A program made the translations under genes and the position numbers. Positions 1-44,318 of a DNA stretch of 44,318 nt are shown here, piece after piece. How positions within the stretch are numbered: position 1 is the first letter of the stretch; each line of letters starts with the position of its first letter. The notes beneath the pieces were generated by a model. It ran no database searches, was not told the DNA's origin, and saw only the letters and a program-made list of their open reading frames with translations. Source of the stretch: Dehalococcoidia bacterium (lineage in GTDB: Bacteria > Chloroflexota > Dehalococcoidia > Dehalococcoidales > S120); assembly GCA_011192075.1 (NCBI GenBank), contig DUER01000139.1, forward strand, positions 1 to 44,318, given 5' to 3'.

Positions 1-1171
1 GTTGACTGGTGACGACACCTGTCTCAGTGAGAGCATAAATTTGCTTAATGTTAATCCCCATCGCCCGTAAGAAGCGGAGGATATCAGGGCTGAGGCTAGC
101 CCCACTAGTAATGCCATGCTTGACATTACTGAGCCCGTGCTTATCCTTTAATGGTCGAAATAGTAATAGATTAGCCACAGCATAAATAGCTCTCCACACC
201 AGATTGGGCCTCTTTTTCTCAATGGTAAAGTCGGCAAACTTGTAACCCACTGGGGCAAAGAGGTTATAAGCTGTTCTTTTTATAAAGCTGGAATCACTAA
301 TCCTCACCTGGATTTCTGTATTCAGCCTCTCCCATAATCTTGAAGGATACACGATGATGCTTGGAGCAATCTCCCTCAGGTCAGCCTGAACCGTTTCAGG
401 CTCTTCAGGGAAATTCATCGTTACCCCGGCAAGCAGCATATTGCCGAGGCCCAACATCTGCTCAACAATCCAACTTGGCAGCATAAAAGAAACGCTATTA
501 TTATCCTCAGAAAGAGGAATAACCTTAAGCATCTCTTTAGTCCATGTAATGAAAGTCTTATGCTTGACGATTGCTCCCTTGGGTAAGCCGGTGGTTCCTG
601 AGGTGTAGAGAATCAATGCCACATCGTCTAGCTTGGTTTCGGCGACCCTCTGCTCAAAAAGCCCCGGATAAGATTGCTCATACTCCTTTCCTTGCTGAAG
701 AAAATCGTTATAGCTTATTAACAAAGGGTCATCGTAACCTTTCAGTCCTTTGGGGTCCCAGTAAATAACCTTCTTCAGTAGAGGGAGCTCATTCTCAACT
801 CTGATTATCTTGTCAACCTGCTCCTGGTCTTCAGCTACAATAAATTTAGCATCGGAGTGCTGAGCCTGATATTTCACCTCGTCGGGGAGACAATCAGAAG
901 AAATCCCGGTCATTGCTCCCCCTGCTGACTGAGCAGCTAACTCAGCCCAAAATAACGCAGGGGCATTATCGCTCAGGGTAGCAATCTTATCCCCAGGCTC
1001 AAAGCCATTACTTAGCAGGGCCAGAGCAAAATACTTTACTTTTTCATAGACATCAGCCCAGGTAAACTCCTTCCAGATACCAAAAGCCTTCCGCCGCATA
1101 GCAACCCTGTCACCACCCCACCTGCGGTAGTTCGCCATTAGAATTTTAGGGAGAGTTTCATCAGTAACCAT
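1..1171 (-). CDS. AMP-dependent long-chain acyl-CoA synthetase/ligase, C-terminus cut by window edge
   Basis: Own reverse-strand translation from ATG at 1171: MVTDETLPKILMANYRRWGDRVAMRRKAFGIWKEFTW..., with adenylation P-loop YTSGTTGLPKGA. Not in ORF track because no stop lies in the window. Confidence 0.9.
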   Translation of the reverse strand, partial: MVTDETLPKILMANYRRWGGDRVAMRRKAFGIWKEFTWADVYEKVKYFALALLSNGFEPGDKIATLSDNAPALFWAELAAQSAGGAMTGISSDCLPDEVKYQAQHSDAKFIVAEDQEQVDKIIRVENELPLLKKVIYWDPKGLKGYDDPLLISYNDFLQQGKEYEQSYPGLFEQRVAETKLDDVALILYTSGTTGLPKGAIVKHKTFITWTKEMLKVIPLSEDNNSVSFMLPSWIVEQMLGLGNMLLAGVTMNFPEEPETVQADLREIAPSIIVYPSRLWERLNTEIQVRISDSSFIKRTAYNLFAPVGYKFADFTIEKKRPNLVWRAIYAVANLLLFRPLKDKHGLSNVKHGITSGASLSPDILRFLRAMGINIKQIYALTETGVVTSQ

Positions 1172-1262
1172 TCATTAGCTCTCTGGTGAATATTGGTAAA
1201 GCCCCTTGATATTTTAGCATTGGCAAATCGCTTTCTCAACCGTTGTGAGTGAGCACTGTCTA

Positions 1263-1291
1263 TTGACAAGATATATCTTGGTATATATAGT
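1263..1291 (+). promoter_or_regulatory. sigma70-like promoter (TTGACA-17 bp-TATAGT) overlapping a 12-bp palindrome AAGATATATCTT
   Basis: TTGACA 1263-1268, TATAGT 1286-1291, palindrome 1268-1279; upstream of AOR at 1367. Confidence 0.6.
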
Positions 1292-1366
1292 AAGTCATAC
1301 TCACTAGATATTCTCCCCCAGCAAGCTCAAAAATGCCTTGACACCGTTAAAACAAGGAGGTTGGTA

Positions 1367-3055
1367 ATGAGTAAAATTCTAAGAGTTGATATGACCAACC
1401 TGAAGGTAGTAGTGGAGGCTTCTCCACCAGAGTACGAACGGTTGGGCGGCAGAGGTTTGACGGCAAGAATTCTCAACCGGGAGCTTCTCCCAACTTGCCA
1501 CCCCTTGGGCAAACACAACAAGATAATCTTTGCCCCGGGGCTTCTGGATGGTAGCCGTTTCCCTTCATCAGGTCGGCTCTCTGTAGGGTTTAAGAGTCCT
1601 CTAACCGGGGGAATCAAAGAGAGCAACGTTGGTGGCACATCAGGTCAGAAGCTAGGTAGGTTAGGTATTAAGGCAGTTATCTTGGAAGGTCAGCCGGATG
1701 ATACTGAGCTACATATAATAAAGGTAACCAAGGATGGTGCCGCTATCCTACCAGCCGATAATCTAACTGGACTTACTAATTACGCCGTAGTGAAAGAATT
1801 AAGGGCTATTCATGGTGAGAATGTTGGTGTGCTCACCATTGGTCCCCCGGGTGAGAGGAAGGCCTCAATGGCATCTGTAGCCTGTACCGATATGGATGGC
1901 ATGCCTAGCCGTCAGTTAGCTCGCGGTGGTGCGGGGGCAGTTATGGGGTCTAAAAGGATAAAAGCAATAGTGATTGATGATACCAGGACGAAGCCGATAG
2001 CAGCCAAAAGGGCGAAGGCTTTCAGGGAGCTTGTTACGGAGTACACCAAATTCCTAGATGAGAGCAAGGGGGCTAATTTAGTGCGTGCTTATGGCCAAAT
2101 GGGTGGATTGGTATGGATTAGCGACCGTAACCACAGCTTGCCCGTGAGAAACTTTACTTCGGGTATGTTCGAAGGGGCAAGCAAGATAGGTGGCAAGGAA
2201 GCTATAGGATACCTTACCAGTCAGGGAAGTCAATGGAGTATTCCGTGTATGCCGGGATGCTTGCAGCGTTGCAGTAATATCGTTCGAGATAAAGAAGGAA
2301 ATTACGTAACATCTGGACTGGAATTCGAAACAGCAGCTCTGCTGGGTGCTAATCTCGGCATTGATGACATTTATGCCATTGCCGCTATGAGCCGACTTGA
2401 TGACGACTATGGTTTGGATGATATAGAGATGGGAGTAACCTTAGGGGTAGCTGTAGACGCTGGAATAATGAACTTGGGGGATAGCACTAGAGCTATAGCC
2501 TTAATAAATGAGATTGGCCAGGGAACCACTCTGGGCAGGATTCTCGGCGAAGGTGCAGCTGTTACCGCAAGAGCCTTTGGCATAAGTAGAGTCCCAGTAA
2601 TAAAAGGACAGGCAATACCGGCTCATGACCCGAGAGTTGAGAATGGCACAGGTGTTACTTATTGCACTTCGGCAATGAGTGACCATACCGCTGGCGCTGT
2701 CCTCTTCAGGCAGCCAACTCCAGCTGAAGCAGTGAAGGCATCAAAGCAAGTCCAGATTAACGTGGCTATGGTTGACAGTCTAGGCCTTTGTTACATTGCT
2801 TTCACCGAGAGAGCCTACCCAATGGAGAAGGTGACTGAGATTGTCAATACACAATGTGGCTTAGATTTAAGTTATGAAGATATGCAAGAGATGGGCAAAA
2901 CAGTATTGAAAGAGGAGAGAGTATTCAATCTGAAGGCAGGGTTTGCTCCAAGTGCTGACCGGCTTCCAGAATTCTTTAAGGAAGAGCCTTCACCCCCGAG
3001 TGACTTTATTTTCGATGTGCCGGACAGTGAAATTGATTCGTTCTGGGATTTCTAG
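1367..3055 (+). CDS. Aldehyde:ferredoxin oxidoreductase family protein (tungsten/molybdenum pterin)
   Basis: AOR family motifs (GGRGLTARIL, GGAGAVMGSKRIKAIVI), 4Fe-4S ligands CMPGCLQRC plus downstream DSLGLC; ATG 1367 preceded by AAGGAGG. Confidence 0.9.
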   Translation: MSKILRVDMTNLKVVVEASPPEYERLGGRGLTARILNRELLPTCHPLGKHNKIIFAPGLLDGSRFPSSGRLSVGFKSPLTGGIKESNVGGTSGQKLGRLGIKAVILEGQPDDTELHIIKVTKDGAAILPADNLTGLTNYAVVKELRAIHGENVGVLTIGPPGERKASMASVACTDMDGMPSRQLARGGAGAVMGSKRIKAIVIDDTRTKPIAAKRAKAFRELVTEYTKFLDESKGANLVRAYGQMGGLVWISDRNHSLPVRNFTSGMFEGASKIGGKEAIGYLTSQGSQWSIPCMPGCLQRCSNIVRDKEGNYVTSGLEFETAALLGANLGIDDIYAIAAMSRLDDDYGLDDIEMGVTLGVAVDAGIMNLGDSTRAIALINEIGQGTTLGRILGEGAAVTARAFGISRVPVIKGQAIPAHDPRVENGTGVTYCTSAMSDHTAGAVLFRQPTPAEAVKASKQVQINVAMVDSLGLCYIAFTERAYPMEKVTEIVNTQCGLDLSYEDMQEMGKTVLKEERVFNLKAGFAPSADRLPEFFKEEPSPPSDFIFDVPDSEIDSFWDF

Positions 3056-3091
3056 AGTTTAAACAAGATTTGCTGTCAGTGCCGTGAATGG

Positions 3092-3898
3092 TTAACGCTC
3101 AATCTGCTTAATCTGATAGTGTAGCTTACCTGCCGGAGTTACTACTTCTATTACTTCTCCTTGGTTTCGCCTAATAATGGCTTTACCTACCGGTGAAGCA
3201 CTGGAAATCTTACCCCGGGTCGGGTCTACTTCCCTAGGGCTAACTATCATGTAATGCAATTCCTCTCCAGAAGTCAAGTCCTGCAGGACAATACTGTCAC
3301 CAATATTAACCTTGGGTGTTACCTCCTGTTTCTCATCAATAACAGTGGCTGACTTCATAGCTTCTTCCAGCTCTCTAATCCGACCCACTAATTGCCCATG
3401 TTGCTCCCTGGCTGCTTCCAGAGGTGCGTTCTCGCGGAAGTCCTTATCCGCCGCTGCTCTACGTATTTCATCAATAGCCTGAGAACGTTTATCCTTAAGG
3501 GTGGCAAGCTCGGCTTGCAGTTCAGCATATCCCTGCTGAGTTAAAGAGATAGTCTGTGGCAAACCCCGCCTGGACGAGGGCGACAACTTAATTTTTGCCT
3601 TTCTAGTCTTTAGGTGAGTTGCCATATTGGTCTGGCTCCACCCTTCTTTCTTGACATAAACCAAGAAGGCTCGTATTAGCTCAAGTTTTTTCATGTAGTC
3701 AGTATCCGATAATGATAACCGCTCAGCATAGTTAGCCACTTCAGGGGCAGTAAGACTAGCCGGGGGTCGCTCCAGGCCGTACCAGCGAGCAAATCTATAT
3801 ACCTCTTGCTGGCTTGCCTTTCTTTCTTCAGGTGGTAAGCTAGCCAGGAATTGGCTGGCTGCTTGACCCAGGTTTGGATTCTGGCTACCACTATTCAT
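3092..3898 (-). CDS. greA: GreA/GreB-type transcription elongation factor with an extra N-terminal integrase-SAM-like domain
   Basis: C-terminal half is GreA-like (coiled coil with DFRENAPLEAAREQ, then FKBP-like domain ...GKAIIRRNQGEVIEVVTPAGKLHYQIKQI); N-terminal ~110 aa extra. Confidence 0.8.
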   Translation of the reverse strand: MNSGSQNPNLGQAASQFLASLPPEERKASQQEVYRFARWYGLERPPASLTAPEVANYAERLSLSDTDYMKKLELIRAFLVYVKKEGWSQTNMATHLKTRKAKIKLSPSSRRGLPQTISLTQQGYAELQAELATLKDKRSQAIDEIRRAAADKDFRENAPLEAAREQHGQLVGRIRELEEAMKSATVIDEKQEVTPKVNIGDSIVLQDLTSGEELHYMIVSPREVDPTRGKISSASPVGKAIIRRNQGEVIEVVTPAGKLHYQIKQIER

Positions 3899-5112
3899 GT
3901 CAGGATACCTCGATAATTTTTAGACCCTCTACCTAAACGGAGGGGAATCTTCATCATCTCAATAGCCTTAGACACTGCCCTTTGTTCCAATAACCGCAGC
4001 ACAACTGCGCTATGCCAGTCAAAAGACATCTCCTCTGCTTTAAGTATAGCTTCGTCAATGTCATGGGACTTTATTATATCAAATATCTTATCAATTTGCT
4101 TATCACTCAGGCGCTCATAAAATTTTCGCGCCCGGTAGCCTATTCTTAGCTCTTGTCTCAGTTTCCTTCTCCACTCTCGCTCATAATTAGCCAGACTCTT
4201 AGCCGATAGGGCATTGCTTGCCAGCACCCGGTGCAAAATGTTAGCTGCTATGTCAGCACAGAGCAGACCATAGTAGATGCCGCCGCCGGTGGTTGGTTTC
4301 ACTTGCCCGGCAGCATCCCCTACCACTATTAACCTCTCGGTACAGGTTTTGGCTAAGGGCTTTAGTGGAATACCGCCATAGCTCAGTTCAGCCTCGGCCG
4401 AAACTATTTTCCCCCGAGCCACTAGGGACGACATGAACTTTCTCAAATAGAGTCCTGGGCTACGGCGCGACAGCAGCCCAACTAGAGCCCTATGGGGTGA
4501 GGTTGGCACCAGCCAGGCAAAAAACCCAGGAGCTATCTCCTGACCAAAATACACCTCTACCTCATCTACCTCATCTACCTCAATTAGTGACACCTCAGCC
4601 TGGGCCCCCATAACAAAATCCCCCGCCTTACCCAAACCCAACCTCTCAACAAGTTTAGAGCCAAAGCCAGTGGCAATAACTACCGCTCTTGCCTCAAAGC
4701 TTGACCTTTCTTCCTGATGAGCTGCCTCGACTCTGACCCTATCATCCCCGACCTCTATATTCTGAACTGGGCTACTTAATATATAGTGTGCCCCCTTAGC
4801 CTGAGCCTGGTTAGCTATAGCCAGGTCAAAGGCTGCCCGGTCTATAATATAAGCCTGGGTTTCTTCTCGCCGCAGCCTGAGCAATCTCCCTGAAGGTGAA
4901 AATAACTTAGCGCTGTTTGCTCGTCTCAAAATAACATTCTCATCAACGGCAAAAGAGCTAACGTACTCCTGGCTAACGATGCCGGTGCAGCAAACCCGCT
5001 CCCCCAACCTTTCCTTCTGTTCCAACACCACCGTCTCATACCCCATCCCAGCCAGCTTACAAGCCACGTAGCTCCCTACTGGACCGGCTCCGATAACAAT
5101 TACATCAAACAT
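3895..5112 (-). CDS. Geranylgeranyl reductase-family FAD-dependent oxidoreductase
   Basis: N-terminal FAD motif DVIVIGAGPVGSYVACKLA; VVGDAAGQVKPTTGGGIYYGL motif. Confidence 0.85.
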   Translation of the reverse strand: MFDVIVIGAGPVGSYVACKLAGMGYETVVLEQKERLGERVCCTGIVSQEYVSSFAVDENVILRRANSAKLFSPSGRLLRLRREETQAYIIDRAAFDLAIANQAQAKGAHYILSSPVQNIEVGDDRVRVEAAHQEERSSFEARAVVIATGFGSKLVERLGLGKAGDFVMGAQAEVSLIEVDEVDEVEVYFGQEIAPGFFAWLVPTSPHRALVGLLSRRSPGLYLRKFMSSLVARGKIVSAEAELSYGGIPLKPLAKTCTERLIVVGDAAGQVKPTTGGGIYYGLLCADIAANILHRVLASNALSAKSLANYEREWRRKLRQELRIGYRARKFYERLSDKQIDKIFDIIKSHDIDEAILKAEEMSFDWHSAVVLRLLEQRAVSKAIEMMKIPLRLGRGSKNYRGILT

Positions 5113-5138
5113 TTTCCTCCCTTGGTTGGAAGAGTAAC

Positions 5139-5442
5139 TTAGTGCCTACTTCTCAGTCGATTGAGATAGTAGATTACTATAGGCACGACAGTCATAACTA
5201 AGATAATTAGCTAACAAGTTAAGCTCGCTAATCCTGATCCCGATGAGCTTATTCAAGACAAGGATGCTAAGTGTTACCACAGCAATGGACAAACCGAAAG
5301 AAAGGGCAATCCTTTCCAGGACATCTATCTGCTTGAAGAAGACCAGTGTCCAGGCAAAGCCAGGGACCAAGAACACTAAAATGAAGCCCAGAATTCCCCT
5401 GATGACAGACAAAGATTCAAAGAAGGAAAAGAATTCACTCAT
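5139..5442 (-). pseudogene. DUF1616-like small membrane protein, probably frameshifted near its 3' end
   Basis: RGILGFILVFLVPGFAWTLVFF is DUF1616-like; hydrophobic tail IILVMTVVPIVIYYLNRLRSRH* continues in another frame. Confidence 0.45.
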
Positions 5443-5698
5443 TGGATATAGCTAATCCACCCCTTATATTTACTCTGCCAATATTCAGCCTAGCGGTAAG
5501 GATTTAAATAGGAATTAGTCCTTATACTCACCCCATACATCTTAACCATTATGAAAGGTAACTTCAAGCATACCATGGGGATAGGGCTAGTCCAAACTAT
5601 ATTCTAAGCCTGTATGTCATGAATTAAAATCAATAAATACGCCCAAATTTCTTGCCTGGGGTATTGACGAAAGTCTTAGATTATGCTGTTTTATTGTC

Positions 5699-6143
5699 AT
5701 GTGGCAATTTGACTCTTTACTCAAACATTACAACCGTTTATGGAAATTGTATAAAACATTAACCCAAAACGTCGCTGGAACCTATACTGTAGATGTTAAT
5801 GGCCTATCAGGCACATTTACGGTCAAGGCACCTCCGGTACCCCCGGCACCAGCCGCCTTCAAGGTGAGCCAGCTCAGCATCTCACCAGCAGAGGTTCAGG
5901 TTGGAGAAACGGTTACCGTTTCAGCTACGGTAGCCAATACCGGTGAGGTTGAGGGCAGCTACACGGTAACCCTAGATTAATGGTGATACAGAAGCTACCA
6001 AGAAGGTCACCATCGCTGGAGGACAAACGGCTAAGGTTACCTTCTCCGTAGTCAGGGATGTTGCTGGAAGTTACCAGATTGATATTAATGGTCAAACCGG
6101 GAGCTTCACGGTAACCGAGGCACCTCAAGCCTGGTGGATCTGA
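5699..6143 (+). pseudogene. CARDB-type beta-sandwich repeat protein remnant with frameshift near 5976
   Basis: AGTYTVDVNGLSGTFTVKAPPVPPAPAAFKVSQLSISPAEVQVGETVTVSATVANTGEVEGSYTVTL then, in a shifted frame, INGDTEATKKVTIAGGQTAKVTFSVVRDVAGSYQIDINGQTGSFTVTEAPQAWWI*. Confidence 0.75.
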
Positions 6144-6347
6144 ATGGTTGTAGGGCTGCAGTTATCTCAGCCAGCTATTCCGACTAACTAGACCAATAAC
6201 CCTTTTTCGGTCAGCATCGGCGTCTGACTTATCTTATCCTCGGCTCCAATACACTCGCAGTCTACCGAGTGGGAGGGGCTATGTCTGACTCACAAAGATT
6301 CCCCCAGCCGGTGCAGTACCTGCTAATCTCCCTAGGTGAATAACAGG

Positions 6348-7469
6348 TCACCTACCTAGCTCGGAGCGAGTACGGAAGAATCTTAGCAGGTTATCGCGGG
6401 TAATCAGCCCGATAACTCTACCCTCTCTTACCACAGGCATCTGATTTATGTCATCCTCAATCATCTGCTCTAGTATGCTTAGAGCTTCCTGGTCAGGACG
6501 GGCTGCCTTTAGCTTATCAACTGGGGTCATTATCTCCTTTACCTGAGTAGCATTCCAATTCTGTTGGGAGACAGACTTAAAATTGTGCAGCGTCAAAATC
6601 CCCTTTAACTCGCCTTCATCAGCTACTAGAAAAAAGCGACGCCCGCTAGTGAAAATATAACCTTGAACCAGATGATTAACAGTAACATTTGAAGGCACTA
6701 CTGGGAAGTCAGAGGTCATTACCTGTGTCGCCGTAATTCCAACTAGTCCCTCACGCCACTGACTCTGACGATAGCTAGCTGAGGCAGCATTTTCCAGGAA
6801 CCAGCCAATAAAGGCTAGCCACAAACCACCAAACCAATCGTGAAGGAGGAACATTACTGAAATGCCACCTAGAATGAAAAGGTAGCCTATACCCCGCCCC
6901 ACTAGTGTGGCAATCAGAGTTGAGCGGTTGTAGTTACCGGTAAAGCGCCATAGGAGAGAACGGAAAACACGCCCACCATCCAAAGGGAAACCCGGTATCA
7001 GATTGAATACAGCCAGCACACCATTTACATAAGCCAGCCAGAGAGCCATAACTGCCACCGGCTCGGATACACTCTGGGTAAATAGCCAAAGCAGAGCAAA
7101 CAAGCCACCAATTACTAAGCTACAAGCAGGACCGGCGGCTGCCATTATAAACTCAGTGCTGGCTTTTGTTGCCTCCCTAGTTATTTGAGCCATGCCGCCA
7201 AAGATAAAAAGGGTGATACTCTTTACCGGGATGCCATTAACCCTGGCTACAAAGCTATGAGCTAACTCGTGGGCAACTACTGAGGCAAAAAATAATAGGC
7301 TGGTGATAATGCCAATAGTCCAGTAAACTAAATGGCTCCAACCGGGATAGGTCATGGGGAAGTACTGGGTTGATAGAGAGACGACTACTAAAACAAATAC
7401 TATAAACCACGTATAGTGCAGCCTGAACTGGATGCCAAAGAGTTTACCTAAATTAAATGCATTACCCAT
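6348..7469 (-). CDS. Site-2 protease family (M50) zinc metalloprotease with C-terminal CBS domains
   Basis: HELAHSF and NLIPGFPLDGGRVFRSLLWR motifs; CBS-like C-terminus. Confidence 0.9.
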   Translation of the reverse strand: MGNAFNLGKLFGIQFRLHYTWFIVFVLVVVSLSTQYFPMTYPGWSHLVYWTIGIITSLLFFASVVAHELAHSFVARVNGIPVKSITLFIFGGMAQITREATKASTEFIMAAAGPACSLVIGGLFALLWLFTQSVSEPVAVMALWLAYVNGVLAVFNLIPGFPLDGGRVFRSLLWRFTGNYNRSTLIATLVGRGIGYLFILGGISVMFLLHDWFGGLWLAFIGWFLENAASASYRQSQWREGLVGITATQVMTSDFPVVPSNVTVNHLVQGYIFTSGRRFFLVADEGELKGILTLHNFKSVSQQNWNATQVKEIMTPVDKLKAARPDQEALSILEQMIEDDINQMPVVREGRVIGLITRDNLLRFFRTRSELGR

Positions 7470-7523
7470 CTTCGGCGATAATATAGCGCAAAGTTCTTGT
7501 GTAAGAAGGTGATTTATGGGTCA

Positions 7524-8315
7524 CTAAGGTACTTTTAGCTGGTGCAAAATCTCTATGGCAACCTGAGCCGCTCGTTTACCCGAGAGAAGCATACCGCCGA
7601 AGATAGGACCCATTCTAGGTGCCCCAAAAACAGCATTAGCTGCCATGCCGGCAACGATGAGACCAGGATAGACCTCCTGGGTGTTGTCTATTATTTCCCT
7701 TTCTCCTACCTCAGCCCACATCGGCTTTTCCCCGGTTACTCTGCCTTCCTTTGTCCTTAATTTGGCACCGAGCTTATTGACTACCATTTGGCAGATTTCG
7801 CTGGCATGCCCGGTAGCATCTATTACTACCCCTGCCCGTATGGCTAAGGGGTCCACGTGCAATCCAGCTAACGAGACTGCACTCCAATTCAATACTAACC
7901 CAGTTATCCTATCATCCTCCCTTATCATCAAATCCTCGATGCTAATCAGATTAAATATCCTAGCTCCAGCCTTTATAGCTTTGGAGCAGATTGTTGAGAC
8001 GGCTTCCAAAGAATCAGCAATATAGTAGCCCTTTTCATACTCTCTGGTTGTTACGTCAAACTCATCTAATAGCTTCTTTCCCTGTTCCTGAACCACGATA
8101 CGATTAAACATCATCCCTCCACCAGGCATGCCACCACCAACACGGAGCTGCTTTTCAAATAGCACCGTTTTTACCCCATTCCTTGCCAAATAATAAGCAG
8201 CCGTCATGCCGGCTGGTCCAGCTCCACCTATAGCAACGTCAACCTCCATAGCCTCTAGGAAGTCCTTCATGAAGCTTTCGGTTATTGCCTTGGATACGGT
8301 TATCTCGTCGAGCAT
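7524..8315 (-). CDS. thi4: Thi4-family sulfide-dependent thiazole synthase
   Basis: [60 protein letters not shown]. Confidence 0.9.
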
Positions 8316-8346
8316 ATTCTCTCCACTTGCTTTATTATGCCATCAG

Positions 8347-9642
8347 CTAGCACTTAGACGCTGAGATGCCTAGAAACTCTTCCACTAATGCCATAGCACA
8401 ATACTCCCCACACATGCTACAAGCAGCACCGGCAGAAGCGTGCTTACTATGAACTTGGCGAGACCGCTTGGGGTCCAGGGATAGCCTGGCTTGCTCTTCC
8501 CAGTCAAACTTCTTTCTAGCCACCGACATCTTCATATCCCATTCCTCGGCACCTTTTACTCCCTTGGCTATATCAGCAGCATGAGCAGCAATGCGCGAGG
8601 CTAACACCCCTTGCCTTACGTCCTCAGGGTCAGGTATAGAAAGATGCTCCGCTGGCGTTACATAGCACAGAAAATCGGCACCGGCAGCGGCAGCAATAGC
8701 GCCACCGATAGCTCCTGTTATGTGGTCATAGCCGGCAGCTATATCAGTTACCAGCGGACCCAGCACATAGAAGGGTGCCTCCTTGCAGATAGCCTTCTCC
8801 AGGCGAACATTAGCCTCAATTTGATTCAAGGGCAGGTGTCCCGGACCCTCCACCATTACCTGAACTCCAGCTTGCTGAGCGCGCTGCACTAACTCCCCGA
8901 TAACGAGCAACTCCTCCACTTGAGCTCGGTCGGTAGCATCAGCTAAGCTACCAGGACGCATCCCATCACCAAGGCTCAGCGTTACATCAAACTGCCTAGC
9001 TATCTCAAGCAAGCGGTCATAATACTCATAAAGAGGATTCTCACGTTCATTGTAGATTATCCAGCCTATCAGGAAAGCACCCCCACGAGACACGACATCA
9101 GCTACTCTTCCCTGCTTTTTAAGCCGGGCAATGGCTGACTGTGTCACACCACAATGCACCGTTATGAAGTCAACACCATCCCGGGCATGCTCTTCAATCA
9201 CGGCAAATAGCTCGTCAATAGGCATTTTCACTATGGCGCTATGTCTATCTATAGTCTCAATCCCGGCTTGATAAATAGGTACCGTTCCTATTGGCAAAGA
9301 GGTGGAGGCAATGATAGCCTGACGAATAGCTGATATGTCACCGCCGGTGCTTAAGTCCATAACTGTATCCGCCCCTGAGTCAATAGCTACCCGCAACTTC
9401 TCCAGCTCGGTATCAATATTGCCAAAGTCAGAAGAGGTCCCAATATTAGCATTGACCTTAGTTCTAAGCCCTTGACCTATACCATAAGGAACCAGATTGG
9501 TATGATTAGTATTAGCCGGAATTACTATCGTTCCCTTAGCTACCCCATGCTGGATAACCTCAGCCTCCACCCCCTCCTGCTGTGCTACCAGTGTCATCTG
9601 GGGTGAAATAATACCTTTTATAGCTAATTCCAGTTGCGTCAT
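8347..9642 (-). CDS. thiC: Phosphomethylpyrimidine synthase (HMP-P synthase)
   Basis: ThiC family throughout; C-terminal radical-SAM cluster motif [10 protein letters not shown]. Confidence 0.97.
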
Positions 9643-9660
9643 CTCTACCCCTCCCCCATA

Positions 9661-9704
9661 AAAATTAAACCAAGGGCTTCGGCGGTTACTGCTAGACCCT
9701 TGGT
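9661..9704 (-). terminator. Riboswitch-controlled intrinsic terminator upstream of thiC
   Basis: Minus-strand RNA ACCAAGGG...CCCTTGGT (9704-9697 / 9676-9669) followed by TTTAATTTT. Confidence 0.75.
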
Positions 9705-9715
9705 CTAAATTACTG

Positions 9716-9795
9716 CCGCTTCCCTACGCTCGCATTACCGAGATCAGGTTCCCAGGGTTGGCATCAGCCTCTCAGCCGTCGAGCACCCCTAGCGG
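9716..9795 (-). promoter_or_regulatory. TPP (thi-box) riboswitch aptamer
   Basis: Minus-strand RNA CCGCTAGGGGTGCTCGACGGCTGAGAGGCTGATGCCAACCCTGGGAACCTGATCTCGGTAATGCGAGCGTAGGGAAGCGG; contains CTGAGA, ACCTGATC, GGTAATGC and AGGGAA; P1 CCGCT/AGCGG. Confidence 0.95.
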
Positions 9796-9927
9796 TTAAC
9801 CTTATTATATTCTGTTTATAATAATAACATAGGCTCGCCTAGAATGCAATGTCGGCTCTTCTATTTTCAACCTATCTCGCCCCCAGTTACTACTCCATTT
9901 GCAAGCAGCAATGATATAATAACCATT

Positions 9928-10647
9928 ATGGAAAGACTTAACAGCGGGGCTACAAAATTAGGGTTGCACCTTAATCCGGGGCAGCTTGATCAGTTCTATA
10001 TCTACTATCAAGAGTTGTTAGATTGGAACCGACGGCTGAACCTTACTTCTATAACTGACTATGAAAACGTGCAAATAAAGCATTTCCTTGATTCTCTCAC
10101 CGTGACCCTGGCCTGGCAGCAACCGATAAGCAGTATGGACTTCCGCCTGATCGATGTCGGTAGCGGTGCTGGACTACCCGGAATACCGCTTAAAATTCTA
10201 TGGCCTGACATAAAGCTGGTGCTGCTTGACTCCACAGCTAAGAAGGCAGTCTTCTTACATCACCTTAAACAGAAACTGGGACTGGATGGTGTTGAAATCG
10301 TGGTGGGACGGGCTGAAGGAGTCGCCTATGACACCCAATATCGGGAGAAGTTTGACGTAGTGCTTTCACGGGCTGTTGCCCCTCTACCAACTCTTGTTGA
10401 ATTAACTTTGCCCTTTTGCACTATTGGTGGCAGCTTCATTGCTCAGAAAAAGGGGGCCATTGACCCAGAAATAAGCCGAGCCAGTCAGGCGATTAGCCTA
10501 CTGGGTGGTAACCTGCGAGAGGTCAAGAGAGTCGACCTGCAAGAATTTACAGATGAGAGATGGTTAGTAATAATAGATAAGGTATCACCAACGTCCGAGC
10601 AATATCCTCGTCGCCCAGGCACACCATCGAAGAGACCGTTGGGGTAA
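9928..10647 (+). CDS. rsmG: 16S rRNA (guanine(527)-N7)-methyltransferase
   Basis: FRLIDVGSGAGLPGIPLKI and VVLSRAVAPLPTLVE motifs; ATG 9928 preferred. Confidence 0.93.
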   Translation: MERLNSGATKLGLHLNPGQLDQFYIYYQELLDWNRRLNLTSITDYENVQIKHFLDSLTVTLAWQQPISSMDFRLIDVGSGAGLPGIPLKILWPDIKLVLLDSTAKKAVFLHHLKQKLGLDGVEIVVGRAEGVAYDTQYREKFDVVLSRAVAPLPTLVELTLPFCTIGGSFIAQKKGAIDPEISRASQAISLLGGNLREVKRVDLQEFTDERWLVIIDKVSPTSEQYPRRPGTPSKRPLG

Positions 10648-10741
10648 CATTTATATAATTAAGTAAGCTTGATAAGCAATTTAAACAAGAGTAAAATATC
10701 ATTGAAAGGTTATAAACTCAGGGTTGTGTGAGGAGGTAAAC

Positions 10742-11623
10742 ATGGAAACCGGGACGTGGAAGGTTAAGACTGGGCTAGCTCAGATGCTGAAGGGTGGAGT
10801 GATTATGGATGTGGTTACTCTAGAGCATGCCAAAACCGCCGAGGTGGCTGGTGCCTGCGCGGTGATGGCATTGGAGAGAGTGCCGGCCGATATTCGGGCT
10901 GCCGGGGGTGTGGCTCGTATGGCAGACCCAACGATTATTGAAGCTATTATGAAAGCAGTGTCTATACCGGTAATGGCTAAGTGTCGCATAGGTCATTTCG
11001 TGGAAGCCCAAGCCCTGCAAGCCCTTGGCGTAGATTACGTAGATGAGTCTGAGGTACTTACCCCGGCTGACGAGAGCCATCACATCTGGAAACATGGCTT
11101 TAAGGTTCCCTTTGTCTGTGGTTGCCGGGACCTAGGTGAAGCATTGCGCCGTATCGGTGAGGGAGCCGCTATGATTAGAACTAAAGGTGAGGCTGGCACC
11201 GGCAATATTGTTGAGGCAGTCAGGCATATGCGAGCCGTTATGGATGGCATCCGCAAATTGGTAAGCACCCCCGAGGAAGAGTTGATGGCGCAGGCTAAGG
11301 AAATGGGGGCACCCTTTGAACTGGTAGCTGAAATACATAAAACAGGGAAACTACCTGTGGTTAATTTTGCCGCTGGTGGGGTAGCTACCCCAACCGATGC
11401 AGCCCTGATGATGCAGCTAGGCGCTGATGGCGTCTTTGTTGGCTCAGGCATATTTAAATCCTCTAACCCTGAAGTTAGAGCCAGGGCTATTGTCAGAGCA
11501 ACCACCCACTTTCGAGACCCCGAAATCATCGCCGAGGTCTCCAAAAACCTCGGAGAAGCCATGCCCGGACTAGACATAAAGCAAATTCCTGCTGAGGAGC
11601 TGCTGGCACCTAGAGGGTGGTAG
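10742..11623 (+). CDS. pdxS: Pyridoxal 5'-phosphate synthase lyase subunit
   Basis: Canonical PdxS sequence ([36 protein letters not shown]...); AGGAGG upstream. Confidence 0.98.
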
Positions 11624-11624
11624 G

Positions 11625-12200
11625 ATGAGAATAGGCGTTCTCGCTGCGCAGGGAGCCTTCGTTGAGCATATAGCTAGGCTGTGCCGACTGGAAGTAGAGG
11701 CTCTAGCCGTCCGCTTACCCCATGAACTGGCCAGCTTGGACGGGCTAATCATTCCCGGTGGAGAAAGTACCGCCATCAGCAAGTTGATGCTAGATTATAA
11801 TTTGACAGGCGAGATAAGAAATCTGGCTAAAAATGGTCTGCCAATCTTAGGAACCTGCGCCGGTATGATAATCCTAGCCAATGCGACTCCAGACTTGGAG
11901 GTAGAACCCCTGGGATTGATGAATATAATGGTTAGACGTAATGCCTTCGGCAGGCAAATAGATAGCTTTGAGACTGAGCTTTCCATACCGGTGCTAGGGA
12001 AGAAACCCTTTACCGGCATATTCATTCGAGCCCCAATAATCGAACAGGCAACCAGTGAAGTAGAGATACTAGCTAAGCTGGCCGATGGCACCAGCGTCGC
12101 TGCCAGACAAGGAAAGCTACTGGCTTGTGCCTTTCACCCCGAGTTGACTGACGACCTGAGATTTCACCAATACTTTATAGGTATCGTTACCGGTAATTAA
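11625..12200 (+). CDS. pdxT: Pyridoxal 5'-phosphate synthase glutaminase subunit
   Basis: IGVLAAQGAFVEH, IPGGESTAI, GTCAGMI, AFHPELT. Confidence 0.97.
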   Translation: MRIGVLAAQGAFVEHIARLCRLEVEALAVRLPHELASLDGLIIPGGESTAISKLMLDYNLTGEIRNLAKNGLPILGTCAGMIILANATPDLEVEPLGLMNIMVRRNAFGRQIDSFETELSIPVLGKKPFTGIFIRAPIIEQATSEVEILAKLADGTSVAARQGKLLACAFHPELTDDLRFHQYFIGIVTGN

Positions 12201-12217
12201 ACATTTAGGGGGCATTT

Positions 12218-13720
12218 TTGCAAAAGGTAATCACCGATGACTTGGATGCTCTGCTTGATATTTTACCGCCACATATTCGACAGCCCCTGTGCCAGCAACA
12301 AGACATCAGTGACCTATTAGAGGTAGTGCTGGATTTGGGTCGCCCCCCTGAAGCCCGCTTCCCTCAGCGGGAAGTAGTCTTAAGCCCTCAGGAAGTCAAC
12401 GAGCAGGATATCGACTATGTAACCTCACGTATCAGCAGCTTCGGTGGTGACAATCGGGCCGGGATTGAGCGCACCCTGCATCGCATCTCAGCAATTCGTA
12501 ATCGCAAAGGGCGTATTGTTGGGCTTACCTGCCGCTTGGGCCGAGCCGTTTTTGGCACCATAAAAATTATTGAAGACCTTATCCGGTCAGGAAGGAGTAT
12601 CCTGCTGCTGGGTCGTCCCGGGGTAGGCAAGACAACTATGCTACGCGAGGTAGCCCGAGTGTTAGCCGATGACCTGGGCAAACGGGTTATCATTGTCGAC
12701 ACCTCAAATGAGATTGCCGGTGATGGTGATATTCCCCATCCCGCCATTGGACATGCCCGGCGGATGCAGGTAACTACTCCCTCTATGCAACATGCAGTAA
12801 TGATTGAAGCCATAGAAAACCACATGCCTGAGGTAATCGTGATTGATGAAATTGGCACTGAGCTTGAGGCTCAGGCAGCACGAACTATTGCTGAGCGTGG
12901 GGTTCAACTGGTAGGCACTGCCCATGGTAACACCCTGGATAATCTGATGATGAACCCTACTCTGGCTGACCTTATTGGAGGTATCCAGGCGGTCACCTAG
13001 GGTGATGAAGAGGCGAAAAGAAGGGGCACCCAGAAATCCATACTGGAGCGCAGGGCACCGCCTACTTTTGATATCGTGGTTGAAATTCAGGAGTGGGATA
13101 AGGTAGCTATTCATCCTGATGTTGGCGAAGCCGTTGACGCTATCCTGCGTGTTCAACCTACAGCCACCGAGACTCGCTGGCTGGATGAGACGGGAGAGGT
13201 CATAATAGAAAAGGAAGAGCCGGTTATCACTGGAAAAAGGGCTAGAGTTAAGCGACCGGTTAAGGAGGGCGAGCCGCACAAGCTTTACCTCTTCGGTGTA
13301 AATCGGGTACGACTGGAGCAAATAGCCAACGAGATGCAACTGAGCCTAAATATAGTCAACAACCTAAACGATGCCAACCTGTTTATAACCTCTAAAAGCT
13401 ACTATCGGCGAAAGCCACAAAAGGTCAGGGATGCTGAACCGGCTAACCTGCCCATCTATGTCCTCAAGAGTAACACTCCACCCCAAATCAGGCAGCTGTT
13501 AAGTACTATCTATCCTCGGGATGGGACAGACTTCTTCAAGCTTGCCTTAAGTGAGGCAGAAGAAGCTGTTATCAAGGTTAAGAGCGGTGAGGAGGCAGTA
13601 GAGCTCAGCCCACGGAGTGCCTATATTCGTCGCCTACAGCACCTCATAGCTAAAAGAAACGAACTATCCTCACGAAGCCAGGGCAAAGACCCCAATAGGC
13701 GGGTGAGGATTTATAAGTAA
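12218..13720 (+). pseudogene. SpoIIIAA/Ycf45-like AAA ATPase with C-terminal R3H domain, interrupted by in-frame TAG at 12998-13000
   Basis: Two ORFs in the same frame (13076-12218 = 858 = 3x286) split by TAG; read-through ...[36 protein letters not shown]... is continuous family sequence. Walker [10 protein letters not shown]. Confidence 0.85.
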
Positions 13721-13732
13721 AAAGGAAACATT

Positions 13733-14359
13733 ATGGCTCTGTTCATTACCTTTGAGGGAGGGGAGGGTACAGGCAAGAGCCTCCAGGCTGGGGCATTATA
13801 CAGAAAGCTATCACAGTTAGCTATTTCAGCATTACTAACCCATGAGCCGGGTGGTACTCCATTTGGTCAGAAAATAGGTCGCTGGCTAAAATGGGCTCAG
13901 GATATAGATATATCACCACTAACCGAGCTACTGTTGTTTAATGCCTCCCGCAGCCAATTAGTAACTGAAGTAATCCAACCCAGCTTGAAAAATGGGAAAA
14001 TCGTTACCTGTGACCGCTATGCTGACTCTACCACCGCCTATCAAAGCTATGGGCGGGGATTAGATTTGGAAATGGTCAGGGCGATCAATAATGCTGCCAC
14101 TCAGGGATTAAAGTCTGATCTGACAGTTTTGCTGGATATGACGGCTGAGAATGGGCTTGCCCGTAAAAGCCCCGGAAAACAAGACCGTTTTGAGCAGGAG
14201 AATATAGCCTTCCATCAAAGGGTAAGGGAAGGTTACCTCAAGATAGCAGCTAGTGACCCAGAGCGATGGCTGGTAATAGACGCCGCGCAGAGCAAAGAGA
14301 GAATAGCCCAGATTATCTGGCAAAGGGTAAGCCAACTGCTTTCAAGTCAAGGAGGCTAA
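13733..14359 (+). CDS. tmk: Thymidylate kinase
   Basis: FITFEGGEGTGKS, HEPGGTPFGQ, DRYADSTTAYQ. Confidence 0.96.
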   Translation: MALFITFEGGEGTGKSLQAGALYRKLSQLAISALLTHEPGGTPFGQKIGRWLKWAQDIDISPLTELLLFNASRSQLVTEVIQPSLKNGKIVTCDRYADSTTAYQSYGRGLDLEMVRAINNAATQGLKSDLTVLLDMTAENGLARKSPGKQDRFEQENIAFHQRVREGYLKIAASDPERWLVIDAAQSKERIAQIIWQRVSQLLSSQGG

Positions 14360-14362
14360 AAT

Positions 14363-15436
14363 ATGCCCCAAAAGCGGGTTGCGGTAGCTATGAGCGGTGG
14401 GGTGGATTCGTCACTGGCTGCCGCCCTATTGATAGAAGCCGGCTATGAGGTAGTTGGTGTCACCATGCAAATTTGGCCTTCGGCTCAGCCAGCTTTTGGT
14501 GGCTGTTGCGGACTTGAAGCGGTAGAAGATGCTAAAAGGGTCGCTTATAAGCTGGGCTTCCCTCATTATGTGATGAATCTTAGGGATATTTTTACCCGAA
14601 TGGTTATTGCCGATTTCTGCCAGGAGTATAGCCTGGGGAGGACACCAAATCCTTGTATCAGGTGCAACCAGTATATTAAGTTTGATGCTCTGCTCGAGAG
14701 AATTAAGCAGTTAGACGCCGATTTCATAGCTACCGGACACTATGCCAGAATCGAGCAGTCACCGGATGGCTATCGCTTACTGAAAGCAGTTGACCAAACT
14801 AAAGACCAGTCCTATTTCCTTTATACTTTGGGGCAAAAGGAGCTTCAACACCTGCTACTGCCCTTAGGCAACCTGCGTAAAGTGGAGGTAAGAGAACTGG
14901 CTGCCAAACTAAGCTTGTCCGTCAGCACCAAGCGTGATAGCCAGGATGTTTGCTTTGTGCCTGATAATGACTATCGGTCATTTCTAGCCAGTCGCATCCC
15001 CCTCAAATCTGGAGACATCATTGACACCGAGGGCAAGGTTTTGGGCAAACACAAGGGTTTAGCCCAATATACGGTGGGACAAAGGCAAGGCTTGGGGCTT
15101 GCCTCAAATAGGCGCCTATATGTGACAAAGCTTGATGCCACCAGTAATAGACTGGTGGTAGGCACTAAAGACCAGCTTTTAGGTGATACGCTCATTGCCA
15201 ACAAGCTAAGCTGGGTGTCAGGTAAGGTGTCTAATGAGCCTATTAGCATAATGGCTAAAGTCCGCTACAAGTCACCTGAGACAACAGCTAGGCTCCGCCT
15301 TAAAAACGGGGTAGCGGAGGTCCAGTTTTATCAGCCTCAGTGGGCAATTACTCCGGGACAGTCCGTAGCATTCTACCAAGGTGACGTTGTCCTGGGTGGG
15401 GGGATAATCCAAGATGCAGGTGCCGTCGTTAGCTGA
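14363..15436 (+). CDS. mnmA: tRNA-specific 2-thiouridylase
   Basis: [39 protein letters not shown]. Confidence 0.97.
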
Positions 15437-16043
15437 AGAAATGGAGCTTAGGGCACAGGGTTATCAGCTTATCGCTGGTATTGATGAGGTGGGACGTGGT
15501 GCCTTAGCCGGTCCAGTAGTAGCCGCAGCCGTTATTCTGCCCTGCCAGATAGATACTCCCTGGCTAAACCAGGTGAGAGACAGCAAGCAGTTAAGCCCAG
15601 CCCGACGCCAGCTTTTGTTTGGGCACATCCGTGAGGTAGCCATATCGGTAGGCATTGGTATGGTTCACCACGAGGTAATAGATGACCAGGGTATAGCTAA
15701 GGCGACCCGGCTGGCTATGAAGTCAGCTATAGACTACCTGTCGCCATCACCTGAGACCCTCCTTATAGATCATATCCGTCTTCCCGAGGTGCCACTACCT
15801 CAAAAGGGAATAACTAATGGAGATGAATTGTGCTTGTCAATTGCATGTGCCTCTATTGTGGCCAAAGTTACCCGAGACCGCCTGATGATAGAGCTTGATA
15901 GTATCTATCCCGCCTATAGATTGGCTGACCACAAAGGTTATGGCACCAAGGCGCACTTATTCTGCCTCTACCAACTGGGACCGTCTCCTATTCATCGCCG
16001 GTCCTTCCGACCAATTAGTGATATAATTCAGGAGCGTTTATGA
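15414..16043 (+). CDS. rnhB: Ribonuclease HII
   Basis: [36 protein letters not shown]; overlaps mnmA 3' end. Confidence 0.96.
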
Positions 16044-16112
16044 CGGGAAGAGAAAGAGGATAAGTAGCCAAATAAGGAATCAAGAAATATAAAGGAGCTA
16101 ATATAAAGCGCT

Positions 16113-17129
16113 ATGATAGTCGAAATGACAACAGGTGCCACTCCAGAGGAGATAGATGGCGTGGTGCAAAGGGCTAAGTCACTGGGACTAAATATCCAGT
16201 TGAATTTCGGCACTGACAGAATGGTGGTCGCCATTCTAGGAAGCAATACAGGACAGTTATCTACAGATATCTTTGCCGTGTTCCCCGGGGTAGCGAGCGT
16301 AACCCGGGTTATGAAGCCTTACAAGCTCGCCTCTAGGGAATTTAAGGCAGAGGACAGCCTAGTTTTCATTGATGGGATTGAGATTGGGGGTAGGCGTATT
16401 GTAGTTATGGCAGGGCCTTGTGCCGTGGAGAGTGAAGAACAGCTTATGGAGGCGGCTAAGGCAGTAAAAGAGTCTGGAGCCAGCGTTTTGCGTGGTGGCG
16501 CCTTTAAACCACGTACTTCCCCCTTCAGTTTTCAGGGTCTGGAAAAAGCTGGGCTTGAACTACTAGCGCAAGCAAAGGAGCATTTTGGTATACCAGTGAT
16601 TACCGAAGTAGTTGACCCTCACGATGTCAACCTGGTAGCCAAGTTTGTCGATATCCTTCAAGTTGGTTCCCGCAATATGCAGAACTTCGCCCTGCTAATT
16701 AATGTTGGCAAAAGTAATAGTCCTGTCGTTCTGAAACGCGGGTTTTCGTGCACTATTACTGAGTGGCTTACCGCGGCCGACTATCTGCTGGCAGAGGGAA
16801 ATAACCAAGTCATTCTTTGTGAGAGGGGAATCAGAACTTTTGAGGATAGCACTCGTTTTTCTCTGGATATTTCTTCCATACCAGTAATTAAGAGAAACAG
16901 CCACTTGCCAGTGATTGTTGACCCTAGCCACGCTGCCGGCCACTACTCACTGGTACCAGCGATAGCCAAAGCAGCTGTGGCGGCTGGCGCTGATGGGCTT
17001 CTCATTGAGGTTCACCCCAATCCCAAAGAAGCCCTGGTAGATGGTCTTCAGTCTCTAACACCGTCAGCCTTCGCTAGGTTGATGGAAGAACTCAGACCAA
17101 TTGCCAAATCTGTAGGCAGACATATGTAG
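16113..17129 (+). CDS. aroF: 3-deoxy-7-phosphoheptulonate synthase (AroF/KDPG-like type I with N-terminal ferredoxin-like domain)
   Basis: VVMAGPCAVESEEQ, RGGAFKPRTSPFSFQG, PVIVDPSHAAG. Confidence 0.95.
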   Translation: MIVEMTTGATPEEIDGVVQRAKSLGLNIQLNFGTDRMVVAILGSNTGQLSTDIFAVFPGVASVTRVMKPYKLASREFKAEDSLVFIDGIEIGGRRIVVMAGPCAVESEEQLMEAAKAVKESGASVLRGGAFKPRTSPFSFQGLEKAGLELLAQAKEHFGIPVITEVVDPHDVNLVAKFVDILQVGSRNMQNFALLINVGKSNSPVVLKRGFSCTITEWLTAADYLLAEGNNQVILCERGIRTFEDSTRFSLDISSIPVIKRNSHLPVIVDPSHAAGHYSLVPAIAKAAVAAGADGLLIEVHPNPKEALVDGLQSLTPSAFARLMEELRPIAKSVGRHM

Positions 17130-17154
17130 TCATGAATGCAATCCTATAAGAGAA

Positions 17155-17520
17155 ATGAAACGGAAAGATACTGGAATCCTGGGGGAAAAACTGGCTAAGG
17201 ATTTTCTTGAAAGGCGAGGCTACCGTATCGTTGAAACTAACTACCGCTACCCCGGAGATGAAATTGACATCGTAGCTAAGCATAAAGACTACCTGGTCTT
17301 TATTGAAGTAAGAACGAAAAAGAGCCTGGAGTTTGGTAGTCCTGAAGAATCAATCACGCCGGCCAAGAAAGCAAGGATGAAGGCGACTACCGCTTACTAC
17401 CAATAAATCCATGATAATTTGCCCTCGTTATGGAGCATTGATGTGGTGGCAGTAGAACTAGACCAAAAGGGGAAGCTATCACGAATTGAGCTTATTGAAA
17501 ATGCAGTAAGCGACCTGTAG
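17155..17520 (+). pseudogene. YraN/UPF0102 family nuclease-like protein, interrupted by in-frame TAA at 17404-17406
   Basis: GEKLAKDFLERRGYRIVETNYRYPGDEIDIVAKHKDYLVFIEVRTKKS...TAYYQ*IHDNLPSLWSIDVVAVELDQKGKLSRIELIENAVSDL*; both halves in same frame. Confidence 0.85.
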
Positions 17521-17587
17521 AGATTTTGAGATTGTTTACTAACCTTACCCCCTTATCCCCCTCTTCTTTATAGGAGTTCACAATTTT

Positions 17588-19552
17588 TCAAAGGTCTTCA
17601 TGAGGAGTAGCAATCCGTGCGTCTTTTATAATATCTTCGAGCCCAAGCTCCATTAGCTTTGCTTTTGTTTGAAGGCCGCTTTCTACGTCCCATCCCCTAA
17701 GCTGGTAGTATTCATCTTTCATCTTTTCAAATTTTTCCCTATCAACTACAGCGCCCATTCTAGATATTATTTCCCCTTCTTTCCCCGGTACTTGGGATTC
17801 GGGATTAAGGCCGGGTTTTTTAGCCAAAGGTATGGTGTGGTCAAACTCTGGGAGACTATCACCTTCTCTTCCTCTGTGTCCTTCCCTGATGAGTATTGCT
17901 CTTTGCAGATTAAATACTCTCTCTCCAATCTTATCAAGTCCCTGCTCATCCATTTCCCTTCCTGTAACTGCAGAAAAGATATGGCTGGGGAGAGTGGGGT
18001 CACCTACATGTTCCTTGGAGTGTTTAACAGCCATCAGTGGCCAGGCGAAATCGCAGAGGATAAGGCACTCTTTGATGTACACCCGGTCTTGGAGCTTCTT
18101 CGCTGCTAGGGCTTTTCCTTCGTAAGTGGAGAAGTCCAGCGCAATCTCACTGCCAAGGAATTTCTTGGCAATAGAACGGATAACATCATTAGAGACGTAA
18201 GCACCCTCTATTTGATTACACCAATCCCACCATAGATGGACTGGAAAAATTACTTCATGTAGCTGGGGCATAGGAAGCCTGGGTTCCGTGGCGAATGAAA
18301 GTCCTGTTGTGATATATATCCTAGGCTCATAGGGATACGCTGTCCCCGTGCGGTAATTAATATATCCTAATTGCTCCTTGGCTTTACTTCCCACCACATC
18401 CGCCGCTTTAACGATTCCCTGAGCCAGTATATCCCCAAACCCCTCTCTTAGTGATATTTTCCTGGCTAAGGTCTGTATAAACTCAAGGCTCATTATTTTT
18501 GATATGGGAATTCCTGTGTTTTCATCTGTCAGAATTCCTGCTCTGTAACAACTCCCAAGCCACCCAATTATCGACCCCATAGTCAGCACATCAAGGCCAT
18601 AGTCATTACAAATTTTGCTGGCATGAAAGTGGTCATCGTTCCACTCTCCCATTTTTTTAGTCGGGTCGGCATAGAATACAGCAGCGACACACAAATATTT
18701 TCCCCTCTCGCCATTTTCTGCTTCATAAGTTGCCCTTATACAGCCACTTATGCAACCATAGCAAGCATCTCTTTTTAATTTTGGATTTAACTTTAGATTT
18801 TCTGGAACATAGGCTGCCCATATGCGGTGGGGTCCGGAAAATATGAACCGTGAATCTTTCTTTAGTTCGCGAGCGTATTTTACCAGTTCTTGAAGTTTGT
18901 CTGGATTGGCTGCTATTACTTTTCTATTATTGGTTCCTACGGCTATAGCCTTTAGTTTCTTAGAACCCATAACCGCTCCGAAGCCACCAGAAGCAGAGGA
19001 GTCATCCTCGGCAATGACGTTAGCCATAACCGCCATATTATCACCGGCGGGGCCAATGGCGGCTACCCTTATATCCCGGCCTAGCGTTCCCTTTAATATT
19101 TCGCGCACTTCAATTGCTCCCTTGCCCCAGAGGGAGGAAGCGTCTCTTATCTCAACATTACCATCTTGTATCAACAGATAAACAGGCTTATCTGCTCTAC
19201 CTTGAATTACTATCGCATCGTAACCGGCAAATTTGAGCCAGGCACCCCAGCTTCCACCTAAATTAGCATAGGAAAAGGTCTCAGGGGTAACAGTAGGAGA
19301 TTTGCCACAAACCTGCCATCTAGAACCAGCCAATCCAGCAAATCCCGCTAACGGTCCGTTAGCAAATATCAATCGGTTTTCTGGGTCGAAAGACTTAGCC
19401 TTTGGTGAAACCTCATCCCAATAGATTTTAGCACCAACTCCTCTCCCCCCAACAAATCTATTAGTGTAATCCATGGTAGGTACGTCTACCGTAGTCCCCT
19501 GGGATAAATCTACCCTTAGGATTTTTCCAGCATATCCAAATTCACTCCCCAT
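17588..19552 (-). CDS. Aldehyde:ferredoxin oxidoreductase family protein, second paralog
   Basis: GGRGVGAKIYWDEV, GGFGAVMGSKKLKAIAVG, CYGCISGC cluster motif; 654 aa. Confidence 0.9.
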   Translation of the reverse strand: MGSEFGYAGKILRVDLSQGTTVDVPTMDYTNRFVGGRGVGAKIYWDEVSPKAKSFDPENRLIFANGPLAGFAGLAGSRWQVCGKSPTVTPETFSYANLGGSWGAWLKFAGYDAIVIQGRADKPVYLLIQDGNVEIRDASSLWGKGAIEVREILKGTLGRDIRVAAIGPAGDNMAVMANVIAEDDSSASGGFGAVMGSKKLKAIAVGTNNRKVIAANPDKLQELVKYARELKKDSRFIFSGPHRIWAAYVPENLKLNPKLKRDACYGCISGCIRATYEAENGERGKYLCVAAVFYADPTKKMGEWNDDHFHASKICNDYGLDVLTMGSIIGWLGSCYRAGILTDENTGIPISKIMSLEFIQTLARKISLREGFGDILAQGIVKAADVVGSKAKEQLGYINYRTGTAYPYEPRIYITTGLSFATEPRLPMPQLHEVIFPVHLWWDWCNQIEGAYVSNDVIRSIAKKFLGSEIALDFSTYEGKALAAKKLQDRVYIKECLILCDFAWPLMAVKHSKEHVGDPTLPSHIFSAVTGREMDEQGLDKIGERVFNLQRAILIREGHRGREGDSLPEFDHTIPLAKKPGLNPESQVPGKEGEIISRMGAVVDREKFEKMKDEYYQLRGWDVESGLQTKAKLMELGLEDIIKDARIATPHEDL

Positions 19553-19613
19553 TTTGGGATACCTCCTTTGGCGGAATCTTACTACGTTTTTCCTACTGAA
19601 TCAAGTGGGGGTA

Positions 19614-19675
19614 TTGACAAACTCTCAAAACAGGACTACATTAGAGTTCCAACATATGAACTGACCTTAAAATAA
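19614..19675 (+). repeat. Dispersed promoter-like repeat, copy A (TTGACA-17-TACATT)
   Basis: Shares CAGGACTA...GTTCCAACATRTGAA...ACCTTAAAA with 27855-27918. Confidence 0.65.
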
Positions 19676-19712
19676 CCGAAATTAGGTTAGGGAAAGGGTA
19701 TGGCAAAATGAT

Positions 19713-19850
19713 ATGGAATTTTCAGATTCATGGTTGTGGCTCATATTCGTAATCGCTGGTCTCTTCTTTGTCTTATTGGAACTCATCATTGGGGTGGAGA
19801 CTGGCCTTGACCTGGTATTCATAGGCTCCGCCTTGCTTTCTTCGGCTTAG
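19713..19850 (+). CDS. Small NfeD-like membrane protein fragment (45 aa), possibly truncated by frameshift
   Basis: MEFSDSWLWLIFVIAGLFFVLLELIIGVETGLDLVFIGSALLSSA*; downstream of repeat copy A. Confidence 0.35.
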   Translation: MEFSDSWLWLIFVIAGLFFVLLELIIGVETGLDLVFIGSALLSSA

Positions 19851-19910
19851 TTACAACAACATCTAATGTGGTCCGTTTTCTATGAGTCTTGCCCTAGCGC
19901 TGCGCTTTTT

Positions 19911-20567
19911 CTACTTTTTCGAGATTGTTGGTGCCTGTCTGATATACTTATCATTCTCAGCTATATCTAGCATAAAAATGGCTACACTTCTTCTACTAAT
20001 AGTCATTCTAGGTTTGGGAACTCCCTTAAAACTCACCTGAATCTCTTCAGTCTTTTGAGAGTCAGTTAGTGACATTGGCCGAACTACTATCCAATCTAAA
20101 TCCGATTCTTTTAACAATTTTTCCTGCTCCCCATGTTCTTTATAAGCATACCTCATGGTACTGTAACTAATCAGCAATTTAAACCATCCTGGAACTTCTG
20201 TAATAGAATCTCCTGCTCCGTGAGCACTCATAGTAATAATTCGTTTTATTCTTTCTTCGTGCATTACATTAATCATATTTCTAATGCTTGATGATATAAA
20301 GTCCTTAGGGGTTCTGAGTTTCGCCCATGGCCAATTGGAATTCGTAGAAATGTTTAATGTATTGAAAACTACCTCTGCTCCGTTTATGGCTTTTCTTAGA
20401 TCATCAATGTTGCTGGGAGTACCTTTAATTACTTGCAGATTAGATGATTCTGATTTTAGCTTTTCAGGATATCTTACTAAAGCATTGATTTGATGGCCTC
20501 TTCGCAGCCCCTCTTCAATAAGCTGAATGCCTGTTCTACCGGTGCCTCCTAAAATAAGAATTTTCAT
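19911..20567 (-). CDS. NAD(P)-binding NmrA-like/atypical SDR protein
   Basis: MKILILGGTGRTGIQLIEEGLRRGHQINALVR. Confidence 0.85.
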   Translation of the reverse strand: MKILILGGTGRTGIQLIEEGLRRGHQINALVRYPEKLKSESSNLQVIKGTPSNIDDLRKAINGAEVVFNTLNISTNSNWPWAKLRTPKDFISSSIRNMINVMHEERIKRIITMSAHGAGDSITEVPGWFKLLISYSTMRYAYKEHGEQEKLLKESDLDWIVVRPMSLTDSQKTEEIQVSFKGVPKPRMTISRRSVAIFMLDIAENDKYIRQAPTISKK

Positions 20568-20609
20568 ATTTCCTCTTTCCTCCTCTATATAGGTCTGGCT
20601 GACAAGTTA

Positions 20610-20741
20610 TTATATCCCAAATATGTGGTATATCCCCCAGTCTTTAGGGCGATATTCTACCACACATCTGGGATAATAGCCAGCACAACCGGTGAGCAGG
20701 AAGATAGATACAATAAGCGCGAAGGTTAAGTATTTTTTCAT
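20610..20741 (-). CDS. Small lipoprotein (43 aa)
   Basis: MKKYLTFALIVSIFLLTGCAGYYPRCVVEYRPKDWGIYHIFGI*; lipobox LTGC. Confidence 0.5.
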   Translation of the reverse strand: MKKYLTFALIVSIFLLTGCAGYYPRCVVEYRPKDWGIYHIFGI

Positions 20742-20889
20742 AGGGAGCATTGCTAACACTCAGCATGGGAATAGAATAACACCGTAGTAATACGAGTAGG
20801 TGAGCAACGGTGTGGTACAAACTGGCTTTTCTCCTCTTTGCGTTATCTTTTGTGATAGGAGTGTAGGCGCCAGTGATACCTTCTAACGT

Positions 20890-21669
20890 TCACGGCCATT
20901 CAGAGCCAAATGTTTTAACCTCGCAAATTTTCCCTGTATAGCTGGCAGCGTCCTGGGCTGCTAGCCAGACGGCAGGCGGTTCCACTATCGATGTAGGAGG
21001 GAGGCTATCCGCTACATCAGCTGGTACCCTAGAAATCATCCCCGGCGACCCCACCATCCCCGGATTGAGCAGGTTGACGGCAATGTTGTACTCAGCTACC
21101 TCCGCGGCAAGTTTAAGCATCATCCGGTTCAACCCCGCCTTGCTCGCTGAATAAGCACTGTTCCCCGGATGCGTGCTATCCGCCAAGCCGGAGGTAATAT
21201 TGACAATGCTCCCGCTCTTTCGCTGTATCATGATGGGAAGGACAGCCCGCGTGCACAGGAAAACGCCCCAGACGTTCAACCGCCAAATATTGTCGAAGTC
21301 GCTTATTTCCGTCTCCAGAAAGGTCGCGCCGTGCAAAACGCCAGCGTTGTTGACTAGGATATCGATGGCACCGTAGGTGCTCACGGCCTTCCCTACCATG
21401 CTTTCGACCTCGCCAGCTATCGTTACATCGCAGCGGACTGGCAGGGCCTTCCCACCCAGAACCTTTATCTCCTCTGCAGTTTTGTAGATCGTGCCGGGTA
21501 GGGAGGGTGGCTCCTCTTCTGACCGGGCAGCGATGACGATGTTAGCCCCGGCTCGAGCCAGAGCTAAGGAGATGGCTTTCCCAATACCACGGCTACCTCC
21601 TGTAACTATAGCTGTCTTGCCAGAGAGATCCACATTAAGATGTTCCTTTGACATGACTACCTCCTTCAA
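20890..21669 (-). CDS. Short-chain dehydrogenase/reductase
   Basis: TGGSRGIGKAISLALARAGANIVIAAR, NNAG, YSASK. Confidence 0.93.
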   Translation of the reverse strand: MKEVVMSKEHLNVDLSGKTAIVTGGSRGIGKAISLALARAGANIVIAARSEEEPPSLPGTIYKTAEEIKVLGGKALPVRCDVTIAGEVESMVGKAVSTYGAIDILVNNAGVLHGATFLETEISDFDNIWRLNVWGVFLCTRAVLPIMIQRKSGSIVNITSGLADSTHPGNSAYSASKAGLNRMMLKLAAEVAEYNIAVNLLNPGMVGSPGMISRVPADVADSLPPTSIVEPPAVWLAAQDAASYTGKICEVKTFGSEWP

Positions 21670-21979
21670 CCCTGTTTCTCAAGGTCACCTGCTAAGACTA
21701 GAGTAAAAGTATGCTAAGACGTGGAATTCGAATACACTACCATCCTCTACTCCGCTTATGATCATAATAGCCATGCCGTCTGACACATATTTCATCTTCA
21801 TCTCACACAGAGGAATCTACTTCCCCCATTCACCATATCGGTGACTACGCCATCTCTAGATTTGAGAGCACATGCAATTTGCTTCTCGCTGAGTGTCCAA
21901 TGTGTGTCATCAGTGAGACTGGAATAAACCGCTAATGGATAGTTTAAGTAGTTAAACTGTGTTTGTCAACGACGTGCCG

Positions 21980-24900
21980 TTACTTGATATCCGCATGATA
22001 ACTTTGTAGGGCTTTTACCCCAGACTTTCCTTGACGGTATGTGTAAATTCCCTTTGCGGTAGCGCTAGCAGCAGCTAATGTAGTCATATAAGGCACCTTA
22101 TATTTGATTGCCGTCTTACGGATATAAGAGTCATCATATTGACTTAGTTTGCCGCTCGGTGTATTGATGACCAATTGAATCTCACCATTCATGAGTGCAT
22201 CTACGATATTGGGCCGTCCCTCGTGCATCTTAAGTATCAATTCAGATTCGATACCATGGCTAGCCAAGAATTGATGTGTACCTTGTGTGGCCCTAATTTT
22301 AAAGCCTAGCTCTGCAAACTGCTTGGCCACGTCAGCCACAGCAGGTCGATCTTTAGTAGACACGGTTATTAAGACAGTACCATCTGTGGGGAGCAACTGT
22401 TGTGCCGCCTCCTCCGCCTTAAAAAAGGCGAGACCATAACAATCTGCGATTCCAAGTACCTCACCAGTAGAGCGCATTTCCGGCCCGAGGAGTGGGTCCA
22501 CCTCGGGGAACATGTTAAAGGGGAAAACTGCTTCTTTGACTCCGAAATGTGGAATCGTTTGAGGCTTGAGATCAAGCTCGTTTAGCTTCTTGCCCAACAT
22601 TAGCTGGGTGGCAATTCGTGCCATTGACACATTACAGACCTTTGATACCAGTGGCACCGTCCGTGAGGCTCGAGGATTAGCTTCCAGTACATAGACGACA
22701 TTATTAGCGATAGCATACTGGATATTCATCAGGCCGATAACGTTAAGCTCCTTGGCAATTTTCCTGGTGTATTCATAAACGGTGTAAATGTGCTCTTGAG
22801 CTAGACTGACAGGCGGTATCACACAGGCTGAGTCTCCAGAGTGGACCCCGGCTAATTCAATGTGCTCCATGACCGAGGGAACAAAGGCATGTGTTCCGTC
22901 GGCAATGGCATCGGCTTCTGCCTCAATAGCATTTTCAAGGAACTTATCAATCAGGATGGGTCGGTCTGGAGTTACATCTACAGCTGCAGTGACGTACTCT
23001 TTGAGCATTTCCTCATCATAGACTACCTCCATGCCACGTCCACCAAGTACATATGATGGCCGCACCATTAGAGGATATCCTATTCGGCTGGCGACGTTCA
23101 GTGCCTCCTCCAAGTTGCTGGCCATTCCGGATTCCGGCATCGGGATGCCGAGCTTTCGCATCTGTTGACGGAAGCGGTCCCTATCTTCGGCGAGGTCTAT
23201 AGTCTCAGGTGAAGTACCAAGAATTCTAATACCGGCCTCAGCCAATTCATTGGCAATATTGAGGGGCGTCTGCCCGCCAAACTGGACAATAACACCTTCC
23301 GGCTTTTCCTTTTCGTAAATACTTAATACGTCTTCTACTGTTAGTGGTTCAAAATAGAGCTTATCCGAGGTATCGTAATCGGTTGAAACTGTCTCTGGGT
23401 TACAGTTGACCATTATGGTTTCGTAGCCTTCATCGCGCAAGGCAAAAGCGGCATGGACGCAACAATAGTCAAACTCTATGCCTTGGCCAATTCGATTAGG
23501 CCCACCACCCAAGACCATAACCTTTCGACGGTTACTGCTTATGGTTTTGTCCGCTGCGTTATAGGTCGAAAAATAGTACGCCGCGTTTTCCACACCACTT
23601 ACCGGAACTGCTTCCCAGCCTTCAACTACCTCTAGAGAAATACGTTGTTGCCGGATTTCTCTCTCGGGAACACCAAGAAGCTGTGATAGGTAGCGGTCGG
23701 CAAACCCGTCTTTCTTGGCTTGAATAAGCAAATCATCTGGCAATGGCTTTCCTCGGTAATGTAGGAACTGCTCCTCTAATTCAACAAGTTCTTTCATCTG
23801 CTCAATAAACCAGGGCTTGATATATGTCTTCTCATATAGTTCCTCTACACTCGCACCCTTACGTAGTGCCTCGTACATGATGAACTGTCGTTCACTGGAC
23901 GGCTCATTTAGCAGTTCCATAAGTTCATCTAATGATTTTTCATGAAAGTCTTTGGCGGAGCCCAGCCCGTAGCGGCCGTTTTCTAAGGAGCGGATTGATT
24001 TCTGGAACGCTTCTTTATAGGTCTTTCCGATACTCATCACTTCGCCTACGGCACGCATCTGGGTACCAAGTCTATCCTCGGCATCCCTAAATTTTTCAAA
24101 AGCCCACCGAGCGAACTTGACTACCACGTAATCACCCGAGGGGGTATATTTCTCCAGAGTACCTTCACGCCAGTACGGAATTTCGTCGAGGGTGAGGCCA
24201 GCCGCTAACTTGGAAGAAATCAACGCAATAGGGAAACCTGTTGCTTTGGAGGCGAGTGCCGACGAACGCGAAGTCCTGGGATTAATCTCAATAACCACAA
24301 CTTGGCCAGTCTTAGGGTTGTGAGCAAACTGAATATTAGTGCCACCGATTACACGTATTGCCTCTACGATATTGTAAGAGTATTCTTGGAGACGTTTCTG
24401 CAGTTCGGGGTCAATTGTAAGCATAGGTGCTGTGCAATAAGAGTCGCCGGTATGGATACCCATTGCGTCCACATTTTCAATGAAACACACCGTAATCATC
24501 TGGTTTTTGGCATCACGCACTACTTCCAGTTCTAGCTCTTCCCAACCCAGAACTGATTCCTCTATCAGCACCTGGCCGATAAGACTGGCAGTAATACCCC
24601 GGCTGGTAACAGTGCGCAATTCCTCCACGTTGTAAACCAGTCCGCCACCGGTTCCACCCATGCAATAGGCGGGGCGGACAACGACTGGATACCCGAGTTT
24701 AGCAGCGACCTTTTGGGCGTCATCAACATTGTAGACTGCTTCACTTTGTGGCATTTCTATGCCCAAACGGTTCATTGTTTCCTTGAACGCAATTCGGTCC
24801 TCACCACGCACGATAGCATCAATCTCTACACCAATTATTTTAACTCCATATTTGTCAAGGACTCCGGAACGCGCTAGCTGAGCACTAAGATTAAGACCAG

Positions 24901-25180
24901 TTTGACCACCTAGGTTCGGCAGTAAAGCATCAGGCCGCTCTTTTTCGATAATTTGAGTCATTACTTCAAGATTGAGCGGCTCAATGTAGGTAACATCTGC
25001 CATTCCAGGGTCGGTCATGATGGTTGCTGGATTTGAATTTACTAGCACAATTTCATAACCCAGTCCGCGGAGGGCTTTGCAAGCCTGGGTTCCAGAGTAG
25101 TCAAATTCGCAGGCCTGCCCAATTACAATGGGCCCGGATCCGATAATCATTACCCTTTTAATATCATTTCTTCTCGGCAT
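21980..25180 (-). CDS. carB: Carbamoyl-phosphate synthase large subunit
   Basis: Full-length two-lobed CarB (MPRRNDIKRVMIIGSGPIVIGQACEFDYSGTQACKAL...). Confidence 0.98.
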   Translation of the reverse strand: MPRRNDIKRVMIIGSGPIVIGQACEFDYSGTQACKALRGLGYEIVLVNSNPATIMTDPGMADVTYIEPLNLEVMTQIIEKERPDALLPNLGGQTGLNLSAQLARSGVLDKYGVKIIGVEIDAIVRGEDRIAFKETMNRLGIEMPQSEAVYNVDDAQKVAAKLGYPVVVRPAYCMGGTGGGLVYNVEELRTVTSRGITASLIGQVLIEESVLGWEELELEVVRDAKNQMITVCFIENVDAMGIHTGDSYCTAPMLTIDPELQKRLQEYSYNIVEAIRVIGGTNIQFAHNPKTGQVVVIEINPRTSRSSALASKATGFPIALISSKLAAGLTLDEIPYWREGTLEKYTPSGDYVVVKFARWAFEKFRDAEDRLGTQMRAVGEVMSIGKTYKEAFQKSIRSLENGRYGLGSAKDFHEKSLDELMELLNEPSSERQFIMYEALRKGASVEELYEKTYIKPWFIEQMKELVELEEQFLHYRGKPLPDDLLIQAKKDGFADRYLSQLLGVPEREIRQQRISLEVVEGWEAVPVSGVENAAYYFSTYNAADKTISSNRRKVMVLGGGPNRIGQGIEFDYCCVHAAFALRDEGYETIMVNCNPETVSTDYDTSDKLYFEPLTVEDVLSIYEKEKPEGVIVQFGGQTPLNIANELAEAGIRILGTSPETIDLAEDRDRFRQQMRKLGIPMPESGMASNLEEALNVASRIGYPLMVRPSYVLGGRGMEVVYDEEMLKEYVTAAVDVTPDRPILIDKFLENAIEAEADAIADGTHAFVPSVMEHIELAGVHSGDSACVIPPVSLAQEHIYTVYEYTRKIAKELNVIGLMNIQYAIANNVVYVLEANPRASRTVPLVSKVCNVSMARIATQLMLGKKLNELDLKPQTIPHFGVKEAVFPFNMFPEVDPLLGPEMRSTGEVLGIADCYGLAFFKAEEAAQQLLPTDGTVLITVSTKDRPAVADVAKQFAELGFKIRATQGTHQFLASHGIESELILKMHEGRPNIVDALMNGEIQLVINTPSGKLSQYDDSYIRKTAIKYKVPYMTTLAAASATAKGIYTYRQGKSGVKALQSYHADIK

Positions 25181-25387
25181 ATGGGTGTCTCCTATACTAT
25201 TTCAACTAAGTGACTAAGATGCTTTGATGCAGAGTGTCTACCTCTAGTCTATTGACTAATCCCATAAGCGATATATAGTCTATATCAGTTACTATTTTAT
25301 TTAACCTGCGGTTCAGGTTTAAATTTCGCTTTTTGGCTTGCGTAATGATATATTGGTAGTGACTTGTCGACCAAGCTGTCCATAATT

Positions 25388-26443
25388 TCAGGTTTGGTAT
25401 TGTTGTAGGAATTTCCCTCTCTCTTGCAAGAACCAGTCTGCCTCCTCATCTATCATATCCATGATGGGCAGACCATAGGGGCACTTAGTTTCACACTCGC
25501 CACATTTCTGGCAGTTGGCAACCTTCTCCATCATCTCACCAACGGTGCCGCTAAAGATCCCCTCTGGTGGATATCGCTTGACAGCACTCCGCACCTGCAA
25601 TATAAATGAAATCAGTATCCCCTCGGGGCAGGGCTGGCAGTAGTCGCAGTTACGGCAGAATCTGGTACCCAGTTCCGCTTTGACACGTGCCATCTCATGC
25701 TGCTCTGTCTCACTCATGGACCACGGCGCTTCCACTATACGGATAACGTCTTCTATATACTCCGTCTTATCAATGCCCACCAGCGGTAATACGTCAGGGA
25801 ATCCCATGAGATACTTGAAGGCAAGGGTTATGTTGTCTAACATGCCCCCAGCCAGCGGCTTCATTGCGATGACGCCCACGTCGTTTTCCCTGGCCAAGGG
25901 TAAAAGCTCGTTAGCAGCTACGTCGTTGACAAAATTTAAGGCTACCATAACGGTCTCGAAATGAGGGGATTTCACGGCCTCTTTAAGTACATCGAGTGAG
26001 TGTGAAGTCAAGCCAATGTGCTTGACCACGCCGGCTCTTTTCGCTTCCTGTAATACTGTCATAGGGCCGTTAGGGTCAAGGACTGTCTTGAGGTCATCAA
26101 AATCGCGGACACCGTGCATCTGGTACAGGTCGATATAGTCAGTGCCCAGCCGCTCCAGGCTTAGGTTGAGGTCACTAGCCACGCCATCACACGTACGCGA
26201 TGGAGTCTTGGTGGCCAGGATGAGGCTCTCTCTTCGTCCGGCAATGGCCTTACCTATGCGCTCCTCACTAGTAGTATAGACATGGGAGGAATCAAGAATA
26301 GTGACACCCAAGTCAAGGCATCTCCTGACTACGGTCACTGCCTCATCTTCGGTAAGTCTTTGAATGGGAATGCCTCCAAAACCCACTTTCGATACCATCA
26401 TCTCAGTTCTACCCAGTCTCATCTTCTGCATAATAAACTGCAC
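25388..26443 (-). CDS. Aldo/keto reductase with C-terminal 4Fe-4S ferredoxin-like domain
   Basis: AKR fold motifs; CRNCDYCQPCPEGI and CQKCGECETKCPYGLP. Confidence 0.92.
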   Translation of the reverse strand: MQFIMQKMRLGRTEMMVSKVGFGGIPIQRLTEDEAVTVVRRCLDLGVTILDSSHVYTTSEERIGKAIAGRRESLILATKTPSRTCDGVASDLNLSLERLGTDYIDLYQMHGVRDFDDLKTVLDPNGPMTVLQEAKRAGVVKHIGLTSHSLDVLKEAVKSPHFETVMVALNFVNDVAANELLPLARENDVGVIAMKPLAGGMLDNITLAFKYLMGFPDVLPLVGIDKTEYIEDVIRIVEAPWSMSETEQHEMARVKAELGTRFCRNCDYCQPCPEGILISFILQVRSAVKRYPPEGIFSGTVGEMMEKVANCQKCGECETKCPYGLPIMDMIDEEADWFLQERGKFLQQYQT

Positions 26444-26682
26444 GCCATTTTGCTTTGTCTGAGAACCATCTTATCATTTAAGGAGGGTTATTTCAAGGAA
26501 GTCCTTTATTAAAACATAAGATGGCTTGCCTCCATAGCAATGGTTCAACTTGTGATAGTTATAGAATTAAAATTTGGGGGATATTGTAATAGTTTGCCGC
26601 TAGGGCGGAATCCTGCATCTGGCCATGGTTTAAGGAAGCATGATGGTATGCCTTCAGCCATTTGTGGTTTAGGACTCGAAGG

Positions 26683-27630
26683 TCACTGTACCACAATATA
26701 ACTGGCCCCACTTGACCCCAAGCTGTGCTTCATAGCTGTAACGACCTGTAGTGACTGTGAGGGATCGGGAACCAGCCTATTCTTAGCCTCGTAAGTCAAT
26801 AGTATCCTCATCGCTTCGATGTCTATTGCGACCAGGTCTCCGGAGGCAAGTAATAGCTCTGGCTCCACCAATTGACCCTTGTCAGGACCACCGGAGACAA
26901 AACCTTTTCTGCAATCCATGATTACTAGGTTGGGTTGCCAGCACAGACTGATTTCAGCAATCTTTTGCTCCAAGTGACGAGCGTGGAGAGCCCGCCGCTC
27001 GCCCGGGTGCATAAAGCCTACCGCAAGCTTCAGCGCACCGGAAAATCGCGCCGAGGTGTGGGTCTTCATGCAGGGTAAATAGACTATCTTATCAGCTTCA
27101 TAAGCGGAGCGGGGCATAGTTACCACTCGTAGGTAGTCTCCATCAATTTTAACCCGCAGCCAGTCATTACTCCTGTCCTCGAAGGCAATGAGGTCTACAT
27201 TCAAATGCTTCGCCAAATCGAATACGCCTAGTTTGTGAAAAACATTCCTGGTCGGTCGCCATATTCCTCCGGAGCTTTCACCTATGGTAACTTTGGCGCC
27301 TTCCTCTAAAAGGCACTCAACCACAGCATGCAGAAAGGCCAGGTCTGTAGAGCCAGGAAATGGGTCGGGACTGTTGAAGTTAGGTTTTACTAGAACCTTA
27401 TCACCACGACCAATGACCTGCCTCAGTCCACCCAGCAGGGTGATGACCCTATTAACAGAGGTCCTTATGTCACTGCCGGCTATCTCCCTAGCCACCAGAG
27501 CTTGGCCGTCACTACACCATGGATTGACAGTACGGGGCTTTGGGTTAACCAGCGATGTACCATCTGGCACCCTATCACTTAGGAAGTGATAAGCCCCAAT
27601 AAGCTTATCGACGAAACTTGCCGTGGTCAT
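26683..27630 (-). CDS. DUF362 domain protein
   Basis: VLVKPNFNSPDP..., GESSGG, YLPCMKTHTSARFSGALKLAVGF, MDCRKGFVSGGPDKG. Confidence 0.85.
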   Translation of the reverse strand: MTTASFVDKLIGAYHFLSDRVPDGTSLVNPKPRTVNPWCSDGQALVAREIAGSDIRTSVNRVITLLGGLRQVIGRGDKVLVKPNFNSPDPFPGSTDLAFLHAVVECLLEEGAKVTIGESSGGIWRPTRNVFHKLGVFDLAKHLNVDLIAFEDRSNDWLRVKIDGDYLRVVTMPRSAYEADKIVYLPCMKTHTSARFSGALKLAVGFMHPGERRALHARHLEQKIAEISLCWQPNLVIMDCRKGFVSGGPDKGQLVEPELLLASGDLVAIDIEAMRILLTYEAKNRLVPDPSQSLQVVTAMKHSLGSSGASYIVVQ

Positions 27631-27854
27631 TTTTCTATCGATGATTACATAGTCCTGAGTCTCTTGATAGTAGGTATTATAGGGGCATTAGGTATTACAA
27701 ACAAACCCTCTGACTCTTTAATTCAAGCCGTGGCATGACCGGTACCTTAGCCTTTGATTTTACAATTTGATATTGTACTCATCTATGTTTGTTTCGATCA
27801 CTGAACAATATAGCGTTCTGTTACCTCGTATGTATAAAGGTTCTATTTTTAGCA

Positions 27855-27918
27855 TTGACAAGTCCGTTAAATCAGGACTAAACTCAGGTTCCAACATGTG
27901 AAATAACCTTAAAAACAA
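27855..27918 (+). repeat. Dispersed promoter-like repeat, copy B (TTGACA-18-TAAACT)
   Basis: See copy A at 19614. Confidence 0.65.
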
Positions 27919-27967
27919 TACTAGGAATAGAAAAATGTATCTGAAATTCATTTAGGAGGACAAGGAA

Positions 27968-28117
27968 ATCATCTTAACTCCAGAGGTTATAAGAGACATA
28001 AGGAAACAGCTGGAGCCACAGATTAAGGAAATCCCCTTCGGTGTTCTTATCGAGACAGTTGAGGCCAGTGGTTTATCTGTTAAGAATCTTATTAACCTGT
28101 TTAAGAAGGTATGTTAG
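27968..28117 (+). CDS. Short 49-codon ORF with no ATG/GTG/TTG start; candidate ATC start or degraded start codon
   Basis: IILTPEVIRDIRKQLEPQIKEIPFGVLIETVEASGLSVKNLINLFKKVC*; AGGAGGA at 27954-27960, in-frame stop TAG at 27953. Confidence 0.4.
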   Translation: MILTPEVIRDIRKQLEPQIKEIPFGVLIETVEASGLSVKNLINLFKKVC

Positions 28118-28167
28118 GCCGTAAACAGTAATTAGTTGACCATGGGCCGGGGAGTAAAATTGTAAAG

Positions 28168-28326
28168 ATGAATAATACTAATGTCCAGCATAGTAGAAAA
28201 ACCCAGTACTTTAACTCAGAAACCTGGAAATGTAGGAAGAGTCCTGCTGGTGCGCACCACTGGATTATAAATGGCAATATGATGAAGTGTAAGTATTGTC
28301 ATGAAGAAAGGCATAAAACTAAGTAA
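28168..28326 (+). CDS. Small zinc-ribbon-like protein (52 aa)
   Basis: MNNTNVQHSRKTQYFNSETWKCRKSPAGAHHWIINGNMMKCKYCHEERHKTK*; CxxC and additional C/H. Confidence 0.5.
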   Translation: MNNTNVQHSRKTQYFNSETWKCRKSPAGAHHWIINGNMMKCKYCHEERHKTK

Positions 28327-28450
28327 CCTGCACTACACAAAAGGGTCTAAGCTTAGGTGGTAGTGACCTACCCCCCAAAAACTAGTCTAGGTAAAATGTT
28401 AGACTATGTATCAATAATATTTAATAAAAAACAGGGTTACACTCTAAGTT

Positions 28451-28801
28451 TCAAGACTTTATCATTACTAACATCATTTTGAATTTCTTTATTGCTCGTA
28501 ATGCGTGCGGTTCATCAGCAGGCATTATAACCATATCACCGTCTTTTAGGTGAAGAGATTTACCAGAGATAGTAACCTCAGCTTCACCATCAAGGATATA
28601 GACCAAAGCATCGAACGGAGCCGTATGTTCACTTAGTCCTTGTCCACCATCGAAAGCAAACAAAGTGCATGTTCCAGTAGTCTTATCAATTATTGTCCGG
28701 CTCACTACAGAACCTTCCCGGTAATCAATTAGACTGATTAATTCTATAGCTTGACCCAGGAGCTTATCAGTATCTTTTTGACCTTTATTATGTTCCATCA
28801 C
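28451..28801 (-). CDS. Cupin-domain protein
   Basis: GGQGLSEHTAPFDALVYILDGEAEVTISGKSLHLKDGDMVIMPADEPHALRA. Confidence 0.9.
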   Translation of the reverse strand: MMEHNKGQKDTDKLLGQAIELISLIDYREGSVVSRTIIDKTTGTCTLFAFDGGQGLSEHTAPFDALVYILDGEAEVTISGKSLHLKDGDMVIMPADEPHALRAIKKFKMMLVMIKS

Positions 28802-28900
28802 TACACCTCATTGGTTCCCCTTGACTTGCCCCCATAAAGGATACCACTTCTTAAGTTAGAGTTACCAGTAAAATAGTTCCTTTTTCAGCGTATCATCTTA

Positions 28901-28962
28901 TAGAAAAGGCAAACGGTATCAAATATTTATACGCATGGCTGGACAAACATCCCCATGTTTGT
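28901..28962 (+). repeat. 62-bp direct repeat, copy 1
   Basis: TAGAAAAGGCAAACGGTATCAAATATTTATACGCATGGCTGGACAAACATCC(cc)ATGTTTGT; copy 2 at 29954-30015 differs only at the 2 bracketed bases. Confidence 0.95.
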
Positions 28963-29068
28963 CAAAGTCTATATTTATGTCTACCTCTAATTCAAATTTT
29001 GACAAAACGACTGCAAATAGTGTAGTATCCGCAATATTGTGGCAAAATAAACCGAATAGCAGTTAGCT

Positions 29069-29155
29069 ATGAAAAAAGCAATCATTGGAGTCTTGGTAGT
29101 TTTACTCTTAATCTCCGGACTGGTGGCTGGTTGTACAGGAGTTAAGGAGTACTAA
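29069..29155 (+). CDS. Very short lipoprotein-like peptide (28 aa)
   Basis: MKKAIIGVLVVLLLISGLVAGCTGVKEY*; lipobox LVAGC; TTGACA promoter-like motif at 28999. Confidence 0.4.
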   Translation: MKKAIIGVLVVLLLISGLVAGCTGVKEY

Positions 29156-29168
29156 AGGAGGAAGTAAC

Positions 29169-29717
29169 TTGAAACGCTTTGTAGTATTGGTTGGTTTACT
29201 CTTACTATCTATGGTACTCGTCACAGGATGTAGTGGTATCTCAAAAGATAGTTATGATACTGCTATCGAGGAGATCAGCAATCTTAAAGCCCAGTTGTCC
29301 AATATCCAAGCTGATCTGAGTAAAAGCAAGGCTGATCTTGCAGCTGCGCAACAGACACTGACCACGGTCACCGCTGATCGGGACTCAGCCAAAAGTCAGC
29401 TAGTTCAAGCCAATGCTGACCTTGCGACTGCCCAACAGTCATTCTCCGCTCTGAATACATCTGCCAAAACATATCAGCCTTATGTGGACGCATCCGCGTT
29501 ATGGTTGGATGTGTGGTTAAATACGACTGGTTGGGACGAGGAAACTTGGACCGCCTGGAGGGCAAATATGGCTACCGTCGTTTCATCTACTCCAGATCTC
29601 AAAGCCGCCTGGGACAAGATACGTAACACAACAGGTGCCGAGCATATTGCTGCTGAAACAGCGTTTGGCGAATTGTTATTGCAAAAATTAACCGAGTTGA
29701 AACCTAAAACCCAATAG
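29169..29717 (+). CDS. Coiled-coil lipoprotein
   Basis: MKRFVVLVGLLLLSMVLVTGCSG then heptad-rich ISNLKAQLSNIQADLSKSKADLAAAQ...; TTG start with AAAGGAGG upstream. Confidence 0.7.
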   Translation: MKRFVVLVGLLLLSMVLVTGCSGISKDSYDTAIEEISNLKAQLSNIQADLSKSKADLAAAQQTLTTVTADRDSAKSQLVQANADLATAQQSFSALNTSAKTYQPYVDASALWLDVWLNTTGWDEETWTAWRANMATVVSSTPDLKAAWDKIRNTTGAEHIAAETAFGELLLQKLTELKPKTQ

Positions 29718-29953
29718 GGTATCACCTTAGTATATGGCAACGGACAACTGAAAACATCGTATTATCAAAGAGTGAAGGTGCTTTATAGAACTTCAAGCTA
29801 TCCTTCTGAAACATTTATTCATCGTCCAAAGATAGAACAGGACTGTTCACCTTTAGAGTTGGTATCTAATATCCAGTAGCAGGATGGACATTTAACCGGA
29901 TTTTGTTCTTCTTCTTACGAAAAGACATCCCGATAAAAGTGGTTTTCACTTAA

Positions 29954-30015
29954 TAGAAAAGGCAAACGGTATCAAATATTTATACGCATGGCTGGACAAA
30001 CATCCTAATGTTTGT
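29954..30015 (+). repeat. 62-bp direct repeat, copy 2
   Basis: See copy 1 at 28901. Confidence 0.95.
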
Positions 30016-30028
30016 TTGGTAGAAAAAG

Positions 30029-30101
30029 GTTCCTTTTTTAACCTGATTCATCAAGCATGACCTTTAGGCGTGATATTAAGCGGACCTTTTTATCGCGGCT
30101 G
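30029..30101 (+). repeat. 73-bp inverted repeat, left arm
   Basis: GTTCCTTTTTTAACCTGATTCATCAAGCATGACCTTTAGGCGTGATATTAAGCGGACCTTTTTATCGCGGCTG; 70/73 identical to reverse complement of 31162-31234. Confidence 0.97.
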
Positions 30102-31065
30102 GATAGCAACGAAGTATGTTATCACCGTCTACACGGTAGATGAAGTCTAAATTTCTTAGCTCATCAACCCCTAACTCTTCTATTGCCTCAGTGATGTATT
30201 GGTCTGGGGCATCAGTGTCTCTGTCCAGAATCAATATATGATATTGCGCCCAACGTTTTTCAAACTTTCTTACCGCGTTAGTCAGAACCATATAAACGCA
30301 TTCTGCTACCGATTCCCTAATTGCCCTAGCTGGCGTACATGTCCAAATTTGTACTGCTCCGGAGTCCTTCTCTTCACTAATGCCATCTGGTAGTCTTTCT
30401 AATTCCCATTCCTCGTCCCAATCGAAAGGTTTAGTTATTCCGCATAATGGACTTTCACATGCCGCCACAACCGCATCTTGAAAAGCCTTTTTGCACTCTT
30501 CAGTTACAAAAGAATGTTCTAATCCCTTGTCCACGAGCATGTATCTACCTTTTATTTTCTCCATTACTGGAGTTAACAATTCTGATATTGGACCAGCATG
30601 TAAACAATATATTGAAGGCGATGCAGTTTCACTACCGCGTGAAACATACCCACTACGCGGCACTTTAATTGCCCCTGTTTCATCTTGCTCAAGAGAAGGA
30701 GCTACGCGTTCAATCTCGCGCTTGATATGTTTGAACAGTTTGATATCCATGGGTAGATGAAAATTGACGGGAGGTGTAAGTGTATAGTACCCGCCACAAC
30801 TTGGGACCAGGTGCCTTTCACAGTGCAGAAGGTATTTGTAATAGTTCTGAGATACCGAATCCCCAGTTAACCGTTTGACCTCGATGGCAGCGGAAATGTC
30901 TCCATTGTTAACTATGACCTCTGGTGTGGGTTCTTCAGGATAAAGTTCATCGAGGACATGGTCAATAGTCCAACCTCCTCCAAGTATGGAGGAGAGATGG
31001 TCGCACGTCAGTTTAATGCAGTGAGATTCTTGCTCCGAAAGTGACATTTCAGATGCCGCTAACAA
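30076..31065 (-). CDS. Hypothetical protein with PD-(D/E)XK-like core, flanked by inverted repeats
   Basis: 329-aa ORF; EPTPEVIVNNGDISAAIEVKRL resembles a P(D/E)...ExK nuclease core; C-terminal codons lie in left repeat arm. Confidence 0.6.
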   Translation of the reverse strand: MLAASEMSLSEQESHCIKLTCDHLSSILGGGWTIDHVLDELYPEEPTPEVIVNNGDISAAIEVKRLTGDSVSQNYYKYLLHCERHLVPSCGGYYTLTPPVNFHLPMDIKLFKHIKREIERVAPSLEQDETGAIKVPRSGYVSRGSETASPSIYCLHAGPISELLTPVMEKIKGRYMLVDKGLEHSFVTEECKKAFQDAVVAACESPLCGITKPFDWDEEWELERLPDGISEEKDSGAVQIWTCTPARAIRESVAECVYMVLTNAVRKFEKRWAQYHILILDRDTDAPDQYITEAIEELGVDELRNLDFIYRVDGDNILRCYPAAIKRSA

Positions 31066-31119
31066 TATATTTATCGATTATATTGTAAGGCGGCAGATAA
31101 AAAAAGAAAAGAAGGAGAC

Positions 31120-31168
31120 TGGCCGCCCGAGTAGGATTCTAACTTATAACCTAGCGGTTAACAGCCGC
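31120..31168 (-). pseudogene. Degenerate tRNA-Asn(GTT) 3' half (anticodon arm to CCA)
   Basis: Minus strand GCGG-CTGTTAA-CCGC TAGGTTATAAGTTAGAATCCTACTCGGGCGGCCA; T-arm damaged (TTAGAAT in place of TTCGAAT), no 5' half adjacent. Confidence 0.75.
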
Positions 31169-31234
31169 GATAAAAAGGTCCGCTTAATATCACGCCTAAA
31201 GGTCATACTTGAGGAATCAGGTCAAAAAAGGAAC
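31162..31234 (-). repeat. 73-bp inverted repeat, right arm
   Basis: See left arm at 30029. Confidence 0.97.
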
Positions 31235-31321
31235 GTTAGTAGTGAACTACTACTCCCCTATCCTCCAAGGCTCCAGTCTTAATTACAAAGGTAGTGACCA
31301 AGAGACCAATTTTGAGTTATA

Positions 31322-31675
31322 ATGAATAGAGTGAAGGAACTTTACAAATGAGGACATGGAACAAAAGAGGATTATTTTGCCGACTACGTTGCTCTACAGA
31401 GAGAACTAAGACAATTAAAATCTAATGAGCCAAAACCAGAAATGCTGGAGAAGTTCGCTGAGTTTCTTAAGAATGTAGCCCTAGCTTGGGATAAAGCCTC
31501 ACAGGAATAAGGGAACCGCATAGCTAGCTGTCTACTTGAGATGGTTTGGATTAAAGATAAAAAAGTTGTAGCAGTAACGCCACGGCCTGAATTCAAGCCT
31601 TTCTTCGATCTGCAGTGTAAGGGATTGTCACACTATGTATTGCACTGGCGACCCCGAGGGGATTTGAACCCCTGA
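31322..31675 (+). pseudogene. Serine site-specific recombinase C-terminal remnant with two internal stops
   Basis: MNRVKELYK*GHGTKEDYFADYVALQRELRQLKSNEPKPEMLEKFAEFLKNVALAWDKASQE*GNRIASCLLEMVWIKDKKVVAVTPRPEFKPFFDLQCKGLSHYVLHWRPRGDLNP*; stops TGA 31349 and TAA 31508. Confidence 0.75.
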
Positions 31676-31722
31676 TCTCCACCGTGACAGGGTGGCATGT
31701 TAGACCGCTACACCACGGGGCC
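31646..31722 (-). tRNA. tRNA-Asp(GTC), CCA encoded
   Basis: GGCCCCG TG GTGT AGCGGTCTA ACAT G CCACC CTGTCAC GGTGG AGATC AGGGG TTCAAAT CCCCT CGGGGTC G CCA folds as complete cloverleaf. Confidence 0.97.
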
Positions 31723-31871
31723 GTTCTAGTTAACTAAAGTTTATCAGGAGCCATATACCGTGTCAAGCTGGCTAATACCCCCTAATAAATGACTCCCGAT
31801 TGGCGGGATATGTATTGTTTGTATTTCTCGCGTTATGGTATAATGAGTTATTACAATTTTGTGAGGAAACA

Positions 31872-32198
31872 ATGGTAGCTACGGAAGCAACAAAGGTAGA
31901 TGATTATCGGTTGCAAGACTATGAATTGGTATTAATCGTTAGTCCTGAGGTTGGGGATGAAGCTCTTGATGCTACAATAGATAATGTAAGTAAGTTTATT
32001 ACAGGAAGTGGCGGCACAATTTCCAATGTAGAACGATGGGGCAAAAGAAGACTAGCCTATCCTATTAAACATTTTAGGGAGGGTAGTTATGTGTTGACTC
32101 AGTTTAGATTAAAGCCTGTATTAAGCAAAGAGTTCGAAACCAACTTACGGATTTCTGAGGAGGTTTTGCGGCATCTGTTGGTAAAATTGGGTAGTTAA
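31872..32198 (+). CDS. rpsF: 30S ribosomal protein S6
   Basis: YELVLIVSPEVGDEALDATIDN...WGKRRLAYPIKHFREGSYVL; TATAAT at 31839. Confidence 0.95.
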   Translation: MVATEATKVDDYRLQDYELVLIVSPEVGDEALDATIDNVSKFITGSGGTISNVERWGKRRLAYPIKHFREGSYVLTQFRLKPVLSKEFETNLRISEEVLRHLLVKLGS

Positions 32199-32255
32199 TT
32201 AGCGGATATGCCTGTTTCCCACCGGTGTTTGGGATGGGAAAGGAGTTTTAGGACA

Positions 32256-32663
32256 ATGGCAAGCTTAAACAAAGTTATGATTATAGGTAATCTTGGGAGT
32301 GAACCTGAAATGCGCTTTACGCCAAGCGGTAATCCTGTAACTTCTTTTCGTGTTGCTACTAACCGAGTATACAATACTCCCGAGGGCGAGCGTAAGGAGG
32401 AGACGGAGTGGTTTACTGTGATTACTTGGGGTAGACTAGCTGAACAATGTAATCAGTTTCTGGGTAAAGGTCGGCTCGTCTATGCTGAGGGTAGACTACG
32501 TACCCACACCTGGGAGGGCCAGGATGGTCAAAAGCATTATCGAACTGAAGTAATAGCCAACAGGGTAACATTTCTTGATAGGCAGGCAGCAGCGCCTCTT
32601 CCTGAAGAGAAGGTTGAGGAACTTGGAAGCGGTGAGTTGGGGCCAGAGGATATCCCATTCTAG
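32256..32663 (+). CDS. ssb: Single-stranded DNA-binding protein
   Basis: MASLNKVMIIGNLGSEPEMRFTPSGNPVTSFRVATNR... ending in DIPF. Confidence 0.97.
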   Translation: MASLNKVMIIGNLGSEPEMRFTPSGNPVTSFRVATNRVYNTPEGERKEETEWFTVITWGRLAEQCNQFLGKGRLVYAEGRLRTHTWEGQDGQKHYRTEVIANRVTFLDRQAAAPLPEEKVEELGSGELGPEDIPF

Positions 32664-32688
32664 GTGGAAAGTAGGAAGTTTATAACTA

Positions 32689-32985
32689 TTGGTTAGTCGG
32701 AGATTTACAAAGTCGAGTGGAGCAAGAAGGGCAAGATATGCACCCAAGCGTAGGGTTTGTCAATTTTGTAGTGATGGGGTTGACGTGATAGATTATAAAG
32801 ACCCTGCCAAATTACATCGCTACATATCGGATAGAGGGAAGATCGAGCCTCGTCGTAGAACTGGTAGTTGCGCTAAACATCAGCGTGCCTTGGCCAGAGC
32901 TATAAAGAGAGCGCGACACTTAGCCTTATTACCATATGCCCCAGCTCATATTCGTAAGATGAGTGGTGTTGGCCTAAGTGATTAG
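32689..32985 (+). CDS. rpsR: 30S ribosomal protein S18
   Basis: [60 protein letters not shown]. Confidence 0.95.
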
Positions 32986-33089
32986 TTTGCTATTAAGAAG
33001 GGGAAGATAGTCTCCTTAGAGGGGCTACTCGCCTTCAATTCCCCATGGTGATGAAGAAAGGTTAATTTTTTACTTGTTACGGGGTTAGA

Positions 33090-33230
33090 GTGCCAAAAAG
33101 GACTTATCAACCGAAGAGGATTCCGAGGAAGCGAGAGCATGGCTTCCGGGCGAGAATGAGCACCCGAGGCGGACGGGCTGTCTTAAAAGCTAGGCGACTC
33201 AAAGGTCGCAAGAGACTGACTGTAGTATAA
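33090..33230 (+). CDS. rpmH: 50S ribosomal protein L34 (GTG start, absent from ORF track)
   Basis: [46 protein letters not shown]. Confidence 0.97.
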
Positions 33231-33333
33231 CGCGGGGAGCATCGCTGTTACTAAAATTATTTAGCAACCGACCCCTTTTAACCCACCTTGATAAATTATC
33301 TTCTTATTGGTAAACTGGCTGGGAGTGCAGGTA

Positions 33334-33696
33334 ATGCGGGGGGAAAGATACCTTACTAAGCCGGAGCAGTATACCCGAGTCTATAATGGGGGCAGCTCTT
33401 GGGCAAATGGCTTGCTGGTGATGAAGGCTTTACCTAATGGGCTCACCTTATCTAAGTATGGCATCTCGGTTAGCAAACGAGTAGGTAAGGCAGTGGTCAG
33501 AAATAGGGTGAAGCGTTTGCTTCGTGAAATCTTACGAGTAACGCAGCTTAAGTCAGGGTGGGATATTATACTTATTGCACGTCCGGCGGCAGGTAGAGCC
33601 GATTATCTTAGTCTTGAGAAATCGGTTAGTGATTTGTTATCCCGCGCGCGATTATTGGTGAGGGAAGATGACAGAGTTCGCCTTAAAATTGATTAG
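33334..33696 (+). CDS. rnpA: Ribonuclease P protein component
   Basis: [27 protein letters not shown]. Confidence 0.95.
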
Positions 33697-33877
33697 ACTT
33701 TATCAGTTAACCATATCACAGGTTATGCCACCATCCTGTCGCTTCACCCCGACCTGCTCTCAATATACCTGGGAAGCCATCTCAAAATATGGTTTTTTTA
33801 AAGGGGTATGGATGGGAGTAAGGCGACTGGCTCGTTGTCATCCCTTCCACGCCGGTGGCTACGACCCAGTGCTATAA
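33668..33877 (+). CDS. yidD: Membrane protein insertion efficiency factor YidD
   Basis: [61 protein letters not shown]. Confidence 0.96.
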
Positions 33878-33897
33878 GGATTAGGTGTTCGGAGAAT

Positions 33898-35034
33898 ATG
33901 ATTAAGAAATTATTTATTAGCCTCCTGGTTGTGCTTCTCTTGGGAGGGCTAACTACTGGCTGTGCCATGCAGGACCAGCCCGAGGGTTGGTCAGGGGGGG
34001 TAGTGGTTAATGGCACTCTATTTTTGGGGTCTATGGATGGCAAGCTGGTAGCTATTGATGTATCAAGTCATAACCGCTTGAGACCTGATGTCACTCTGGA
34101 AACCTCAAAACCATCCGGCGGCTTTTTGGGCGGTTGTGCGTCGGGATCTACCGCAGTAGCCGTATATGGTACTCCAGCAGTATCGGAAGATTTGGTTTAT
34201 GTTGGTGGCTATAACGGTAAGATTTATGCCCTTAGTTCTAGTTCAGGTGCATTGCGGTGGGTGTATCCCCGGGAAGGTAATCTAGACCCCATTGTTGGTG
34301 GACCGGTAGTAGCTTCGGGCAAGGTCTATTTTGGCTGTTCTGATGGTAAGGTCTACGCCTTGGATGCTGAGACTGGCGATAAAGAATGGGAGGAGTTTGA
34401 AACCGGAGATAAGATTTGGTCAACTCCAGCAATTGATGGCGACACGCTGTATATCGGTTCCTTTGATAACAAGCTCTATGCTTTAGATGCTATTACTGGC
34501 AAAGAAAAATGGGAGAAGCCTTATGAGACTCAGGGGGCCATTGCTTGCACTCCCTTAGTCTATAATAATACGGTTTACTTTGGCTCTTTTGATAGGTATT
34601 TTTATGCGGTGGATGCTACCGGTGGCAGCCTGAGATGGCGGTCAGAAGTTGAAGCTGGTAGCTGGTTCTGGGCAAAGCCGGTGGTTTACAATAATACTAT
34701 CTATGCTGGAAATCTGGATGGTAAGGTTTATGTCTTAAATGCTAAAACTGGACTAGAAAAAGTAGACCCTATTGATTTCGAGAGCCCGATTTCTTCCTCG
34801 CCAGTTCTGGTTGGTAGCTTGGTTATTGTTACTTCAGAGGAAGGCAAGGTATACACTCTGGACACTAGCAATAATCAGAAGAATGAGTTAAAAAATCTTG
34901 GAGCAAAGACGAGTGCTCCTCTTTTCGTCAGTGAAGGGGTGGTTTATGTTCATACTCAAGAGCCCGATACCCTTTATGCGCTGAATGTAGAGACCGGGGT
35001 GACACTGTGGAGCCTTCTATTAAGTAGTAAGTGA
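33898..35034 (+). CDS. PQQ-binding-like beta-propeller repeat lipoprotein
   Basis: MIKKLFISLLVVLLLGGLTTGCA lipobox, then repeated VYFGSxDGKVYALDAxTG motifs. Confidence 0.92.
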   Translation: MIKKLFISLLVVLLLGGLTTGCAMQDQPEGWSGGVVVNGTLFLGSMDGKLVAIDVSSHNRLRPDVTLETSKPSGGFLGGCASGSTAVAVYGTPAVSEDLVYVGGYNGKIYALSSSSGALRWVYPREGNLDPIVGGPVVASGKVYFGCSDGKVYALDAETGDKEWEEFETGDKIWSTPAIDGDTLYIGSFDNKLYALDAITGKEKWEKPYETQGAIACTPLVYNNTVYFGSFDRYFYAVDATGGSLRWRSEVEAGSWFWAKPVVYNNTIYAGNLDGKVYVLNAKTGLEKVDPIDFESPISSSPVLVGSLVIVTSEEGKVYTLDTSNNQKNELKNLGAKTSAPLFVSEGVVYVHTQEPDTLYALNVETGVTLWSLLLSSK

Positions 35035-35045
35035 GGTTGGTTTAA

Positions 35046-35993
35046 TTGGGAATAGGGGAGATTTGGAATTTAATTGCTGTGCAGCCAATGACAAATGTTC
35101 TCATTGTGCTGTCTGATTATCTATTTAATAACTTTGGGCTGGCTATTATTGCGCTAACTATTGTTGTTAATGTTGCGATGTATCCGCTTACTATGAAGCA
35201 AGTTCGGGCTACCAAAGCTATGCAAGCCATTCAACCAAAGCTGGCTGAGCTCAAGAAGAAGTATGGCAAGGATAAGGAAAGAATGGGTCGAGAGCAGATG
35301 AAGCTATATAAGGAGTCAGGAATGAGCCCTGCCGGCTGCGTGGTGCCAATGCTAGTTCAAATGCCCATCTGGATAGCTCTTTTCTACTCAATTAGAGGCC
35401 TTCTACCCCTGGCTCCGGAAGGTTTATTGAAACTGTCTCAGCTTCTTTATTCGTGGGATGTAGTATATTCTATGGTACCCTTAGGTGAAGGGTTCCTATG
35501 GTTGAACCTAGCTGTACCCGATAGCATTCTTGTACTGCCTATTCTGGTTGGGGGCACCATGTGGGTGCAGCAGAAGATGACGATGACACCGACTGCTGAC
35601 CCCAAGCAGCAGGCACAGAGTAGGATGATGCTGTGGCTGATGCCACTGTTGTTTGCCTTCATTACCTTACAATTTCCCAGTGGTCTGGCTCTCTTCTGGG
35701 TGACTTCAAGTGTTATCAGGATTGCTATCCAATACTTTGTTACCGGATGGGGAGGCTTGATTTCAACAGCGGCTAAGAAGCAAGTTACCAGGGATAGAAG
35801 GTATAAGGAACGAATCGCCCAGGTAGAGGAAGCGCCTTCGGATGATGTTGAAGTTACTAAAGAGGAGGAAGGATTGGATTATGGAAAACCTGGAGATAAG
35901 CGCCAAGACCGTGGAGGAGGCTACCCAACGCGCTCTAGAGCAACTAAGCCTCAGCCAAGACGAGGTAGAGGTCACCGTCCTAAAAGAAGGTAG
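35046..35993 (+). CDS. yidC: Membrane protein insertase YidC
   Basis: NNFGLAIIALTIVVNVAMYPLTMKQVRATKAMQAIQPKLAELKKKYGKDKERM; basic C-terminal tail. Confidence 0.96.
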   Translation: MGIGEIWNLIAVQPMTNVLIVLSDYLFNNFGLAIIALTIVVNVAMYPLTMKQVRATKAMQAIQPKLAELKKKYGKDKERMGREQMKLYKESGMSPAGCVVPMLVQMPIWIALFYSIRGLLPLAPEGLLKLSQLLYSWDVVYSMVPLGEGFLWLNLAVPDSILVLPILVGGTMWVQQKMTMTPTADPKQQAQSRMMLWLMPLLFAFITLQFPSGLALFWVTSSVIRIAIQYFVTGWGGLISTAAKKQVTRDRRYKERIAQVEEAPSDDVEVTKEEEGLDYGKPGDKRQDRGGGYPTRSRATKPQPRRGRGHRPKRR

Positions 35994-36594
35994 GGCTGGT
36001 GTCCTGGGTCTGGGTGCTGAGGAGGCCAGGATTAGTGTGAGGCCATTAGTGCCCACAGTGCCCACACCTGGGGGAGAGGGTGATATTGCTGAGACAGCTA
36101 AAAGTGTTATTGAAAGGCTTCTTACTGCGATGGGGGTGGCTGCTTCTGTTGTGCCTTATGCCCAACCCTTTATTGAGGGGGAGGAGACAGCCCCTACTCC
36201 CATTGCCTTTGATATAAAGGGTAATGACTTGGGTATTTTGATTGGGCGGCGTGGACAGACCCTTTCTTGCCTCCAGTATATAGTCAGGCTTATTGCATCT
36301 CATCAGACGAAGGTTGGGGTACCGATAACTATCGATGTAGAAGGCTATAAGCAGCGCCGCCATGAGTCCTTGCGAGCTTTGGCTCAGCGTCTGGCGGAAC
36401 AGGTGAAGGTTAAGAAAGTACCCTTTACCTTAGAGCCTATGCCGGCTTACGAGAGGCGTATTATCCACCTTACTTTAGCTGGTCACCCCGATGTTGTCAC
36501 TAATAGTATTGGTGTCGGCGAGGCCCGTAAGGTAGTCATTGCACCCAAAGAGCAACAGCCTATTAGCTCCAATGATATTGCATTGACAGAATGA
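35881..36594 (+). CDS. jag: Jag/KhpB RNA-binding protein (Jag-N, KH, R3H)
   Basis: ISAKTVEEATQRALEQLSLSQDEVEVTVLKEGRAGVLGLGAEEARI; GILIGRRGQTLSCLQYIV. Confidence 0.95.
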   Translation: MENLEISAKTVEEATQRALEQLSLSQDEVEVTVLKEGRAGVLGLGAEEARISVRPLVPTVPTPGGEGDIAETAKSVIERLLTAMGVAASVVPYAQPFIEGEETAPTPIAFDIKGNDLGILIGRRGQTLSCLQYIVRLIASHQTKVGVPITIDVEGYKQRRHESLRALAQRLAEQVKVKKVPFTLEPMPAYERRIIHLTLAGHPDVVTNSIGVGEARKVVIAPKEQQPISSNDIALTE

Positions 36595-36603
36595 GTGCCC
36601 TTG

Positions 36604-36633
36604 CTTGACAATAGATAGGTGCTTGCTATATTG
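36604..36633 (+). promoter_or_regulatory. sigma70-like promoter candidate upstream of ilvD
   Basis: TTGACA 36604-36609 followed at 16-17 bp by TATATT/ATATTG. Confidence 0.45.
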
Positions 36634-36672
36634 TGGCAAAAGGGCTGAAGGTGGGATTTCGGACTTTCCAAT

Positions 36673-36696
36673 CCGTCCCCACAGGGACGGTTTTTT
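36673..36696 (+). terminator. Intrinsic terminator between jag and ilvD
   Basis: CCGTCCC-CACA-GGGACGG-TTTTTT. Confidence 0.9.
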
Positions 36697-36725
36697 AATT
36701 ACTGCGGTGAAGGAAGCGGGAATAT

Positions 36726-38393
36726 ATGAAAAGTAATGCCATTAAAAGAGGCATAGAGCGGGCGCCACATCGGTCTTTATTACACGCTGTGGGTGTGACG
36801 CGAGCGGAAATGGATAAACCTTTTGTAGGAATCGTTAACAGCTTTAGCGAGATTGTCCCGGGGCATATCCATCTAAGAGACATTGCTGAAGCAGTTAAGG
36901 CGGGGGTGCGGAGTGGGGGGGGGATTCCCTTTGAGGTTAATACCATTGCTGTCTGTGACGGTATTGCTATGAATCACCCAGGTATGAAATATAGTCTGCC
37001 CAGCCGAGAACTAATAGCTGACTCAGTGGAGATAGTGGCTGAGGCTCATGCCTTTGATGCCTTAGTCTTTATCCCTAACTGTGACAAAATAGTCCCTGGG
37101 ATGCTTATGGCAGCAGTGAGGCTGAATGTGCCGGCTATCTTCATCAGCGGTGGTCCGATGCTGGCTGGTGGCTACCTGGGGAGTAACGGTAAGATGAAAA
37201 AGGTTGATCTCAGCTCCGTCTTTGAGGCGGTGGGGAAGGTGGCTAAGGGGGGAATGAGTCAGGAAGAATTAGAACGGTTGGAGGAGATTGCCTGCCCCGG
37301 TTGCGGTAGCTGTTCGGGAATGTTTACTGCCAATACCATGAATTGTGCTACTGAGGCTCTAGGCATGGGGCTACCTGGTAATGGGACTATCCCGGCTATT
37401 GAGGCTAGGCGGCGGCAGTTAGCTAAGGAAGCCGGGCAGCAGGTTATGGAGCTACTGGCTAACAATATTCGTCCGCAAGATATTGTTACTAAAGCCTCTA
37501 TCCATAATGCCTTTACCGTTGATATGGCTTTGGGTGGTAGCACCAATTCAGTTTTGCACCTTATGGCAATAGCTCATGAGGCTGGGGTTGATTTTTCCCT
37601 GCCGATGGTTAACGAGATAAGTGAGTGCACTCCTCATCTATCCAGGTTAAGACCAGCCGGTGATTATCATTTGGAGGACTTAGACCGGGCTGGAGGCGTA
37701 TCGGCAGTAATGAAAGAGCTCGAAGGGCTATTAAACTTGGAGTTAAAAACAGTGTCGGGGAAATCGGTGGCTGAGATTATCGCTGACTGCCGGGTTATGG
37801 ATAAAGAGGTTATCCGCTCCATGACCGATGCTTACTCACCTAGAGGAGGCATCGCTATCCTTTTCGGTAATTTGGCATCGGAAGGCGCTGTGGTGAAGAG
37901 GGCGGCAGTGGCTCCTGAGATGATGGTTCATCAGGGACCAGCCAGAGTTTTTGACTCTGAGGAAGAGGCTACCGCCACCATTATGAGTGGCAGCATAAAG
38001 TCGGGTGAAGTTATAGTTATTCGTTATGAAGGTCCTAAAGGAGGACCGGGGATGAGAGAGATGCTCACTCCTACTTCTCTCTTGAGTGGCATGGGTATGG
38101 ATAAAGAGGTAGCTCTTATTACTGATGGGCGTTTTTCTGGAGCCACCCGTGGTGCCGCTATTGGGCATGTCTCACCGGAGGCGGCTAGCCGGGGACCTAT
38201 TGCTGTCTTAATTAATGGGGATATAATTAAGATTGACATTCCAAATCATAAGCTCGAGGTTGAGCTTAGTGATAAGGAGATAGCTGAGCGTCTGGCTCGT
38301 CTGGCTGAGTTTGAGCCTAAAGTAAAAACCGGTTTTCTTAGGCATTACGCAGAAAAGGTAGGTTCAGCTGGCAACGGAGTCGTGTTTAGCTAG
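36726..38393 (+). CDS. ilvD: Dihydroxy-acid dehydratase
   Basis: IlvD family; [42 protein letters not shown]. Confidence 0.98.
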
Positions 38394-38406
38394 TGAGGAG
38401 ACTCTT

Positions 38407-40131
38407 ATGAAGATGACAGGTGCCCAGATTCTGTGCGAGAGCCTGGTAAGAGAGGGGGTAGAAGTTATTTTTGGCATCCTTGGCGGATCTGTTCTGCCGC
38501 TCTATGACACCTTACCTCAATATCCTCAACTTCGCCATATTTTGGTTCGTCATGAGCAGGGTGCTGCCCATGCCGCTGATGGGTATGCTCGGGCTACCGG
38601 GAAGGTGGGAGTATGTATGGCTACCTCTGGTCCTGGGGCAACCAACCTGGTAACCGGGATTGCTAACGCCTACCTGGATTCGGTGTCTATAGTAGCTATA
38701 ACCGGTCAGGTAGCCAGACCCTTTATTGGCAAGGATGCTTTTCAGGAGATAGATATTACCGGTATTACTCTACCTATTACCAAGCATAACTATCTTGTCC
38801 TTGATGCTGGTTCGCTGGCTGAGACAGTTAAGGAAGCTTTCCATCTAACTCGGAGTGGTCGGCCTGGTCCAGTGCTTATTGATTTACCACGAGATGTTCA
38901 AATAGAGCAGGCAGAATTTCACTATCCAAGCCGGGTTGATTTGCCTGGCTATAAGCCGACGCTTCAGGGACACCCAGCACAGATAAAGAAAGCAGCTAAG
39001 CTTATAAATGAAGCTCGTCAGCCTCTTATTATTGCCGGCAGGGGAGTAATTATCTCAGGAGCTTATAATGAACTTAAGGAGCTGGCTGAGAGGGCGCAAA
39101 TACCTGTGGTAACAACTTTATTAGGTATAAGTTGTTTTCCCGAGTCTCATGTCCTAAGCTACGGTATGCTGGGTATGCATGGCATGGCTTATGCTAATAT
39201 GGCGGTTGCGGCGGCTGATGTCCTTATCACTATTGGTATGAGGTTTGATGATAGGGCTACGGCTAAGGTTAGTGCCTTTGCTCCTCATGCCCATATTATC
39301 CATATTGATATTGACCCAGCCGAAATTGGCAAAAATGTGCGCGTAGATGTGCCCATAGTTGGTGATGTAAAGGTAGTTCTAAACGCATTAAATAAGCTGA
39401 TTATCTCTACCCCGCATATTGATTGGATTGAGCAGCTTGATGGTTGGCGAAGGGAACACCCCTCAATAGAGATTAGAGATACTGAAGGGCTCTTGCCTCA
39501 ATTTGTCATTTGTAAGATATATGAGGTAACCCGGGGTGAGGCTATTATTGTTACTGGGGTGGGTCAGCATCAGATGTGGGCGGCTCAACACTGCTGTTAT
39601 GACAGGCCCAATAGTATAATCTCTTCTGGTGGATTGGGAACTATGGGCTTTGGGCTACCAGCAGCTATAGGGGCTAAGGTAGGTTGTCCCGGGGATATGG
39701 TCTGGTTAATTGACGGTGATGGTAGCTTTCAAATGACGATACAGGAGCTAGCTACCATAGTTCAGGATAATATTGCGGTTAAGATAGCAATTATCCATAA
39801 TAGCTATCTAGGAATGGTAAGGCAGTGGCAGGAATTATTCTATGGAAAACGATATGTAGCCACACCATTAAGTGGTCCCGACTATGTCAAGATTGCCGAG
39901 GCATACGGACTTCCCGGGTTAAGGGTTACTCGTAAAGCAGAAGTGATTCCAGCTATACAGCAAGCCATGGATGAGCCAGGCCCTTTCCTGATAGACTTTG
40001 TAGTAGAACCAGAGGAGAATGTTTATCCTATGGTGCCACCAGGAGCAGCTTTAGCGGAGGTTCTTGAGGCACCTAAGGAAAAGGCGAAAGTTTTGTCCGA
40101 TTCCGCCAAGCTCTCGGTGAGTAATATCTGA
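38407..40131 (+). CDS. ilvB: Acetolactate synthase large subunit
   Basis: GIPGG-like GILGGSVLPLYD, RHEQGAAHAADGYARATGKVGVCMATSGPGATNLVTG; ThDP motif IDGDGSFQMT. Confidence 0.97.
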   Translation: MKMTGAQILCESLVREGVEVIFGILGGSVLPLYDTLPQYPQLRHILVRHEQGAAHAADGYARATGKVGVCMATSGPGATNLVTGIANAYLDSVSIVAITGQVARPFIGKDAFQEIDITGITLPITKHNYLVLDAGSLAETVKEAFHLTRSGRPGPVLIDLPRDVQIEQAEFHYPSRVDLPGYKPTLQGHPAQIKKAAKLINEARQPLIIAGRGVIISGAYNELKELAERAQIPVVTTLLGISCFPESHVLSYGMLGMHGMAYANMAVAAADVLITIGMRFDDRATAKVSAFAPHAHIIHIDIDPAEIGKNVRVDVPIVGDVKVVLNALNKLIISTPHIDWIEQLDGWRREHPSIEIRDTEGLLPQFVICKIYEVTRGEAIIVTGVGQHQMWAAQHCCYDRPNSIISSGGLGTMGFGLPAAIGAKVGCPGDMVWLIDGDGSFQMTIQELATIVQDNIAVKIAIIHNSYLGMVRQWQELFYGKRYVATPLSGPDYVKIAEAYGLPGLRVTRKAEVIPAIQQAMDEPGPFLIDFVVEPEENVYPMVPPGAALAEVLEAPKEKAKVLSDSAKLSVSNI

Positions 40132-40152
40132 GCCTTAGAGGGAGGTGGCAAT

Positions 40153-40689
40153 ATGGCTACGACGAAGCATACCCTAGTTGCTCTGGTAACGGATAAGCCC
40201 GGGGTGCTCAACCGGATGGCAAGCATGTTCAGAAGGCGTGGCTTTAATATTGAAAGTATTGCCGTGGGGCATAGTGAACTGCCCAATTTATCACGCATGA
40301 CTATTGTCGTTGATGGGACAACCACGTCGGTGGAACAGGTTAGAAAGCAGTTAGATAAGGTCGTAGATGTAGTCAAGGTGTCTGATATTAGCGGGGATGC
40401 CATCATTAGTCGGGAATTGGCGTTAATTAAAGTAAAAGCTACATCATCTAGCCGAAGTGAGATTATCGAAATTGTAGATATATTTAGGGCCAGTATAGTA
40501 GATGTTGCCTCTGATTCGGTAACTATTGAGGTTACCGGTGATGAGGAGAAAATCAGTTCCTTATTTAATTTGCTTCGTGCTTTTGGCATCAAAGAAGTAG
40601 CCAGGACGGGACGTATCGCTATGGTTCGAGGCGAGCCGGGACCATTGCCAATGGAAGAAAAAACAGCCAGGGCTAAAAGGCAAAAATAG
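40153..40689 (+). CDS. ilvN: Acetolactate synthase small subunit (ACT)
   Basis: [37 protein letters not shown]. Confidence 0.97.
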
Positions 40690-40705
40690 TAAGGGGGAAA
40701 GTATC

Positions 40706-41704
40706 ATGGCCAAGATATATTATGATAGTGATGCCGATTTAACTCTGCTTGATGGGAAGGTGGTTGGCATTATCGGCTATGGCAGCCAGGGGCACGCCCA
40801 CGCTCAAAACCTCAGGGATAGCGGTTGCCAGGTGATAGTAGCTGAGGCTGCGGGAAGCCGGGGTTGGAAGAATGCTCAACAGGGTGGCTTCAGGGTACTA
40901 ACGGCAGATGCAGTCGCGAAGGAAGCCGATATTATTGTCATGCTGGCTCCTGACAATTTGCAGCGAGATATCTACTGTGGATCAATTGAAAAGGGACTAG
41001 CCCCGGGCAATATGTTGATGTTTGCTCATGGCTTCAACATCCACTACGGGCAAATTATCCCACCGCCTGATATTGATATTTGTATGATAGCTCCTAAATG
41101 TCCGGGTCATATGCTGAGGCAACTCTATACTGAGGGTATAGGACCGCCAGCGCTGGTGGCGGTGTATCAAGATGCTTCAGGCAAGGCAAATGTTATAGCC
41201 CTAGCCTATGCCAGGGGTATCGGCTGTAGTCGAGCCGGTGTCATTGAAACAACCTTCGCTGAAGAGACAGAGACAGACCTCTTTGGTGAACAGACGGTGT
41301 TGTGTGGTGGGGTTTCAGCCCTGCTGAAGGCCGGGTTTGAGACCCTGGTTGACGCTGGCTATCAGCCAGAGATAGCCTACTTTGAGTGTTGCCATGAGCT
41401 TAAGCTCATTGTTGACCTCATTTACCAGGGGGGATTAAGCTATATGCGCTATTCAGTCAGTGATACCGCTGAGTATGGCGATTACACTAGGGGACCGCGG
41501 ATTATTGATGACATGGTTAAGGATGAGATGGCGCAAATCCTAGCTGAGATTCAGGATGGTAGCTTTGCTAAGGAGTGGATTTTAGAAAATCAGGCCGGTC
41601 GTCCTGTCTATAACGCCCTGAAGCGCATGGATGAGGAACACCTCATAGAGGAGGTAGGTGAAGAGCTGCGCCAGATGATGCCGTGGCTGAAGGGTAGGCA
41701 ATAA
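40706..41704 (+). CDS. ilvC: Ketol-acid reductoisomerase
   Basis: [36 protein letters not shown]. Confidence 0.98.
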
Positions 41705-41727
41705 GCTCGTTTTATCCAGAGGAAAAT

Positions 41728-43248
41728 ATGGAACGCGTAATAATCTTTGATACCACCCTGCGGGATGGGGAGCAGGCGGCGGGGGGGACGCTGAATATCC
41801 AGGAGAAGCTGGAGATAGCCAGGCAACTGGAAAGGCTGCGGGTGGATGTCATTGAGGCTGGTTTTCCCATTAGCAGCCCGGGTGACTTTGAGGCGGTAAG
41901 CCTTATCGCCAGGGAGGTTCGCACCCCCATAATTTGTGGCTTGGCTCGGGCTCATCCTGGTGACATAGACCGGGCTTGGGCGGCAGTAAAAGAGGCCGAG
42001 CACCCACGAATACATGTTTTTCTATCGGCGTCCGACATACACCGTCTTTACCAGTTGAAAAAGAGTCGCGAGGAGATTTTACAGACTTCTCACGATATGG
42101 TAGCTAGGGCTAAGAAATACGTTGATGATGTGGAGTTCTCACCTATGGATGCCAGCCGAACCGAGCCTGAGTATATCTATCAAATCCTGGAAACGGTTAT
42201 TGACGCTGGAGCCACCACACTAAATATCCCTGATACTGTGGGCTATGCCATCCCGGATGAGTTTGGTGGACTAATTGGGGGAATCTTAAAAAATGTACCT
42301 AATATTCATCGGGCTATAGTTAGCGTTCATTGCCATAATGACCTGGGTTTAGCCGTGGCTAATAGCCTGGAATCGCTCAAACGGGGAGTCAGACAGGTGG
42401 AGTGCACCATCAATGGTATTGGGGAAAGGGCAGGCAACGCCTCGCTTGAGGAGATTGTAATGGCTATCAAGACGCGGGGCGACTTTTTTAACCTGACTAC
42501 CAATGTTGATACCAGGCAAATTTATAGAGCGAGCCGATTGGTAAGCGAGCTAACCGGCTTTCCGGTTCAACCTAATAAGGCGATTGTTGGGGCTAATGCC
42601 TTTCGTCACGAGTCAGGTATCCACCAGGATGGCGTCATCAAGATGCCGATAACCTACGAGATAATGGACCCCAGAACCGTAGGCATACCCGCCAGCAGCT
42701 TGGTGCTGGGTAAGCTTAGCGGACGGCATGCCTTTAAAGAGCGGCTGGCTGAATTAGGCTATAGCTTAAGTGAGGAAGACTTTAACCGTGCCTTCTCAGC
42801 GTTTAAAGAGCTGGCTGATAAGAAGAAGGAAGTTACCAATAAGGATATTGAATCCCTTGTTGCCGAGGAGCAGCGCACTGTTTCTGAAACTTATCATCTC
42901 GACCGTGTTCAAGTATCCTGTGGCGATAGGGGTATCCCCACCGCTGCGGTCAGGCTTATTGCCCCTGATGGTCAGGTTCTGGCTGATGCTGCTTTAGGCA
43001 CCGGTCCCGTGGATGCCGTCTATAAGGCGATTAATCGGCTGGTGGGAGTGTCTAATGTGCTTACTGAATTCAGTGTTAAATCAGTAACCGAGGGTATTGA
43101 TGCTATTGGTGAGGTGCTGATTAGGATAGAGAGCGACGGCATAACCTACACCGGGCGGGGCGCTGATACTGACGTTATTGTAGCCAGTGGTAAAGCTTAT
43201 ATGAATGCCCTCAACAGGTTACTGGCAGCCAAGAAAGCTGCTACGTAG
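41728..43248 (+). CDS. leuA: 2-isopropylmalate synthase
   Basis: [58 protein letters not shown]-terminal LeuA dimer domain. Confidence 0.95.
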
Positions 43249-43286
43249 GTTTTTAACGGAGACCATGAGGTGGCATCGAAATAGAG

Positions 43287-43670
43287 ATGGTTCTGTGTCT
43301 CCTGCTGGCGGCAGCACTGGGAGCTAGTATTGGCTACCAGAGAACGAGAGCAGGGAAAACAGCCGGGCTGAGAGATTACACCCTTATCTGTGTTGGGGCT
43401 GCACTATTTACTGTAGCGTCTCTTTACGGGTTTGGTGGTGTAGCTGACCCAGCCAGGATTGCTGCTGGGATCGTAGCTGGAATCGGCTTTCTCGGGGCCG
43501 GGGCGATTATTCGTCGAGAGGAGGGCCTGGTTACCGGGTTAACTACCGCCGCTACTATATGGGTGGTAGCTGCTATTGGTCTGGCGGCAGGTGCCGGTCT
43601 ATATGTGGTATCAGCGGTAACCACAGCCATTGCGTTAATAGTTCTGTTCCTTCCCCATCCCATTCGATGA
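43287..43670 (+). CDS. MgtC/SapB family membrane protein
   Basis: ALGASIGYQRTRAGKTAGLRDYTLICVGAALFT...RIAAGIVAGIGFLGAGAIIRREEGLVTGLTTAATIWVVAAIGLAAGAG. Confidence 0.92.
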   Translation: MVLCLLLAAALGASIGYQRTRAGKTAGLRDYTLICVGAALFTVASLYGFGGVADPARIAAGIVAGIGFLGAGAIIRREEGLVTGLTTAATIWVVAAIGLAAGAGLYVVSAVTTAIALIVLFLPHPIR

Positions 43671-43716
43671 CAGCGAGGCTCAAGGCTAATCTTTTAATTC
43701 CGCAGAGAGGACTAAA

Positions 43717-44318
43717 TTGACTCTAGCTGAGAAAATACTGGCTGCTCATACTGGTAATAAGAAGGTAAGTCCAGGCGAATTCATAAATGTCAGGGTTGAC
43801 CTGATTTTAGCCAACGATATTACTGCTCCCATTGCTATAAGAGAGTTTCGAAGAATAGGGGTAGATAAGGTTTTTGACCGGCAAAAAGTAGTAATGGTGC
43901 CCGACCACTTTGTGCCTAACAAGGACATCGCTTCTGCGGAGCAGGCAAAACTCATGCGGGAGTTTGCCTGTGAGCAAGGGATAATATACTTCGAAGTAGG
44001 GCAGGCAGGCATTGAGCATGTGCTTTTACCAGAACAGGGCTTGGTACTGCCTGGGGATGTGGTTATCGGGGCTGATTCACACACCTGCACCTATGGTGCT
44101 TTAGGTGCCTTTGCTACCGGCATGGGGTCAACCGATGTCGCCGCAGCAATGGCAACCGGTGATATCTGGATGAAGGTGCCACCCACTATCAAGCTGGTAT
44201 ACCATGGGAGTCTGGGGGAGTGGGTAGGAGGCAAGGACTTAATCCTGTATACCATAGGCAATATTGGTGTTGATGGTGTCTTGTATTCGGCAATAGAGTT
44301 CACTGGTGAGGCAATAGA
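43717..44318 (+). CDS. leuC: 3-isopropylmalate dehydratase large subunit, truncated by window edge
   Basis: TTG start: (M)TLAEKILAAHTGNKKVSPGEFINVRVDLILANDITAPIAIREF...ADSHTCTYGALGAFATGMGSTDVAAAMATG; open at 44318. Confidence 0.95.
   Translation, partial: MTLAEKILAAHTGNKKVSPGEFINVRVDLILANDITAPIAIREFRRIGVDKVFDRQKVVMVPDHFVPNKDIASAEQAKLMREFACEQGIIYFEVGQAGIEHVLLPEQGLVLPGDVVIGADSHTCTYGALGAFATGMGSTDVAAAMATGDIWMKVPPTIKLVYHGSLGEWVGGKDLILYTIGNIGVDGVLYSAIEFTGEAI

Follow-up and report, generated by a model that had tools for sequence, protein, structure and literature searches.

Mobile insertion cassettes, such as MIC231 of Bacillus cereus and mic-qnrD, consist of inverted repeats around a passenger gene with no transposase nearby, and their mobilisation in trans has been proposed (PMC3913671). 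A segment at 30023-31240 of the window (the whole 44,318-nt contig analysed here, from a Dehalococcoidia bacterium) and several other loci described below resemble these cassettes in having inverted repeats around a passenger and no transposase inside. However, the arms found here are about 70-76 bp long and palindromic, whereas those of mic-qnrD are about 24 bp (PMC3913671). The cassettes also usually show a target-site duplication and have a parent insertion sequence, and here many copies of the repeat are solo. The locus was not filed as a mobile insertion cassette because a duplication was looked for and not seen, and because no parent transposase is known. The solo copies resemble MITEs in being short, palindromic, intergenic, dispersed and without coding capacity. 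They differ from MITEs in having only one defined boundary, the outer one, and the paired copies differ in carrying whole genes and in having no known parent element. REP, BIME and REPIN sequences are likewise dispersed extragenic palindromes that sometimes form inverted pairs, but the repeat described here is larger, has another sequence, and its pairs stand kilobases apart around genes.

As stated in the original prediction, the window contains a near-perfect inverted repeat around a single ORF. The arms at 30029-30101 and 31162-31234 are identical as reverse complements at 70 of 73 positions, with mismatches at 30040, 30050 and 30056 and a perfect inner stretch of 45 bp. A repeat finder extended the match to 30026-30101 and 31162-31237 (76 nt, 95% identity, 1060 nt between). 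Since the runner-up inverted repeat within the same 4.5 kb was only 21 nt long at 81% identity, arms of 76 nt are beyond chance. Each arm corresponds to one copy of a repeat of about 70 bp. The left arm (30023-30092, plus strand) scored 90.8 bits with profile R1 and 61.6 bits with profile R2; the right arm (31171-31240, minus strand) scored 89.2 and 55.3 bits. The left arm lies with its AAAAAGGTTCC end outward and its GGACCTTTTTA end toward the gene, and the match between the arms continues to 30101, beyond the end of the left-arm profile at 30092. No transposase-like gene was detected in the core by searches of Pfam, NCBIfam, PHROGs and PADLOC, and the core holds only one minus-strand ORF of 329 codons, both as predicted. 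The prediction had also noted that the left arm holds the last codons and the stop of the ORF, which is correct, and had taken the arm for a copy of the 3′ end of the gene, which is not. The arm repeat occurs at many unrelated loci, and the protein homology stops some residues before the arm. Judged from the sequence, the direction is reversed: the dispersed repeat provides the end of the gene, and the gene does not provide the arm.

When the window genome was searched with positions 29880-31420, more arm copies were found on other contigs. Profile R1 detected 13 copies in this genome (E < 0.001). Across the same order it gave 98 matches, which came from 39 of 156 genomes and 28 of 85 genera. 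In a class-wide sample, profile R2 was positive in 17 of 393 genomes, 11 of them from the same order, and the repeat is rare in the class outside the order. The family is an imperfect palindrome of about 70 bp with the rough consensus AWAAWNGTTCCTTTTTTACCTCATAGTTTCACGCCTAGCCTTCAGGCGTGAAATTCAGCGSACCTTTTTA. Conservation starts abruptly at the outer edge, AWAAWNGTTCC, and decays gradually at the inner edge, fading past the CCTTTTTA end. Among the papers searched, none described an intergenic palindrome of Chloroflexi or a MITE of Dehalococcoidia, and the family is apparently undescribed.

Longer units that include the arm were also found. A 325-bp unit starting at the arm was 92% identical between L019:959-1282 (G000:C131) and L121:1772-2094 (G086:C134), whose hosts G000 and G086 are different genera of different families. 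Such identity across two families suggests, on sequence grounds, that the unit moved recently between the two lineages. The unit encodes a 61-aa membrane-protein-like ORF. In G038, a unit of about 240 bp comprising an arm and promoter-like sequence was present at two loci (L116:1755-1991 and L117:3205-3441, 92% identical), and the flanks of the two differ on both sides. The promoter-like sequence next to an arm of G085 (L114 inner flank, 1827-1916) is also a dispersed sequence and occurs in several copies across G085 and G087. At L017:1459-2187 (G000:C21), a 242-aa ORF lies on the inner side of a solo arm; by eye it is of the small primase type, and it had no Pfam hit.

Strong pairs of copies within 3 kb were found at four loci, namely the window locus, G000:C8, G085:C22 and G143:C153, with a weaker fifth pair at G094:C9. 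All five pairs are convergent, with the AWAAW end outward, and span less than 3 kb. Their cargo, one kind per pair, comprises the window ORF, a ThiF-family protein, a three-gene ABC-transporter operon, a beta-lactamase-family protein and an alpha/beta hydrolase. These are mutually unrelated, and no transposase was present among the cargo genes of any of the five pairs. We scanned 251 kb of inner flank and 231 kb of outer flank for partners. Within 3 kb, the partner arm in all five pairs lay inward on the opposite strand, and the other three arrangements gave 0. At 3.6-3.8 kb there were three further counts, from two other pairs, in other arrangements. About 0.14 convergent pairs would be expected by chance against the four strong ones observed (P of at least four, 1.6e-5); with three-fold local clustering, the probability of at least four was 1e-3. 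The suggestion that the segment could be a non-autonomous element thus gained support, as its arms belong to a dispersed family whose convergent pairs around unrelated genes recur elsewhere.

Three further observations describe the same pairs. The best shared words near the ends were at chance level in four of the five pairs, and no target-site duplication stood out. Empty sites for the G085 and G094 pairs were not found in genomes of the same genus. In three of the five pairs (G000:C8, G143:C153 and G094:C9) the two arms are no closer to each other than to unrelated copies, which counts against an element, as does the absence of any partner within 4 kb for about 80 of the 90 copies. If the pairs are elements, most copies would be solo ends or MITE-like remnants.

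Other functions of the repeat were considered. The consensus can be folded as a long hairpin. Compensatory change in the stem across 70 copies was no more than in shuffled columns, and the arms matched no Rfam family; a structured RNA or riboswitch was therefore rejected. The nearest inner-side gene pointed away from the repeat in 35 cases and toward it in 40, and with no bias in gene orientation a promoter or terminator was rejected as well. An upstream regulatory element, considered for the promoter-like sequence that follows some copies (L116/L117 and L114/L131/L182), was also rejected, as the directions of the inner genes are balanced. The lack of covariation and of orientation bias indicates that the repeat acts as neither a structured RNA nor a promoter or terminator, and we infer that a protein-binding DNA end is the simpler reading.

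We regard the segment 30023-31240, with a probability of about 0.5, as a small non-autonomous element carrying cargo, in which two inverted ends of about 70 bp stand around one passenger gene. This reading draws on the number of copies in the window genome and in the order, on the sharp outer and gradually fading inner edge, and on close pairs that are only convergent, exceed chance expectation, carry differing cargo and lack a transposase. It draws also on the absence of covariation and orientation bias, which speaks against RNA, promoter and terminator functions, and on the arm unit shared at 92% identity by two genera of different families. The ends, AWAAWNGTTCC outward and GGACCTTTTTA inward, would be the recognition sites of a transposase or recombinase whose gene lies elsewhere. 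Pairs of ends would mobilise whatever gene stands between them, and the passenger would have moved jointly with its ends. The element can be called only putatively mobile, as the analysis found neither a target-site duplication nor an empty site, and no transposase. A wider proposal is doubtful, namely that these are gene-carrying elements restricted to the order, with palindromic ends of about 70 bp and a specific relation to the anticodon loop of tRNA-Asn, which can pick up single genes or operons and are mobilised by an enzyme that leaves no target-site duplication.

The passenger ORF was listed at 30076-31065 on the minus strand (329 codons). Its true start is likely the ATG at 31047, giving 323 codons, and not the listed TTG at 31065, because homology begins at this ATG. 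No significant match to the ORF was found in Pfam, NCBIfam, PHROGs or PADLOC. Homologs were found at 43%, 25% and 37% (partial) identity. The first is a 598-aa protein of the single-contig genome G080 of the order; a tRNA-Ala lies about 127 bp upstream of the start of its gene, on the same strand, and no arm was found near the gene. The homolog at 25% identity, which has one TAG interruption, and a short N-terminal homolog are from more distant genomes. The homologs in G080 and G173 align over the same stretch of about 320 residues, and the extra 270 or so residues of the G080 protein have no counterpart in the window genome. The G173 relative suggests that the domain of about 320 residues alone can be full length. 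The window protein can be aligned with its relatives to within a few residues of the left arm, and the arm supplies the last residues and the stop; it is therefore possible that the left arm clipped the end of the gene. No homologs were found in phage records, plasmid records or a scan of genome contigs.

The likeness of this protein to the PD-(D/E)XK superfamily, which had been predicted, received modest support. As in that superfamily, a motif (TPEV...AAIEVKRL) is present in the N-terminal part. Of the four sequences compared, the window protein and two homologs keep the block P-(E/D)...(A/V)xEVKRL, whereas the third homolog has VEITRL. In contrast to members of the superfamily, the putative nuclease has no profile match to any named family. 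A single-sequence structure model reached a pLDDT of 34, and a search of solved structures gave nothing credible. A PD-(D/E)XK-like nuclease function is a guess.

At the window locus itself, two rivals to the element reading are serious. Directly inward of the right arm lies the decayed 3′ half of a tRNA-Asn (31120-31167, minus strand), which agrees with the genome's intact tRNA-Asn at 37 of 48 positions; on the opposite strand of the window no stretch did better than 25 of 48. The left arm shares only the first bases of this fragment, up to CTG in the anticodon loop, after which the arms diverge. About 9 nt of tRNA fragment are included in the left-arm copy, whereas a clean element end would include fewer, which counts against an element. 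The divergence within the anticodon loop could mean that a tRNA attachment site recombined here, or that an inverted duplication had its breakpoint here.

The stronger of the two, although still on the unlikely side, is a local inverted duplication, which the original prediction had also named. Template switching or ectopic exchange would have placed an inverted copy of the right arm, together with the start of the tRNA-Asn fragment, at the 3′ end of the gene next to it; on this view the bracket is accidental and the gene never moved with the arms. This explanation remains live here because the two arms are mutual closest relatives: they are reciprocal best matches among 90 copies (91% identity, against a mean of 61%), as are the arms of the G085 pair. 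The stretch common to both arms continues past the repeat, enters the tRNA fragment and ends within the anticodon loop, and the ORF loses its homology immediately ahead of the left arm, as would happen at a breakpoint. However, a local duplication does not account for the shared geometry of four or five independent pairs, each of them convergent, less than 3 kb in span and placed around complete genes. An invertible segment, also named originally, found no support, as the segment has no recombinase gene and no copy in the opposite orientation was seen.

In tRNA genes used by tyrosine recombinases, crossover often occurs inside the anticodon loop. It is conceivable, with rather little probability, that the locus is what remains of an integrative element at tRNA-Asn. 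The arm would then be an element end beside the attachment core (the anticodon arm and 3′ half), the ORF the first island gene downstream of the tRNA, and the left arm the product of recombination at a secondary site. As in tRNA-integrated genomic islands, a tRNA 3′ half adjoins the arm and a homolog of the ORF, that of G080, adjoins a tRNA gene on the same strand. The junction of arm and tRNA-Asn was found at five loci in four genomes (the window, G000:C70, G056:C74, G027:C65 and G105:C13), integrase fragments lie near some copies, e.g. L118 and L126, and the window arms diverge inside the anticodon loop. Attachment repeats of such islands would be direct, whereas the arms are inverted, and the segment has no integrase. 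About 85 of 90 copies lack a tRNA fragment, and a dyad like a recombinase core, considered as a general feature following the arm, was not above the control stretch after other copies. On the inner side of the arm in three genomes (L118, L126 and L148) stands an NYN-domain-like gene, and two of these genomes also have the tRNA-Asn 3′ half there; the gene is possibly a chromosomal neighbour of a tRNA-Asn integration hot spot.

An assembly artefact, with the draft genome joined at the repeat, is very improbable. The draft is in 187 contigs and many copies lie at contig ends, but several positions distinguish the two window arms, ordinary reads are longer than either arm, the flanks are distinct, both arms are inside a 44-kb contig, and the same geometry occurs in independent assemblies.

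The outer flank of the left arm contains a further repeat. The second copy of a 70-nt direct repeat (29946-30015, plus strand) abuts the left arm, and the first copy (28893-28962, 93% identical) lies 1053 bp away, preceded by a truncated arm start (AAAATAGTTCCTTTTT). Related sequence was found beside other arm copies or fragments; in G096 (L122:4541-4658) a related copy has arm starts on both sides. A second dispersed repeat, at about 28822-28886 of the window and starting with TGACTTGCCCCCATAAAGGATACCAC, leads into an arm start and was matched 17 times in the genome; we take it to resemble an IS3-family end. Elsewhere in the window, a TPP riboswitch (9704-9800) and a tRNA-Asp (31646-31722) are ordinary.

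Should the element reading be wrong, the dispersed repeat family still accounts for a class of inverted repeats in these genomes. If it is right, single genes and small operons would have a way, apparently undescribed, of passing between lineages within one bacterial order, and the enzyme responsible could be sought with the arm sequence as bait.
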